DNA of 55,879 bases from Bacillota bacterium (GTDB taxonomy: Bacteria; Sysuimicrobiota; Sysuimicrobiia; Sysuimicrobiales; Segetimicrobiaceae): contig JAJPJJ010000123.1 of the NCBI GenBank assembly GCA_021324295.1, positions 1-55,879 of the forward strand, written 5' to 3'. Positions 1-55,879 of the stretch are shown in pieces. Position numbers and translations under genes: made by a program. Positions within the stretch are counted from its first letter, which is position 1, and every line of letters starts with the position of its first letter. The notes beneath the pieces were generated by a model that did no database searches, was not told where the DNA came from, and was given only the letters and a program-made list of their open reading frames with translations.

Positions 1-110
1 CCGGCCACATCGTCGTCTCCTGCTCCGTCGAAGCTGCAATGGTTGCTGCGTTGCTTCCACTCTACGTCCCCCAGGCCCAAATTCCTGCGACTTGCGCAAG
101 TCCGGTATAG

Positions 111-900
111 CACACACTCACCTTTGTCCAGTCCCAAGGAATTCACGGGGACAACACACGCTTCAGCCCGCGGCATCTGCACGAAGAACGGTGGCTGCTG
201 CGGGGGCTCGTGCGATGTGGAAGCTGCGATGCGGCGACCGGGTGCCACCCCATGCGTGGGCGTAACGGCACCACGCATGACTATTACCGCTGTCGCCGCT
301 ATGACCCGGTCCGAGTGGGCGATCCAGCGGCCGTGTGCACCCAACGCAACATCCGGGCGCGAGAGCTCGACGCGTTTGTCTGGCGCGAGGCGTACCGGCA
401 CCTCGGGGACCCGGCCACCCTCGCGCGTGCCTATGCGGCGCTCAGCACCGATGGTGGCGGTTTGGATGACGATGTGTCGACCGCTCGTGCCCAGGCGCTT
501 GACCGGCGTCAACGCGATCTCGGCCAAGAAACGACACGGTTGCTGGATGCTTATCAAGCGGGCTTGATCGATCTCCCACAGTTCGCTCGTCGCCAGACGC
601 TCCTGCGCGAGAAGCGCGATCGGTTAGCGCGGGAGCACCGCTTGCTCATGGAGCAGCAAACCGCAGCAGATTGGCAACAGACCATTTGTGCGAGCCTCGA
701 AGGATTTTCACAGCAGATCCGGGGGCGGCTCCAGAATCTTACCTTTAAGGAGAAGCAGCAGGTGCTCCGCTTGGTGATCGAAAAGGTCATGGTCCGTGAT
801 CATCAAGTGAGCATCCACTTCAAGATCCCGATCCAGCCGCGGCCACGCCCCGTGCCGGAGACCCCGGGCCAAGCAGCTCCGACTGAGCCAGTGTCAACAC
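111..900 (+). pseudogene. Large serine recombinase, C-terminal remnant
   Basis: This is the C-terminal part of a large serine recombinase (site-specific integrase family). The open frame runs from 111, just after an in-frame stop at 108-110, and reads NTRFSPRH, then LLRGLVRCGSC. That is the usual junction between the recombinase domain and the zinc-ribbon domain of this family. The zinc ribbon (CGSC, then YRC and VC) is followed by the long charged helical region typical of the coiled-coil C-terminus, ending near FKIPIQPRP. The N-terminal catalytic resolvase domain with its nucleophilic serine is missing, so the copy cannot recombine DNA. The frame stays open to 1118, but after about 900 it runs over an IS21-type remnant. 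GTG at 210 could start translation but lies inside the domain. I recognise nothing in bases 1-110. Confidence 0.75.
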
Positions 901-1120
901 AATGCGATTTGCGTTCCACTCATGGCCATCCGCGGCGAGAGCTATCGGCTCAGGGAGCGGAAGAAGGCCGGGCTCCTGCCGGCGACCGCCCAGAGTGCGG
1001 AACCGAGCCCGCCGACGCGTGCGCCGCGCGGCGGCCGGGTGGAGAGGAGGTGAGACCGAACACTTGGAGGGTGGGGAATTTTCAACCGCCCCTCTGGGGA
1101 GATTTCAGCCGACCTTGACA
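892..1120 (+). mobile_element. IS21-family remnant: istB 3' end plus right terminus
   Basis: In a different frame from the recombinase, ATG 922 to TGA 1053 reads MAIRGESYRLRERKKAGL. This matches the extreme C-terminus of IstB, the AAA+ ATPase helper of IS21 transposition, whose tail carries a conserved GESYRL-type motif. The stop is followed by GGTGGGGAATTTTCAACC and a related second copy, then by TTGACA at 1115-1120. IS21 elements commonly end with such GGTGGGGA-type sequence and a terminal TGACA. Nothing of istA or of the IstB Walker motifs is present, so only the right end survives. It abuts the recombinase remnant, which suggests one mobile element landed in another. Confidence 0.65.
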
Positions 1121-1174
1121 GCCCAGCGGATCGACGCGCTGCTGCGGGCGCCGCAGCCGGGCCGGCGAGGCTGG

Positions 1175-1196
1175 ACTGTAGCCAAACTGTAGCCAA
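1175..1196 (+). repeat. Tandem 11-bp repeat ACTGTAGCCAA x2
   Basis: Two perfect head-to-tail copies of ACTGTAGCCAA occupy 1175-1185 and 1186-1196. Short direct repeats beside an attachment site are typical arm-type integrase binding sites in tRNA-targeting elements. The tRNA-Asp fragment begins about 110 bases downstream. The role is inferred from that arrangement. Confidence 0.55.
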
Positions 1197-1306
1197 ACGG
1201 GCAGATAACGGGCTACGACAGCGCACGTCTGTGGACACCAAAACGTGGCGGGAGCCCAATAGAATCAACGGTTTAGGACGCGGGCGGACGGCGTTGGAAT
1301 ATCGCT

Positions 1307-1358
1307 GAAACTGCCTGTCACGCAGGAGATCGCGGGTTCAATCCCGTCGCTCCCGCCA
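1307..1358 (+). pseudogene. tRNA-Asp(GTC) 3' half, probable att site remnant
   Basis: The sequence carries an anticodon arm with loop CTGTCAC (anticodon GTC) on a CTGC/GCAG stem. A T arm follows, GCGGG/CCCGT, whose loop TTCAAT has six bases instead of seven. The acceptor strand CGCTCCC, discriminator G and CCA complete the 3' side. No D arm is present upstream, so this is not a functional tRNA. GGGAGCC at 1250-1256 can pair with six of the seven acceptor bases, but it lies 109 bases from the CCA. Elements integrating into tRNA genes duplicate the 3' part of the target, so this is best read as an attL/attR scar of the decayed element to its left. Confidence 0.7.
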
Positions 1359-1634
1359 GAGCCGTCGAGGGCATGGATTCCCGCGCGGGAGGTCCCGGGC
1401 CGGCGCCGCAGCCCCGGGCGGAGTGCCGGCCGCCAGAGACGCCGTTTCGCCGGAAGATCGGCGCGAAGATTCCTGGAAGATCCTGCTGCTAGACTCAACT
1501 GGCTCACGTCTGCGGGCCCCGTTTAACTTTGCCGTCTGCCGGGTATCGTCACTGGAGAGGTGGCCTGTCTCCGGGCCCCCAGTCGATACATCGATGCTGT
1601 GGAGGCGGGGGCGGTACGCAGAGGAGGTGCACGT

Positions 1635-2870
1635 ATGCGACGTGTCTGGTGCCTCGTGCTCGTCCTTATCGCGGTGGCCGCGCTCGTGACGGGTCGCGCT
1701 GTGGCGCAGCAGGCGATCCGCGTCTACGTGGACGGCCGCCTCGTCACCTTCGATGTCCCGCCGACGGTGATCCAGGGGAGGGTCCTCGTCCCGCTGCGGG
1801 GCATCTTCGAGCAGATGGGCGCCACGGTCGACTACGATGCGCGCACGCAGCACATCGTGGCGATCCGCGGCACGCAGGCTGTGGAGTTGACGATCGGTTC
1901 GCGGCAGGCCAGGGTGAACGACTCGCCGAAGCTCCTGGACGTGCCGGCGTTCACGATCAATGGCCGCACGATGGTTCCTCTCCGGTTCATCAGCGAGTCC
2001 CTGGGGGCCAGCGTTCAGTGGGTCGAGGCGAGCCGGACGATCCTGATCGGGTCGCCCGGAGCAGCGGCCCCCGCGCCCCCGGCGCCGCAACCCCAGCCGC
2101 AGGCCGCGACGATCAGCGGGCGGCTGGTCGCGGTGTCGACCGGGCAGAACCCCCGCATCGTCGTGCGGGCCAACGGCCAGGACCACACCATCGTCGTGAC
2201 GCCCGAAACCGCGATCTTCCGGTTCAACGCGGAGACCCAGGCCGGGGGCTCCGCGCCGCTCGGCGCGCTGCGGAAGGGCGACCAGGTGACGGTGGAGACG
2301 AACGCGCAGGGCCAGGCGACGAAGATCACGGCCACGTACCGTGTGCCGGCCGCCGGGAGGATCTCCACCGTCAACACGAGCAACCGTACCGTCACGCTCG
2401 CGGACGGGCGCAGCTACATCGTGCTCCCCGACGCGGACGTGACGCTCAACGGGAAGGCCGCGGACTTCAGCGCGATCCAGGCGGGCCGGGTTGCCCGCTT
2501 CTCCGTGATCGAAGGGACCAACCAGGCGTACGAGGTGCACGTCACGGTCCCGGCCGCGTCGTCGGCGCCCACACCGGCAGCGATCTCCGCGCCGACGATC
2601 AGTTCCCCGGGGAACGGCGCGACCGTGGCGAGCACCTTCACGGTGCAGGGCAAGGCGCGGCCGGGAGCGCTCGTCGTCGTGCAGGTGCAGCCGAAGCTGC
2701 TCGGGCAGACCACTCAGGTCCAGACGACCGCCGGCTCGGACGGCTCGTGGTCGGTCGGCGTCAGCGTCTCGTCACTGCCCTTCGTATCGTTCCCCTACGT
2801 CGTCTCGGCGGTCCAGATCGTGAATGGCACGCAGTCCGACCCCGCGAGCGTCGAAGTCACGGTACAGTGA
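1635..2870 (+). CDS. Secreted copper-amine-oxidase-N-domain protein with Ig-like tail
   Basis: This is a secreted or surface protein of 411 residues. The start at 1635 is chosen because GAGGAGG lies just upstream and the product then opens with a clean signal peptide (MRRVWCLVLVLI, cleavage near RAVAQQ). Residues about 25-135 form a copper-amine-oxidase N-terminal domain, a small domain thought to bind cell wall or protein partners, with the twin motifs VLVPLRGIFEQMGA and TMVPLRFISESLGA. A proline/alanine linker follows, then a beta-rich region resembling DUF5666 (ISGRLVAVS, IVVTPETAIF). An Ig-like domain (ISSPGNGATV) closes the protein. There are no catalytic amine oxidase residues. It is monocistronic and ends in a strong hairpin. 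The exact function is unknown. Confidence 0.85.
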   Translation: MRRVWCLVLVLIAVAALVTGRAVAQQAIRVYVDGRLVTFDVPPTVIQGRVLVPLRGIFEQMGATVDYDARTQHIVAIRGTQAVELTIGSRQARVNDSPKLLDVPAFTINGRTMVPLRFISESLGASVQWVEASRTILIGSPGAAAPAPPAPQPQPQAATISGRLVAVSTGQNPRIVVRANGQDHTIVVTPETAIFRFNAETQAGGSAPLGALRKGDQVTVETNAQGQATKITATYRVPAAGRISTVNTSNRTVTLADGRSYIVLPDADVTLNGKAADFSAIQAGRVARFSVIEGTNQAYEVHVTVPAASSAPTPAAISAPTISSPGNGATVASTFTVQGKARPGALVVVQVQPKLLGQTTQVQTTAGSDGSWSVGVSVSSLPFVSFPYVVSAVQIVNGTQSDPASVEVTVQ

Positions 2871-2902
2871 CCGCGCCGCCCCGCGCCGCGGGGCCCGCGT
2901 CA

Positions 2903-2940
2903 GGCCGCAGCCGGCCCACCGGGGTGGGCCGGCTGCGGCC
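2903..2940. terminator. Bidirectional terminator hairpin
   Basis: GGCCGCAGCCGGCCCACC (2903-2920) and its exact reverse complement (2923-2940) form an 18-bp stem with a 2-base gap. It sits between two convergent genes. There is no long T tract on either side. Confidence 0.8.
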
Positions 2941-2975
2941 TTGGTCCGCTGCGCCGCCTCTCCTGTGGCGGCGCG

Positions 2976-3242
2976 CTACGCCTTCTGCAGCGACTCTTGC
3001 GCCACGCGCTTGCTCAGGGTGATCAGCACGCCGCGCACGGCTCGCTCCGCGCTTTCCTTGTCCTGCAGCGCGTCCGCGGGGATGTCCGCCACGAACGTGT
3101 GAGCGCCACGGGAGAACGTCACGGAGAGGACGCCCTCCCGCGCCTCGACCACCTCGCCGATCCCCATGTCATCGCGGCCGAGGCCCACTACCGCTTCCTC
3201 GATGATCTGCCGGTAGCGTTGGAGGTCCTTGCTGGTCAGCAT
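2976..3242 (-). CDS. Small conserved-looking hypothetical protein
   Basis: This is an 88-residue soluble protein of unknown function. The start at 3242 is chosen because AGGAGGTGGGG stands 4-5 bases upstream on the minus strand. The N-terminal third is helical and charged (LTSKDLQRYRQIIEEAV). The middle is predicted beta (GVLSVTFSRGAHTFVADIP). The C-terminal third is an amphipathic helix ending SKRVAQESLQKA. It has no cysteines, signal peptide or membrane segment. It is convergent with the surface-protein gene and shares its terminator hairpin. I do not recognise the family. Confidence 0.65.
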   Translation of the reverse strand: MLTSKDLQRYRQIIEEAVVGLGRDDMGIGEVVEAREGVLSVTFSRGAHTFVADIPADALQDKESAERAVRGVLITLSKRVAQESLQKA

Positions 3243-3371
3243 CCTGCCCCACCTCCTCGGTACGTTTTTCCCCGCCCCGGCCCCGCATGTCAAGGGCGGG
3301 CGTTCCTCCCCAGACCGCGGCCTCCCGGGCCCGGGCGTGCCGCGAGCGCCGGAAGCGCCGGAAGGCGCTCC

Positions 3372-3400
3372 TTGAGGCACGCAGCATCGTCGGATATACT
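3372..3400 (+). promoter_or_regulatory. Sigma70-type promoter of tRNA-Phe
   Basis: TTGAGG (3372-3377) and TATACT (3395-3400) are separated by exactly 17 bases. Transcription would start near 3407, about 16 bases before the tRNA. Confidence 0.8.
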
Positions 3401-3422
3401 ATGGAAGTGCCCGTAGGGGCGC

Positions 3423-3498
3423 GCCGGGGTAGCTCAGGTGGTAGAGCAGGGGACTGAAAATCCCCGTGTCGGCGGTTCGACTCCGTCCCCCGGCACCA
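3423..3498 (+). tRNA. tRNA-Phe(GAA)
   Basis: A complete 76-base cloverleaf including an encoded CCA. The acceptor stem is GCCGGGG/CCCCGGC with discriminator A. The D arm is GCTC...GAGC. The anticodon stem GGGGA/TCCCC encloses loop CTGAAAA, giving anticodon GAA. The T arm is GGCGG/CCGTC with loop TTCGACT. A good promoter lies just upstream. Confidence 0.96.
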
Positions 3499-3504
3499 TG
3501 ACTT

Positions 3505-3807
3505 TCAAGGGCTCAGGTCGGACATGCCGCGTAGCTTGGCGATAATGTGTTCGACCGCCGGTCCTGTCCGATCGCACCCCGCGCTGCAGTGGACGAGCAC
3601 CGCCTTGGGCAGTTTCTGATATGCCTGCCAGACATCATCGAGTTGCTTGTCGTCCAGCGGCGGTCGCCGGTGGTCCCGCACTGGTACGTATCCGACAGCG
3701 AAGCCTTTCGCTCGATAGTACGAGAGCAAGTCAGCGGTCCGCCGCGGCGCCCAGGTGACTGGGGAACCGGTTCCGATCGCGCCGCGTGTGGATCGTGCGG
3801 GGTCTCG
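3505..3807 (-). pseudogene. Dual-specificity/tyrosine phosphatase fragment
   Basis: The minus-strand frame encodes the C-terminal half of a cysteine-based protein phosphatase. The signature HCSAGCDRTG fits the CX5R(S/T) P-loop, with Cys as nucleophile and Arg as phosphate binder. The frame is open from 3807, where an in-frame stop precedes it, and reads RGAIGTGSPVTWAPRRT, then LLSYYRAKGF, DKQLDDVW and VLVHCSAG. No ATG or GTG with a ribosome site is seen. TTG at 3729 would begin only 74 residues, too few for the fold. Members of the family are normally 150-200 residues, so the first part is lost or shifted out of frame. Its 3' end lies 6 bases from the tRNA-Phe CCA on the opposite strand. Confidence 0.6.
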
Positions 3808-4134
3808 TTACGCTGATCCGCAACGAGATCAACGGCTTCGTCGACTGGCCAACCGATTACCATTTCGCCGTGACCGTGTGCCGCTCGAACCCGTCGAGTC
3901 CCCGGGGTGCGAAGTCGCACGGCACGGTTTTCTCCCGCGGCGCGAGAGGCTCGACAGAGCGCACGGCCTCGGGCAGCTGACGCCGGGACGCCGAGCCGGT
4001 GGAGACCAGGTCCGCGCGTGAGGGCCGGCGCCCGGCGGGGTATACCCTTCTCGCCGAGAGCTATCACGCCGCGAGGCCTCACGATGGGTGTCTCTGTGCG
4101 GGGCCGGGTCCACCGGAACAGGGCGCGCGGGGAT

Positions 4135-5871
4135 GTGACGAACAGGAAGATCGCGCAGGTCCTCGCCGAGATCGGGGACATCCTCGAGATCAAGGGCGAG
4201 AGCGCCTTCCGCGTGGCCGCCTACCGCAACGCCGCACGCTCGCTCGAGGTCCTGCCCGAGGGCGCGCGCGAGCGCTACCGGGCCGGAGGGGTCAAGGCCC
4301 TGCGGCAGATCCCTGGGGTCGGCGCCTCCATCGCCGCCAAGATCGAGGAGCTCCTCACGACCGGCCGGCTCGCGTACTACGAGCAGATCAAGAAGACGAT
4401 CCCGGCCGTGACGCTGGACCTGACCCGGATCCCCGGTGTCGGTCCCAAGACCGCCCAGAAGCTCTCCGATACGTTGGGCGTCAAGAGCATCGCGGACCTC
4501 GAGCGGGCGATCGACACGCCCCTGGCCGCGCGGCACTTCCGACCCAGGACCCGCGAGCGGATCAAGACGGGCATCGGCCTCCTCAGAGGGCTGTCGGGCC
4601 GCGTGATCCTGCCCGTCGCCGAGCCGATCGCCCGCGAGCTGGTGGAAGCCCTGCGGGGCTGCCCGGGGGTGCTCAAGGTCGATCCGGTCGGCTCCCTGCG
4701 GCGAATGCGCGAGACGGTGGGCGACATCGACATCGTCTGCGCTACGGAGAACGCGAGGCGGGCGATCGAGTGCTTCGCCTCCCACCCGAGCGTGAGGGAG
4801 GTCCTGGCCAAGGGGGATGCCAAGGCGACGGTCGTCCACGCGGACGGCGTGCAGGTGGACCTCGAGATCGTCCCGCGAGAGGAGTATGGCTCGCTGCTGC
4901 AACACTTCACCGGCTCCAAGCAGCACAACGTGGCCCTGCGGACCTGGGGCGTCGAGCACGGGTTCTCGATCTCCGAGCACGGCATCAAGCGGGGCGGCAG
5001 GCTCGTGAGGTTCGACGACGAGCGGGAGGTCTACCGGTTCCTCGGCATGGAGTGGATCCCCCCCGAGCTCCGGGAGGATCAGGGGGAGATCGAGGCGGCG
5101 CTGCGCCATGCGCTGCCTCGCCTCATCGAGGAGCGCGACATCGCCGGTGACCTGCACGGCCACTCCACGTGGTCCGATGGGCGCGAGGCGATCGAGGCGG
5201 TGGTGCGCGCGGCGATCGAGCGGGGCTACGCGTACATCGCGGTCACGGACCACAGCCGGGGCCTGGGGGTCGCGCACGGGCTGGACGCCGCCCGCGTGGC
5301 AGAGCGGCACGCGGAGGTCGAGGCGGTCCGGCGAAAGTACGGGGCGAAGATCCGCCTGCTCGAGGGCGTCGAGGTGGACATCCGCGCCGACGGCCGGCTC
5401 GACCTGCCCGACGCGGTCCTCGAAAGGATGGATGTGGTGATCGCGTCGATCCACTCCGCCTTCGGTCAGACGAGGGAGCAGCTCACGCGGCGGCTCGTCG
5501 GGGCGATCGAGAACCTCCACGTCGACATCCTCGGGCACCCGTCGGGACGCCTGCTCGGAGAGCGCGACGAGTACGGCGTGGAGTGGGACGAGGTGTTCCG
5601 CGCGGCCGCCAGGCACGGGACGGCGCTCGAGATCAACGCCTTCCCCAACCGCCTGGATCTCAAGGATACCCTGGCGAGGGAGGCGCGCCGCCGGGGCGCG
5701 CGCCTCGTCATCGACACCGATTTCCACGAAGCGCGCCACCTCGACCTGATGCGCTACGGCGTGGCCGTCGCGCGACGCGCGTGGCTCGGGAAGGACGACG
5801 TGGTGAACGCCCAGCCCTGGAGGGAGCTGGCCGCGTGGCTCAGGGAGCGTGGCCGAGGTGCCCGGAGGTGA
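4135..5871 (+). CDS. polX: DNA polymerase X family protein with PHP 3'-5' exonuclease domain
   Basis: This is a family X DNA polymerase with a C-terminal PHP exonuclease, a gap-filling repair enzyme of 578 residues. The start at GTG 4135 is chosen because the family begins with NRKIAQVLAEIGDILEIKG; ATG 4084 would add 17 residues, and neither has a strong ribosome site. Helix-hairpin-helix motifs are at about 59-75 (IPGVGASIAAKI) and 99-112 (IPGVGPKTAQKL). The polymerase motif GSLRR...GDIDIV supplies Asp197 and Asp199, and VDLEIV supplies Asp242. The PHP domain starts near 338 with HGHSTWSDG and continues through TDHS, GVEVDI, SIHSAF, GHPSGR and INAFPNRLDL. The last PHP motif reads DTDFH where relatives usually have TDAH. 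The gene stands alone between the phosphatase fragment and marR. Confidence 0.93.
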   Translation: MTNRKIAQVLAEIGDILEIKGESAFRVAAYRNAARSLEVLPEGARERYRAGGVKALRQIPGVGASIAAKIEELLTTGRLAYYEQIKKTIPAVTLDLTRIPGVGPKTAQKLSDTLGVKSIADLERAIDTPLAARHFRPRTRERIKTGIGLLRGLSGRVILPVAEPIARELVEALRGCPGVLKVDPVGSLRRMRETVGDIDIVCATENARRAIECFASHPSVREVLAKGDAKATVVHADGVQVDLEIVPREEYGSLLQHFTGSKQHNVALRTWGVEHGFSISEHGIKRGGRLVRFDDEREVYRFLGMEWIPPELREDQGEIEAALRHALPRLIEERDIAGDLHGHSTWSDGREAIEAVVRAAIERGYAYIAVTDHSRGLGVAHGLDAARVAERHAEVEAVRRKYGAKIRLLEGVEVDIRADGRLDLPDAVLERMDVVIASIHSAFGQTREQLTRRLVGAIENLHVDILGHPSGRLLGERDEYGVEWDEVFRAAARHGTALEINAFPNRLDLKDTLAREARRRGARLVIDTDFHEARHLDLMRYGVAVARRAWLGKDDVVNAQPWRELAAWLRERGRGARR

Positions 5872-5893
5872 CAGGCCATCCCGCGGGCGGATC

Positions 5894-5922
5894 TTGACGT
5901 CCTAGGTAGGTGTATATACACT
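5894..5922 (+). promoter_or_regulatory. Leaderless marR promoter with overlapping palindromic operator
   Basis: TTGACG (5894-5899) and TACACT (5917-5922) are 17 bases apart. The GTG start codon at 5929 falls where transcription should begin, so the mRNA is probably leaderless. The perfect palindrome GTGTATATACAC (5910-5921) overlaps the -10 element, the expected position for an autorepressing MarR dimer. Confidence 0.75.
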
Positions 5923-5928
5923 CCAGCC

Positions 5929-6360
5929 GTGGACGCGACGGTCGACCTCTCCGCGTGCCGAGGCTGCCACTGCCTCGCGGCGCGCCGGCACGCCCGGGCG
6001 GTCACCCGCCTGTTCGATGAGAAGCTGCGCCCGCACGGGCTGCGCGCAACCCAGTTTTCCGTGCTCGCCGCCCTGGCCCTCGCGGGCCCGACACCGGTCA
6101 CGGGGCTGGCGGAGAAGCTCGGCCTGGAGCGGACGACGCTGACGCGGATCGCGGCGGTGCTCGAGCGGCACGGGTGGGTGAGCATCGCTCCGTCCGAGGA
6201 CGCGAGGGAGCGCCCGCTCCGGCTGACCGGGGCCGGCCGCCGCAAGCTCGTCGGCGCGTTCCCGGCATGGAAGGAAGCGCAAGATCTCGTCGATCGGTGG
6301 ACAGACGCGCAGGATCCGGCCGATCGGTATCCGGCTGGGTCCGTTCGGCAGACGCGATGA
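5929..6360 (+). CDS. MarR-family transcriptional regulator
   Basis: This is a 143-residue winged-helix DNA-binding regulator of the MarR family. The N-terminal helix contains CRGCHCLAARRHARAV, with three clustered cysteines near residues 10-15 that could sense oxidants or metal. The DNA-binding region reads TQFSVLAALALAGPTPVTGLAEKLGLERTTLTRIAAVLERHGW, followed by a wing with the DARER motif and LTGAGR. The C-terminal dimerisation helix (AWKEAQDLVDRW) is short. The start is GTG 5929, which coincides with the predicted transcription start, and no Shine-Dalgarno sequence precedes it. The downstream BNR-repeat gene begins 67 bases later on the same strand and is a candidate target. The inducer is unknown. 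Confidence 0.88.
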   Translation: MDATVDLSACRGCHCLAARRHARAVTRLFDEKLRPHGLRATQFSVLAALALAGPTPVTGLAEKLGLERTTLTRIAAVLERHGWVSIAPSEDARERPLRLTGAGRRKLVGAFPAWKEAQDLVDRWTDAQDPADRYPAGSVRQTR

Positions 6361-6427
6361 CCCGATGCCGCGCCGCCCGTGGAATGGCGCCTGCGCAGGC
6401 CGGCGCGAGCTCAGGAAGGAGTGAGCG

Positions 6428-7606
6428 ATGAGCGGGGTGCGGGTGCTCGTGGGTACACGCAAGGGCGCGTTCATCCTGACCGCAGACGGACGGCGCGATC
6501 GCTGGGACATCAGCGGTCCCCACTTTGCGGGGTGGGAGGTCTACCACCTCAAGGGCTCGCCTGTCGACCCCGACCGGCTGTACGCGTCGCAGTCGCTCGC
6601 GTGGTTTGGGCAGGTGATCCAGCGCTCGCACGACGGCGGCAAGACGTGGGAGGTGCCCGGGGGCGGCATCACGATGGATCCAGAGAGCCTTCGGAGGGGC
6701 GAGAGCAACAAGTTCGCCTACGATACGAGCCGAGACACCGGCAAACCCCTCACCACGCACCAGTGGTACGACGGCACGCAGCACCCCTGGGAGTTCAAGC
6801 GTGTCTGGCACCTGGAACCGTCGCTCGACGATCCGGACACGGTGTACGCGGGAGTCGAGGATGCCGCCTTGTTCCGCTCGACGGACGGCGGGCACACGTG
6901 GCAGGAGCTCGCCGGCCTGCGCGGCCACGGCTCCGGGCCCTCCTGGCAGCCGGGCGCCGGGGGGCTGTGCCTGCACACGATCGTGCCGGACCCGAGCGAC
7001 CCCGGGCGCATCTTCGTTGCCATCTCGGCCGCGGGCGCCTTTCGGACCGACGACGGGGGCCGGACCTGGCGGCCGGTGAACCGCGGCCTGCACTCCCAGT
7101 ACATCCCGAACCCGACGGCGGAGGTCGGCCACTGCGTCCACCGCATCGCGATGCACCCATCGCGTCCGGGCGTGCTGTTCATGCAGAAGCACTGGGACGT
7201 CATGCGCAGCGACGACGCCGGCGAATCGTGGCGCGAGGTCAGCGGCAACCTGCCGACCGACTTCGGGTTCGTGGTCGACGTGCACGCGCACGAGCCGGAC
7301 ACAATCTACGTCGTCCCGATCAAGAGCGACTCGGAGCACTTCCCGCCCGAGGGGAAGCTCCGCGTGTACCGCAGCCGGACGGGCGGGGGCGAGTGGGAGG
7401 CGCTGACGGCGGGGCTCCCGCAACGCGACTGCTACGTGAACGTCCTGCGCGACGCGATGGCGGTGGACTCGCTCGATCCGTGCGGCGTGTACTTCGGCAC
7501 CACCGGCGGGCAGGTATATGCGTCGGCGGACGCCGGCAACACGTGGGCGCCCATCGTGCGCGACCTGCCGGCCGTGCTGTCCGTCGAAGTCCAGACCCTG
7601 CCGTGA
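6428..7606 (+). CDS. BNR/Asp-box beta-propeller protein (WD40/YVTN/sialidase-like)
   Basis: This is a predicted cytoplasmic beta-propeller of 392 residues. Asp-box (BNR) repeats of the form S-x-D-x-G-x-T-W recur through the sequence: [31 protein letters not shown] and ADAGNTW. There is no signal peptide, and the sialidase catalytic Arg triad and nucleophile cannot be assigned. It is therefore better described as a VPS10/sialidase-fold protein than as an exo-sialidase. The ribosome site GGAAGGA precedes ATG 6428. Its stop overlaps the start of the next gene in GTGA, showing translational coupling. In many bacteria this family sits beside a MoaD/ThiS-like gene, as here, but the shared function is not established. 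Confidence 0.85.
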
Positions 7607-8301
7607 TCCGGGTGGCGCTCCCGCCGCACCTGCGGACCTTCGCGCAGGTGGACGGCGAGGTGGCACTCCCGGTCGAGGGGGCGGTGACGCAGCGCTCGGT
7701 CCTCGACGCCCTCGAGGCCCGCTATCCGGCGCTGCGCGGGACGATTCGCGATCACGTCACGCAGCGGCGCCGGCCGTTCGTGAGGTTCTTCGCCTGCGGG
7801 CAGGATCTGTCTCACGAGCCGCCGGACGCCCCGCTGCCCGAGGCGGTCGCGTCGGGGACGGAGCCGTTCATGATCGTGGGCGCGATCGCGGGCGGCTCCG
7901 GGCATCGTCCTCCCGCCGCCGCGCGGATCGCACTGGGGCTCATCTTCCTCGTCGCCGGGCTCAACGGCTTTCTCGACTTTCTGCCCCAGCCCTCGGCGCC
8001 GATCCCCGCAGGGGCCGTCGCCTTGACCGGCGCGCTCGCCGGGACGGGCTATCTGCTGCCGCTGATCATGGGGACGCAGGTCGTCGCCGGGGCGCTGCTC
8101 CTCTCGAACCGCTTCGTGCCGCTGGCGCTTGCCCTGATCGCGCCCGTCATCGTCAACATCGCCGCATTCCACGCCTTCCTCTGGCCGTCGACGGGCGGCC
8201 CGGCCGCCGTCGCGCTGGTCCTCGAGGTCTACCTGGCGTGGGCGTATCGGGCGGCGTACCGGCCCATGCTCGCGATGCGGGTGACCCCGGGCGCGCGGTA
8301 G
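7603..8301 (+). CDS. MoaD/ThiS-like beta-grasp domain fused to DoxX-like membrane domain
   Basis: This is a two-part protein of 232 residues. Residues 1-98 are a ubiquitin-like MoaD/ThiS beta-grasp domain ([50 protein letters not shown]). It ends with Gly97-Gly98, where a free-standing MoaD or ThiS would terminate and be adenylated for sulfur transfer. The frame instead continues SGHRPP into four or five hydrophobic helices (about 107-124, 135-168, 171-190, 200-217). These resemble DoxX-type four-helix membrane proteins ([38 protein letters not shown]). The GTG start overlaps the upstream stop. Either the Gly-Gly tail is exposed by proteolysis or the domain no longer acts as a sulfur carrier. 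Confidence 0.82.
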
Positions 8302-8400
8302 GCCGCGCGACGTAGCGTCTTCCGTTCGACCGAGGAGGGTAGAACAACGACACGGGGCGCCGCCCCGCGGGCCGAGGACGGGCGGCGCTGAGGTGGGCAC

Positions 8401-8721
8401 GTGGCGGGACGCCAACCGGAGTCCGGGCTGGATCGGGCGGCCTGGAAGCAGCTCGGCGAAGCCGTCGATTCCGCGTTCAAGGTGCTGGCCGTCGACGGCC
8501 AGGCCCGGGAGGACGCGGTCGTCCTGGCGGACGCGCTCGTGGGAGCGATCCGGCGGGAGATCGGCAACCTGGCGATGGAGACCGAGCACGCCATCAGCGA
8601 GGCGGCGTACGTCTTCGCCGGGCTGCACGTCCTGCACGCGATGTGGACGGCGGTGGGGAACTCGCATTTCGAGGGGCTCCTGAGGCCGTTCCTGAATCGG
8701 CCGGACGAGGATCAGGAGTAG
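8401..8721 (+). CDS. Hypothetical protein
   Basis: A 106-residue helical, acidic, soluble protein that I do not recognise. The start is GTG 8401, preceded by GAGGTGGG a few bases upstream. The sequence reads AWKQLGEAVDSAFKVLAVDGQ, then DALVGAIRREIGNLAME and HVLHAMWTAVGNSHFEGLL, a pattern of four or five amphipathic helices. It has no cysteines and no membrane segment. It lies 99 bases after the MoaD-DoxX gene on the same strand. The next real gene starts 287 bases downstream. Confidence 0.6.
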   Translation: MAGRQPESGLDRAAWKQLGEAVDSAFKVLAVDGQAREDAVVLADALVGAIRREIGNLAMETEHAISEAAYVFAGLHVLHAMWTAVGNSHFEGLLRPFLNRPDEDQE

Positions 8722-9008
8722 GCACGGCGGGCCGGGCCACGCGGCGACCGCCCACCCGGTCAGGGCCGCGCTGCGGTCCGGGCCGTCGTGGCGGAGCTCC
8801 GGCGAACGTACGCCCGCCAGGAAATCACCCGCTACTACGCGACGTTTGACGCTGCGGTACGGGTCCCGCTCCTCTGGTCGCCCCACCGGCGGCGGGCCCT
8901 GCGCCCGGCTGCGTGGGCGGCTCAGCCCGATCGCCCGGGCGAGACGCGCCGCGGTCCCGATCGAGGATCCGGCGGGCCGCGATCCGCGGCGGAAGAAGGC
9001 GGTGCTGC

Positions 9009-10355
9009 GTGCAGGCGGTCGAGCGGGCCCTCCACGGGCGGCTGTACTACGGCTGGATCATCGCCGCCGTCACCTTTCTGACCCTCCTGGCCGCCGCCGG
9101 CATCCGGTCGACGCCGGGCGTCCTGATCATCCCGCTGGAGAGGGAGTTCGGCTGGACCCGGGCGATGGTCTCGCTCGCGGTCTCCGTCAACTTGCTCCTC
9201 TACGGGCTGTGCGGGCCGTTCGCGGCGGCGCTGATGGACCGGCTCGGCGTCCGGTGCGTGATGCTCTCATCCCTGACGCTCGTGGCCGCGGGCGTGGGGC
9301 TGACCGCCCTCATGCGTGCGCCGTGGCAGCTCGATCTGCTCTGGGGCGTCGTCGTGGGCGCGGGCACCGGCACGATGGCGCTCGTGCTGGGCGCGTACGT
9401 GGCCAACCGGTGGTTCGTGCAGAGGCGGGGGCTCGTCATGGGCCTCCTGACCGCGAGCACGGCGACGGGCCAGCTGCTGTTCCTGCCGGCGCTCGCGTCG
9501 CTCGTCGTCGCGCATGGCTGGCGGTCGGCGGTCCTGGCGGTAAGCGCGGTGACGCTGTTCGTCGTCCCTCTCGTCGCCGTGTTCATGCGGAATGACCCGC
9601 GGGAGATCGGCCTCCGGCCCCCCGGCGGCGCCGCCCCGCCGCCCGCCCCGGGCGCGGCCAACCCTGCAACCGCGGCGCTGGCCGGCCTCGCGCGCGGGCT
9701 CCGGTCCAGGGAGTTCTGGCTGCTGGCCGGCAGCTTCTACATCTGCGGGGCGAGCACCAACGGGCTGATCGGAACGCACCTGATCCCGGCGTGCATGGAG
9801 CACGGGATCCCCGAGGTCACAGCCGCGAGCCTGCTGGCCGCGATGGGCGTCTTCGACCTCGTCGGGACCACCGTCTCGGGGTGGCTGTCCGACCGGTGGG
9901 ACAGCCGGTATCTCCTGGCCTGGTACTACGGCCTGCGGGGCCTCTCGCTGCTCTTCCTCCCGTACGCGCTCGGGACCCAGCTGCTCGGCCTGGCCGCGTT
10001 CTCGACGCCCTTCGCCTTCGGAGCGGCACCGCTGGGCCTCGTGGTGTTCGCTGTCTTCTACGGGCTCGATTGGGTCGCCACGGTGCCGCCCACGGTCCGC
10101 CTGACGGCCGACGTGTTCGGGAAGAGCCAGGTCGGGATCATGTTCGGCTGGATCGTCGCCGCGCACCAGCTCGGCGCCGCGACCGCCGCGTTCGGCGCGG
10201 GTGCGGTCCGCACGTGGCTCGGCTCCTACCAGGCGGGCTTCCTCGCGGCGGGCGCCCTGTGCCTGCTCGCGGTCGCGCTCGTCGTGCGCATCGGCGCGAC
10301 CCCCGAGCGAGGCGTCCTCTCGCCGCAGCCCGTCGACGCCGGGGCGCCGCTCTAG
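9009..10355 (+). CDS. MFS transporter (oxalate/formate antiporter-like)
   Basis: This is a 12-helix major facilitator superfamily carrier of 448 residues in the cytoplasmic membrane. It opens RLYYGWIIAAVTFLTLLAAAGIRS, then GVLIIPLEREFGWTRAMVS, a pattern typical of the oxalate:formate antiporter/monocarboxylate branch. The loop 2-3 motif appears as GPFAAALMDRLGVR. The two six-helix bundles are separated by a hydrophilic Pro/Ala-rich loop around residues 205-230 (RPPGGAAPPPAPGA). GTG 9009 is chosen because AGAAGGCGG precedes it and the first helix follows directly; longer forms would add an Arg/Pro-rich tail. Substrate unknown, probably a small organic acid. The ion channel gene follows 17 bases later. 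Confidence 0.85.
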   Translation: MQAVERALHGRLYYGWIIAAVTFLTLLAAAGIRSTPGVLIIPLEREFGWTRAMVSLAVSVNLLLYGLCGPFAAALMDRLGVRCVMLSSLTLVAAGVGLTALMRAPWQLDLLWGVVVGAGTGTMALVLGAYVANRWFVQRRGLVMGLLTASTATGQLLFLPALASLVVAHGWRSAVLAVSAVTLFVVPLVAVFMRNDPREIGLRPPGGAAPPPAPGAANPATAALAGLARGLRSREFWLLAGSFYICGASTNGLIGTHLIPACMEHGIPEVTAASLLAAMGVFDLVGTTVSGWLSDRWDSRYLLAWYYGLRGLSLLFLPYALGTQLLGLAAFSTPFAFGAAPLGLVVFAVFYGLDWVATVPPTVRLTADVFGKSQVGIMFGWIVAAHQLGAATAAFGAGAVRTWLGSYQAGFLAAGALCLLAVALVVRIGATPERGVLSPQPVDAGAPL

Positions 10356-10372
10356 CCCGGCCCGCCCTCTCG

Positions 10373-11455
10373 ATGGCAGCGCTCGTCGGGATCCTCGGAG
10401 CTCTGGTGATCTGTGTGATCCTCTGGGACGCCTTCGAGACGATCGTGCTGCCGCGGCGCGTCACACGGAGGGTGCGGCTGACGCGCTTCGTCGTCGCCTA
10501 TGCGTGGGCCGTGTGGTCGGCGCTCGTCCGCCGGATCCCCGCGCGGCGGCCGCGGGAAACCTACCTCAGCTTCTTCGGGCCCCTCGTAGTCCTCGTGCTG
10601 CTGATGGTCTGGGCCGCCGGGCTCATCGTGGGCTTCGGGATGCTGCAGTGGAGGCTGGGCTCGCGCGTGCGGGATCCCGGGCGCCTCGCGGGGATGGGGA
10701 CGGACCTCTACTTCAGCGGGACGACGTTCTTCACGCTCGGGCTCGGCGACGTCGCCCCCAACTCGCCCGCCGCTCGGGGGCTCGTGGTGGCGGAGTCGGG
10801 GCTCGGGTTCGGGTTCCTCGCAATGGTCATCTCGTACCTGCCCGTGCTGTACCAGGCCTTTTCCCGGCGCGAGGTGCGCATCTCGATGCTGGACGCGTGG
10901 GCGGGGTCCCCGCCGGCCGCGGGCGAGCTCGTGCGCCGCCTCGGCGCGGACGCGTGCGCGCTCCTGGGCCCGTTCCTGCAGGAGTGGGAGCGCTGGTCGG
11001 CCGAGCTGCTCGAGTCGCACATCTCGTACCCCGTGCTCGCCTACTTTCGGTCCCAGCACGACAATCAGTCGTGGCTCGCGGCGCTCACGGCTGTGCTGGA
11101 CGTGTGCGCGCTCGCGATCGCGTGCGTGGAGGGGGCGCCGGTCCGCCTGGCCGAGCTGACGTTCGCGATGGCGCGGCACGCGGTCGTGGACCTCTGCCAG
11201 GTGCTGAGCGCACCACCGCGCGCGCTCGGGACCGATCGCCTGTCCCGGGACGCGCTCGCGGGCCTCGAGGAGCTGCTCCGAGCCGCGGGGGTGCCGCTGC
11301 GCGCCGACGCGGCGGCGCTCGGACGGCTCGCGGAGCTGCGGGCGATGTACGAGCCGTATGTGAACGCCCTCTCGCAGCGCCTGCTGGTCGACCTTCCGCC
11401 GTGGACGGCGGCGGCGGGCGCCCGGGACAACTGGCAGCGCACCGCGTGGCGGTGA
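10373..11455 (+). CDS. Two-helix ion channel family protein with atypical selectivity filter
   Basis: This is a 360-residue membrane protein of the Ion_trans_2 type. There is a hydrophobic helix at residues 1-20, further helices at about 66-90 and 135-158, and a pore loop between the last two reading TTFFTLGLGDVAP. Potassium channels normally have TVGYGD at this position; here it is TLGLGD (residues 121-126), so the Tyr is replaced by Leu and ion selectivity cannot be assumed. The C-terminal 200 residues are soluble, helical and rich in Leu/Ala with LLESHISYPVLAYFRSQ. They do not look like RCK/TrkA-N domains because no GxGxxG nucleotide motif is visible. It is in tandem with the MFS gene. Confidence 0.8.
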   Translation: MAALVGILGALVICVILWDAFETIVLPRRVTRRVRLTRFVVAYAWAVWSALVRRIPARRPRETYLSFFGPLVVLVLLMVWAAGLIVGFGMLQWRLGSRVRDPGRLAGMGTDLYFSGTTFFTLGLGDVAPNSPAARGLVVAESGLGFGFLAMVISYLPVLYQAFSRREVRISMLDAWAGSPPAAGELVRRLGADACALLGPFLQEWERWSAELLESHISYPVLAYFRSQHDNQSWLAALTAVLDVCALAIACVEGAPVRLAELTFAMARHAVVDLCQVLSAPPRALGTDRLSRDALAGLEELLRAAGVPLRADAAALGRLAELRAMYEPYVNALSQRLLVDLPPWTAAAGARDNWQRTAWR

Positions 11456-11564
11456 CATCCCCGGGGTGCGGCCGACCGGCGGTCGCGCGGGGCGGCCCCC
11501 GGAGGCCTGAAAAATAAGGCCCGGCCCGGCCTCGCCGCGGGAGGAAACGGCGGGTACCCCCCGA

Positions 11565-11588
11565 AGACCCTATTGCCGAAACGGGTCT
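11565..11588 (+). promoter_or_regulatory. Stem-loop in the HU leader
   Basis: AGACCC (11565-11570) pairs with GGGTCT (11583-11588) around a 12-base loop, TATTGCCGAAAC, in the 158-base leader of the HU gene. The preceding 50 bases (GGAGGAAACGGCGGGTACC) also look structured. I cannot match it to a known riboswitch. Confidence 0.35.
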
Positions 11589-11613
11589 GATACGCCTGGG
11601 GCAGGAGGGACGT

Positions 11614-11901
11614 ATGACGAAGGCACAGTTCGCGGCGCGGCTCGCCGAGAAACTCTCGTCGCGAGACAGGACGGTCAGCAGAGCCGAGGCGGGACGGATC
11701 GTGGACGAAGTGACCAGCCTCTTGACGGCCGCCTTGAAGAAGGGCGACCGGGTCCGGTTCCCTGGGTTCGGGACGTTCCGCGTGCTGAAGCGGAAGGCGC
11801 GCGTGGCCCGCAACCCCCAGACGGGCGAGCCCGTGAAGGTCCCGGCACGGACGGTTCCGCGGTTCACGCCCGCAAAGGAGCTGAAAGCCGCCATCAAGTA
11901 G
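11614..11901 (+). CDS. hup: HU-family DNA-binding protein
   Basis: This is a 95-residue nucleoid-associated protein that bends DNA as a dimer. It shows the complete family pattern: an N-terminal helical dimerisation region (MTKAQFAARLAEKL, VDEVTSLLTAALKKGDRV), then the signature GFGTF and the DNA-clasping beta arm rich in Arg/Lys (RKARVARNPQTGEPVKVP). It ends RFTPAKELKAAI. The arm proline in RNPQTGE is present. CAGGAGGG is 4 bases before ATG 11614. The gene is monocistronic with a 158-base leader and a downstream hairpin. Confidence 0.96.
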   Translation: MTKAQFAARLAEKLSSRDRTVSRAEAGRIVDEVTSLLTAALKKGDRVRFPGFGTFRVLKRKARVARNPQTGEPVKVPARTVPRFTPAKELKAAIK

Positions 11902-11921
11902 CCGCGCCCTGCCCGCATCGT

Positions 11922-11953
11922 CCGGGTCCGCAGGCGGATCCCTGCGGACCCGG
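11922..11953. terminator. Terminator hairpin after HU
   Basis: CCGGGTCCGCAG (11922-11933) and its exact complement CTGCGGACCCGG (11942-11953) form a 12-bp stem with an 8-base loop, 20 bases after the HU stop. No T tract follows. Confidence 0.75.
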
Positions 11954-12063
11954 CCCGTATCGGGCGCTCCGCGCCCGCCGGGCGGTGACCCCCACGAACC
12001 GCGCGTCGCGGCGAGGGCATCGCCCCATCCTCCGCGAACGTTTTCCCTGACGGCGATAGCGAT

Positions 12064-12090
12064 TTGGCGCCGGACGTGCTACCATAAAAT
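12064..12090 (+). promoter_or_regulatory. Possible korAB promoter
   Basis: TTGGCG (12064-12069) and TAAAAT (12085-12090) are 15 bases apart, shorter than ideal. They stand about 85 bases before korA. The rest of the 220-base spacer shows nothing I can name. Confidence 0.4.
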
Positions 12091-12173
12091 GCTGGCACCA
12101 GAAGCTCGAGCCGCGACGCTCGGGTGCGTGGCACGCGTCCGCCCTGCGGCTCCCCAGGAGGCAGCATCACACG

Positions 12174-14048
12174 ATGATCGTCAACCAGATGAAGCTGCTG
12201 GTCGGCGGCGTGCAGCTCCGAGACGGCGTGTCCACGATCACGGACATCGTCGGCCGGATCCTCACGCGGTGCGGGCTCCACGTGATGGGCGTGGAACGCG
12301 GGTTTGCCTCGACGATCTACGGCGCCCACCAGTACGATCCCCTGATGATCACGGCGGCGCCGGCGCTGTCCTGGGGCGATGAAGCGATCGACATCCTGGT
12401 GGGGCTCGAGTACGATGCCAACCCGGATGCGCCCGAGCAGCCGAACCGCGACACGATCCTGCGCCACGCCCGCCACCTGGTGGACGGCGGCGTCCTCCTC
12501 TACGACAGCTCGAGCGGCCCGGTGCCCACCGATGACCTGGAATCCCGCGGCGTGCGGGTGTTCCCGATCCCGGCGCGCCAGATCGCGCAGCGCGACCTCA
12601 AGAAGGAGGTCGTGAAGAACGTGGTCATGACCGGGGCGCTGTTCCGGCTGCTGGAGTTCGACCAGGACGAACAGCAGCTCCGGCGGCTCCTCGAGCAGCG
12701 GTTCGGCCGCAAGGGGCCGGCGCTCGTCGACCTCAACCTCGAGGCGGCCCGGCGGGGGCGGGCGGTCGTCGAGCAGGTCCTGCGGGAGCGGGGCTGGACG
12801 TCGGTCGGCTACCGGCTGGAGGCGGTGCCCGGCGCGCCCGCGCGCGTCTACATCGGCGGCAACGAGGCGCTGTCGATCGCCGCGATCCAGGCCGGCGTGC
12901 GCTTCTACGCCGGGTACCCGATCACGCCCGCATCCTCGATCCTGGAGTTCATGGAGGCGCATCTGCCGCGCTACGGCGGTCGCGCGCTGCAGGGCGCCAA
13001 CGAGCGCGAGTCGATCCGAGCGGCGCTCGGCGCCAGCGCGACCGGGGTGCTGAGCATGGTGGGGACGAGCGGGCCCGGGCTCTCGCTCAAGGTGGAGGAG
13101 CTCGGGGTGGCGGGGATCACCGAGACGCCGCTCGTGATCGTCGACGCGATGCGGGCGGGGCCGTCGACCGGGATGCCGACCAAGGCCGAGCAGGGCGACC
13201 TGTTCCTCGTGACGACCGGCGGCCACGGCGAGATCCCGCGGATCGTGCTCGCGCCCTCGACGATCGAGGAGTGCTACACGCTCATGCTGGACGCGGTGCG
13301 CCTCGCGGACGTCTACCAGTGCCCGGTGTTCTTCCTCACGGACCTCAACCTGAGCGAAGGCCGCATGACGCTGCCGGAAGCGACCTTCCGCGCCGGGCCG
13401 CGCGCCGTGCAGCGATTCCTCGCCACGGAAGCGGATGTCCGCGGGGACCGCTACGCGCGGTACCGGATGACGCAGGACGGCATCTCGCCGCGGCTCGTGC
13501 CCGGCACGCGCGGCGCGGTCGCCAAGGTCAACAGCACCGAGCACGACGAGTTCGGGTTCGTCACGACCGATCCGCCGAAGCGGGTCGCGATGATGGACAA
13601 GCGGATGCGCAAGATGGGTACGTACCTGCAGCGCGACGCCCGGCCGCCGCAGGTGCACGGGATCCCCGGCCGGGGCCCGATCCTCGTCGGCTGGGGCGCC
13701 ACCAAGCCGGCGCTCCTGGAGGCGCAGCGGCGCCTCGGCGCCGAGGGGGTCCAGGCCACGGTCGTGCATTTCACGCACCTGTGGCCGTTCCCGACGCACC
13801 TGGCGAAGCCTCTGCTCGAGGCGGGCGGACCGGTCGTGGTGGTCGAGCACAACTACCTCGGGCAGTTTGCCGACGTGATCCAGGCGCACTGTCTGGTTCC
13901 GACGCGGCGCGTGCTCAAGTACAACGGCCGCCCGTTGTACCCGTCGGAGGTCGTCCGCGCGGTCCACGAGGTGACGCACAACGGGGCCGTGACCGTGCGC
14001 CTGGGCGGCACGGAGCCCGTCATGGTCGAGGTGGGCGTCGATGCCTGA
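12174..14048 (+). CDS. korA: 2-oxoacid:ferredoxin oxidoreductase, fused gamma-alpha subunit
   Basis: KorA oxidatively decarboxylates 2-oxoacids (2-oxoglutarate or similar) with CoA, giving acyl-CoA and reduced ferredoxin together with KorB. The 624-residue chain begins with the gamma domain, about 1-190 (VGGVQLRDGVSTITDIVGRIL). The alpha domain carries the family motif GYPITPASSILEFME (residues about 245-260), then NERESIRAALGAS and GTSGPGLSLKVEELGVAG. CPVFFLTDLNLSEG and the C-terminal transketolase-like part complete it. ATG 12174 follows CCAGGAGG. The stop overlaps the korB start by 8 bases, so the subunits are translationally coupled. The ferredoxin at 29.7 kb is a plausible electron acceptor. 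Confidence 0.93.
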   Translation: MIVNQMKLLVGGVQLRDGVSTITDIVGRILTRCGLHVMGVERGFASTIYGAHQYDPLMITAAPALSWGDEAIDILVGLEYDANPDAPEQPNRDTILRHARHLVDGGVLLYDSSSGPVPTDDLESRGVRVFPIPARQIAQRDLKKEVVKNVVMTGALFRLLEFDQDEQQLRRLLEQRFGRKGPALVDLNLEAARRGRAVVEQVLRERGWTSVGYRLEAVPGAPARVYIGGNEALSIAAIQAGVRFYAGYPITPASSILEFMEAHLPRYGGRALQGANERESIRAALGASATGVLSMVGTSGPGLSLKVEELGVAGITETPLVIVDAMRAGPSTGMPTKAEQGDLFLVTTGGHGEIPRIVLAPSTIEECYTLMLDAVRLADVYQCPVFFLTDLNLSEGRMTLPEATFRAGPRAVQRFLATEADVRGDRYARYRMTQDGISPRLVPGTRGAVAKVNSTEHDEFGFVTTDPPKRVAMMDKRMRKMGTYLQRDARPPQVHGIPGRGPILVGWGATKPALLEAQRRLGAEGVQATVVHFTHLWPFPTHLAKPLLEAGGPVVVVEHNYLGQFADVIQAHCLVPTRRVLKYNGRPLYPSEVVRAVHEVTHNGAVTVRLGGTEPVMVEVGVDA

Positions 14049-14901
14049 GGGCGCCAAGACGATCTGGGACCAGAACGCCACGCCGCGGCACCGCATCCAG
14101 TGGTGCCCCGGCTGCGGCGACTACGCGGTGCTCAACGCGCTCAAGGCCGCACTCACCGCGCTCGAGTTGACGCCGTTTGAGGTGCTGCTCGTCGGCGGCA
14201 TCGGGTGCTCGGGCCAGATCCGCAACTACCTCAACGGCAACTCGTTCTACGGCACGCACGGCGGCGCGCTGGCGTACGCGCTCGGCGCGAAGATGGCCAA
14301 CCCCGAGCTGACCGTGATCGCGCTCGCCGACGACGGCGACACGCTGGCGATCGGCGTGGAGAACTTCGTGCACACCTGCCGGCGCGATCCCGACGTGACG
14401 CTCGTGATCATGGACAACGGCGTCTACGGGCTGACCAAGGGCCAGGACTCGCCGTCGGCGGGGCTCGGCCAGCCCGACTGGGTGCCGTCCGAGGAGCACC
14501 CGCCGTTCCTCGACCCGGTGAAGCTCGCGCTCGCCTCCGGGGCGACGTTCATCGCGCAGTCGTTCTCCGGCGATCCCAAGCACGCGACCGAGGTGCTCGT
14601 CGAGGCCGTGCGCCACCGCGGATTTGCGGTGGTGAACGACTTCTCGCCCTGCGTGACGTACAACAAGTTCAACACCTACGATTGGTTCCGGGCGCACGTC
14701 GAGCCGGTCCCGGCCGACCACGACGTGGAGAGCGCGGACGCGGCCTGGCAGTTGATCCGGGACTTCGAGCGCCGCGCGAAGCTGCCGGTGGGGATCGTGT
14801 ACCGCCACCCGCGCCCCAAGGGCGACGCCCGCCGCCTGCCGATGTGGCCGGCGGAGCTCGAGCGGGTCGACGTCGAGCCGATGCTGGCTGGCCTCCGGTA
14901 G
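14041..14901 (+). CDS. korB: 2-oxoacid:ferredoxin oxidoreductase beta subunit
   Basis: KorB is the thiamine-diphosphate-binding subunit (286 residues) partnering KorA. The N-terminus carries WCPGCGDYAVLNALKAAL. The TPP/Mg site reads ADDGDTLAIGVENFVH, then IMDNGVYGLTKGQDSP; the first Gly of the usual GDGD is Asp here, but the metal-binding Asp and Asn are kept. FSPCVTYNKFNTYDWFR is also typical of the KorB branch. There is no ferredoxin domain, so electrons must leave through Fe-S bound by the CxxC cysteines to a separate ferredoxin. It overlaps korA by 8 bases and ends 4 bases before the FAH-family gene. Confidence 0.93.
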   Translation: MPEGAKTIWDQNATPRHRIQWCPGCGDYAVLNALKAALTALELTPFEVLLVGGIGCSGQIRNYLNGNSFYGTHGGALAYALGAKMANPELTVIALADDGDTLAIGVENFVHTCRRDPDVTLVIMDNGVYGLTKGQDSPSAGLGQPDWVPSEEHPPFLDPVKLALASGATFIAQSFSGDPKHATEVLVEAVRHRGFAVVNDFSPCVTYNKFNTYDWFRAHVEPVPADHDVESADAAWQLIRDFERRAKLPVGIVYRHPRPKGDARRLPMWPAELERVDVEPMLAGLR

Positions 14902-14905
14902 GAGC

Positions 14906-15802
14906 ATGCGGGTCGCCCGGTACTGGCTCCCCGGCCGGGGCCCGCGCCTCGGCGTCTGCGCGCACGATGCCGTCCATGAGCTCCTCGCCCCCGACGGGGC
15001 TCCGCTCACCTCCCTCGACGACCTGGTGGAACACGCGCGCCGCGCCGGCGTGACCCCTCGCGAGGCGGCGCAGCGGGCGCGGCGTGGCGGCGGGCTTCCG
15101 TACCGCGAGCTGGACCGGGCGCCGGACTCCGGTCGCTCGCACCTGCTGCTCCCGGTGGTGCCGCCCGAGGTGTGGGCGGCCGGGGTCACCTACGAGCGCA
15201 GCCGCGAGGCCCGCCTCGCGGAGACGACGACCGCCGGCGTCTACGACAGGGTCTACGAGGCGGAGCGGCCGGAGCTGTTCTTCAAGGCGACCCCGTCCCG
15301 CTGCGCCGGGCCGAACGCGCCGGTGGGCGTCCGCGCCGATTCCCGCTGGACCGTCCCCGAGCCGGAGCTCGGTGTCGTGCTGGACGGCGCGGGAGGGGTG
15401 CTCGGCTACGTCCTCGGCAACGACATGAGCGCGCGCGACATCGAGGGCGAGAACCCGCTCTACTTGCCGCAGACCAAGATCTACCGGGCCTGCTGCGCCC
15501 TGGGCCCGGTCGTGTTGCTCACGGACGAGCCGGTCGAGCGCCGCCTGCGCCTGTGGTGCCGCGTCACCCGCGGCGGGCGCGCGGTGTTCTACGGCGAGAC
15601 GAGCACGAGCCGGCTGCGCCGCCCGATCGCGGAACTCGTCGCGTACCTGCGGCGGGCAAACGACATCCCGCCGCTCGCGGTGCTCCTCACCGGCACCGGC
15701 ATCGTGCCGCCGGACGAGTTCGCCTGCGAGGAGGGGGACCTCATCGAGATCGGGGCGGACGAGATCGGGGTGCTGCGAAACCCTGCCATCCGCGTCGCAT
15801 AA
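14906..15802 (+). CDS. Fumarylacetoacetate hydrolase (FAH) family protein
   Basis: This is a 298-residue FAH-fold enzyme. Family members are metal-dependent hydrolases, decarboxylases or sugar-acid dehydratases. The metal site is visible as PEPELGVVLD followed by GYVLGNDMSARDIEGENP, and the C-terminus has LLTGTGIVPPDEFACEEGDLIEI. The wording LYLPQTKIYRACCALGP and the N-terminal RVARYWLPGRGPRLGV resemble the 2-keto-3-deoxy-pentonate dehydratase/hydratase branch more than true fumarylacetoacetases, but the substrate cannot be fixed from sequence alone. It is the third gene of a korA-korB-FAH run with 4-base spacing. An operon role in 2-oxoacid metabolism is therefore likely. Confidence 0.82.
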   Translation: MRVARYWLPGRGPRLGVCAHDAVHELLAPDGAPLTSLDDLVEHARRAGVTPREAAQRARRGGGLPYRELDRAPDSGRSHLLLPVVPPEVWAAGVTYERSREARLAETTTAGVYDRVYEAERPELFFKATPSRCAGPNAPVGVRADSRWTVPEPELGVVLDGAGGVLGYVLGNDMSARDIEGENPLYLPQTKIYRACCALGPVVLLTDEPVERRLRLWCRVTRGGRAVFYGETSTSRLRRPIAELVAYLRRANDIPPLAVLLTGTGIVPPDEFACEEGDLIEIGADEIGVLRNPAIRVA

Positions 15803-15832
15803 CAGGGTCCCGGCCGCCCTGAGGACCCCGCT

Positions 15833-18331
15833 CTACTCGGCCGCGCCACCCGGCGCCGACAGCGCGCGCTCCTCCACGTGACGGCCCATCCCCAGCCACA
15901 CCGCGGCGACGCCGAAGCCCGCCGTCGCGCCGAGCGCGATCAGGGCCGTCGGCGGCCCGGCGGCGTCGGCGAGGCGGCCGAAGACGAGCATCCCCACGAG
16001 CGTCGTCCCGTTGATGAACACCTGCCGGCTGGCCATGAGCCGGCCGGAGAGCTCCGAGGGGACGTTGGCGAGGGACAGCGTCGCGTTGGCGATGTACGTG
16101 GAGACGTTCCCCACGCCAAAGAGGAACGCGGCGGCGAGCAGCGCCGGATACCGGGTCGTGGACCCAAAGAGGGCGGTCGCGATCGCAGTGACGAGGAACA
16201 TGGCGGCGACGAAGGAGGTCGTGGCCCACCGCTTCCCCCCGGCGATCAAGACCGTCGCCGCCACGAGCTTGCCGGCCCCGAGCGCGCTGTTGATCGCCCC
16301 GTACGCGACCGCCGAGAGTCCGGCGGCCTTCACCACCATCGGCGCCTGGAGCGCGTCGAACGCCAGCGTCAGGTAGCCGGTCACGGCCAGCAGCGCCAGC
16401 AGGCGGTGCAACGGGACCTGCCAGATGTACCGGAGGCCTTCCGCGATGTCGGCGGAGAGCCTCTGGGGCGGCGCCACGCCCAATCCGGCGCGCCAGGCGA
16501 GCGGCATCAGGCCGACGCAGGCGGCGCTGACGATGAACGTCGCGGCGTCCAGGTAGAAGACGAGATGGAAGCCAAGGCGCAGGACGAGCGCGCCGCCCGC
16601 CACCCCGCCGACGATCTCGGCGACCCGCTGCGTCGTCTGGAACAGCGCGTTGGCCGTGGCCAGCTCGTCTCGCGGCACGACGGACGGGATCAGCGCGAAG
16701 ATGGCGGTGCGGAAGAACACGGTGCCGACGTTCAGGATCACGAGCAGCCCGAACCCCGCCGGGATCGAGCGGGTGAGGGCGAGGGGCAGGGCCGCCACGA
16801 CCGCCGCGCGGCCGATGTCCGTGGCGATGACGACCGCCCGCCGGTCCGTCCGGTCGGCGAGCGCGCCCGCGAGCAGCCCGAGCAGCCCCTGCCCGATCGT
16901 CGCGGCGACGAGCGCCGCGGCGACCATCGTGGCCGACCCGGTCAGCTTGAGGACCCACAGCGTGAGCGCGACGAAGAAAATGTTGTCTCCGACGAAGCTC
17001 ACCATCTCGCCCGCCCACAGGAGCGTAAACGCGGGCCGTCGGAGCAGGGTCGCCCAGGTCGGCCGCGCAGGTGCCTCCCGCGGCGGGCCCGGCATGCCGA
17101 GCGCGGCGCGCAGGGCCCGAACCACCCGGGGATCGAACTGCGTGCCGGCGTGCGCTTCGAGCTCCCGCACCGCCACCGCGGGGGGCCGGCCCGGCCGGTA
17201 GGGCCGGTCCGTGGTGATCGCGTTGTACGCGTCCACGGCGAGGATGATCCTGGAGGCGAGCGGGATGTCGTCGCCCGCGAGCCCCCTGGGATAGCCGGCG
17301 CCGTCGAAGCGCTCGTGGCTGGCCTCGACGATCGGCGCGATCTCGGCGAGCCCCTGGATGCTCCGCACGATGCGCGCGCCCGCATCGGCGTGCGACCGCA
17401 CCACCTCCATCTCCTCCGGGGTCAGCGGTCCTGCCTTGCGGAGCGCCTCCGGCGGCACGACCGTCTTTCCGACGTCGTGGAGGAGGCCGCCGAGGTAGAC
17501 CTTGTGCACTTCGGGCTCGGCCAGGCCCAGCACCCGGGCCACCCGCTGGCACAGCCGGGCGACGGACTGGGAGTGGTCGGCCGTGTAGGAGTCCTTTGCG
17601 TCCACCGCGGCGGCCAGCACCGACACGGCGGCGAGCACCCGCCGCTGCTCCTGGCCCCGGAGGACCCGCGGGAGGTAGAGCTGCAGCGTCGCCGCCGCGG
17701 CGAGCGTCGGGACGAGGAGCCGGTCCGCCGGGGACGGGTCCTGCACGACGGTCCAGACCGTGACGGCCGAGACGACCAGCACGACCACATGGTGGAGGGA
17801 CGTGGCCGCCGCGAGGTAAGAGAGCGCCCGCGACCACGCGATCCCCTCGTCGAGATGCAGCCGCACCGCCATCGCGAGCATCCGGAGCGTCACCGTGGTG
17901 ACGGCCGCCACGATCGCCGCGCCGACTTCGGCGTACGGGCCCGGGATCGGGGCGGCGGCCACGGCTACCGCGGCGGCGGCGAGCCGGATCACCCGGTCGG
18001 CCCCGTCCGTCAGGACCGCCCTGGCCGGCCGCGCAAACAGCGAGGGCACCACCGCGAGCGCCGCCCCGGTGACCGCCGCGGGCCAGCCAAAGAGGACGAG
18101 CGTCGGGATCGTGATCACGCCGGAGAGCGGCAGCTCCCCGATCGGGTCCAGATAGATGGGGAACCGGTCCAGGACGGCCGTGGCGATCGCGACTATGATG
18201 ACCGCGGGGACCTGGGCGGCCGCCGCGATGCGGATCGCCGCCACCAGGATGAGGATCGCGACCGCGCCCAGTATCTCGGGGAGAACGACGCCGCGCTCGG
18301 TCTGCCGGCTCCAGAGGCCGTACGCGGTCAC
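15833..18331 (-). CDS. Membrane HD-GYP phosphodiesterase fused to an MFS transporter
   Basis: A continuous 832-residue chain with three parts. Residues 1-220 are hydrophobic, about six membrane helices resembling a MASE-type sensor. Residues 230-410 are an HD-GYP domain, the c-di-GMP phosphodiesterase family. It has DHSQSVARL at 252-260, the HD pair at 285-286 (GGLLHDVGKT), H314, SHERFDGAGYP at 338-347 and ASRIILAVDAYNAIT. The usual first His of HHE is Ser338. Residues 425-825 are a full MFS carrier of the macrolide-efflux type (FTLLWAGEMVSFVGDNIFFVALTLWVLKLTG, GLLAGALADRTDRRAV, LMASRQVFINGTTLVGML). ATG 18331 overlaps the stop of the preceding HD-GYP gene by 4 bases. c-di-GMP-linked control of an exporter is the obvious inference. 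Confidence 0.88.
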   Translation of the reverse strand: MTAYGLWSRQTERGVVLPEILGAVAILILVAAIRIAAAAQVPAVIIVAIATAVLDRFPIYLDPIGELPLSGVITIPTLVLFGWPAAVTGAALAVVPSLFARPARAVLTDGADRVIRLAAAAVAVAAAPIPGPYAEVGAAIVAAVTTVTLRMLAMAVRLHLDEGIAWSRALSYLAAATSLHHVVVLVVSAVTVWTVVQDPSPADRLLVPTLAAAATLQLYLPRVLRGQEQRRVLAAVSVLAAAVDAKDSYTADHSQSVARLCQRVARVLGLAEPEVHKVYLGGLLHDVGKTVVPPEALRKAGPLTPEEMEVVRSHADAGARIVRSIQGLAEIAPIVEASHERFDGAGYPRGLAGDDIPLASRIILAVDAYNAITTDRPYRPGRPPAVAVRELEAHAGTQFDPRVVRALRAALGMPGPPREAPARPTWATLLRRPAFTLLWAGEMVSFVGDNIFFVALTLWVLKLTGSATMVAAALVAATIGQGLLGLLAGALADRTDRRAVVIATDIGRAAVVAALPLALTRSIPAGFGLLVILNVGTVFFRTAIFALIPSVVPRDELATANALFQTTQRVAEIVGGVAGGALVLRLGFHLVFYLDAATFIVSAACVGLMPLAWRAGLGVAPPQRLSADIAEGLRYIWQVPLHRLLALLAVTGYLTLAFDALQAPMVVKAAGLSAVAYGAINSALGAGKLVAATVLIAGGKRWATTSFVAAMFLVTAIATALFGSTTRYPALLAAAFLFGVGNVSTYIANATLSLANVPSELSGRLMASRQVFINGTTLVGMLVFGRLADAAGPPTALIALGATAGFGVAAVWLGMGRHVEERALSAPGGAAE

Positions 18332-19566
18332 GGCGGGCCTGTGAGGGGGCTGTCGAGATCGCTCGCCGCCTGCAGCAGCGCCGTCACCACGCGCGGGTCG
18401 AGCACCGTGCCCGCGAGGGACGCGAGATACTCGGCCGCCTCCTCGTGCGACCTGGGGCCGCCGAACGGACCGAGGCCGGCGCGGGCCGTGTCGTACAGCT
18501 CCGCAGCGGCGAGGATGCGCGAGCCGAGCGGGATCGCCGCGCCCCTAAGGTGACCCGGGAGCCCCTCGCCGTCCCACCGCTCGTGGTGCCCGCGCACGAA
18601 CTCCCCGATGAGGGGGTCCGGGAACTGGGCCAGCACGCGTCCCCCGATCGCCGCGTGGTGCTCCTCCGGGGTCTCCGCGTCCTGCCCGGCCAGCAGCCCG
18701 ACGTCGTGCAGCAGGGCCGCGAGCCGCAGCGCCGTGAGCCGATGCTCCGACATCCCGAGCCGGCGCCCCGTCTCGGCCGCGAGCGCGCTCACGCGGTCGC
18801 CGTGCTCCCGGGCGCCGGGGTCCGCGCCCTCGAGCGCCCGCACGACCGCTTCCACGGTCTCGTCCAGCATCTCGCGCGACCGGTTGTAGTAGGCGTACTC
18901 CTGGCGGGCCAGCGGCAGCGCGACGACGTACAGGCCGGTGAACCCGAGGCCCGCCCACGTGGTGTCCGCCCGGTCGCTCACGAGCGCCAGCACGACGGCG
19001 AGCGGCGCCGAGAGCAACTGGCTCGGCCACTGGAACGCCATGGTCTGCAGCCACTCCGGCATCAGCGGGCGGCCGAAGCGCGTGCTGCGGTAGGCGGCGA
19101 AGATGGCGGTGTTCGCCGAGCGGTACGTGGCGACGGCGATCGCCGCGCCGAGGATCAGCGGTGCGATGCCCCGGGGTGCGGCCGGCGATACGAGCTGCGC
19201 CGCGGCCGCCGACGCCGCGGCCGGGAGGCCCCAGCCCGCACCGTTGATCGCCGCGCGCCACAGCTCGGTCCTGCGGAACGCGAGCAGGCCGATAAACGAC
19301 CCGATCCCGACGCCGAGCAGCACCTCGGGGGGCCTCCACAGCAGCGCGGCGACGATGATCACGCCGATGTTGGGGTCGGTGATGCCGCCGAACGGGCTCG
19401 CTACCGGACGCACGAGCCCGGTCGCCGCGAAGATCGCGGTCAGCCCCGCGGCGACGCCCGGGTCGGTGTGGGGAAGCGCCCACGCGGCTGTGGCCAGATA
19501 CAGGAGGACGCACGCGGCGCAGAAGCGCTGGGTTGCGCGGGGCAGGGCGCCGAAAAGCTCCGGCAT
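18328..19566 (-). CDS. Membrane HD-GYP domain protein
   Basis: This is a 412-residue protein with seven or so membrane helices (residues 12-225) and a cytoplasmic HD-GYP domain (235-400). The domain keeps HD at 287-288 (AALLHDVGLL) and HHE at 327-329 (GHHERWDGEGLP), but the GYP tripeptide is GLP (335-337). The stretch after HD is shortened, lacking the usual K-P-L-E region. Activity on c-di-GMP is therefore uncertain. It overlaps the downstream HD-GYP-MFS gene by 4 bases, so both are made from one mRNA and could form a pair. ATG 19566 has no Shine-Dalgarno sequence on its strand, so the message may be leaderless or start slightly elsewhere. Confidence 0.83.
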   Translation of the reverse strand: MPELFGALPRATQRFCAACVLLYLATAAWALPHTDPGVAAGLTAIFAATGLVRPVASPFGGITDPNIGVIIVAALLWRPPEVLLGVGIGSFIGLLAFRRTELWRAAINGAGWGLPAAASAAAAQLVSPAAPRGIAPLILGAAIAVATYRSANTAIFAAYRSTRFGRPLMPEWLQTMAFQWPSQLLSAPLAVVLALVSDRADTTWAGLGFTGLYVVALPLARQEYAYYNRSREMLDETVEAVVRALEGADPGAREHGDRVSALAAETGRRLGMSEHRLTALRLAALLHDVGLLAGQDAETPEEHHAAIGGRVLAQFPDPLIGEFVRGHHERWDGEGLPGHLRGAAIPLGSRILAAAELYDTARAGLGPFGGPRSHEEAAEYLASLAGTVLDPRVVTALLQAASDLDSPLTGPP

Positions 19567-19587
19567 GTGTCAGGAGGGATGATCTCG

Positions 19588-19869
19588 CCGAATCCGGGCG
19601 AAGCAGACGATCTCTTTACGCTCCCTCGCTACCCGGCATGCTCGAAGTGTGCAGGACAACGCGCACGGGAACCGGTCAGGACAGCGACCAAATCCCTGCC
19701 CCAGCATGCTCGATTGCCAGGAGGCACGCTGAGGACAACGCTACTCTAACCCCGTCGAGCTGACTTCTCCCCCCGTCCTCGCTCCGGCCAACGCATCGTC
19801 GGCATGCTCGTGGAGAAAGGACTGCGGGCGGCGTGACATGCCGCTCGAAATGGCTTCGCCCGGATTCGG
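19588..19869. repeat. 282-base element with 17-bp perfect inverted repeats
   Basis: CCGAATCCGGGCGAAGC (19588-19604) is the exact reverse complement of GCTTCGCCCGGATTCGG (19853-19869). The inner part holds GCATGCTCG at 19636, 19704 and 19802, with AGGACAACGC after the first two. Size and ends are like a MITE or a decayed IS, but no target-site duplication is evident. Confidence 0.5.
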
Positions 19870-19983
19870 TTTGGTGTTACTTTCCTGCTTGGTCCCTCGA
19901 TTCCTCCTGAGGCTTTTCAGAACTCAGCATGAACCCTTCGCCCGCTGTATGCCCAACTGGCCGCCGGCGTAGTCAGGCGTGCC

Positions 19984-20011
19984 CGACCGCGGGGCGCCGC
20001 CCCCGCGGTCG
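19984..20011. terminator. Hairpin, possible terminator
   Basis: CGACCGCGGGG (19984-19994) and CCCCGCGGTCG (20001-20011) form a perfect 11-bp stem with a 6-base loop. It lies about 110 bases beyond the end of the minus-strand fumarase operon and could terminate it, although it has no T tract. Confidence 0.5.
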
Positions 20012-20077
20012 CGAGGAATTCCCCGGTCGCTGCTGGGGCCGTCCTGCCGGGCCGGACGGACACGAGGAGGAATAGCG

Positions 20078-20356
20078 GTGAAAATCTACATCGAATCTCC
20101 ACCCCGCCCGCGCGACGCGCTCACCCCGAAGGGCGGCGCTGGTACCTGGCCCGGCCTTCCTCGTACAGGTCCCCGCCGTGCGCGTCGTTCACGACGGCAA
20201 CCGGAAAGCGATCGACGACGAGCCGGTAGATCGCCTCCGGGCCGAGGTCGGGGAACGCCACGACCTCCGCCTCCTGCACCCGCGCCCCGAGGAGGGCCGC
20301 GGTCCCCTCGATCGCCCCGAAGTACACGGCTCGGTGGCGCCGGAGCGCCTCCCTGA
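20078..20356 (+). pseudogene. Truncated gene start behind a strong ribosome site
   Basis: GAGGAGG stands 7 bases before GTG 20078, and the first codons (VKIYIESPP) use AT-rich choices unlike the surroundings. The frame then turns into Arg/Pro/Gly-rich sequence (92 residues in all) overlapping the 3' end of the minus-strand fumarase gene. Only the first dozen codons look like real coding sequence. It is best read as the 5' stump of a gene lost by deletion or rearrangement. Confidence 0.3.
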
Positions 20357-20687
20357 CCTCGGGGGACCGCCGTCCCTTCCCGATCATCCCGCGGACCCCG
20401 GCGGCGAGGAGCGCCGGCGTGTACGGGTCCATGCGGGAGGCGGTCGTCGGGCCGGCGGACCCGATCGGGCGGCCCGGCCGCGGCGGGGTCGGGCCGCAGT
20501 AGTAGACGACGTGCCCGCGCAGATCGACCGGCAGAGCCTCGCCGCGCGCGAGCATCGAGGCGAGCCGCGCGTGCGCGGCATCGCGCGCGGTGTAGAGCGG
20601 GCCGGAGAGGAGCACGCTGTCGCCGGCGCGCAGAGCCTCCACCTGCTCAGGGCTGAGGGGCGTGCGGAGGTCAGTCGGCGCGGTCAC
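20121..20687 (-). CDS. fumB: Class I fumarate hydratase/tartrate dehydratase beta subunit
   Basis: This is the beta subunit of an iron-sulfur hydro-lyase, interconverting fumarate and malate or acting on tartrate or a related substrate. The chain is 188 residues, normal for the separate C-terminal subunit. Typical motifs are LLSGPLYTARDAAHARL, YYCGPTPPRPGRPIGSAGPTTASRMDPY and GMIGKG, then the C-terminal AVVNDAHGGDLY. The Gly/Pro-rich GPTT..RMD segment contributes to the active site. It follows the alpha subunit gene by about 51 bases on the minus strand. The alpha-beta split form is common in anaerobes and deep-branching bacteria, where enteric enzymes are a single chain. Confidence 0.88.
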   Translation of the reverse strand: MTAPTDLRTPLSPEQVEALRAGDSVLLSGPLYTARDAAHARLASMLARGEALPVDLRGHVVYYCGPTPPRPGRPIGSAGPTTASRMDPYTPALLAAGVRGMIGKGRRSPEVREALRRHRAVYFGAIEGTAALLGARVQEAEVVAFPDLGPEAIYRLVVDRFPVAVVNDAHGGDLYEEGRARYQRRPSG

Positions 20688-20738
20688 CGGAGACGGCCCT
20701 GCCCGTGCGGACGCTGCGGGGACGCCCGGTCGCGGGTC

Positions 20739-21581
20739 TCACAGCACAACCTGTCCCGCGCGGTGCGAGTGGCAGTCCAGGTTCACCGCGACAGGGAGGC
20801 TGGCGATGTGCGTGGGGTGGCTCTCGACGTGCACGGCGAGCGCGGTGACCCGCCCGCCGAACCCCGCCGGGCCGATGCCGAGATCGTTGATCCGCCGCAG
20901 CAGCTCCGCCTCCAGCTCGGCGAGCGAGGGGTCGGGGCTCGGCTCCCCGACGGGACGCAGCAGCGCTCGCTTGCTCAGCAGCGCCGCCCGCTCGAACGTC
21001 CCGCCGAGCCCGACACCGACGAGGAGCGGCGGGCTCGGGTTGGGGCCCGCCTCCGCCACGGCGGTGACCACGAACCGCAGCACCCCCTCTCGCCCGTCCG
21101 CCGGCGTGAGCATCGCGAGCCGGCTCATGTTATCGCACCCCGCGCCCTTGGCGAGCACCGACAGGCGGACGCGGTCGCCCGGCACGATGCGCGTGTACAC
21201 GACGGCCGGGGCGTTGTCCCCGGTGTTGACCCGGTCGAGGGGGCCGCGCACGATCGACGCGCGCAGGTAGCCCTCCCGGTAGCCCCGGCGGACGCCCTCG
21301 TTGATCGCCTCCTCCAGATCGCCGCCCTCGACGTGCACGTCCTGGCCGAGGTCGACGAAGACGCACGCCGTGCCGGTGTCCTGACAGATCGGGAACAGCT
21401 GCTCGCGGGCGACCGCGGCGTTTTCGAGCAACCGGTCCAGCACCGCCCGGCCGGCCTCCGACTCCTCCTGCCCGCGGGCGCGCTCGAGCGCGGCGCGCAT
21501 GTCCGCGCCCATCTCGTGGTTGACGCGGATGCACAGGTCGCGGACCGCCGCGATCAGGCTCTGGGCGGTGACCGTCCGCAT
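20739..21581 (-). CDS. fumA: Class I fumarate hydratase/tartrate dehydratase alpha subunit
   Basis: This is the Fe-S-bearing alpha subunit (280 residues) of the same hydro-lyase. Three cysteines in family positions bind a catalytic 4Fe-4S cluster: PICQDTGTACVF, GAGCDNMSR and LDCHSHR. The remaining iron site is left free for substrate. VGVGLGGTFERAALLSKRALLRP and LDRVNTGDNAP are standard. The start ATG 21581 gives MRTVTAQSLIAAVRDLC, the expected N-terminus. It lies 7 bases after the CoA-transferase stop, so CoA-transferase, alpha and beta form one minus-strand operon. The substrate (fumarate or tartrate) is not decided by sequence. The family is oxygen-sensitive, which suggests low-oxygen growth at least part of the time. 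Confidence 0.9.
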   Translation of the reverse strand: MRTVTAQSLIAAVRDLCIRVNHEMGADMRAALERARGQEESEAGRAVLDRLLENAAVAREQLFPICQDTGTACVFVDLGQDVHVEGGDLEEAINEGVRRGYREGYLRASIVRGPLDRVNTGDNAPAVVYTRIVPGDRVRLSVLAKGAGCDNMSRLAMLTPADGREGVLRFVVTAVAEAGPNPSPPLLVGVGLGGTFERAALLSKRALLRPVGEPSPDPSLAELEAELLRRINDLGIGPAGFGGRVTALAVHVESHPTHIASLPVAVNLDCHSHRAGQVVL

Positions 21582-21588
21582 CGACGCC

Positions 21589-22788
21589 TCAGATGACCTC
21601 CTGCGCGCGGAGGCTGTCCAGCTCCTCCTCGCTGAGGCCGAGGCGGCCCCCGTAGATCTCCGCGTTGTGCGCGCCGAGCGCGGGCCCCGGGCCGACGACC
21701 GCCCCCGGTGTCTCGGACAGCGCGGGCACCACGCCGATCATCGGAATCTCGCCGAGGTGGGGGTCCGGTGCCCGGATGATGTCGCCGCGGGCCGCGTAGT
21801 GCGGGTCCCGCAGGATCCGGGCGACGTCGTACACCGGCCCGGCGACCGCGCCGCTCTCCTCGCACCGCGCGAGGATTTCGTCCTCCGTGTGGGAGCCGAT
21901 CCACTCCCCCAGGATTGCGTCCAGCGCCTCGCGGTTGCGGACGCGGGCGGCGTTGTCCGCGAAGCGCGGGTCCTCGATGAGGTCCGGCCGGCCGATCGCC
22001 GCCGCGAGCCGCTCGAAGACCCGCTGGCTGGTGGCCGAGATCGCGATCCACCCACCGTCGCGCGCCCGGTACAGGTTCCGCGGCGCGGCATCGGGGAACT
22101 CGTTCCCGCTGCGGCGCGCCACGATGCCGAGCGTGAGGTACTGGGTGACGTAGGGGATCAGGAGGCGGAACAGCGGCTCGTAGAGGCTGACGTCGATCAC
22201 CTGCCCGCGGCCGGACCGCTGCCGGTGGTAGATCGCCATGAGCGCCGCCATCGCGCCCACGATGCCCGCGACCTCGTCCGCGAGCGGGAGCGGGGGCAGG
22301 AGCGGCGGGGAGTCCGGGAAGCCGCTGAGCGCCACGAGGCCGCTCATCGCCTCCGCGATCGTCCCGAACCCCGGGCGGTGGCGGTACGGCCCGGTCTGGC
22401 CGAATCCCGAGATCCGGAGCACGACCAGCCGGGGGTTGGCATCGAGCAGCCGCTCGGGCCCGAGCCCCCACTTCTCGAGGGTCCCCGGCCGGAAGTTCTC
22501 CACGAGGACATCGGCGCGCCCGGCCAGGCTCAGGAGGAGCTGCTGGCCCCGGGGTCGGCTGAGGTCGAGCGTGATGGACTTCTTGTTCCGCGAGACGACC
22601 TTCCACCAGACCGACTGGCCGGAGAGGAACGGTCCCCACGACCGCAGCGGGTCGCCGCCGCCGGGGTGCTCGACCTTGATCACCTCCGCGCCGAAGTCGG
22701 CGAGCATGGAGGTCGCCGTCCCCCCCGACACGATCGTGGAGAGGTCGAGGACCGCGAGACCGGCCAAGGGGCCGGTAGACGCCATCAT
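21589..22788 (-). CDS. Class III CoA-transferase (CaiB/BaiF family)
   Basis: This enzyme moves CoA between carboxylic acids. The 399-residue chain shows the family's opening LAGLAVLDLSTIVSGGTATSMLADFGAEVIKVEHPGGGDP, then NKKSITLDLSRPRG, DVLVENFRPGTLEKWGLG and GFGQTGPYRHRPGFG. The segment VIDVSLYEPLFRL covers the usual catalytic-acid region; Glu stands where many members have Asp. The C-terminal part contains DPRFADN and GAVAGPVYDVARI. ATG 22788 is followed at once by a second ATG. The gene leads the fumarase operon. The acyl substrate is unknown; a succinyl- or similar dicarboxyl-CoA donor would fit the neighbouring hydro-lyase. Confidence 0.9.
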   Translation of the reverse strand: MMASTGPLAGLAVLDLSTIVSGGTATSMLADFGAEVIKVEHPGGGDPLRSWGPFLSGQSVWWKVVSRNKKSITLDLSRPRGQQLLLSLAGRADVLVENFRPGTLEKWGLGPERLLDANPRLVVLRISGFGQTGPYRHRPGFGTIAEAMSGLVALSGFPDSPPLLPPLPLADEVAGIVGAMAALMAIYHRQRSGRGQVIDVSLYEPLFRLLIPYVTQYLTLGIVARRSGNEFPDAAPRNLYRARDGGWIAISATSQRVFERLAAAIGRPDLIEDPRFADNAARVRNREALDAILGEWIGSHTEDEILARCEESGAVAGPVYDVARILRDPHYAARGDIIRAPDPHLGEIPMIGVVPALSETPGAVVGPGPALGAHNAEIYGGRLGLSEEELDSLRAQEVI

Positions 22789-22910
22789 CGTTGGGCGGCT
22801 CGCCTGCCGAGGACGTTCTGCCGTGTTGCACCAGAGATTCGGCCCGCTTGGAGGGCCTCCCCTGCCGAAACCAGGCGGGATCGTGCCGGCCGGGCGCGCG
22901 GTCCGTGCGC

Positions 22911-25226
22911 CTACTCGACGGGCGGGCGGAGGAGCGCCTCTCGCGCGGTGCGCGCGGCCCCGGCCACCGGGGTCCCGGGCAGGTCCTCGAGCTGGGTGAG
23001 GATCTCCGCCGCCTGCCAGACGAGCCGCTGGAGGTCCCCCTCGGGGACGCCGTACCGGCCGGCCACGCTGCTCCACGCCTCGCCGGCGGCCCACGCGCCG
23101 ACGACGGCCGCGCGCCACACCACCGGCGCCGGCCCGCCGGCGGCGGGCGTGAACTCCTCCTCCAGCGGATCCTCGGGAACGCCGGCGGCCCGCCGCTGCT
23201 CGTTGAGGCGCGTCGCGATCCGCCCGAGCGCGACCAGCGCGCCGCGCGCGCCCCGGGACAGCGCGTCCTGCATGGCGCGGGCGTCGGAGATCGCGGTCGC
23301 GCGCCGCCGACCGATCGCACGGCCCGCCGCGCGGGGCAGCGCCGCGCCGCGCGCGGGCACGCGCTCGGTGCCCAGGGCTCCGGCGACGATGGCGAGCGAC
23401 CGCGGGTCGGTCGGGAAGATGCCCTCGCGCAGCGCCTCCGCGAGGACCAGCATGCGCGGGTGCCGGATCCGCGCCGCCACGCGGCCCCAGGCGGTCGGGC
23501 GCCAGTTGGCGTCGAGGTAGCCGAGCGCGTGGAGGATGCCCGCGCGCCTGCGGAACTGGATCACCTCCTCGTCCTCCGCCTGAGCGATCCTCCTCGTCAA
23601 CGCGCGCCGCGTCCGCTCGACCCCGGCGAGATCCGCGAGCGTCTCTAGGCATCGGCGAACGACCGGGCAGCCGGTGCAGGGCATCTCGACGATCTCGTGG
23701 CCCAGCCTGGCGACCTCCCCCGGCGAGGCGTCCTTCCGCCGTCGCGCCTGGCGCAGGTCCCGCAGCAGGGCGTCGAACCGCCGGCGGGTCGTCAGGCGAT
23801 CCCCGCACGGCCGGTCCGTGACGGGATCGGGCGGCAGGGCCGCCAGCCTGCGGCGGGCGTCGGCGGCGTCGGATGCTCTGAGGTACGCGGCGAACGATCG
23901 CCGGAGGAGCGTCTCTACGTCCCCGGCGCTGGCGTGCGCGAGGAGATTGAGGACCTGCGCGTCGGATGGCACGAACGAGGATCGCACGGGGTCCGGCGCC
24001 GCCTGCGAGAGCGCAAGTCCCTCCTCGGCGTCCGCCGGCGTGTCCGCCCCGATGACCGCCACCCCGAGCTTGTCCCGGCCGCGCCGCCCGGCGCGGCCGG
24101 TCATCTGGTGGAACTCCGTCGGCGTGAGCGGCTCCGGACCGTGCGGCCCGTGCCGGTACAGCGTGGAGAGCAGGACGGTCCGCGCGGGAACGTCCAGGCC
24201 CGCGGCGAGCGTCGTCGTGGCGCACACGAGCCGCACGAGCCCGGCATCGAGCAGCTCCTCGACGCACATCCGCCAGGCGGTCAGGTGTCCGGCGTGGTGG
24301 GGGGCCACGCCGCCGCGGCGGAGGGCAGGCAGCAGCGGATGGCCGGCGAGCTGCGGCACGCGGGCGATCCACTCGCGCAGGCGCGACGCCCGCTCCGCCT
24401 CTCCCGGCGCGGGACGGGAGCCGAGGAGACGGGCCGCCTCGTCGCACTCACGCCGGCTCGGAAAGAACAGGATCGCCGGGGTCAGGCGCCGCTCGATCAG
24501 CGCGGCCGTGACCGTGGAGAGCCACCGGGGGTGCCGGCGGCGGCCTTGGAGATGGCGGGGCTCCGGGGGGAGCAGGTGCCCGGCCCCATCGGCGAGCAGG
24601 AAGACGAGGGGGACCGGGCGGGCTTCGAGGGTGATCACCTCCGGGACACGGCCCCGCACCGTGCCCATCCACGCGGCGAGGTCGGCGGCGTTGGGGACGG
24701 TGGCGGAGAGCAGGAGGAGCCGCGTGTCGCGGGGCGCCAGCAGGATGATCTCTTCCCACGCCGTCCCGCGCTCGGGATCGGCGAGGTAGTGAGCCTCGTC
24801 GAGGACCGCCACCTCGGGCGCTTCGAGCTCCGGCGCGTCGTACAGCGCGTTTCGGAGGATCTCGGTCGTGGCGACGAGCAGCGGCGCCCGGGAGTTCACC
24901 CGCCGCTCCCCGGTGAGGAGCCCGACCCGCTCCGGCCCGTACATCGACTGGAAGCGGCGAAACTTCTGGTTGGAGAGGGCCTTGAGCGGCGCCGTGTACC
25001 AGATCAGCCCGGGCCGCGTGGCGCGCGCCGCCCCTGCCGGGACGGTCGGGCGCAGCAGGCGGGCGATCTCCTGCTCCGCGATCCAGGTCTTTCCGCTGCC
25101 CGTCGGAGCCGAGACGAGGACGTCCCCACGCTCGAGCGCCTCGAGGGCGTCCCGCTGGAACGGGGCCGGGGTGAAGCGCTCCGCCGGAGCCTCGCCTAGG
25201 TCCTTCAGGATCTCGCTCAGCCTCAC
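22911..25226 (-). CDS. DEAD/DEAH-box helicase, Ski2-like
   Basis: This is a 771-residue superfamily 2 helicase. The motifs in order are FTPAPFQRDALEAL (Q-like), Walker A SAPTGSGKTWIAEQE, TAPLKALSNQKF (Ia), LLTGERRVN, DEAHYLADPERGTAWEE (II) and LLSATVPN (III). Domain 2 follows with AILFFPSRRECDEAA, VRLVCATTTLAAGLDVPARTVLL (V) and QMTGRAGRRGRDKLGVAV (VI). The GRAGRRG form of motif VI and the VLNLLAHASAG winged-helix region match Ski2/Mtr4/Hel308-type RNA or DNA helicases. Four cysteines (PCTGCPVVRRC) lie in the C-terminal half. ATG 25226 follows CCAGGAGGGC on its strand. The gene is separated from the CoA-transferase by 122 bases. Confidence 0.9.
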   Translation of the reverse strand: MRLSEILKDLGEAPAERFTPAPFQRDALEALERGDVLVSAPTGSGKTWIAEQEIARLLRPTVPAGAARATRPGLIWYTAPLKALSNQKFRRFQSMYGPERVGLLTGERRVNSRAPLLVATTEILRNALYDAPELEAPEVAVLDEAHYLADPERGTAWEEIILLAPRDTRLLLLSATVPNAADLAAWMGTVRGRVPEVITLEARPVPLVFLLADGAGHLLPPEPRHLQGRRRHPRWLSTVTAALIERRLTPAILFFPSRRECDEAARLLGSRPAPGEAERASRLREWIARVPQLAGHPLLPALRRGGVAPHHAGHLTAWRMCVEELLDAGLVRLVCATTTLAAGLDVPARTVLLSTLYRHGPHGPEPLTPTEFHQMTGRAGRRGRDKLGVAVIGADTPADAEEGLALSQAAPDPVRSSFVPSDAQVLNLLAHASAGDVETLLRRSFAAYLRASDAADARRRLAALPPDPVTDRPCGDRLTTRRRFDALLRDLRQARRRKDASPGEVARLGHEIVEMPCTGCPVVRRCLETLADLAGVERTRRALTRRIAQAEDEEVIQFRRRAGILHALGYLDANWRPTAWGRVAARIRHPRMLVLAEALREGIFPTDPRSLAIVAGALGTERVPARGAALPRAAGRAIGRRRATAISDARAMQDALSRGARGALVALGRIATRLNEQRRAAGVPEDPLEEEFTPAAGGPAPVVWRAAVVGAWAAGEAWSSVAGRYGVPEGDLQRLVWQAAEILTQLEDLPGTPVAGAARTAREALLRPPVE

Positions 25227-25345
25227 CGCAAGCCCTCCTGGGACCGGGTCGGACCCGCGCCACGCGGGTCCCGCCGCGCACAGGAGGCCGGATCGACGGC
25301 GTCGAAGCCCAATCCCCTCACGGGGAGAGCTGTGGAGGAGGAACG

Positions 25346-25783
25346 GTGCCCAAGCCGGTCAAGGGGTTCACGGCTTACGAGAAGCGCTTCCTGGCCAGCC
25401 TCATCCGCCAGGTCTGGCGCGCCTGCCAGAGCTTCGTCTCCGTCGTCGTAGAGCGCGGCCCCGGCGAAGCGGTCTACGCCCTCGAAGATCTCGCGGAGTG
25501 GTCGCAGGCGCAGAGCACCCGGCTGCGCGCGACCCCCGCGCGATCCCAGGTCGGCACGGTCGCCCGCCGCGTCGCCTCGGAGTTGCTGACGGATGTCCGG
25601 ACGTTCTGCGGAGGGATCGGCGACCTCCTCGGGAACGCGCACCAGTCGACCCTGGACCCCGACGAGATCGAGGACGAAGCGCTCGCGATGATCGAGGGGT
25701 TCCTCTCGTGGACGACCCTGATGGCGAGCCAGCTCGGGATCTCCCGGAACCTGCGCCCGCAGACCCTCTGGCACGAGCGCTAG
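25346..25783 (+). CDS. Hypothetical helical protein
   Basis: This is a 145-residue soluble protein with no recognised domain. GTG 25346 follows GAGGAGGAAC at ideal distance, which makes it a convincing gene. The sequence looks almost entirely helical (YEKRFLASLIRQVWRACQSFVSVVVERG, ARRVASELLTDVRTFCGGIGDLLGNA, EDEALAMIEGFLSWTTLMASQLGIS). It is divergent from the helicase with only about 120 bases between them, so promoters may be shared. The CPBP protease gene follows immediately and may overlap it. Confidence 0.7.
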   Translation: MPKPVKGFTAYEKRFLASLIRQVWRACQSFVSVVVERGPGEAVYALEDLAEWSQAQSTRLRATPARSQVGTVARRVASELLTDVRTFCGGIGDLLGNAHQSTLDPDEIEDEALAMIEGFLSWTTLMASQLGISRNLRPQTLWHER

Positions 25784-26436
25784 CACCGCGTCCCCACCGC
25801 ATCCGCCAGCCGCGCACGGAGGAGCGCGCCGCGCGCGGCGCGCTGGCCGCGATCCCGCTGGCCGCGGCCATCTGGGCCGTGATCTTCGCCTGGCAGCCCG
25901 CGAACTTCTGGGTTCTGATGACGGCCGGGGTTGGCGCGCTCGGGGCGCTGGCGCTCGCCCTGCGGGGCAACTTCCCGCGCCGCGAGGGGGCCGGGCCCGC
26001 CGACGTAGCGCTGGGCGCCGGGCTGGCCCTGCTGCTCTATGCGGCCTTCGCGGCCGGGAGCGCCGCGTCCGGGCTCGTGCTGCCGGGGGCCGCCGCGCAG
26101 ATCGCCGCCGTCTACGGCATCCGCGCGCAGGCGCCGGCGTGGGCGATCGGGCTCGCGCTCGTCTGCGTCATCGGGCCAGGGGAGGAACTGTTCTGGCGGG
26201 GCCTCGTCCAGTGGGGCCTCGTCCGGCGGATGGGCGCGGCGCGCGGCTGGGCCGCCGCGACGCTGCTCTACGGGCTCGTCCACGTGGCCGCCGGTAACGC
26301 GATGCTGATCCTGGCCGCGCTCGCGGCCGGCGCGTTCTGGGGATGGGCGTACCTGCGGGTCGGCCGGATCGCGCCGGTCGTCGTCTCCCACGTCCTGTGG
26401 GACATCACCGTATTCCTGCTGCTCCCGCTGCGCTGA
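25708..26436 (+). CDS. CPBP-family intramembrane glutamic endopeptidase
   Basis: This is a membrane-embedded protease of the CPBP/Abi family with about seven helices. The conserved motifs are PGEELFWRGLVQWGL (the catalytic Glu pair and Arg), LLYGLVHVAAGN (His) and VSHVLWDITVF (His/Asp). Family members process prenylated or membrane peptides, or act in bacteriocin self-immunity; the target here is unknown. The start is uncertain. GTG 25708 gives 242 residues but adds a Pro-rich stretch overlapping the upstream gene by 76 bases; GTG 25879 and ATG 25918 are shorter choices inside the first helix. The 3' end is 5 bases from the convergent metallo-hydrolase gene. Confidence 0.78.
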   Translation: MDDPDGEPARDLPEPAPADPLARALAPRPHRIRQPRTEERAARGALAAIPLAAAIWAVIFAWQPANFWVLMTAGVGALGALALALRGNFPRREGAGPADVALGAGLALLLYAAFAAGSAASGLVLPGAAAQIAAVYGIRAQAPAWAIGLALVCVIGPGEELFWRGLVQWGLVRRMGAARGWAAATLLYGLVHVAAGNAMLILAALAAGAFWGWAYLRVGRIAPVVVSHVLWDITVFLLLPLR

Positions 26437-26441
26437 GCCGG

Positions 26442-27125
26442 CTACCGGATCTCGAACGTCTCCCCGGGGTTCAGGATGACGACGCGGGAGTCCGTCGAGG
26501 ACTCGACCATCCGCTTGAACGGCTCCGGGTCCTGCACGAGCATCGGCCAGGTCTTGTAGTGCTGCGGGATCACGGTGCGGGCGCGCAGGAGGCCCGCGGC
26601 CTTCGCGGCGTCGTCGGGTCCCATCGTGAAGTTGTCGCCGATCGGCAGCAACGCGACGTCGAGGCCGGCCTCGCCGATGAGGCTCATGTCGGAGAAGAGG
26701 CCGGTGTCGCCCGCGTTATAGAGCCGGCGGCCCTCCACCTCGAGCAGGATGCCGGCGGGCTGGCCCCCGTAGGTGCCGTCGGGGAACGAGGAGCCGTGGT
26801 GGGCGATCGTGAGCTTCGCCCGGCCGAACGGGAACGCGGCCCCGCCGCCGATGTGCAACGGGTGCGCGGCCGCGACGCCCTGCTTCTGACAGTAGGCGAC
26901 GATCTCGAAGTTCGAGATCACGGTGGCTCCAGTCCGCCTGGCGATCTCGATCGTGTCGCCGTAGTGATCGCCGTGGGCGTGCGTGAGGACGATGAAGTCC
27001 GCGCGCACGCTCCCCGCGGCCGTGGGCGCGAGCGGGTTGCCGGTGAAGAAGGGATCCATCAGGATCGCAATACCGCGGGTCTCGAGCGCCCACGTGGCAT
27101 GCCCGTAGTAGGTCAGCGTCGCCAT
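26442..27125 (-). CDS. Metallo-beta-lactamase-fold metal-dependent hydrolase (UPF0173)
   Basis: A 227-residue hydrolase of the UPF0173/YtkL type. The metal site is complete: THAHGDHYGD, with Asp and His from HHGSSFPDGTY, NAGDTGLF and the C-terminal PQHYKTWP. The N-terminus YYGHATWALETRGIAILMDPFFTGNP is the standard family opening. The substrate is unknown for most members. ATG 27125 follows GAGGAGGGAT on the minus strand. It lies 24 bases downstream of the SufR-like regulator gene on the same strand, so the two are probably co-transcribed. Confidence 0.9.
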   Translation of the reverse strand: MATLTYYGHATWALETRGIAILMDPFFTGNPLAPTAAGSVRADFIVLTHAHGDHYGDTIEIARRTGATVISNFEIVAYCQKQGVAAAHPLHIGGGAAFPFGRAKLTIAHHGSSFPDGTYGGQPAGILLEVEGRRLYNAGDTGLFSDMSLIGEAGLDVALLPIGDNFTMGPDDAAKAAGLLRARTVIPQHYKTWPMLVQDPEPFKRMVESSTDSRVVILNPGETFEIR

Positions 27126-27148
27126 CGGGATCCCTCCTCGGCTGTGCG

Positions 27149-27787
27149 CTACTTCCTCCGGGCGCCCTCGCGCGGACGCGTGATCACGTACCGGCAATGC
27201 GGAGCCCCGGCGAGGATGTGGTCGGTGCGGACCACCTCGGCGCCCAGCGCCTCGGCGAACAACGCCAGCTCGCACGCGCACGCCTGCCGGTGGGCGTCCG
27301 CGACCGCCCGGATCGCGCAGTTGTGCTCGATCAGCACGAACGTATCCTTGTCCTGTTGCGAGCACTCCGCGAGATAGCCTTCCTCGTCGCGGAGCCGGGC
27401 CAGGATCGCGACTTTCTCCGCGAGCTCCTTGCCGCCCATCTGCCCGCGGTACTGCTCGACCTGCCGCTTCCGGCGGTGCTCGAACAGCTCTGTCACCTTG
27501 GCGTCGCCGTCCATGGCCGCGAGGTCATCGAGGAGGGCCGTCGCGATCTGCTCGTAGGTGCGGGGAAACATCTTGTCGCCCTCGGCCGTGATGCTGTACA
27601 TGCGGCTCGGACGGCCTTGCCCGCGGCGGACCCCGCTCGACGCGACGTGCCCGTCCCGCTCGAGGATCGCGAGGTGCTGGCGCACGCCCATCGGCGTGAT
27701 CTCCAGGCTGCGGCTGAGCTCCTGGACCGTCATCGGTCCTCTGCGCTTGATGAGGGAAAGAATCTGTCGTCGGGTGGTTGAGGTCAT
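27149..27787 (-). CDS. SufR/DeoR-like winged-helix regulator with C-terminal cysteine cluster
   Basis: This is a 212-residue transcriptional regulator. The winged-helix domain reads TRRQILSLIKRRGPMTVQELSRSLEITPMGVRQHLAIL, followed by RGQGRPSRMYSIT. The C-terminal domain has cysteines spaced as in SufR, the Fe-S-sensing repressor of the suf operon: HNCAIRAV, then CACELALF, then PHCRYVIT. It probably binds an iron-sulfur cluster and represses in its holo form. The start at 27787 gives MTSTTRRQ; longer starts run through the promoter. A good promoter lies upstream. The co-transcribed hydrolase and the nearby GAF/fRMsr gene are candidate targets. Confidence 0.85.
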   Translation of the reverse strand: MTSTTRRQILSLIKRRGPMTVQELSRSLEITPMGVRQHLAILERDGHVASSGVRRGQGRPSRMYSITAEGDKMFPRTYEQIATALLDDLAAMDGDAKVTELFEHRRKRQVEQYRGQMGGKELAEKVAILARLRDEEGYLAECSQQDKDTFVLIEHNCAIRAVADAHRQACACELALFAEALGAEVVRTDHILAGAPHCRYVITRPREGARRK

Positions 27788-27814
27788 CCCTATGCTCCCT
27801 GCGGCTGTATACGT

Positions 27815-27843
27815 ATTGTAGCAAAGGGGAGGATCAATGGCAA
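27815..27843 (-). promoter_or_regulatory. Promoter of the SufR-like regulator
   Basis: On the minus strand TTGCCA (27838-27843) and TACAAT (27815-27820) are exactly 17 bases apart. The start codon lies 27 bases further on, giving a short leader. GTATAC occurs just downstream and may belong to an operator. Confidence 0.7.
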
Positions 27844-27917
27844 AGAAACAATAGTGCATTGTTTTCAAAGGTCGGCACTCCGGCCGCGACGGAAGAAGGC
27901 CGCCACGGGAGGCTGTG

Positions 27918-28438
27918 ATGGACTACGCGCGTGCGCTCGCCGAGATCCGGTCGATCGTGGACAACACCGGCTCCCGGAGGAGGCGACGGGCCGGATCGTC
28001 GAGTATCTCTACCGGGAGATCCCGCACTACTCGTGGGTGGGGATCTACTGGGTGGAGGGACAGGACCTCGTGCTCGGGCCGTGGGCGGGCCCCGAGGCAA
28101 CGGAGCACACCCGCATTCCCATCGGGACGGGCGTGTGCGGAGCCGCCGCCGCCGCGGGGCGCACCGAGATCGTGCCCGATGTCAGCGCGGATCCGCGGTA
28201 TCTCGCGTGCTTCCCCTCGACCCGGTCCGAGATCGTCGTGCCGGTCCGGTCCGGCGGCGAGGTCATCGGCGAGATCGACATCGACAGCACGACGCCGGCC
28301 GCGTTCGGCCGCGTCGACCAGGAATTCCTGGAGGCCGTGGCCGCGCTGCTCGCCCCGCTGCAGCGCGGGGAGGAGGGCGCGCCGGCGACCTCCACCCTTC
28401 CGGGAGGGTACCCGCGGTCCCCAAATCGATCGGACTAG
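27918..28438 (+). pseudogene. GAF-domain free methionine-R-sulfoxide reductase homologue, 1-base frameshift
   Basis: The protein resembles fRMsr (YebR/MsrC type), which reduces free methionine-R-sulfoxide. It begins MDYARALAEIRSIVDNTG from ATG 27918, after GGGAGG. The frame then breaks near 27970 and continues one base off as LPEEATGRIVEYLYREIPHYSWVGIYW. The rest is intact: GTGVCGAAAAAGRTEIVPDVSADPRYLACF, then TRSEIVVPV and GEIDIDSTTP, with two family cysteines (GVCG and LACF). Restoring one C in GGCTCCCGG would give an uninterrupted GAF protein of about 174 residues. Because everything else is conserved, the break is either very recent or a sequencing/assembly error. Confidence 0.75.
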
Positions 28439-28546
28439 CGCGGCGGACCATCCTGCGCCGGGTCCCGGCTGGACCTTTCACCAGAGTCGAAGGCGCGGCG
28501 GTAGCCGGGCGATCACATGCGCGACAAGCGACGGGAGGAGGAGACG

Positions 28547-29608
28547 GTGCCAGCGCTCATCGATCTGTCCAGCGACACCGCGACCCGGCCGTCGCCGGGG
28601 ATGCGGGCGTTCATGGCCCAGGCGCCGGTCGGGGACGAGCAGAGGCAGGAGGACCCGACGGTCAACGCGCTGCAGGAGCGGGTAGCCGCGCTGCTCGGCA
28701 AGGAGGCGGCGCTCTACGTTCCCTCGGCGACGATGGCCAACGAGATCGCCGTGAAGGTCCACACCCGGCCGGGCGACGAGGTGATCCTCGACCGGACCGC
28801 GCACATCGTGAATGCCGAGGCCGGCGGGCCGGCGCTGCTCTCCGGCGTGATGCTCTACACGCTCGCGGGCGAGCGCGGCGTCTTCACGGCGCAGCAGGTC
28901 GAGGAGGCGATCCGCCGGGACGATCCGCACTGCCCCCGCACGCGCCTCGTGTGCGTCGAGCAGACCTCCAACCTCGGGGGCGGCACCGTCTGGCCGCTCG
29001 AACGACTCCGGGCCGTGGCCGGGGTCGCGCGGCGCCGCGGCCTACGTACTCACATGGACGGCGCCCGCCTCATGAACGCGGTCGTCGCCTCCGGGATCCC
29101 GGCCGAGGAGCAGGCCCAGGGCTATGACTCCGTGACGTTCTGCTTGACGAAGGGGCTCGGCTGCCCGGTCGGCGCGCTCGTGGCGGGTGACCGCGAGTTC
29201 ATCGCGGAGGCGCGGCGCTACAAGCACCTCTTCGGAGGCGCGATGCGGCAGGCCGGCATCATCGCCGCCGCAGGGCTGTACGCGCTCGACCACAACGTCG
29301 CGCGCCTCGCCGAGGACCACGCGAACGCGAAGGTCCTCGCGCGGGGGCTGGCCGAGGTCCCGGGCGTCCACATCGACGCCGCGCACGTCGAGACGAACCT
29401 GGTGTTCTTCGACGTGGCCGGGACCGGCCTCACGGCGCAGGATGTGGCGGCGCGCCTGCTCGCGCGCGGCGTCCGGATCGGCGCGGCCGGCCGGACCCTG
29501 ATGCGCGCCGTGACCCACCTGGACGTCTCGCGGGCCGATGTCGAGCGGGCGGTCGCGGTCGTCCACGAGGTGCTCACCGCGGCGCGGGCCGGGGCGCCGG
29601 GGGAGTAG
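28547..29608 (+). CDS. ltaE: Low-specificity L-threonine aldolase
   Basis: This is a PLP enzyme that splits threonine or allo-threonine into glycine and acetaldehyde. The 353-residue chain opens PALIDLSSDTATRPSPGMRAFM, followed by VGDEQRQEDPTVNALQERVA. The PLP lysine is in CLTKGLGCPVGALVAG. HMDGARLMNAVVASG and KHLFGGAMRQAGIIAAAGLYAL are family hallmarks. GTG 28547 is preferred because GGGAGGAGGAG stands a few bases upstream; ATG 28517 would add ten charged residues ahead of the conserved start and lacks such a site. The gene is followed by a strong bidirectional terminator shared with ferredoxin. Confidence 0.92.
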   Translation: MPALIDLSSDTATRPSPGMRAFMAQAPVGDEQRQEDPTVNALQERVAALLGKEAALYVPSATMANEIAVKVHTRPGDEVILDRTAHIVNAEAGGPALLSGVMLYTLAGERGVFTAQQVEEAIRRDDPHCPRTRLVCVEQTSNLGGGTVWPLERLRAVAGVARRRGLRTHMDGARLMNAVVASGIPAEEQAQGYDSVTFCLTKGLGCPVGALVAGDREFIAEARRYKHLFGGAMRQAGIIAAAGLYALDHNVARLAEDHANAKVLARGLAEVPGVHIDAAHVETNLVFFDVAGTGLTAQDVAARLLARGVRIGAAGRTLMRAVTHLDVSRADVERAVAVVHEVLTAARAGAPGE

Positions 29609-29672
29609 GCGCCGGGCGGGATCCTGTCTCGCGGGCCGTGGCGATCGGACGGGGAGTCGCGCACGAACGCAA

Positions 29673-29710
29673 CCGGCGCCTGGGGACGACCCGTCGTCCC
29701 CAGGCGCCGG
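29673..29710. terminator. Bidirectional terminator between ltaE and ferredoxin
   Basis: CCGGCGCCTGGGGACGA (29673-29689) and its exact complement (29694-29710) form a 17-bp stem with loop CCCG. The two flanking genes converge on it. Confidence 0.85.
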
Positions 29711-29725
29711 GCAGACGCGGACGCG

Positions 29726-30019
29726 CTAGGGCTCGCGGCCGTGCTTGGCCGCGAACTCCTCCTTGCTCATCTTGAAGTAGTCCGCGTTGATCTCCGTGAA
29801 GTTCTTCCACTGGTCGGGGACGTCCGCCTCCGCGAAGATCGCCGTCACCGGGCAGACGGACTCGCAGGCCCCGCAGTCGATACACTCGTCAGGGTGGATG
29901 TACAGCTGCACTTCGCCCTGATCTTCGTCCGCCTTCGGGTGGATGCAGTCGACGGGACAGACCTCCACGCACGAGCGGTCCTTGACGTTGATGCAGGGCT
30001 CTGCGATGACGTACGTCAT
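29726..30019 (-). CDS. fdxA: 7Fe-type ferredoxin
   Basis: This is a 97-residue soluble electron carrier. The N-terminal half has CINVKDRSCVEVCPVDC, where the cysteine spacing fits a 3Fe-4S plus shared-ligand pattern. The second half has CIDCGACESVCPVTAI, a regular 4Fe-4S motif. The remainder (DVPDQWKNFTEINADYF) is typical of the FdxA family of about 100 residues. AAGGAGG stands 7 bases before ATG 30019. A perfect TATAAT lies 36 bases upstream. It is a natural partner for KorAB and for other ferredoxin-linked enzymes, although it is unlinked to them. Confidence 0.94.
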   Translation of the reverse strand: MTYVIAEPCINVKDRSCVEVCPVDCIHPKADEDQGEVQLYIHPDECIDCGACESVCPVTAIFAEADVPDQWKNFTEINADYFKMSKEEFAAKHGREP

Positions 30020-30054
30020 CCCTCTTGCCTCCTTCTGCCGCCTCTGTCGTCCCG

Positions 30055-30060
30055 ATTATA
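30055..30060 (-). promoter_or_regulatory. -10 element of the ferredoxin promoter
   Basis: A consensus TATAAT on the minus strand, in the 57-base gap behind thyX. The -35 region is poorly matched (around TGCCAT). Confidence 0.55.
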
Positions 30061-30076
30061 CCCCACCGACTATACA

Positions 30077-30922
30077 CTATGGCACCGGCGATGTCCTCTG
30101 CACCGTCGTCGACGGCGTGCGGTCCCGCAGCTCGGCGCCGGTCGCGGCGAGGCGCGGGCACTTGGCCCCGCGGGCGCCTTCCCAGCAGATGCCCTGCGTC
30201 ATGCAGGTGGGACCGGCGAACTTGAAGATCTCGGGGGCGACGCGCACGAGCTCGGCGCGCATCAGGTGGGCCAGCCAGCGGATCTCCCACTGGGCGAGGT
30301 TGCACGTGCGCAGCTCCAGGAAGTGCAGCAGCGCGCGGGCGTTCGCGGAGACGATCAGCTTGGTCTCGAACGCGTTGTTGAACAGGTAGCGGGCATCCTC
30401 TTGGTGGACCCGCTCGTCCCGCAGCAGGAAGTACGCGCGCACCGCCGCCCTGATCGGCTCGAGAAACGCCTCCAGCATCGGCGGGATCCGGAGGATCGTG
30501 GGTGGCACGACGATCTCGACGAAGTCCTGCGTGGCGAAGTCCACGTACCGCTGGCTCTGCTGCTCGTAGGACCAGCCGACGCGGTGGCGGACGAGCTGGT
30601 GCGAGCAGGAGCGCGAGATACCCCGCACGCCGAAGACGAACTGGTTGTGCTCGATGCAGCTCGTGTGCCCGGCGGAGACGACCTTGTCGACGAGGCGCGC
30701 CGTCGTCTTGGGGGGGAGCGGCTGGGGGAGGTCGAGGATGCTGCCCGCGGTGTAGCACTGCCGGGCCGCGGTCGCCGCCAGCCGGTCGGCATCGGGGACG
30801 TACGCGAGCAGCGCGGCCACCGGTCGCACCGCGTAGATCGTGATCTCCCGGCCGCCGGGCAGCGGCACCGAGCCGACCGCCCGCCCGCGCATCGTGCCGA
30901 GGCCTGCAAGGGGGTCGGTCAT
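30077..30922 (-). CDS. thyX: Flavin-dependent thymidylate synthase
   Basis: ThyX makes dTMP from dUMP with FAD, NADPH and methylene-tetrahydrofolate. The 281-residue chain has the phosphate/flavin motif HTSCIEHNQFVF (residues 86-97) and the signature RHRVGWSYEQQSQRYVDF at 112-129. Counting from RHR to the last Ser there are eight intervening residues, whereas the textbook motif is RHRX7S. C-terminal FAGPTCMTQGICWEGARGAKC is a cysteine-rich tail also seen in some bacterial ThyX proteins. ATG 30922 follows GGAGGGCAGC. No thyA is present in the window. The gene ends 57 bases before the ferredoxin start, on the same strand. Confidence 0.93.
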   Translation of the reverse strand: MTDPLAGLGTMRGRAVGSVPLPGGREITIYAVRPVAALLAYVPDADRLAATAARQCYTAGSILDLPQPLPPKTTARLVDKVVSAGHTSCIEHNQFVFGVRGISRSCSHQLVRHRVGWSYEQQSQRYVDFATQDFVEIVVPPTILRIPPMLEAFLEPIRAAVRAYFLLRDERVHQEDARYLFNNAFETKLIVSANARALLHFLELRTCNLAQWEIRWLAHLMRAELVRVAPEIFKFAGPTCMTQGICWEGARGAKCPRLAATGAELRDRTPSTTVQRTSPVP

Positions 30923-31084
30923 CGCTGCCCTCCGTCCGCGAGCGTGCACCCCCCTGACATTTTGCGACGCGGGAAGAGGTTCCTGCCGCGCCCCGGGTCG
31001 CGTCGGACGACGGCGCCGCCCCTCGGCGGCGCAGACGCGCGGATGTGTGGTATCATGGCATCGTTCCGCACCGAGGAGGTCGTC

Positions 31085-31732
31085 GTGGTCGCTCCGCCCG
31101 ATCCACTTGCCGCAGTGGCGCACCTGCTCGACGATCCGGACGCGCTTCGCCTCCACGTCCGGGCCGCGCTGGCGGCCCGGCGCCCGCGGACCGGGCCATC
31201 GCCCGGGGGGCTGCGCCGCGCCGCGGTGCTGCTTCCCCTCCTCCTCGCCGGGCGCGAGCCGGCGGTCCTCCTGACGAAGCGCAGCGACGAGGTCGAGCGG
31301 CACAAGGGCCAGATCTCGTTCCCGGGCGGCGAGGTCGAGGACGGCGAGAGCCCGCTCGCGGCTGCGCTCCGGGAGACCCACGAAGAGATCGGGCTGCCCG
31401 CCCAAGACGTGGAGGTGCTGGGCGGGCTCGGCGAGGAGGAAGTGAGCGTCTCCGGGTACCTCGTGAGCCCGTTCGTCGGAGCGATCGCGTACCCGCACCG
31501 CCTCCGGCTGAACGCCCGGGAGGTGCGCGCGGTGCTCGCGGTGCCGCTCCGGGTCTTGCTGGATCCACGCAACGTGCGGACAGAGGTGTGGGAGAGCCAC
31601 GGAGGCCCGCGGATCATCTACTTCTACGCCGCGGGCCGCGCTGTGATCTGGGGCGCGACCGGCCGGATCATCGCGCGGTTCCTGGACGCCGCGTTCGGCG
31701 TCCCGCTCCGGGCGCTCGACGGCGCCTCGTAG
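31085..31732 (+). CDS. Nudix hydrolase, CoA pyrophosphatase type
   Basis: This is a 215-residue pyrophosphohydrolase. The Nudix box is intact: GGEVEDGESPLAAALRETHEEIGL (G-x5-E-x7-REUXEE-x-GU pattern). Just before it, LLTKRSDEVERHKGQISFPGG matches the UPF0035 signature of the NudL branch, which cleaves CoA and its derivatives. VSGYLVSPFVGAI and RIIYFYAAGRAVIWGATGRIIARFL are typical of that branch. GTG 31085 is favoured because GAGGAGG lies at 31073-31079; ATG 31043 sits in a likely promoter (TATCAT). It is divergent from thyX, with about 160 bases between them. Confidence 0.88.
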   Translation: MVAPPDPLAAVAHLLDDPDALRLHVRAALAARRPRTGPSPGGLRRAAVLLPLLLAGREPAVLLTKRSDEVERHKGQISFPGGEVEDGESPLAAALRETHEEIGLPAQDVEVLGGLGEEEVSVSGYLVSPFVGAIAYPHRLRLNAREVRAVLAVPLRVLLDPRNVRTEVWESHGGPRIIYFYAAGRAVIWGATGRIIARFLDAAFGVPLRALDGAS

Positions 31733-31881
31733 CGCAGCACGCCGGAGCTCCACAGCGGTCGCCCCGTCGCGCCCCCGGGTTGGAGTCGTGTCAGCGGAGC
31801 CGATGCGCTCCGGGGCCCCAGGCAGTCGCTGTGGTAACGCGATTTGCGGGGGTGGGGTAGGTGGGCCGAGGGAGGGAGCCG

Positions 31882-32574
31882 ATGCGGATCGCGGTCTTCT
31901 CGGACGTCCACGGGAACCTGGCCGCGCTTGCGGCCGTGCTCGAGGAGGTACGCGCCCGGGGCCCGTTCGATCAGGTGATCAACGCCGGGGACCTCGTATT
32001 CGGGGGGCCCCGCCCGCGCGAGGTGATGGCGCTCCTGCTCGAGGAAGCGTATCCGACCGTCGTCGGCAACACGGACGAGTGGGTCGCGGGCCTGGCCGGG
32101 GGCCCCGGCGCCACGGTCGAGTGGACGCGCCGGCTTCTGCTGCCGGAACACCTGCACTACCTTCGCGGGTTGCCCCGTTCGTACCGCGTCGAGCCGCCCG
32201 CAGGGCCGCCGCTCGTCGTAGTGCACGCGACGCCCCGGAGCACCACCGAGTCCATCATGCCGGACGCGCCGCCGGCCGTCCTGGCCGGAGCCCTCGAGGA
32301 GGCCCGGGCCCGCACGCTCGCGTACGGGCACATCCACCGGCCGTATGTGCGCGCGGTGGACCGCGGTCTCGTCGTCAACGTCGGCAGCGTCGGGTTCCCG
32401 TTCGACGGCGATCCCAGGCCGGCCTGGGCGGTCTTCACGCTGCGCGACGGCCGGTGGACCGCCGAGATCGCGCGCGTCGCGTACGACCAGGAGGCCGTGG
32501 CCCGGGACCTGCTCGAGAGCGATCACCCGGACGCGACGACGTTCGCGCGGCGCGTGCGGACCGGGACCGCCTGA
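31882..32574 (+). CDS. Metallophosphoesterase (YfcE/MJ0936-like)
   Basis: A 230-residue calcineurin-like phosphodiesterase. The metal-binding motifs are present in order: MRIAVFSDVHGN (D-x-H), INAGDLVFGGP (GDxx), VVGNTDEWVAG (GNxD), VVVHATPR (H) and YGHIHRPYVR (GHxH). ATG 31882 follows GAGGGAGG. The family includes phosphodiesterases acting on cyclic nucleotides or phosphoesters; the substrate cannot be predicted. It is the first gene of a tight plus-strand trio with the HisJ-type phosphatase (6-base gap) and the methyltransferase (4-base overlap). Confidence 0.88.
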   Translation: MRIAVFSDVHGNLAALAAVLEEVRARGPFDQVINAGDLVFGGPRPREVMALLLEEAYPTVVGNTDEWVAGLAGGPGATVEWTRRLLLPEHLHYLRGLPRSYRVEPPAGPPLVVVHATPRSTTESIMPDAPPAVLAGALEEARARTLAYGHIHRPYVRAVDRGLVVNVGSVGFPFDGDPRPAWAVFTLRDGRWTAEIARVAYDQEAVARDLLESDHPDATTFARRVRTGTA

Positions 32575-32580
32575 TCCGGC

Positions 32581-33441
32581 ATGCCGCCCGCCGCCCCCGT
32601 GCGCTCGGACTACCACGTGCACCTGGAGCGTGGCCCGTGGACGCTCGAGTGGCTGGGACGCTTCGTGGAGACCTCACGCGCGCGTGGCCTCACGGAGATC
32701 GGCTTCAGCGAGCACCCCCACCGGTTCCGCGAGTGCCGGGCGATGTACCCGCCGCGCGACGCCGTCGGGGGCTGGGTGGACGCCCAGTGCACCGAGTCTC
32801 TCGAGGACTACGTCCGGCTGATCGAGCAGGCGCGCCGCGCGGGGCTGCCGGTCAAGCTCGGCGTGGAGGCCGATTTCCTGCCCGGCTACGAGGCCGCGCT
32901 GGAGCGTGTGGTGCGCGCCTATCCGTGGGACTTTGTCATCGGATCGGTGCACTGGCTTCCGCCGCAGCGCCGGGGAGAGCCGTGGTGGGGGTTCGACGAC
33001 CTCTCGCGGATCGAAGCGTGGGAGCGCCGCGATGTCCTGGACGCGTACCGGCGGTACTTCCGGCTGATCGAGGAGGCGGCGCAGACCCGGCTCTTCGACT
33101 TCATCGGCCACCCCGACGTGATCAAGGTCGCCGGCTACCGGCCGGACGCAGACCTGGCCGACCTGTACGATCGCGCGGCCGCGGCGTTCGCGGCGGCCGG
33201 GACGTGCGCCGAGATCAACACCGCCGGCTGGAGGAAGCCGGCGCGCGAGGCCTACCCCGCCCGACCGCTCCTCGAGGCGTGCTGGCGGGCCGGGGTGCCG
33301 ACGCTGGTCAACTCGGATGCGCACAGCCCCGAGGACGTGGGCCGCGACTTCGACCGCGCAGCGCGGATCGCCCGCGACGTCGGCTACACCGAGGTGGCGA
33401 CGTTCAGCGGCCGGGCCCGTGCGATGGTGCCCCTCGGATGA
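32581..33441 (+). CDS. PHP-family histidinol-phosphatase (HisJ-like)
   Basis: This is a 286-residue PHP-domain phosphatase. The metal ligands are visible in SDYHVHLE, EIGFSEHPHRF, GVEADF, VIGSVHWLP, DFIGHPDVIK and NSDAHSPEDVG. The order and wording match histidinol-phosphatase of the HisK/HisJ type, which removes phosphate in histidine synthesis. No other his gene is nearby, so a different phosphate ester is possible. It begins 6 bases after the phosphoesterase stop and overlaps the methyltransferase start in ATGA. Confidence 0.87.
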   Translation: MPPAAPVRSDYHVHLERGPWTLEWLGRFVETSRARGLTEIGFSEHPHRFRECRAMYPPRDAVGGWVDAQCTESLEDYVRLIEQARRAGLPVKLGVEADFLPGYEAALERVVRAYPWDFVIGSVHWLPPQRRGEPWWGFDDLSRIEAWERRDVLDAYRRYFRLIEEAAQTRLFDFIGHPDVIKVAGYRPDADLADLYDRAAAAFAAAGTCAEINTAGWRKPAREAYPARPLLEACWRAGVPTLVNSDAHSPEDVGRDFDRAARIARDVGYTEVATFSGRARAMVPLG

Positions 33442-34202
33442 GCGACGGGGTGCGCCGGGCCAACGAGGAGCGGTTCAGCCGGACGGCGCGCGTGTACGCA
33501 TCGAGCGGGATCGCCGAACGGCGTGCCCAGAACGAGGCGCTGCGGCGCCTCGCCGCGCCGGTGCCGGACGACGTCGTCCTGGATGTGGCCTGCGGACCCG
33601 GCGCGGTGCTCACGGCGTTCGCGCCTCTCGTCCGGCAGGCCATCGGGCTCGATCTGACGATGGCGATGCTGCGCGAGGCGCGCGCACGGTCGCGGGGCCG
33701 GGGTGTCAGCCTCGTGCGGGGAGAAGCGGAGCGGCTGCCGTTCCGTGACGGCGCGTTCACGCTGGTCTGCTCGACGTGGGCGGTCCACCACTTCGGCGAT
33801 CCCCGGCGGGTCGTCCTGGAGATGGCCCGGGTCTGCCGGCCCGGCGGCCGGCTCGCGGTCGGCGATCTCGTGGGGTCCGAGGACGCCGCGCGGCGGGCCC
33901 GGCAGAACGCGATCGAGCGCCTCCGCGATCCCGCGCACGTGGAGCTGCTGAGCCTCGACGGCCTGGTCGACCTGCTCGCCGGCGCCGGGCTCGTCCCCGC
34001 GGGCCGCGCCACGGGAGTGCTTCACCGGGAGTTCGAGGAATGGTGCCGGATCGCGCAGAGCCCGCCCGATGTCGTCGCGCGCGTTCGGCAGATGCTGCTC
34101 GACACGCAGCCCGGGGACCTCGCGGGGATGGCGCCGGAGGCCGAGGGCGAGCGGATCCGCTTTCTCCACCGGTGGGCGATCGTCGTCGGGGTGAGGCGGT
34201 AG
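33438..34202 (+). CDS. SAM-dependent class I methyltransferase
   Basis: This is a 254-residue methyltransferase of the Methyltransf_11/UbiE-like type. Motif I is VLDVACGPGAVLTAFAP, followed by the acidic IGLDLTMAMLREARARS. VRGEAERLPFRDGAFTLVCSTWAVHHF gives motifs II and III, and VCRPGGRLAVGDLV follows. The C-terminal helix bundle (EFEEWCRIAQSPPDVVARVRQML) resembles small-molecule methylases acting on quinones or sterols, but the substrate is unknown. The ATG overlaps the preceding stop by 4 bases. The next 295 bases have no gene apart from the iscS promoter. Confidence 0.87.
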   Translation: MSDGVRRANEERFSRTARVYASSGIAERRAQNEALRRLAAPVPDDVVLDVACGPGAVLTAFAPLVRQAIGLDLTMAMLREARARSRGRGVSLVRGEAERLPFRDGAFTLVCSTWAVHHFGDPRRVVLEMARVCRPGGRLAVGDLVGSEDAARRARQNAIERLRDPAHVELLSLDGLVDLLAGAGLVPAGRATGVLHREFEEWCRIAQSPPDVVARVRQMLLDTQPGDLAGMAPEAEGERIRFLHRWAIVVGVRR

Positions 34203-34436
34203 TGCCCATCTCGTCGGTCCGGGGGGAGCTGGAGGGCGCGCGGGAGCTGCCTTTGGCTTCCCGTCGGGGGAGGGATTCGACCGCAGGGCCGAGCGCCGCT
34301 CCCAGCCGAACGCCGCGTCGGCGGCGAGCGGAGGGCAGGCCCCGCCCCCCGCGGCCCGATCCGCCGCCGGACCGGTAAGAGGGAGCGCCGGGGCCGGGCG
34401 GGGACCCTCGGCCGGGCCGCCGGGCCGCTCCCGCGG

Positions 34437-34466
34437 TTGAGCGCGCCGGCCGCGCTGCGCTACACT
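34437..34466 (+). promoter_or_regulatory. Probable iscS promoter
   Basis: TTGAGC (34437-34442) and TACACT (34461-34466) are 18 bases apart, 31 bases before the start codon. Confidence 0.55.
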
Positions 34467-34497
34467 GGGAACGGGATACTTCGTCCGAGGCGCCGAG

Positions 34498-35658
34498 ATG
34501 GGACAGGAGACCGGGACGCCCAGGGTCTACATGGACCACGCCGCGACGACCCCGGTGGATCCGCGGGTCCTCAGCGCGATGGTGCCGTACTTCACCGAGC
34601 GGGCGGGCAACGCGAGCAGCCTCCACCGCTTCGGGCAGGAGGCCCGCGACGCCGTGGAGAGCGCACGCGCCGAGGTGGCCGCGACGATCGGCGCGCAGCC
34701 GGCCGAGATCGTGTTCACGAGCGGCGCGACCGAGGCGGACAACCTCGCCGTGCTGGGCGTCGCCCTGGCCCTGGAGCGGCGCGGACGCCATATCGTGACC
34801 TCCACGATCGAGCACCACGCGGTCCTCGAAGCCTGCCGCTTCCTCGAGCGGTGGGGCTACGAGGTGACGTACGTGCCGGTGGACGGGCGGGGCATCGTGG
34901 ACCCCGGGGACGTGGGGCGGGCGCTGCGCGCCGACACCGTGCTCGTCTCCGTGATGGCCGCCAACAACGAGATCGGCACGCTCCAGCCGGTCGCCGAGAT
35001 CGGCCGCATCGCGCGGGCGCGGGGGATCCCCTTCCACACCGATGCCACGCAGATGGTGGGGGCGCTGCCGGTTCACGTCGACGACCTCTGCGTCGACCTG
35101 CTCTCGATGTCGGCGCACAAACGGTACGGGCCCAAGGGCGTAGGCGCGCTGTACGTGCGCTCCGGGACGCCGCTTACGCGGACGCAGCACGGCGGGAGCC
35201 ACGAGCGGGGCCGGCGCGGCGGCACGGAGAACGTGCCCGGGATCGTGGGGTTCGGCGCGGCGCTGCGGATCGCGCGCGAGGAGATGGACCGCGAGAGCGC
35301 CCGCCTTGGCGCGCTGCGGGACCGGATGATCCGCGAGGCGCTCGCGATTCCCGGGGCCCGCCTCAACGGCGACCCCGGGCGGCGCCTGCCCAACAACGTG
35401 AACCTGTCGTTCGAGGGAACGGACAGCCAGTCGCTCGTCATCGGCCTCGACCTGCGCGGCGTCGCGGCGAGCTCCGGGTCCGCGTGCACCTCCGGCAGCC
35501 TGGAGCCGTCGCACGTGCTCCTGGCCCTCGGCCTGCCCGCGGAGGTGGCGGCCGGCGCGGTCCGGCTGACGCTCGGCCGCGGCACGAGCGACGCCGACGT
35601 GGGGTACGCGCTGCAGGCGCTCCGCGACGTGGTGACCGGCCTCCGCCAGGCCGCGTAA
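34498..35658 (+). CDS. iscS: Cysteine desulfurase (IscS/NifS family)
   Basis: This PLP enzyme releases sulfur from cysteine for Fe-S clusters and thiolation. The 386-residue chain opens [19 protein letters not shown], has [16 protein letters not shown] and the conserved histidine in [12 protein letters not shown]. The PLP lysine is in [18 protein letters not shown], and the persulfide-forming cysteine in [17 protein letters not shown]. The short SGSACxSG loop puts it in the IscS/NifS group rather than SufS. No iscU or regulator is adjacent. It is followed after 134 bases by the complex I operon, whose subunits carry many Fe-S clusters, so the placement makes functional sense. Confidence 0.94.
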
Positions 35659-35740
35659 CCGGCCGGGAACGCGCCGCGACAGGTTCGCGGCCGCCGGCCT
35701 GGCGGGCGAGGCGAGGGCCGCCGCGGACCGGCCGCGTGCG

Positions 35741-35769
35741 TTGACAGCCCAGGGCCCTTCTGCGATCAT
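35741..35769 (+). promoter_or_regulatory. Promoter of the complex I operon
   Basis: A consensus TTGACA (35741-35746) is followed after 17 bases by GATCAT (35764-35769). A ribosome site AGGGAG lies about 10 bases before nuoA. Confidence 0.7.
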
Positions 35770-35792
35770 TACAAGGGAGTTGAGCATCGTCG

Positions 35793-36149
35793 ATGCTATC
35801 CGGCTACGCCCCCGTCCTCGTGCACCTCGTGCTCGCTGTGCTGCTCGCCGCCGCCGTGCTGGGGTTGCACATGCTCGTGGGCGGCCGCCGGCCCACGGTC
35901 GAGAAGGTGCTGCCCTACGAGTCCGGCGTCTGGCCGATCGGCAGCGCCCGGGAACGTGTGCCGGTCCGGTACTACCTCGTCGCGATGTTGTTCATCCTGT
36001 TCGATGTCGAGATCGTGTTCGTGTACCCGTGGGCGGTGCTCGTGCGGGAGCTCGGCGCGCGCGGGATCGGAGAGATGTTCACGTTCCTTGCGCTGCTCGC
36101 GATCGGCTACCTGTACCTCCTCAAGCGGAGGGCGCTCGAATGGGAGTGA
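35793..36149 (+). CDS. nuoA: NADH-quinone oxidoreductase subunit A
   Basis: This is the small membrane subunit of complex I at the quinone-site side (118 residues). It has three helices: [48 protein letters not shown] and [43 protein letters not shown] forms the conserved loop, and [12 protein letters not shown] is the family signature. It is the first gene of a run of fourteen in canonical A-to-N order. Its stop overlaps the nuoB start by 10 bases. Confidence 0.95.
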
Positions 36150-36655
36150 TCGCGTCGGAGCGCGACGTCGAGCGCAACGTGCTCACGACCACCGTGGACC
36201 GGATCGTCGCGTGGGCGCGCAAGAGCTCCGTGTGGCCGGTGCAGTTCGGCCTGGCGTGCTGCGCGATCGAGATGATGTGCACGGCCGCCTCCCGCTTCGA
36301 CATCGCCCGCTTCGGCTCGGAGCTGTTCCGTGCCTCGCCCCGCCAGTCGGACCTCATGATCGTCGCCGGCCGCGTGAGCCAGAAGATGGCGCCGGTGGTC
36401 CGCCACATCTACGACCAGATGCTGGAGCCCAAATGGGTGATCGCGATGGGGGACTGCGCCAGCACCGGCGGCCTCTACAACAACTACGCCGTCGTGCAGG
36501 GCGTGGACAAGATCGTCCCGGTCGATGTGTACGTCGCCGGGTGCCCGCCGCGCCCCGAAGCGCTGCTGCACGGCCTCCGGCTCCTGCAGGAGAAGATCGC
36601 CCAGGGACAGCGAGAGACGGTTGCCCCCCGCCCGCCCGCGACCCGGGCGCCCTGA
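36140..36655 (+). CDS. nuoB: NADH-quinone oxidoreductase subunit B
   Basis: NuoB carries the terminal 4Fe-4S cluster N2, which passes electrons to quinone (171 residues). The ligands are [12 protein letters not shown] (the tandem Cys pair), [13 protein letters not shown] and [12 protein letters not shown]. The expected [13 protein letters not shown] and [23 protein letters not shown] blocks are intact. ATG 36140 overlaps nuoA. The C-terminus is extended with Pro/Ala-rich residues. It is peripheral, in the arm next to NuoD. Confidence 0.96.
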
Positions 36656-36669
36656 GCCACCGGATACCC

Positions 36670-37230
36670 ATGGCCCCGGCGTCGATCCTCGAGCGGCTGC
36701 GCCCGCACGTCCCGTGGGGCCTGGCGACCCCCAAGGAGGAGGGGGGCCGCGCCGTGCTCTACGTGACGCCGGGGATCCTGCTGGAGGTGCTCCGTGCCGC
36801 GGCGGAGCGCGTGTCCCTCGACAGCCTGGTGGACCTGACCGCGTGGGACCGGCGGCCCGCGTCGCCGCGCTTTGAGGTCGTCTACCTCCTGGGCCAGGCC
36901 GGGGGCAGCGACCGCCTCACCGTGAAGGTCCGGGTCGACGGCGATCCCCCGCGTCTCCCGAGCGCCGTGGAGGTGTACCCGGGCGCCGCGTGGCCGGAGC
37001 GCGAGGTGTACGACATGTTCGGGGTGGTGTTCGACGGGCACCCCGATCTCCGGCGGATCCTGATGCCCGACGACTGGGAGGGGCACCCGCTGCGGCGCGA
37101 CGTCCCGCTGTTCGAGGAGCCGGTGGAGTTCAAGGGACACCGGCCCAAGGTCCCGAGCGAGATCATCCCCTACTTCTCACCGCACAGCCCATCGGGATCG
37201 GGCGGCGAGACGCCCCCGGTGCCCGGATGA
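36670..37230 (+). CDS. nuoC: NADH-quinone oxidoreductase subunit C
   Basis: This is a 186-residue peripheral-arm subunit without cofactors. The signature EVYPGAAWPEREVYDMFGVVFDGHPDLRRILMPDDWEGHPLRRDVPL is complete. The N-terminal domain (SLDSLVDLTAWDR, RFEVVYLLGQAG) is normal. It is separate from nuoD; enteric bacteria have a nuoCD fusion. Its stop overlaps the nuoD ATG by 4 bases. The start at ATG 36670 lies 14 bases after nuoB. Confidence 0.94.
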   Translation: MAPASILERLRPHVPWGLATPKEEGGRAVLYVTPGILLEVLRAAAERVSLDSLVDLTAWDRRPASPRFEVVYLLGQAGGSDRLTVKVRVDGDPPRLPSAVEVYPGAAWPEREVYDMFGVVFDGHPDLRRILMPDDWEGHPLRRDVPLFEEPVEFKGHRPKVPSEIIPYFSPHSPSGSGGETPPVPG

Positions 37231-38405
37231 GCGAGGCCACCCGGGAGACCCTGGCCCTCAACATGGGGCCGCAGCACCCCAGCACCCACGGGGTGCTGCG
37301 CCTCGTGCTGGAGCTCGAGGGGGAGACGATCCGCCGCTGCACGCCGGTCGTCGGGTATCTCCACACCGGCATCGAGAAGGAGATGGAGACGCGGACCTAC
37401 CACCAGAACATCACGCTGGTGGACCGCGTCGAGTACGTGGCGAGCTACCTGGAGGAGATGGCCTACTGCCTCTCGGTCGAGCGGCTCTTCGGGATCGAGC
37501 CACCGCCCCGCGCGCGCGTCATCCGCATCCTCCTGTGCGAGCTCAACCGGATCGCGAGCCACCTCATCTACCTCGGCTCGGCGGCGCTCGACCTCAACGT
37601 GAGCAGCGCTTTCATGTACTGCTTCGCCGACCGCGAGCGGTTTCTCGACCTCTCGGAGATGGTCTCCGGGCAGCGGATGATGCCCGGCTACTTCCGGATC
37701 GGGGGGGTGGCCGCCGATCTGCCGGAGGAGTTCGTCCCGGCCGCGCGGAGGTGGCTCGACGAGGTTCCCCGGCGCGTGGACGAGTACGAGCGCCTCCTCA
37801 ACGACAACCTGATCTGGCGCGAGCGCACCGAGGGGGTCGCCGTGCTCTCCCGGGAGGAGGCGATCGCCCGGTGCGCGACGGGGCCGGTGCTGCGGGCCTC
37901 CGGCGTGGCGCACGATGTGCGGAAGCTGCTGCCCTACGGAGGCTACGACGAGTTCGCGTTCGACGTGCCGGTGCGGGCCGAGGGCGATGCCTACGCGCGG
38001 TACCGCGTCCGTCTGGAGGAGATGCGCCAGAGCCGCCGCATCGCGGTGCAGGCGCTCGATCGCCTCCCGGATGGTCCGGTGATCACCTCCGACCGCAAGA
38101 TCGCCCTGCCGCCGCGCGCCGAGCTCGCCCGCAGCATGGAGGCGGTGATCCATCAATTCAAGCTGGTGAGCGAGGGCATGCACCCGCCCGCGGGGGACAG
38201 CTACGTGCCGACGGAGTCGGCCCGCGGGGAGAAGGGCTACTACATCGTGAGCGACGGCAGCAACCGGCCGGCGCGGGTCCACGTGCGCGCGCCGTCGTTC
38301 TACAATCTGCAGACGCTGCCCGCGATGGTCGAGGGACGCCCCCTCGCCGATGTCGTGGTCGCGGTCGCCAGCATCGATATCATCCTGGGGGACGTGGACC
38401 GTTGA
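37227..38405 (+). CDS. nuoD: NADH-quinone oxidoreductase subunit D
   Basis: This is the 49-kDa-type subunit forming the quinone pocket with NuoB (392 residues). LNMGPQHPSTHGVLRLVLELEGE includes the conserved HxxxH region. GYLHTGIEKEMETRTYHQ, LCELNRIASHL, GGVAADLP and the C-terminal DIILGDVDR are intact. The C-terminal Arg is typical. A 61-base gap to nuoE contains a small hairpin (CCCAGC/GCTGGG), the only notable break in the first half of the operon. Confidence 0.96.
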   Translation: MSEATRETLALNMGPQHPSTHGVLRLVLELEGETIRRCTPVVGYLHTGIEKEMETRTYHQNITLVDRVEYVASYLEEMAYCLSVERLFGIEPPPRARVIRILLCELNRIASHLIYLGSAALDLNVSSAFMYCFADRERFLDLSEMVSGQRMMPGYFRIGGVAADLPEEFVPAARRWLDEVPRRVDEYERLLNDNLIWRERTEGVAVLSREEAIARCATGPVLRASGVAHDVRKLLPYGGYDEFAFDVPVRAEGDAYARYRVRLEEMRQSRRIAVQALDRLPDGPVITSDRKIALPPRAELARSMEAVIHQFKLVSEGMHPPAGDSYVPTESARGEKGYYIVSDGSNRPARVHVRAPSFYNLQTLPAMVEGRPLADVVVAVASIDIILGDVDR

Positions 38406-38466
38406 TGGAGGGTCCCCGGCACGTCGCAGTACCCCAGCGACCGGCTGGGTGGGGTAGGGTGAGGTG

Positions 38467-38985
38467 ATGGCCCGCGTGCTGTCGCAGGCGGTGCTGGCGG
38501 AGATCGAGCGGGCGCGCGCCCGGTATCCCCGTCCGCAGTCGGCGGTGCTCCCGGCGCTGCACGCGGCCCAGGAAGAGGTCGGGTATCTGAGCCCGGAGGC
38601 GCTGGACGACGTCGCCGAGGCGCTCGGGCTCCCGGTGACCGAGGTTGCCTCTGTCGCGACGTTCTACTCGATGTTCTTCACCGAGCCGGTCGGCCGGCAC
38701 AAGATCCGCGTCTGCACGAACTTGTCCTGCTATCTCAACGGCTGCGAGGAGATCCTCGACCATCTCTGCCGCACGCTCGGCGTGCGGCCCGGCGAGACGA
38801 CGGCGGACGGCCGCGTCCTCGTGGAGGTGGCGGAGTGCCTCGCCGCGTGCGAGGAGGCGCCGGTGCTCCTCGCCGACGAGGACCGCCACGGCCACATGAC
38901 CCCGGCGAAGGTGGACGCGCTGCTGCGCGCCCTCGACCGCGAGCCGTCGGCGACGTCGCCCACGGGGCCCGCCGGCGATGCGTGA
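38467..38985 (+). CDS. nuoE: NADH-quinone oxidoreductase subunit E
   Basis: This is the 24-kDa-type, thioredoxin-fold subunit with 2Fe-2S cluster N1a (172 residues). The ligands are CTNLSC and AECLAACEEAP. ATFYSMFFTEPVGRHKIRVC is the standard core. ATG 38467 is preferred over the adjacent GTG 38464. The C-terminal tail (SATSPTGPAGDA) is unconserved. It ends 14 bases before nuoF. Confidence 0.94.
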   Translation: MARVLSQAVLAEIERARARYPRPQSAVLPALHAAQEEVGYLSPEALDDVAEALGLPVTEVASVATFYSMFFTEPVGRHKIRVCTNLSCYLNGCEEILDHLCRTLGVRPGETTADGRVLVEVAECLAACEEAPVLLADEDRHGHMTPAKVDALLRALDREPSATSPTGPAGDA

Positions 38986-38999
38986 GGCGCGCCCATAGC

Positions 39000-40268
39000 A
39001 TGCCCGAGCCGCTGCTGACGAGGTACCTCGGCCAGCCGGGCCGCGAGGAGATCGACGCGTACCTCGCGACCGGCGGGTACCGGGCGCTGGCCCGGGCGCT
39101 CCGGGAGCGCACGCCCGACGAGATCGTCGCGATGGTGGAGGCCTCGGGCCTGCGGGGCCGCGGAGGGGCCGGCTTCCCTACCGGCCGTAAGTGGAAGCTC
39201 ACCCCGAAGCGCGATGGCGAGACGCGCTACCTCGTCGTGAACGCGGACGAGGGGGAGCCGGGGACGTTCAAGGACCGGACGCTCATCGAGGGCGACCCCC
39301 ATCAGATCATCGAGGGAATGGTCATCACCGCCTACGCGAACCAGGTGCACCAGGCGTACATCTACCTGCGGGGCGAGTTCTTCCTGGGGCACCGCCGCCT
39401 GAGCCGCGCCCTCGCGGAGGCGTACGCGCGCGGCTATGTCGGTCGGAATATCCTGGGCAGCGGGTTCGATCTCGAGATCGTCATCCACCGCGGCGCCGGC
39501 GCGTACATCTGCGGGGAGGAGACCGCGCTGCTGGAGAGCCTCGAAGGCCGACGCGGGTTCCCGCGCCTCAAGCCGCCGTACTACCCGGCGGTGCGCGGGC
39601 TCTACGATCGGCCGACGGTGCTCAACAACGCGGAGACGATGGCGCACATCCCGCACATCGTCGCGCTCGGCCCGGAGGCCTACAAGTCCTACGGCCCGCC
39701 GATCCTCTACTCGGTCTCGGGGCACGTCACGCGCCCCGGGGTGAAGGAGCTGCCGATCGGGACGCCGCTGCGGGAGATCATCTTCGAGCACGCCGGCGGC
39801 CCGCGCGCCGGGCGCTCGGTCAAGGCGGTGTTCCCCGGCGGCTCCTCGTCGGCGATCCTGACCGCCGAGCACCTCGACACCCCGGCGGACTTCGAGTCCC
39901 TCCAGAAGCTCGGCTCGATGCTGGGATCGAGCGCGATCATCGTGCTGGACGACACCACGTGCATCCCCGCGGTGATCCGCCGGACGGTCGAGTTCTACCG
40001 CGACGAGTCGTGCGGCAAGTGCACCCCGTGCCGGGAGGGGACGGTGTGGCTCAGCCAGATCCTCGACCGGATCCTCTGCGGCCGGGGTCGGAGGGAGGAC
40101 CTCGACCTGCTCGACAGCATCGCCCGCAACATGACGGGAACCTGCTTCTGCCCGCTCGGCGAGAGCGTCCCGCCGAGCCTGCGCGCGTCCCTCCGGTACT
40201 TCCGGGACGAGTACGCGCACCACATCGAGGCCGGGGCCTGCGACGTCGCCGGAGGTCCCCACCGATGA
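39000..40268 (+). CDS. nuoF: NADH-quinone oxidoreductase subunit F
   Basis: This is the FMN- and NADH-binding 51-kDa-type subunit (422 residues). GLRGRGGAGFPTGRKW is the NADH site, and NADEGEPGTFKDRTLIEGDPHQIIEGM is next to FMN. GAGAYICGEETALLESLEG is the second nucleotide motif. Cluster N3 is bound by SCGKCTPCREG plus a later Cys in TGTCFCPLGES. The stop overlaps nuoG by 4 bases. Everything expected for NADH oxidation is present, so this complex is not the ferredoxin-linked form lacking NuoEFG. Confidence 0.96.
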   Translation: MPEPLLTRYLGQPGREEIDAYLATGGYRALARALRERTPDEIVAMVEASGLRGRGGAGFPTGRKWKLTPKRDGETRYLVVNADEGEPGTFKDRTLIEGDPHQIIEGMVITAYANQVHQAYIYLRGEFFLGHRRLSRALAEAYARGYVGRNILGSGFDLEIVIHRGAGAYICGEETALLESLEGRRGFPRLKPPYYPAVRGLYDRPTVLNNAETMAHIPHIVALGPEAYKSYGPPILYSVSGHVTRPGVKELPIGTPLREIIFEHAGGPRAGRSVKAVFPGGSSSAILTAEHLDTPADFESLQKLGSMLGSSAIIVLDDTTCIPAVIRRTVEFYRDESCGKCTPCREGTVWLSQILDRILCGRGRREDLDLLDSIARNMTGTCFCPLGESVPPSLRASLRYFRDEYAHHIEAGACDVAGGPHR

Positions 40269-42748
40269 GCAGCGAGCGGGCGCCGGCGAGCCCGGCGCAG
40301 ATGGTCCACCTCACGATCGACGGCCGCCCGGTGGCCGTGCCCAAGGGGACGACCGTGTGGCAGGCGGCCCGGCAGAATGGCATCGAGGTGCCGGTGTTCT
40401 GCTACCACGATCGCATGCCTCCCCTCGGTGCCTGCCGGATGTGCCTGGTCGAAGTCGAGAAGATGCCCAAGCTGGCGACCTCGTGCACGCTCGAGGCCGG
40501 CGAGGACATGGTCGTGCGGACCCAGACCGACCGGGTGAGGCAGGCCCAGCAGGCGATCCTGGAGCTGCTGCTGGTCAACCACCCGCTCGATTGCCCGATC
40601 TGCGACAAGGGCGGCGAGTGCCCGCTGCAGGACAACACGCTGAGGTTCGGGCCGGGGCAGAGCCGGTTCGTCGAGACGAAGCGGCAGTTCCGCAAGCACG
40701 TCCGCATGGGACCGGTGCTCGTGCTGGACCGCGAGCGGTGCATCCTGTGCTGGCGGTGCGTCCGGTTCGGGGAGATCGTGGCGGGGGACGATGCGCTGAA
40801 GGGGTTCGAGCGCGGCTACCACAGCCAGATCGCGACCCCGGCCATGGAGCCGGTCCGGAGCAAATTCATCGGCAACACGATGGAGATCTGCCCGGTGGGC
40901 GCGCTGACGAGCGCCACGTACCGGTTCCGGTCCAGGCCGTGGGACAACCGGACGGTGCAGAGCGTCTGTCCTCACTGCGGGTGTGGCTGCGCGACGACGC
41001 TGAACGTGCGGGGAGCGGATCTCACCCGCACGCGTCCGCGGGAGCACCCGGAGGTCAACGACATCTGGCTGTGCGACAAGGGATTCTTCGGCTACGAGTT
41101 CGTCGGGAGCCCGGAGCGGCTGCGCGCCCCGCTCGTTCGCCGGGACGGCGCGCTCCGCGAGGCGACCTGGGACGAGGCGCTCGGCCGCGTCGCCGACGCG
41201 CTGCGCTCGACGTCCCCCGAGGCGGTCGGCGTGATCGGCGGGGCGCGGTCCACGAACGAGGACGACTACCTGCTCCTGCGTCTCTTCCGCGGGGTCGTCG
41301 GGACGAACAACATCGACTTCCGCGTCGAGACCGCCTACCCCCAGCCGACGTCCCGGGCGGCGTGGGGCCTCCCCGTGGCGATCGCGGACGTGGAGCGCGC
41401 CGATGCGATCGTGCTGGTCGGCTGCGATCTCACCGAGGAGTACCCGATCCTGTGGCTGCGCGTGAAGAAGGCGATCGACCGCGGAGCGCCGCTCGTGATC
41501 GCGGGCGCCTGGGAGCCCGAGGTCGCGAGGTGGGCGCAGCACCGCCTCATCCACCGGCGCGGCGGGGAGGCGGCGCTGCTGCGCGCGCTGGCCGGGGGCG
41601 TGCGAGCGGAGGACGGCGCGGCTGCCTCCGGCGCCCCGGCGGAGGCGATCCGCGCGGCCGCGGACACGCTGCGGGCGGCCCCGCGTGCGCTCGTCCTCGC
41701 CGGGGAAGCGGCGCTGGAGCAGCCGGGAGCCGAGCGGGTGCTCGCCGCGCTCGACGAGCTGTGCGCGGCGTGCCACGGGGCGCCGCTCGGGATCCTGCGC
41801 GGCCGCGGGAACAGCGGGGGAGCCCAGGTCCTGGGGCTGCTCCCCGACATGCTGCCGGGCTACCGGCCGCTCGGCGACCCGTCCGCGCGGGAGGCGGTGG
41901 CGGCGGTCTGGGGCCGGCCCGTCCCCTCCGCCCCCGGCCGGACGGTGCGCGGGATGCTCGAGGCCGCGCGTGCCGCCGACCTCGAGGTGCTGTACGTGGT
42001 GGGCGCGGATCCGGCGTCGGACTACCCGGACGCGCGGGCGTGGGAGGAGGCGCGGCGCGGCCTCCGGTGCCTCGTCGTGCACGAGCTGTTCCTGACGCGG
42101 ACGGCGGAGGCGGCGGACGTCGTGCTGCCGGTGCTCGCCTACGCGGAGAAGACGGGGACGGTCGCCAACATCGAAGGGCGTGTGCAGCGCCAGGACCAGG
42201 CGCTCCTGGGGCCGGGGGTGGCCCGCTCGGACGCGGAGATCTTCGTGGACCTCGCCTCGCGCCTCGGATCGCCGCTCGCGGTCGCCTCGTGGGAGCAGGT
42301 CTTCGCCGAGATCGGCCGGATGATCCCCGGCTGGGCGGAGGGGGCGCGGCTGGCGCCGCCCCGGCCCGGCGCCGGGGCGGGGCGGGATGGCGCCGGGATC
42401 CCGGACGGCCCGCTCCCGCGGCCGGAGGGAGCGCTCGCGCTCGTGGCGGGCCGGCGGCTCTTCGACCGCGGCACGATGGCGGCGAGATGCCCCGGCGTGC
42501 GCGGCCAGGCCGGCGAGCCGTTCGTCGCCGTGCACCCCGAGGACGCGGCGCGCCTGGGCCTCCGGGACGGGATGCCCTGCGAGGTGCGGTCGCCGCGCGG
42601 GGCGCTGCGCCTCGCGGTGCGGGTCTGGGCCGGGGTGCACCGCGGCCACGCATACGCGCCGCGCGGCTACGACAGCGCCCCGGTCTCCGTGCTGCTGGAC
42701 GAGCGGGGGCCGGTGGCGGTGACCGTCCGGCCGCTCGGAGCTCCGTGA
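40265..42748 (+). CDS. nuoG: NADH-quinone oxidoreductase subunit G
   Basis: This is the largest peripheral subunit (827 residues). Cysteines 46, 57, 60 and 74 bind 2Fe-2S N1b; His106 with Cys110, 113 and 119 binds N5; Cys159, 162, 165 and 209 bind N4. Cys235, 238, 242 and 270 form a C-x2-C-x3-C-x27-C motif, which fits the extra cluster N7 found only in some bacteria. The remainder is a molybdopterin-oxidoreductase-like domain ([32 protein letters not shown]) that is usually catalytically inert. The C-terminal part contains a molydopterin-binding beta barrel ([13 protein letters not shown]). It overlaps nuoH by one base. Confidence 0.95.
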
Positions 42749-43731
42749 TGGCCGCAACGCTCCTCATCGACGCGATCAAGAGCGCGGTGATCCTCGGCGG
42801 CGTGCTGACGGCGTTCGCCTACGTGACGCTGCTCGAACGCCGTCTCCTGGCGCGGTTCCAGCTCCGCGTCGGCCCGAACCGGGTGGGCCCGCTCGGCCTC
42901 CTGCAGCCGCTCGCCGACGGGATCAAGCTGATCTTCAAGGAGCACTTCGTGCCCGCCGGCGCCGACCGGCTCGTCTACCTCGTCGCCCCGCTGATCACCG
43001 TCGTCGCCGCCCTGTTCGTGTACGCGGTCATCCCGATCGGGCCGCCCGTGCGCCTCTTCGGCCGGGAGGTGACGCTGTACGTGGCGGACGTCAACATCGG
43101 GGTCCTGCTCGTGCTGGCCGCGAGCAGCATCGGCGTGTACGGGATCATCCTCGGCGGTTGGGCGTCCGACAACAAGTACGCGCTCCTCGGCGGGCTGCGC
43201 AGCAGCGCCCAGGTGATCTCGTACGAACTGGCGCTCGGGCTCGCGGTGCTCGGCGTCGTGCTCGCGGCGGGCTCCCTCAGCCTGGTGGACATCGTGCGGG
43301 CGCAGTCGCACCTGTGGTTCATCGTCACCCAGCCCGCCGCGTTCGTGCTGTTCCTGATCGCGGCGTTCGCCGAGACGAATCGCGCCCCGTTCGACCTCCC
43401 GGAAGCCGAGCAGGAGCTGATCGCCGGCTACCAGACGGAGTACGGCGGGTTCACGTTCGCCATGTTCTACCTGGGCGAGTACGTCGGGGTGATCACGATG
43501 GGCGCCCTCATCACGACGCTGTTCCTGGGCGGGTGGCAGGGCCCGCTGCTGCCGCCGGTCCTCTGGTTCCTGATCAAGGTGTTCGCCGTGGTGTGCGTGT
43601 TCATCTGGGTGCGCGCGACGCTGCCCCGGCTGCGGTACGATCAGCTGATGGCCCTGGGCTGGCGGGTCCTGGTGCCGGCCGGCCTGCTGAACCTGGCGGT
43701 CACCGCGCTCGTGATCGTCGCGAGGGGTTGA
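42748..43731 (+). CDS. nuoH: NADH-quinone oxidoreductase subunit H
   Basis: This membrane subunit connects the peripheral arm to the proton pumps (327 residues, eight helices). [36 protein letters not shown] is the cytoplasmic signature near the quinone channel. [27 protein letters not shown] is the other conserved loop, with the key acidic residues kept. ATG 42748 shares a base with the nuoG stop. nuoI begins 6 bases after it. Confidence 0.96.
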
Positions 43732-43737
43732 GAGGGA

Positions 43738-44211
43738 ATGGTGCGCCAGCTCCGACAGGTCTGGGCGACGGTGAAGGGGCTCGGCGTGGTCGGGCGGTAT
43801 CTGTTCCGGCGGCCGGTCACGGTGCGCTACCCCGACGCGAAGCCGCCGGTGCAGCGCCGGTACAAGGGGCGACACTACCTGACCCTCTTCGCGGACGGCA
43901 TGGAGCGGTGCGTCGGGTGCGAGCTGTGCGTGATCGTGTGCCCGAGCCAGTCGATCTTTGTCCGCGCGGCCGAGAACGATCCCCTCGCGCCGCACTCGAA
44001 AGGGGAGCGGTACGCCGCGGACTTTCAGATCAACATGCTCCGGTGCATCTTCTGCGGTTTCTGCGAGGAGGCGTGCCCGACCGGTGCGATCGTCCTGGGC
44101 CACGACTACGAGCTGAGCGGGTACACGCGCGAGTCCCTCATCTACACCAAGGACATGCTGACGGAGAAGTATCCCGGGGAGTCGGGCCGCGATCCGCATC
44201 GGGAGCTCTAA
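43738..44211 (+). CDS. nuoI: NADH-quinone oxidoreductase subunit I
   Basis: This is the 8Fe ferredoxin-like subunit with clusters N6a and N6b (157 residues). The two motifs are [14 protein letters not shown] and [44 protein letters not shown] is the usual lead-in. It links NuoG to NuoB electrically. A 39-base gap with a good ribosome site follows. Confidence 0.96.
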
Positions 44212-44250
44212 GGCGCCCGGGGCCGGCCCGGACGCCCGGAGGAGGTGCAG

Positions 44251-44808
44251 GTGGAGGCCGTCCTCTTTGGCATCACCGCGGTGCTGGCGCTGGCGGGCGG
44301 CGTGGGCGTCGTCGCCGCCCGCCAGCCGGTGCACAGCGCCCTCGCGCTGCTCCTGGTGCTCCTCAGCCTGGCGGTCGACTACCTGCTGCTGGCCGCCCAG
44401 TTCATCGCCGCCCTGCAGGTCATCGTCTACGCGGGCGCGATCGTCGTCCTGTTTGTCTTCATCATCATGCTGCTGCACACGCGGAGCGGGGAAGGGCCCC
44501 GCGCCGGCGCGGGGCTGCCCCGCGCCGGCGCGGGGGTGCTGTGCGGCCTCTTCGGGCTCGCCCTGCTCGCCCTCGCCGCCGGCGTGCGCGAGACAGCGCC
44601 GCCCCCCGCGCCCGGGTTTGGCACGATCCAGGACGTGGGGCGCGCGCTGTTTGGGCGGTACCTCCTGCCGTTCGAGGCGGCGTCGGCCCTCCTGCTGATC
44701 GGGATGGTCGGGGCCGTGGCGCTGGGAAAGCGCCTGCGGCCGGCCGGGGACCCCTCCCCCGGCCGCCCGCAGGCCCCGCCCGCGGGCGGGCCGGCGAGGG
44801 CGCGGTGA
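44251..44808 (+). CDS. nuoJ: NADH-quinone oxidoreductase subunit J
   Basis: This membrane subunit has five helices (185 residues). [55 protein letters not shown] is characteristic and includes the pi-bulge helix that changes shape during turnover. GTG 44251 is chosen because GGAGGAGG lies at the right distance; GTG 44245 is too close. The C-terminal tail ([17 protein letters not shown]) is long, Pro-rich and probably disordered. The stop overlaps the nuoK GTG start. Confidence 0.93.
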
Positions 44809-45110
44809 GCGTTCCCGCGCCATACTACCTCGGGCTCAGCGCCGTCCTGTTCACACTCGGGATGGCCGGCGTCCTCGTGCGCCGCTCGGCGCTCATCGTC
44901 TTCATGTCGGTCGAGCTGATGCTCAACGCGGTGAACCTCACGCTGGTCACGTTCGCCCGCCTGCGGGGCGCGGTGGACGGGCAGGTGCTCGTCTTCTTCG
45001 TCCTCGTCGTCGCGGCGGTCGAGGTGGTGATCGGCCTCGCCATCATCGTGGACATCTTTCGCTCGCGCGACACCGTGGACGTCGACGACGTGGACCTGTT
45101 GCGGGGGTAG
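44805..45110 (+). CDS. nuoK: NADH-quinone oxidoreductase subunit K
   Basis: This is a three-helix antiporter-like subunit of 101 residues. It carries the two membrane glutamates of the family, in [20 protein letters not shown] and [18 protein letters not shown] 44805 overlaps the nuoJ stop (GTGA). The C-terminus [13 protein letters not shown] is standard. It is coupled to nuoL, which starts 3 bases later. Confidence 0.95.
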
Positions 45111-45113
45111 CGG

Positions 45114-47057
45114 GTGCGGGCGGCGATCCTGATCCCGCTGTTCCCGCTCGCCGGGTGGGTCGTCAACGGCCTCCTCGGCGACCGGTGGGGGCGTCGCGCC
45201 GTCGCGTGGGTGGCCTGCGGGACCGTCGTCGCCGCGTTCGCGGTCTCGCTTGCGGTCCTCGCCCGGCTGCTCGCGCTGCCGCCCGGTGCGCGATCGGCCG
45301 CGGTCGTGCTCTACGAGTGGATCGGCACGGGATCCGTCCGTGCCCCCCTCGGGCTGCTGGTCGATCCCCTCTCGGTGGCGCTGGCGCTCGTGGTGAGCGG
45401 CGTGGGGGCGCTGATCCACATCTACTCTGTGGGGTACATGGCCGGGGACGAGCACATCGCCCGCTACTTCGCCTACCTGAACCTGTTCATGGCCTCGATG
45501 CTGTGGCTGGTCCTCGCGGGCAACCTCGTCGCGATGTTCATCGGGTGGGAGGGCGTCGGCCTCTGCAGCTACCTGCTGATCGCGTTCTGGTTCACCCGGC
45601 CGCCGGCCGCCGCGGCGGGCGTCAAGGCGTTCCTCGTGACCCGGCTCGGCGACGTCGGGTTCCTGCTCGGCATCTTCCTCGCGTTCGCGGTGTTCGGGAC
45701 GACCGATTTCACGGCGATGGCGCGCGCCGCCGGGTCACGCCTGCCCCTCGGCGGGCCCGCGGCCACCGCGCTCGCGCTGCTGCTGTTCCTCGGGGCGACC
45801 GGGAAGTCCGCCCAGCTCCCGCTGTACGTCTGGCTGCCCGACGCGATGGAGGGTCCGACCCCGGTCAGCGCCCTCATCCACGCGGCGACGATGGTCACGG
45901 CGGGCGTGTACATGATCGTCCGCATGCACGCCGTCTACCTGCGCGCGCCGCTCGCGCTGGACGTCGTCGCGATCGTGGGCGCCGCCACCGCGATCTTTGC
46001 CGCCGCCGCGGCGCTCGCCGAGCCGGACCTCAAGCGGGTCCTGGCGTACTCGACGATCAGCCAGCTCGGGTACATGTTCCTGGGGGTCGGTGTCGGCGCG
46101 TGGAGCGATGGGATCTTTCACCTGACGTCCCACGCGTTCTTCAAAGCGCTGTTGTTCCTCGCCGCCGGCGCCGTCATGCACGCGCTGGGCGGCGAGACCG
46201 ATATGCGGCGCATGGGCGGCCTCGCCGGCCGCCTGCCCGCCACGGCGGGGGCGTTCGCGGTGGGGGCGCTGGCGCTCGCGGGGATCTGGCCGTTCGCGGG
46301 CTTCTTCAGCAAGGAGGCGATCCTCTCCGATGCCTTCCGCGCCGGCCGCGTCTGGCTCTGGGCGGTCGCGCTGGCCGCGGCGGGGCTGACCGCGCTCTAC
46401 ATCGCGCGGGCGTTCGCGCTCGTCTTCGTGCTGCCGCCGGGCGAGGGCTCCGCCGGACCCGCCGGCTGCCGCGAGGGGGACGCCCCGCGCGCCGCCGGGC
46501 ATCGCGGGCTCGCGCCCGGCGCGGAGGTCGCCGACCCGCCTCCGGTGATGCGCTGGCCGATGGGGGCGCTCGCGCTGCTCACGCTGCTCGGCGGCGCGCT
46601 CGGATGGTCCGCGGCGCGGCCCGGCGTGCTCGCCCGCTGGCTCGGGCCCCTCCTCGCCCCAGGAGCGCTGCGTTCCTCCGAGGGGACGCACGGGAGCGAG
46701 GCCGCGCTCGCGGCGGCCGGCCTGGCGGTTGCGGTCGCGGGGATCGTGCTCGTCTGGCTCGTCTACGTCCGGCGTGCGCTGCGGGTCCGGTCGCAGGCGG
46801 TGCAGACCGTGCTCGCGCACCGGTTCTACGTCGAGGATTTCTACGCCGCCGCGGTCGTCGCGCCGGTCCGCGCGGTCGCGCGGTGGGCCGGCGGGTTCGA
46901 TCGGGCCGTGATCGACGGCGCGGTCGTGGGCCTCGCCCGGGCGATCGGCGGAGGCGGGGCGGTCCTCCGGCGCCTCCAGAGCGGCTACCTCCGCCACTAC
47001 GCGGCGCTCGCGCTCGTCGGCGTGCTCGCGCTGCTGGCGTACTGGATGTGGCGCTGA
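45114..47057 (+). CDS. nuoL: NADH-quinone oxidoreductase subunit L
   Basis: This is the distal proton-pumping antiporter-like subunit with the long lateral helix (647 residues). Typical blocks are MFIGWEGVGLCSYLLIAFWFTRP, GKSAQLPLYVWLPDAMEGPTPVSALIHAATMVTAGVYMIVRM and LAYSTISQLGYMFLGVG, followed by HAFFKALLFLAAGAVMHAL and FSKEAIL. The key Lys, Glu and His of the pump channel are kept. The start is GTG 45114. It overlaps nuoM by one base. Confidence 0.96.
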   Translation: MRAAILIPLFPLAGWVVNGLLGDRWGRRAVAWVACGTVVAAFAVSLAVLARLLALPPGARSAAVVLYEWIGTGSVRAPLGLLVDPLSVALALVVSGVGALIHIYSVGYMAGDEHIARYFAYLNLFMASMLWLVLAGNLVAMFIGWEGVGLCSYLLIAFWFTRPPAAAAGVKAFLVTRLGDVGFLLGIFLAFAVFGTTDFTAMARAAGSRLPLGGPAATALALLLFLGATGKSAQLPLYVWLPDAMEGPTPVSALIHAATMVTAGVYMIVRMHAVYLRAPLALDVVAIVGAATAIFAAAAALAEPDLKRVLAYSTISQLGYMFLGVGVGAWSDGIFHLTSHAFFKALLFLAAGAVMHALGGETDMRRMGGLAGRLPATAGAFAVGALALAGIWPFAGFFSKEAILSDAFRAGRVWLWAVALAAAGLTALYIARAFALVFVLPPGEGSAGPAGCREGDAPRAAGHRGLAPGAEVADPPPVMRWPMGALALLTLLGGALGWSAARPGVLARWLGPLLAPGALRSSEGTHGSEAALAAAGLAVAVAGIVLVWLVYVRRALRVRSQAVQTVLAHRFYVEDFYAAAVVAPVRAVARWAGGFDRAVIDGAVVGLARAIGGGGAVLRRLQSGYLRHYAALALVGVLALLAYWMWR

Positions 47058-48607
47058 TGCCGGGCATCCTCACCGCGCTCGTCGCCGTGCCGCTGATCGG
47101 GGCGGCGGGGGTGGCCCTCCTCCCGGCAGGCCGGGTGCGGGCCGTGCGGGCGGTGGGGCTCGTGACCACGCTGGCGGCGCTCGCGCTGGCGGCGTGGGTG
47201 TGGGCGCGCTTCGCCCCGGGCACGAGCGGCCTCGAGTTCGAGGAGCGGGCCGCCTGGGTGCCGGCGGTCGGGATCGCCTACCACTTGGGCCTCGACGGGC
47301 TGTCGGTCAGCCTCGTGGCGCTCACCGCGTTCCTCTTCCCGCTCGCGCTGGCGGCGGCGGCCGGCCAGGTCCGCGATCGCGTGAAGGCGTTCGTGGTGAC
47401 GGCCCTGCTCCTGGAAGCGGGGCTCCTCGGGACGTTCATGGCGCAGGACCTGGTCCTCTTCTACGTCTTCTGGGAGGCGATGCTCGTCCCCATGTACTTC
47501 CTGATCGCCCTGTGGGGCGGCGCGGGGCGGGCCGGGGCGGCGATCAAGTTCTTCCTGTACACGATGGCCGGCAGCATCCTGATGCTCGTGGCGATCGTCG
47601 CGGTCTACCTGGGAAGCGCGGCGGGCGGGGGCGCGCCGACGTTCGACCTCCCGTCGCTCCTCCGCGAACCCCTGGGCGTGGCCCCGGGCGTCCAGGCCGT
47701 GCTGTTCGCCGCGTTCGCCGTGGCGTTCGCGATCAAGATGCCCGTCTGGCCGCTGCACACCTGGCTCCCCGACGCGTACGCGGAGGCGCCCCCGGTCGTC
47801 ACCGTGCTGCTCGCGTCGCTCATGGCCAAGGCCGGCGCCTACGGGCTGCTGCGCTTCTGCCTGCCGCTGTTCCCGGAGGCCTCGCGCGCGTTCGGCCCGC
47901 TGCTCTCGGCCCTCGCCGTCGTCGGCATCCTCTACGGCGGCGCGGTCGCGTGGGCGCAGGGCGACATGCGGCGTCTTTTGGCCTACGGCAGCATGAGCCA
48001 CATGGGGTTCATCCTGCTCGGGATCTTCGCGTTCGACGTGCCGGCCGTCCAGGGCAGCCTGATCCAGATGGTCAACCATGGGGTGAGCACCGGGGCGCTG
48101 TTCCTGCTCGCCGGCTACCTGCTCGAGCGGACCGGCCGCGCGCGCACCGACGCGTACGGCGGGGTGGCGGCGACGGCCCCGGCGCTCGCGGCGGCTGCGC
48201 TGATCGTCGTGCTGTCGTCTCTCGCGCTCCCGGGCACCAACGGCTTCATCGGCGAGTTCCTGATCCTGGTCGGGACGTTCCAGGCCCGCCCCGCCGCGGC
48301 GGTGCCCGCGACGCTCGGCACGGTCGCGGCCGCGGCGTACCTGCTGGCGTTCGTGGGCCGCGTCTTCCACGGCCCCCTGCGCGACGATCTCCGGGCGCTG
48401 CCCGACCTGCGGGCGCGCGAGTATGCGGTGCTCGTGCCGTTGATCCTGGTGATCTTCTGGGTCGGGCTGTACCCGCAGCCCTTGCTCGTGCGCAGCGAGG
48501 CCACGGTGACGGCGGTGCTGCGGCGCGTGGCGGCGGCCCACGGGCCGGCGCCACGCGCCGCGCCGGCCGTGGGGTCCCGGGCGGGCGGAGGGGAGCGCAC
48601 CCCGTGA
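47057..48607 (+). CDS. nuoM: NADH-quinone oxidoreductase subunit M
   Basis: This is the second antiporter-like proton pump (516 residues). The blocks are YHLGLDGLSVSLVALTAFLFPLAL, FYVFWEAMLVPMYFLIALWGG and AFAIKMPVWPLHTWLPDAYAEAPPVVTVLLASLMAKAGAYGLLRF, then LAYGSMSHMGFILLGIF and MVNHGVSTGALFLLAGYL. The charged residues needed for proton transfer are present. The stop overlaps the nuoN GTG start in GTGA. The C-terminal 25 residues are Ala/Pro/Arg-rich. Confidence 0.96.
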   Translation: MPGILTALVAVPLIGAAGVALLPAGRVRAVRAVGLVTTLAALALAAWVWARFAPGTSGLEFEERAAWVPAVGIAYHLGLDGLSVSLVALTAFLFPLALAAAAGQVRDRVKAFVVTALLLEAGLLGTFMAQDLVLFYVFWEAMLVPMYFLIALWGGAGRAGAAIKFFLYTMAGSILMLVAIVAVYLGSAAGGGAPTFDLPSLLREPLGVAPGVQAVLFAAFAVAFAIKMPVWPLHTWLPDAYAEAPPVVTVLLASLMAKAGAYGLLRFCLPLFPEASRAFGPLLSALAVVGILYGGAVAWAQGDMRRLLAYGSMSHMGFILLGIFAFDVPAVQGSLIQMVNHGVSTGALFLLAGYLLERTGRARTDAYGGVAATAPALAAAALIVVLSSLALPGTNGFIGEFLILVGTFQARPAAAVPATLGTVAAAAYLLAFVGRVFHGPLRDDLRALPDLRAREYAVLVPLILVIFWVGLYPQPLLVRSEATVTAVLRRVAAAHGPAPRAAPAVGSRAGGGERTP

Positions 48608-50046
48608 CGTGGGCGGACCTCTCGCTGATCGCGCCGGAGCTCGCGCTCGCCGCCGCCGCGTGCGCCGCCCTGCTGCAGGACGCCTGGGCGACCGGGCCGG
48701 CGCTCGAGTCCCGATCGCGAGGGCCGGCCGCCGCCTGGATCGCGCTGGGCGGGGTGTGCGCGGCCCTCCTGTTGCTCGGCGTGCGGCCGGCCGGCGCGGC
48801 GCAGGTCGGATTTGCCGGGATGTACGTCCGCGATGGCATCACGCGCGTCGTGGACCTCGCGGCCCTGGCCGCGGCGGGCCTCGGGGTGATGCTCTCGCCG
48901 CCCTACCTGGAACGGTTCCGCCTGCCGGCCGGCGAGTACCACGCGCTCCTGCTCCTGAGCACGGCAGGGGCGATGCTGATGGGGGCGAGCCGGAACCTCG
49001 TCCTGCTGTTTCTGGGCCTCGAGATGCTGAGCTTCCCCCTCTACGTCCTCGCCGCGCTCGCGCGGCGCAGCCGGCGCTCCCAGGAGGCCGGGCTCAAGTA
49101 CCTCCTCCTCGGCGCGTTTGCGACCGCGTTCTTCGTCTACGGCGTGGCGCTCGTCTACGGCGCATCCGGCACGGCGGACCTCTCGCGGCTCGGCCGGGCG
49201 CCGGACGTGCCGCTGCTGCACGCGGGCGTGGCCTTCCTCGTCATCGGGCTGGGCTTCGAGGCCGCGCTCGTGCCGTTCCACGCGTGGGCGCCCGATGTCT
49301 ACGAGGGCGCGCCGATGCCCGCGACCGCGTTCATGTCCGTCATCGCCAAGGTCGGCGCGTTCGCGGGCCTGCTCCGCCTCTTCCCCCAGGCGCTGCCACA
49401 GCTCGCACCCGCGTGGGGGCAGATGCTCGCCGCGATCGCCGTGGCCACGATGATCCTGGGCAACCTGGCCGCGCTCGCGCAGTCCAACGTGAAGCGGCTG
49501 CTCGCGTACTCGGGCGTGGCCCACGCCGGCTACATCCTGATCGGGATCGCCTCGGGCGGCCCGGCGGGCAGCTCCGCCGTGCTCTACTACCTGCTGGTGT
49601 ACGTCGCGATGAACCTCGGCGCGTTCGGCGTGCTGCTGCTGCTGGAGCGCCGGGGGGAGGAAGCGGACCGGGTCGAGGACCTCGCCGGCCTCCTGGGCCG
49701 CGCGCCGTGGGCGGCGGTCGTGCTCGCCGCGTGCATGGTCTCGCTGGCGGGCCTGCCTCCGACCGCGGGGTTCATCGCGAAGCTCTACCTCTTCCGCGCC
49801 GCCCTCCAGGACCACCGGGTCGCGCTCGCGCTCGTCGGCGCCCTCACGAGCGTGGTGTCCGTATACTACTATCTGCGCGTGGCCTCCGTCGCCCTGAGCG
49901 CGGGCGCCGCCGACGCGGTGGCGGTCCGGCACAGCCGGTTTGCCGGGGTCGGGCTGGCGCTCGCGGCGGCCGGCGTGCTGTGGCTCGGGATCGTCCCCGG
50001 GGCCATCACGGCGCTCGTGCAGCAGGCCGTCCAGGCGCTCAGGTAG
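48604..50046 (+). CDS. nuoN: NADH-quinone oxidoreductase subunit N
   Basis: This is the third antiporter-like pump (480 residues). FLGLEMLSFPLYVLAALARRSRRSQEAGLKYLLLGAFATAFFVYG, GLGFEAALVPFHAWAPDVYEGAPMPATAFMSVIAKVGAFAGLLRLF and LLAYSGVAHAGYILIGIA are the family blocks. The catalytic Glu and Lys are retained. It completes the nuoA-N set, so the complex should be a full proton-pumping NADH dehydrogenase. fixC begins 13 bases later with its own ribosome site. Confidence 0.96.
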   Translation: MTWADLSLIAPELALAAAACAALLQDAWATGPALESRSRGPAAAWIALGGVCAALLLLGVRPAGAAQVGFAGMYVRDGITRVVDLAALAAAGLGVMLSPPYLERFRLPAGEYHALLLLSTAGAMLMGASRNLVLLFLGLEMLSFPLYVLAALARRSRRSQEAGLKYLLLGAFATAFFVYGVALVYGASGTADLSRLGRAPDVPLLHAGVAFLVIGLGFEAALVPFHAWAPDVYEGAPMPATAFMSVIAKVGAFAGLLRLFPQALPQLAPAWGQMLAAIAVATMILGNLAALAQSNVKRLLAYSGVAHAGYILIGIASGGPAGSSAVLYYLLVYVAMNLGAFGVLLLLERRGEEADRVEDLAGLLGRAPWAAVVLAACMVSLAGLPPTAGFIAKLYLFRAALQDHRVALALVGALTSVVSVYYYLRVASVALSAGAADAVAVRHSRFAGVGLALAAAGVLWLGIVPGAITALVQQAVQALR

Positions 50047-50059
50047 GAGGGCCCTCCGC

Positions 50060-51358
50060 ATGGCCGCCGACGAGTTCGACGCGATCGTCGTGGGCGCGGG
50101 CCCGGGCGGGACCGCGGCCGCGCTCACGATGGCCCGCGCCGGCCTCAGCGTCGTCCTGTTCGAGCGTGGCGCGCGGCCGGGCCTCAAGAACGTGATGGGC
50201 GGCGTGATGTACGGCCGGATGCTCGCCGACGTCGTGGGGGAGGGGTGGCGCGAGGCGCCGATCGAGCGGGTCGTCACCGACGAGCGCCTGTGGCTCGCCA
50301 CCGCGGACGCGGTGACCACGATCGGGCACACGCACGTCCCTCCCGCCGCCGGACCGCCCAACGCGTTCACGGTGCTGCGCGTGCCGTTCGACGGCTGGTT
50401 CGCCGCGCAGGCCGAGGCGGCCGGCGCGCTGCTCGTTCCCGGCACGACCGTGGAGGACGTGATCCGGGAGGACGGCCGGATCGTCGGCGTCCGCACGGGC
50501 CGCGCGGACGGGGACCTGCGGGCCCCCCTCGTCGTCATCGCGGACGGCGCGAACTCCTTCCTCGTCCAGAAGGCCGGCCTGGGCCGCCCGCTCCAGCCGC
50601 ACGAGATGGCGCTCGTGGTCAAGGAGATCATCGCGCTGCCCTCCGGCGTGATCGAGGACCGGTTCACGCTCGAGCCAGGGAGGGGGGCCACGATCGAGGT
50701 GTACGGCGCGCCGACACGGGGCATGGCCGGGTACGGGTTCGTCTACACCAACCGGGAGTCGCTCTCGGTGGGCATCGGGGCGCTCGTCTCCCACTTCATG
50801 AAGACCCGGATCACCCCGTGGGATCTCCTCGAGGGGTTCAAGGCCCATCCGATGGTGGCGCCGCTCCTGCGGGGCGGCGAGGTGCGCGAGTACCTCGGCC
50901 ACGCGATCCCCGAAGGAGGGCGGCGGGCGATGCCGCGGCTCTACGATCACGGGGTGCTCGTCGTGGGCGACGCGGCGATGATGGTCAACAACCTGCACCG
51001 CGAGGGCAGCAACCTGGCGATGGCCGCCGGCCGGATGGCAGGGGAAACCGCGGTCCACGCGAAGAAGGTGGGCGATTGGTCGGCCGAGACGCTGGCGATG
51101 TATCAGGACCTCCTCGAGGCGTCCTTCGTCCTGCAGGACCTCCGGAAGTACGAGCGCCTGCCCGACCTCGTCGAGCGCCGGCCGGACCTCCTCCAGGTCT
51201 ACCCGGCCCTGCTCAGCGAGGCGATCCACGAGATGCTCACGGTGGACGGGGTGAGCAAGCGGGAGAAGCAGCGGAGGATCCTCCGGCGCCTGCTCGCGCG
51301 CCGGCCGTGGTGGCGGATCCTGCGCGACGCCTACGAGGGCTGGAGGGCGATGCGCTAA
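50060..51358 (+). CDS. fixC: FAD-dependent oxidoreductase FixC (ETF:quinone oxidoreductase-like)
   Basis: FixC takes electrons from electron-transfer flavoprotein (FixAB/ETF) to quinone, partnered by the FixX ferredoxin. The 432-residue chain opens with the dinucleotide site FDAIVVGAGPGGTAAALTMARAGLSVVLFER. It then has GLKNVMGGVMYGRML and the second FAD motif VLVVGDAAMMVNNLHREGSNLAMAAGRMAGE. LPDLVERRPDLLQVYPALL is family-typical. ATG 50060 follows AGGAGGGCCC. It appears co-transcribed with complex I, an arrangement placing two quinone-reducing systems under one promoter. fixA and fixB are not adjacent. Confidence 0.93.
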   Translation: MAADEFDAIVVGAGPGGTAAALTMARAGLSVVLFERGARPGLKNVMGGVMYGRMLADVVGEGWREAPIERVVTDERLWLATADAVTTIGHTHVPPAAGPPNAFTVLRVPFDGWFAAQAEAAGALLVPGTTVEDVIREDGRIVGVRTGRADGDLRAPLVVIADGANSFLVQKAGLGRPLQPHEMALVVKEIIALPSGVIEDRFTLEPGRGATIEVYGAPTRGMAGYGFVYTNRESLSVGIGALVSHFMKTRITPWDLLEGFKAHPMVAPLLRGGEVREYLGHAIPEGGRRAMPRLYDHGVLVVGDAAMMVNNLHREGSNLAMAAGRMAGETAVHAKKVGDWSAETLAMYQDLLEASFVLQDLRKYERLPDLVERRPDLLQVYPALLSEAIHEMLTVDGVSKREKQRRILRRLLARRPWWRILRDAYEGWRAMR

Positions 51359-51705
51359 TGCCGCGTCGCGCGCCCCCGACGAGGGGACGCGGCGGGCCTG
51401 CCCTGCGCGCCCTCCCGGAGCCCCAACGCCTGGCGGGAGCACGGCGATTCGTTGGGGTGGGACTCCGCTCCTCGACCGGACGCGCGGGGGCGCCCCCGCG
51501 GCCCATCCGCCTCGCTGCAACCCCCTCAGACGTCGGAGGTCATGCACTCACCAACGTGTCGCGACGAGGGCCAACGGCGTTGGAGCTCACGCGAGCGGTC
51601 TCGGTCCGATGGGGGCCCGGGCCTGTGGCACGGGTCTCGCGACGTGGGGCAACGGCGGTGGAACCGACGCGCGTGGCCGCAGCCGAGGGGGGCCCGGGCC
51701 TGTGA
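51358..51705 (+). CDS. Unknown ORF coupled to fixC and fixX, with a tandem repeat
   Basis: This is a 115-codon frame occupying exactly the gap between fixC and fixX. Its ATG overlaps the fixC stop (TAATG), and its own stop overlaps the fixX start (GTGA). Such double coupling is what a real operon gene would show. The product would be Arg/Pro/Ala/Gly-rich with no hydrophobic helix, no cysteine and no recognisable domain. The last 50 residues contain a diverged 26-residue duplication (VSRRGPTALELTR and VSRRGATAVEPTR). In GC-rich DNA such composition often marks non-coding sequence, and a one-base indel inside the second repeat argues that the duplication was not kept as protein. I have no homologue to offer. 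Confidence 0.35.
   Translation: MPRRAPPTRGRGGPALRALPEPQRLAGARRFVGVGLRSSTGRAGAPPRPIRLAATPSDVGGHALTNVSRRGPTALELTRAVSVRWGPGPVARVSRRGATAVEPTRVAAAEGGPGL
51483..51500. repeat. 18-bp perfect palindrome
   Basis: CGCGGGGGCGCCCCCGCG is identical to its reverse complement and lies midway between fixC and fixX. It could form a hairpin or bind a protein. Confidence 0.4.
51556..51705 (+). repeat. Tandem duplication of about 78 bases
   Basis: Two diverged copies (51556-51633 and 51634-51705) begin GTGTCGCGACG and GTCTCGCGACG and both end GGGCCCGGGCCTGTG-like. They differ by many substitutions and one base in length. The second copy ends on the fixX start codon. Confidence 0.6.
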
Positions 51706-51992
51706 CTCAGAGGATCGAGGAGAAGCTGTACACCCTGCGCTGGAGGCACGACAGGCAGTCCCACATCGCGATCGTGGACGACGGCGTCTGCCTCACGCGC
51801 TGTGGGACGGAGTGGCAGCGCCCGTGCACGACATTCTGCCCGGCCAGCGTGTACACGTGGGACGGGGCCAAGATCGCGGTCTCCTACGAGAACTGCGTGG
51901 AGTGCACGAGCTGCGTGCTCGGCTGCCCGTATCGCAACATCGACTGGAAGCTCCCGCGCGGCGGGTTCGGGATCGAATGGCAGCACGGCTAA
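51702..51992 (+). CDS. fixX: FixX-type ferredoxin
   Basis: This 96-residue ferredoxin supplies the 4Fe-4S centre for FixC. The cluster motif is CVECTSCVLGCPYRNIDWKLPRGGFGIEWQHG; the C-terminal IDWKLPRGGFGIEW is diagnostic of FixX and of the ETF-QO C-terminus. Another group of cysteines (CLTRCGTEWQRPCTTFC) precedes it, as in other FixX proteins. GTG 51702 is chosen because the conserved IEEKLYTLRW follows immediately. It has no strong ribosome site and may depend on coupling from upstream. It ends 2 bases from a convergent small gene. Confidence 0.9.
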   Translation: MTQRIEEKLYTLRWRHDRQSHIAIVDDGVCLTRCGTEWQRPCTTFCPASVYTWDGAKIAVSYENCVECTSCVLGCPYRNIDWKLPRGGFGIEWQHG

Positions 51993-51994
51993 TC

Positions 51995-52219
51995 TCACGG
52001 CCGCCCGCCGGCGCCCGCCGCGCAGATCTCGAGGCGCGGAAGCCACGCCGCCGCGCGGCAGGGCGGCAGGATCACCGGCCGGCCGGGCGGATCCTCCACG
52101 CCGCGCACGGCGGCGGAGGCCGGGCCCGGGGCTCCAGGCCGCGCGATCCCTGGGTCCAGGGCCATGGCCAGCAGGACCGCCATCACAAGCACACCTGCGA
52201 TCAGGATATCGCGAGACAT
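51995..52219 (-). CDS. Small single-helix membrane or secreted protein
   Basis: A 74-residue product with one N-terminal hydrophobic segment (RDILIAGVLVMAVLLAMALDPG) and a Pro/Ala/Gly-rich tail containing two cysteines. ATG 52219 follows GGGGAGG on the minus strand at good distance, which is the main evidence that it is real. The segment could be a signal anchor. It is divergent from the gene at 52517, with a CRP-type palindrome in the shared upstream region. No family recognised. Confidence 0.5.
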   Translation of the reverse strand: MSRDILIAGVLVMAVLLAMALDPGIARPGAPGPASAAVRGVEDPPGRPVILPPCRAAAWLPRLEICAAGAGGRP

Positions 52220-52307
52220 CGTATGTCCTCCCCTGCTCCGTCACGTCCGGGCGCCCGCGGCGCGCTGCCGGGGTCGCCCGGCCAGCGCCCGCTGTCCGTG
52301 GCGTCTT

Positions 52308-52321
52308 CTTGTATGAACAAG
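52308..52321. repeat. Short inverted repeat CTTGT-N4-ACAAG
   Basis: CTTGTATGAACAAG sits about 90 bases upstream of the small minus-strand gene in a locally AT-rich stretch. It is a possible operator. Confidence 0.4.
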
Positions 52322-52367
52322 GGTAGCCGCGGCGCGGGGGAGGCGCGATGACGCGGTTCACGCCCGG

Positions 52368-52387
52368 GGTGTGAGACGCGTCACACC
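52368..52387. promoter_or_regulatory. CRP/FNR-family binding site
   Basis: GGTGTGA-GACGCG-TCACACC is a perfect 7-bp inverted repeat with a 6-base spacer. Its core TGTGA-N6-TCACA equals the classical CRP consensus. It lies between the divergent genes at 52219 and 52517. A class III nucleotidyl cyclase is encoded next door. Confidence 0.7.
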
Positions 52388-52516
52388 GTCGGGCAACGGC
52401 CGACCGCCTCCCCTCGCGGGGCGGGCGGGGCCGCCGCCCGGCGGGGCGGTCCGGCGGCACGACGCGGAGAGCGAAGACGCGACGGCGGCCACCATGGGGT
52501 CTCAGGGGGGATCCGC

Positions 52517-52873
52517 ATGAGAGGGGAGTTCAGCGTGAGGTTTACCCGGAAGAGCGTAAGCGTGGCGCAGGGGATCGTGACGATCAAGAGCCCGGAGATC
52601 ACCGACATCGTGCGGCAGCGGTCACACAAGCCCACGTTTGCGCTCGATGTCACGGTCGAGGAATGGAACGACGTCGCCCTCCCGGCGCGGTTCCGGGTCA
52701 CCGGGCTCGGGCGGTCCGCCTACCGGGTCACCGATCAGCACGAGCTCCACATCGCGGTGCCCGAGCTCGCGGACCTGGTCAGGCAACACCGCGACAAGAA
52801 GAACTTCGTGCTCGAGGTGCACGTCGCCGACGACGGATGGCTCGCGCCGCCGGCAACGCTCACGCCACCGTGA
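52517..52873 (+). CDS. Hypothetical beta-rich protein
   Basis: This is a 118-residue soluble protein without a recognised domain. ATG 52517 follows AGGGGGGAT at normal distance. The pattern suggests alternating strands (FSVRFTRKSVSV, IVTIKSPEI, ALDVTVEEWN, ARFRVTGLG, LHIAVPELADLVR, FVLEVHVADDGW). The paired phrases SPEITDIVRQRSHKPTFALDV and VPELADLVRQHRDKKNFVLEV show an internal duplication of about 50 residues. The gene is a candidate target of the CRP-type site 130 bases upstream. It converges on the cyclase gene with an 18-base gap. Confidence 0.65.
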   Translation: MRGEFSVRFTRKSVSVAQGIVTIKSPEITDIVRQRSHKPTFALDVTVEEWNDVALPARFRVTGLGRSAYRVTDQHELHIAVPELADLVRQHRDKKNFVLEVHVADDGWLAPPATLTPP

Positions 52874-52891
52874 GGGCTGGTGTGGCCGTCC

Positions 52892-55516
52892 TCACCCGGG
52901 CAGGCGCATCGCTTCGTCGATCGCCCGATCCACCGGGAGGGCCCGTCCCTCGCTCCACACGGCCGTGAACGCGGGCTCCCGCAGCCCGAGCCGGATCGTC
53001 GCCACGCGCCGGTCGTGCTCCGCGCGGTCCGAGGGCGACAGCGGGTAGCCGATTGCGCCGCGCAGAGCCTCCGCCGCCCCGAGCAGGCGCGCCGCTCGCT
53101 CGAGGTCCTGCCGCACGATGGCCAGGCCGGCGAGGCTCTCCAGGCACAGCACGGTGCCGCGCTTGTCCGCGAGGTCCCGGCTCGACGCCAGGCTCTCCTT
53201 GTACAGGGCCGCCGCCTGCGGGAGCGCGCCCGCGCGGTGCGCCACTCGTCCGAGCAGCCGGAGCGAGGATGCGATCCCCCACGGGCCGCCGCGCGCCCGC
53301 CGCACGGCCAGCGCCTCGGTAAAGTATCCGGCGGCGCGCCCGCAGTCTCCGGCGTCGAGCGCGATCTCTCCCAGCATGTTGAGGGGGAACGCGCTGCTCC
53401 ACGCGTCGCCGAGCCGGCGGCACAGTCGCAGGCTCTCCTCGCAGAGCGCCGCGGCCCGCGCGCGATCCCCCCGGCCGTGCGCCACGTAGCCGAGGTGGCT
53501 GAGCGCGAGGGCGATGCCCTGCGTGTCGCCGCGCGCTCGCGAGAGCCGCAGACTCTCGTCGCCGAGCGCCGCGGCCCGCTCGTAGTCTCCCTGGCGGTAC
53601 GCGAGCGCGGCCGCGCCGATGAGCGCCTTGGCCAGCCCCGCGGCGGACGCCGCGCCCGGCGAGGCGGCGAGGTGCTCGATCCACCGGCGTCCCTCGGCCC
53701 AGTGCCCCCGCACGTACCAGAACTCCCACAGCGCGCCGGCCAGCCGCAGCCCGGCGTCGGCTTCGCCGCGCTGCCGGCACCACTCCAGGGCTGTGCGCAG
53801 GTTGTCGTGCTCTGTTTCCAGCCGGGCCAGCCACGCGCCCTGCTCGGGGCTTCTCAGCCCGCGCTCCCCGCGCTCCGCCAGACCCGTGAACCAGTCGCGA
53901 TGCCGCGTGCGAACCTCGACGGCTTCGCCCGACGCCGCCAGCCTCTCCTGGCCGTACTGGCGCACCGTTTCCAGCAGCCAGTACCGGACCTCGGCCGGCG
54001 CGTGCTGAACCATGACCAGCGACTTGTCCACCAACCGCGCCAGCAGGTCGAGCACTTCCGTGCCCGGGCCCCCGTCGCCGGACCCGATCGCCTCGGCGGC
54101 GTCCAGGGTGAAGCCGCCGGCGAACACCGACAGCCGGCGGAACAGGATCCGCTCTGGCTCGGACAGCAGGTCATGGCTCCAGTCCAGCGCCGAGCGCAGG
54201 GTCTGGTGGTGCGGCAGCGCCGTCCGGCTGCCCGCCCCGAGCAGGCGGAACCGGTCGTCCAGCCGCTTCGCGATCTGTTCCACCGATAGGGTCCTGGCGC
54301 GCGCCGCGGCCAGCTCGATCGCGAGCGGCAACCCGTCCAGCCGGCGGCAGATCTGCGCGACCGCCAGGCCGGTGCCGTTGCGCATGACGCCGGCGGCGTG
54401 GCCCGCGCGCTCGAGGAAGAGCCGCACCGCCTCGTACTCGGTGAGGCGCTCGAGCGGCGGCAGCCGCGTGGGGTCCGGTGTCGGGAGCGGCGGGACCACG
54501 TAGATCGACTCGCCCGAGACGCGGAGCGGCTCCCTGCTGGTCGCCAGGATGCGCAGGTCCGGGCACCCCCGTAGGAGCGCCTCCGCAACGTGCGCGCACG
54601 CGGCGATCAGGTGCTCGCAGTTGTCCAGCACGAGCAGCGCCAACCGGGGCCGGAGATAGTCGCAGACCACGGCCAGCAGCTCGCGCGAGGGCTCCTCGTG
54701 GAGGCCCAGGGCCGTCGCGAGCGCCTGCGGGACAGCCGCGGGCGTCGAGAGGGCGGCCAGCTCGACCAGCCGCGCCCCGTCCGCGAACTCGGCGACGAGG
54801 TCACGGGCCACCTGCAGCGCCAGGCGGGTCTTGCCGCATCCTCCGGGCCCGGTCAGCGTCACGAGGCGGGCCGTGGCGATCAGGCGCTTGACCTCGATAC
54901 TCTCGCGTTCGCGGCCGATGAAGCTGGTGAGCTGGGCCGGCAGGTTGTGGGGAGGAGCGTGCACGGAGCGCAGCGGCGGGAAATCCGCGCGCAGGTCTGG
55001 CGCCACGACCTGCCACAGCCGCATCGGGCGGGGCAGGTCTTTGAGATGGTGCTCTCCGAGATCCCGGAGCAGGACGCCCAGGGGCGGGTCATCGGCCACG
55101 AGCTCCCGGGTCGCCTGCGAGAGGAGGACCTGTCCTCCGTGCGCCGCCGCGCAGATGCGGGCGGTGCGATGGACGTCCATCCCCACATAGCCGGCTTCCG
55201 CGATGAGCGGCTCGCCCGTGTGGATCCCCATCCGCACCCGCACGGCCGCGCCGCCCGGCCACGTGGATGCCCCGATGGCGTGCTGCGCTGCAACGGCGGC
55301 GGCGACGGCGTCCTGCGCGCGGGGGAAGGCCGCGAAGCAGGCATCTCCCTGGGCGCCGATCTCCGTGCCGCCCCGCGTCTCGACCGCGGAGCGGAGGAGC
55401 CGCCGATGCTGCGCCAGCAGCTCCGCGTAGCGAGAGCCGAGCTGCTGCAGCAGGCGCGTAGACCCCTCGATGTCCGTAAACAGCAAGGTGACGGTCCCGG
55501 CCGGATGGATCGCCAT
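52892..55516 (-). CDS. Class III nucleotidyl cyclase-ATPase-TPR regulator
   Basis: An 874-residue signalling protein. Residues 1-170 are a class III cyclase domain: metal Asp in LLFTDIEGSTRLL, second Asp in AQGDACFAAF, and the C-terminal YVGMDVHRTARICAAAHGGQVLLS. The usual Asn of this last motif is His, as in many cyclases of this architecture, so activity needs testing. Residues about 190-520 are an NB-ARC/STAND-type ATPase with Walker A LTGPGGCGKTRLALQ, Walker B ALLVLDNCEHL, LRILATSREPLR and GLPLAIELAAARAR. The rest (about 560-860) consists of TPR repeats of the form GDYERAAALGDESLRLSRARGD. There is no LuxR-type DNA-binding domain. It probably couples a TPR-sensed ligand to cNMP synthesis. 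Confidence 0.9.
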   Translation of the reverse strand: MAIHPAGTVTLLFTDIEGSTRLLQQLGSRYAELLAQHRRLLRSAVETRGGTEIGAQGDACFAAFPRAQDAVAAAVAAQHAIGASTWPGGAAVRVRMGIHTGEPLIAEAGYVGMDVHRTARICAAAHGGQVLLSQATRELVADDPPLGVLLRDLGEHHLKDLPRPMRLWQVVAPDLRADFPPLRSVHAPPHNLPAQLTSFIGRERESIEVKRLIATARLVTLTGPGGCGKTRLALQVARDLVAEFADGARLVELAALSTPAAVPQALATALGLHEEPSRELLAVVCDYLRPRLALLVLDNCEHLIAACAHVAEALLRGCPDLRILATSREPLRVSGESIYVVPPLPTPDPTRLPPLERLTEYEAVRLFLERAGHAAGVMRNGTGLAVAQICRRLDGLPLAIELAAARARTLSVEQIAKRLDDRFRLLGAGSRTALPHHQTLRSALDWSHDLLSEPERILFRRLSVFAGGFTLDAAEAIGSGDGGPGTEVLDLLARLVDKSLVMVQHAPAEVRYWLLETVRQYGQERLAASGEAVEVRTRHRDWFTGLAERGERGLRSPEQGAWLARLETEHDNLRTALEWCRQRGEADAGLRLAGALWEFWYVRGHWAEGRRWIEHLAASPGAASAAGLAKALIGAAALAYRQGDYERAAALGDESLRLSRARGDTQGIALALSHLGYVAHGRGDRARAAALCEESLRLCRRLGDAWSSAFPLNMLGEIALDAGDCGRAAGYFTEALAVRRARGGPWGIASSLRLLGRVAHRAGALPQAAALYKESLASSRDLADKRGTVLCLESLAGLAIVRQDLERAARLLGAAEALRGAIGYPLSPSDRAEHDRRVATIRLGLREPAFTAVWSEGRALPVDRAIDEAMRLPG

Positions 55517-55651
55517 CGCGGGGATCCCCTGGGGGGTGCGGGCGCTGCGTTCAGGCCGACCTTCGAGGGGCCGAAGGGCGATCCCTCCATGCCCGGGCGC
55601 GATCCGGATGGGGCCGCCATCGCTCCTGCGCTCCGGGCGTGTCGCGGTCGT

Positions 55652-55690
55652 GCCGCCGGCCGCCCCGGGGGGACCGGGGCGGCCGGCGGC
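55652..55690. terminator. Strong GC hairpin between two minus-strand genes
   Basis: GCCGCCGGCCGCCCCGG (55652-55668) and its exact complement (55674-55690) give a 17-bp stem with a 5-base loop, 11 bases after the stop of the edge gene. Confidence 0.8.
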
Positions 55691-55701
55691 GGCCTGCCGG
55701 G

Positions 55702-55879
55702 CTACCGGTCGGCGTGCACATCCATGTTCTCGCCGCGCAGATCGAGCGGCTTCGCGGCGGAGCCGGCCGCCGCGCCCGTCCCGAGCGCCGGCGCCGCCGA
55801 GATCGCGGTGCCCTGGGGCAGCTTGTCCACGAACCCGTTGACGCTGTCGTCCGCCAGCGCGGCGGAGGCGGCGAGCGCC
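55702..55879 (-). CDS. C-terminus of a gene running off the window
   Basis: The last 58 codons of a minus-strand frame are present: ASAALADDSVNGFVDKLPQ, then AAPALGTGAAAG, KPLDLRGENMD and a stop at 55702-55704. Composition suggests a secreted or low-complexity tail. A strong terminator follows the stop, which supports a real gene end. The function cannot be told. Confidence 0.5.
   Translation of the reverse strand, partial: ALAASAALADDSVNGFVDKLPQGTAISAAPALGTGAAAGSAAKPLDLRGENMDVHADR

Follow-up and report, generated by a model that had tools for sequence, protein, structure and literature searches.

The gene described in this report encodes, within one polypeptide of 832 residues, a membrane-bound sensor region followed by an HD-GYP domain and a complete MFS transporter. 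The fusion is maintained in four genera of its family of uncultured bacteria, and outside of this family the same parts are found as separate genes that lie next to one another. Signaling and transport are therefore very likely to be functionally coupled in the fusion and in the gene cluster. The best overall explanation, to which we assign a probability of roughly 0.5, is a single membrane-bound signaling-transport unit in which the state of the HD-GYP domain and of an upstream partner, HD-GYP A, sets the activity of the exporter.

The Fusion Gene and Its Domains

The fusion gene is located on the minus strand at positions 15833..18331 of the window, by which we mean the entire stretch of 55,879 nucleotides that was analyzed. 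It begins with a GTG start codon and constitutes a single open frame. The GC contents at the first, second, and third codon positions were found to be 0.74, 0.52, and 0.95, respectively, which is of the coding type and typical of the genes in the window. An antisense open frame of 891 residues runs opposite to the fusion on the plus strand (positions 15878-18553); the very high GC content at third codon positions probably accounts for it, and it is a trap for gene callers.

All parts of the protein are encoded on the minus strand. The N-terminal membrane region (residues 1-225; 17657..18331) contains approximately 6-7 hydrophobic segments, as judged by hydropathy only. It is followed by the HD-GYP domain (residues 226-415; 17087..17656), for which Pfam returns HD_5 at residues 238-403 with an E-value of 8.9e-37, and by a linker (residues 416-432; 17036..17086) that differs in length and sequence among the orthologues. 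The remainder is a DHA3-like MFS transporter domain (TIGR00900/MFS_3; residues 433-815; 15887..17035) with an intact motif A (ADRTDRR) and approximately 12 hydrophobic segments, again by hydropathy only. Pfam places MFS_1 at residues 438-772 (7.7e-28) and MFS_3 at residues 430-809, both above the cut-off, and the NCBIfam model TIGR00900 (H+ antiporter) matches residues 435-792 over the whole of its profile (1-364/364) with an E-value of 1e-51, which is below the curated cut-off. The Pfam family MASE9 (PF20972) matches the N-terminal region of 6 of 20 homologues of HD-GYP A and HD-GYP B at E<=0.1, weakly and with a best value of 8.5e-9, and Pfam gives no MASE9 match in the fusion protein from the window. 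The AlphaFold2 model of the single fusion sequence (pLDDT 41, pTM 0.25) is too low in confidence for the fold to be read.

The original prediction of one frame that carries membrane helices, an HD-GYP domain, and a complete MFS carrier is thus borne out by Pfam, NCBIfam, and hydropathy, and the domain search that it had proposed for the 832-residue protein returned HD_5 together with MFS_1/MFS_3. The HD dyad is at residues 285-286 (17474..17479), where it had been placed, and is invariant across all of the fused and unfused homologues that were compared. The predicted SHERFDGAGYP motif is present and spans residues 338-348 (17288..17320) rather than ending at residue 347; S338 occupies the position of the first histidine in the usual HHExxDGxGYP.

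Conservation within the Family

The family sample consisted of 12 genomes. Full-length fusions with unbroken frames were found in eight of these, the organism of the window and seven other species, distributed over four genera. The seven other proteins are 47-60% identical to that from the window; by part, the identities are 52-69% for the HD-GYP domain, 54-65% for the MFS domain, and 22-46% for the N-terminal sensor region, which is the fastest-changing part of the fusion. In a ninth genome (G007), a contig ends inside the gene for HD-GYP A, and the fusion gene would be off the contig. HD-GYP A and the fused-type MFS were not found in the remaining three family genomes, two of which are 64-68% complete and one of which is in 340 contigs. 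No separate orthologue of the fused MFS was found in the family genomes, and the fused copy thus appears to do that job. For the closest pair of fusions, the dN/dS ratios for the HD-GYP domain were determined to be 0.05 (NG86) and 0.016 (YN00), and those for the MFS domain to be 0.09 (NG86) and 0.024 (YN00), with the YN00 values calculated for this pair only. These low values indicate that both halves are maintained by purifying selection.

Two genes that resemble, as identified by eye, a two-subunit 2-oxoacid:ferredoxin oxidoreductase are located at positions 12174-14901 of the window. This pair is found near the genes for HD-GYP A and the fusion in all of the family genomes that were read, and its orientation differs.

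Catalytic Site of the Fused HD-GYP Domain and Its Upstream Partner

The fused domain resembles the HD-GYP phosphodiesterases, of which PmGH (PDB 4mcw) is the example used here, in its HD_5 match, in the HDxGK and GYP motifs, and in most of the metal ligands. The closest relative of solved structure by sequence is 5z7c, a 3'3'-cGAMP phosphodiesterase. The fusion differs from the PmGH-type proteins in having an MFS domain after the HD-GYP domain, a serine in place of H276, and a pseudo-HD-GYP partner encoded upstream.

The metal ligands of PmGH are E185, H189, H221, D222, H250, H276, H277, and D305 (PMC4159591). Six of the eight are retained in the fused domain as H253, H285, D286, H314, H339, and D367, together with K289, the GYP motif, and R376; H285, D286, K289, and G346-Y347-P348 are invariant in the eight fusions. 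At the position of H276, the substitution of which in the PmGH variant H276A leads to an essentially complete loss of activity (PMC4159591), S338 is found in 8/8 fusions, and 10 of the 12 unfused B domains keep histidine. Serine is found in the other two unfused B domains and in one other HD-GYP protein of the family. The equivalent of E185 is Y249 in the fusion from the window, as in most of the relatives, and is tyrosine, leucine, or arginine across the eight fusions. This position is variable among HD-GYP proteins that are active or predicted to be active, and the absence of E185 has been linked to binuclear centers (PMC4159591). In three of the fusions, D343 of the HExxDG motif is replaced by asparagine. 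Hydrolysis of c-di-GMP by the fused domain is possible but not assured; the serine at the position of H276, together with the tyrosine, leucine, or arginine at that of E185, suggests that it may have been lost. The missing ligands lower the claim to catalysis and not the membership in the HD-GYP family. The genome encodes six GGDEF domains, from which it would follow that c-di-GMP is probably made by the organism.

The gene for HD-GYP A (18328..19566, minus strand; 412 residues) overlaps the start of the fusion gene by 4 bases. The second membrane-bound HD-GYP protein that had been predicted upstream is thus present, and its co-translation with the fusion is plausible. The protein consists of a membrane region and a degenerate HD-GYP domain, in which the motifs read HDVGL and HHERWDGEGLP and a metal-binding aspartate is changed to glutamate. 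The same degeneration is found across the phylum. The lysine of HDxGK is replaced by leucine, methionine, isoleucine, or threonine in all aligned sequences; the equivalent of D305 is glutamate in 20/20 complete sequences; and in the family GYP appears as GLP, GVP, GIP, or GAP or is lost. Throughout the phylum, the gene for HD-GYP A usually overlaps that for a more intact HD-GYP B, as expected for translational coupling, and HD-GYP A is probably a pseudo-enzyme partner of HD-GYP B. The original prediction was correct in its reading of the domains and had not recognized either the degenerate nature of this partner or the absence from the fused domain of a histidine that is essential in PmGH.

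It could be argued from these substitutions that the fused domain is no longer a phosphodiesterase and that, with HD-GYP A, it serves as a receptor that binds c-di-GMP or a related dinucleotide. The serine common to all eight fusions at an essential ligand, which most unfused B domains keep as histidine, the degeneration of HD-GYP A throughout, and the asparagine at D343 in three fusions are all in accord with such a role. However, the complete H-HD-H-H-D set has been kept with K289, GYP, and R376, the serine is not confined to the fusions, and six-ligand di-metal sites are known in other HD-domain enzymes. A purely nucleotide-binding function is rather improbable, and it can be compatible with the signaling-transport unit proposed above.

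Separate Genes outside of the Family

The sample of relatives at the order, class, and phylum levels comprised the same 43 genomes. Outside of the family, the parts are encoded by separate genes in the order MFS, HD-GYP A, HD-GYP B, often followed by a gene for an AfsR/SARP-type regulator. An unfused MFS gene adjoins the A-B pair at 13 loci in 12 genomes from four families (G012, G013, G014, G015, G019, G020, G022, G023, G024, G028, G031 (twice), and G041). In 12/13 of these loci, the MFS gene is directly upstream of the gene for HD-GYP A on the same strand with a gap of 180-793 bases; in G012, it is inverted and approximately 5 kb away. The cluster MFS of G015 is a fragment at a contig end. 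The A-B overlap in the clusters is usually 4 bases.

A gene of approximately 1200-1300 codons is located 3' of the gene for HD-GYP B in nine genomes (G012, G013, G015, G019, G022, G024, G025, G028, and G031). These AfsR/SARP-type regulator genes are at L071:7401-11216, L072:6872-10501, L073:3444-7148, L075:7160-10732, L078:4033-7890, L079:4660-8493, L080:2886-6458, L081:2307-6026, and L127:1803-5729. BTAD, AAA_16, TPR, and DNA-binding domains were identified in the one regulator that was scanned, and the others match along its length. No regulator of this type was seen adjoining the fusions. The proposal that a downstream gene for a protein of approximately 1200 residues is a universal member of the cluster was rejected, since the corresponding protein in the family genome G001 is unrelated. 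It is encoded 3' of the fusion (L063:9115-12636) and is a PAS-GAF-SpoIIE-HATPase-STAS protein of 1173 residues, an anti-sigma-type switch in one chain.

No HD-GYP gene was found in the flanks that were read of ten other MFS paralogues in the cluster genomes, and the membrane-bound HD-GYP proteins of G035, G036, G313, and G377 have neither an MFS of the fused/cluster clade nor a second HD-GYP nearby. The cluster MFS is present a second time in G041, as an isolated gene (L082:529-1989) with no HD-GYP neighbors in the stretch that was read.

Origin of the Fusion

The fused and cluster MFS domains form one clade (100/99) in the MFS tree, with the ten other paralogues outside; the lone duplicate from G041 falls within this clade, and the fused MFS domains form one branch (100/100). 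The fused domains (100/95) fall together with the unfused B domains (100/98) in the HD-GYP tree, apart from one long-branched other sequence, and all of the A domains form one branch (100/97). The unfused parts are encoded in a conserved cluster and the trees join both halves of the fusion to them, which makes this a "Rosetta stone" fusion and supports a functional link on independent grounds. The link between signaling and transport that the original prediction had put forward from the fused chain is therefore strongly supported; the two specific forms that it had suggested, c-di-GMP turnover that directly gates the pump and a transporter that works as the sensor, are candidates for the direction of this link. 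Homologues encoded as separate genes, which had been considered evidence against it, are the rule only outside of the family, and there the genes adjoin, which strengthens the link.

Read most simply, the data indicate that genes already adjacent to one another became joined, the MFS gene being shifted from its leading place in the cluster to the 3' end of the gene for HD-GYP B. The split state would be the older one, as judged from its wider spread, the trees being unrooted.

Proposed Mechanism and Alternatives

In the signaling-transport unit that we favor, HD-GYP A would associate with HD-GYP B, or with the fusion, in a hetero-complex, and the MASE9-like regions of A and B would detect a cue in the membrane or the periplasm. 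Binding of c-di-GMP by the HD-GYP core and, where the core is competent, its hydrolysis would set the activity of the attached exporter, and the fusion would fix stoichiometry and place. The N-terminus of an MFS transporter is cytoplasmic, and so the fused HD-GYP core is expected to be on the cytoplasmic side as well. If the two functions are coupled, nucleotide-dependent control of the transporter is the likeliest direction, with a chance that falls slightly short of even; the transporter as an input to the HD-GYP domain ranks second and is a good deal more doubtful, and tethering without allostery ranks last. A narrower proposal is tentative: the fusions would be a new class of one-chain signaling transporter whose MFS exporter is under the cis control of an HD-GYP/pseudo-HD-GYP pair, with c-di-GMP bound or hydrolyzed by that pair.

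The transporter half bears on the reverse possibility, a transceptor. Here sensing would fall to the MFS domain, whether active or inactive in transport, and the conformations that it adopts with its substrate would set the turnover of c-di-GMP by the HD-GYP domain. The fused MFS carries derived residues that would fit a changed role: K688 in TM8 is found in 8/8 fusions, with phenylalanine in the unfused cluster MFS; position 450 in TM1 is E450 or N450, with arginine in the cluster MFS; and the GPxxAG of motif C in the unfused MFS is replaced by GGVxGG/GA in seven fusions and by GGPLGG in G010. Such residues may point to a different substrate or to an altered role, and the loss of the motif-C proline together with K688 implies that transport by the fused MFS may differ from that of its unfused relatives. 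The AfsR/SARP-type regulator in most of the unfused clusters hints at a signaling output. However, motif A (GALADRTDRR) and 47 positions common to the fused and cluster MFS are retained, as in a working transporter, and the N-terminal membrane region already provides the fusion with a dedicated sensor.

A further argument for the transceptor is one of precedent. The CbrA/CrbS SLC5-STAC sensor kinases likewise combine a secondary transporter and a signaling enzyme in one chain, as they are described in PMC7096432, PMC5715377, and PMC13022988, and for CbrA the SLC5 domain is described as transporting histidine and appears to modulate the kinase (PMC7096432). The parts differ, an SLC5 symporter with a histidine kinase as opposed to an MFS carrier with an HD-GYP domain, and Pfam finds only HD_5/HD and MFS in the fusion and no STAC domain, so that the resemblance is one of kind and not of family. 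The transporter comes first in CbrA and the enzyme after it. This domain order is the reverse of that in the fusion and weakens the precedent, and we consider a sensing transporter unlikely, although not markedly so.

Control of the exporter by the HD-GYP pair must also be weighed against simple tethering, in which a phosphodiesterase and an exporter are co-located in equal amounts and serve one pathway in parallel without allostery. The variable length and sequence of the linker favor a tether over rigid coupling, and the genes are separate in most other families, with the 180-793 bases between the MFS gene and that for HD-GYP A, which implies that joining is not required for the function that they share. 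The fusion has nevertheless persisted in four genera, and both of its halves are strongly constrained; tethering by itself is unlikely. Although the separate genes are neighbors in the relatives, an artifact from misassembly, a missed stop, or a frameshift can be dismissed, since eight genomes, each assembled separately, share the junction and the frame is intact in 8/8, which rules out the stop or frameshift near residue 415 that the original prediction had allowed for, and the MFS gene of the relatives is upstream of HD-GYP A and not 3' of HD-GYP B, so that simple read-through cannot give the order of the fusion.

Relation to Known Systems

The MFS half shares its family profile, motif A, and approximately 12 helices with the DHA3-type drug/H+ antiporters (MefA/EntS-like, TIGR00900, PF05977). 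It differs from these in scoring below every NCBIfam transporter cut-off, in being joined to an HD-GYP domain, and in its changed motif-C proline. Transport domains have been reported in one chain with c-di-GMP enzymes, as PTS_EIIC joined to GGDEF, EAL, or HD_5, and such proteins are rare in the census of c-di-GMP architectures (PMC8846402); they contain a phosphotransfer permease, whereas the fusion contains an MFS carrier. No MFS fusion is named in the main text of that census (PMC8846402).

The search for the same HD-GYP plus MFS order, which had been suggested at the outset, recovered the seven other species of the family and no such fusion outside of it in 386 genomes, most of them from outside the phylum, with two candidates scored per genome; an independent and dissimilar fusion could have been missed by a screen of this depth. 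Among the plasmid matches listed by tblastn, HD-GYP or MFS was found alone, and none of these covered 80% of the query. A scan of genome contigs with a single fusion sequence returned only a distant HD-GYP from a Planctomycetota MAG. No description of an HD-GYP-MFS fusion was found in the open-access papers that were searched.

Biological Implications

Transcription, motility, and polysaccharide secretion are controlled by c-di-GMP. If the proposed coupling is correct, a secondary carrier joined to a c-di-GMP enzyme would link the second messenger directly to solute export, or transport to signaling. In the narrower one-chain proposal, the carrier would be under the direct control of c-di-GMP within one polypeptide. 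The fused and split versions of the same parts, with their pseudo-enzyme partner, provide a ready test pair, and the two states are separated by a natural change of histidine to serine in the catalytic center.
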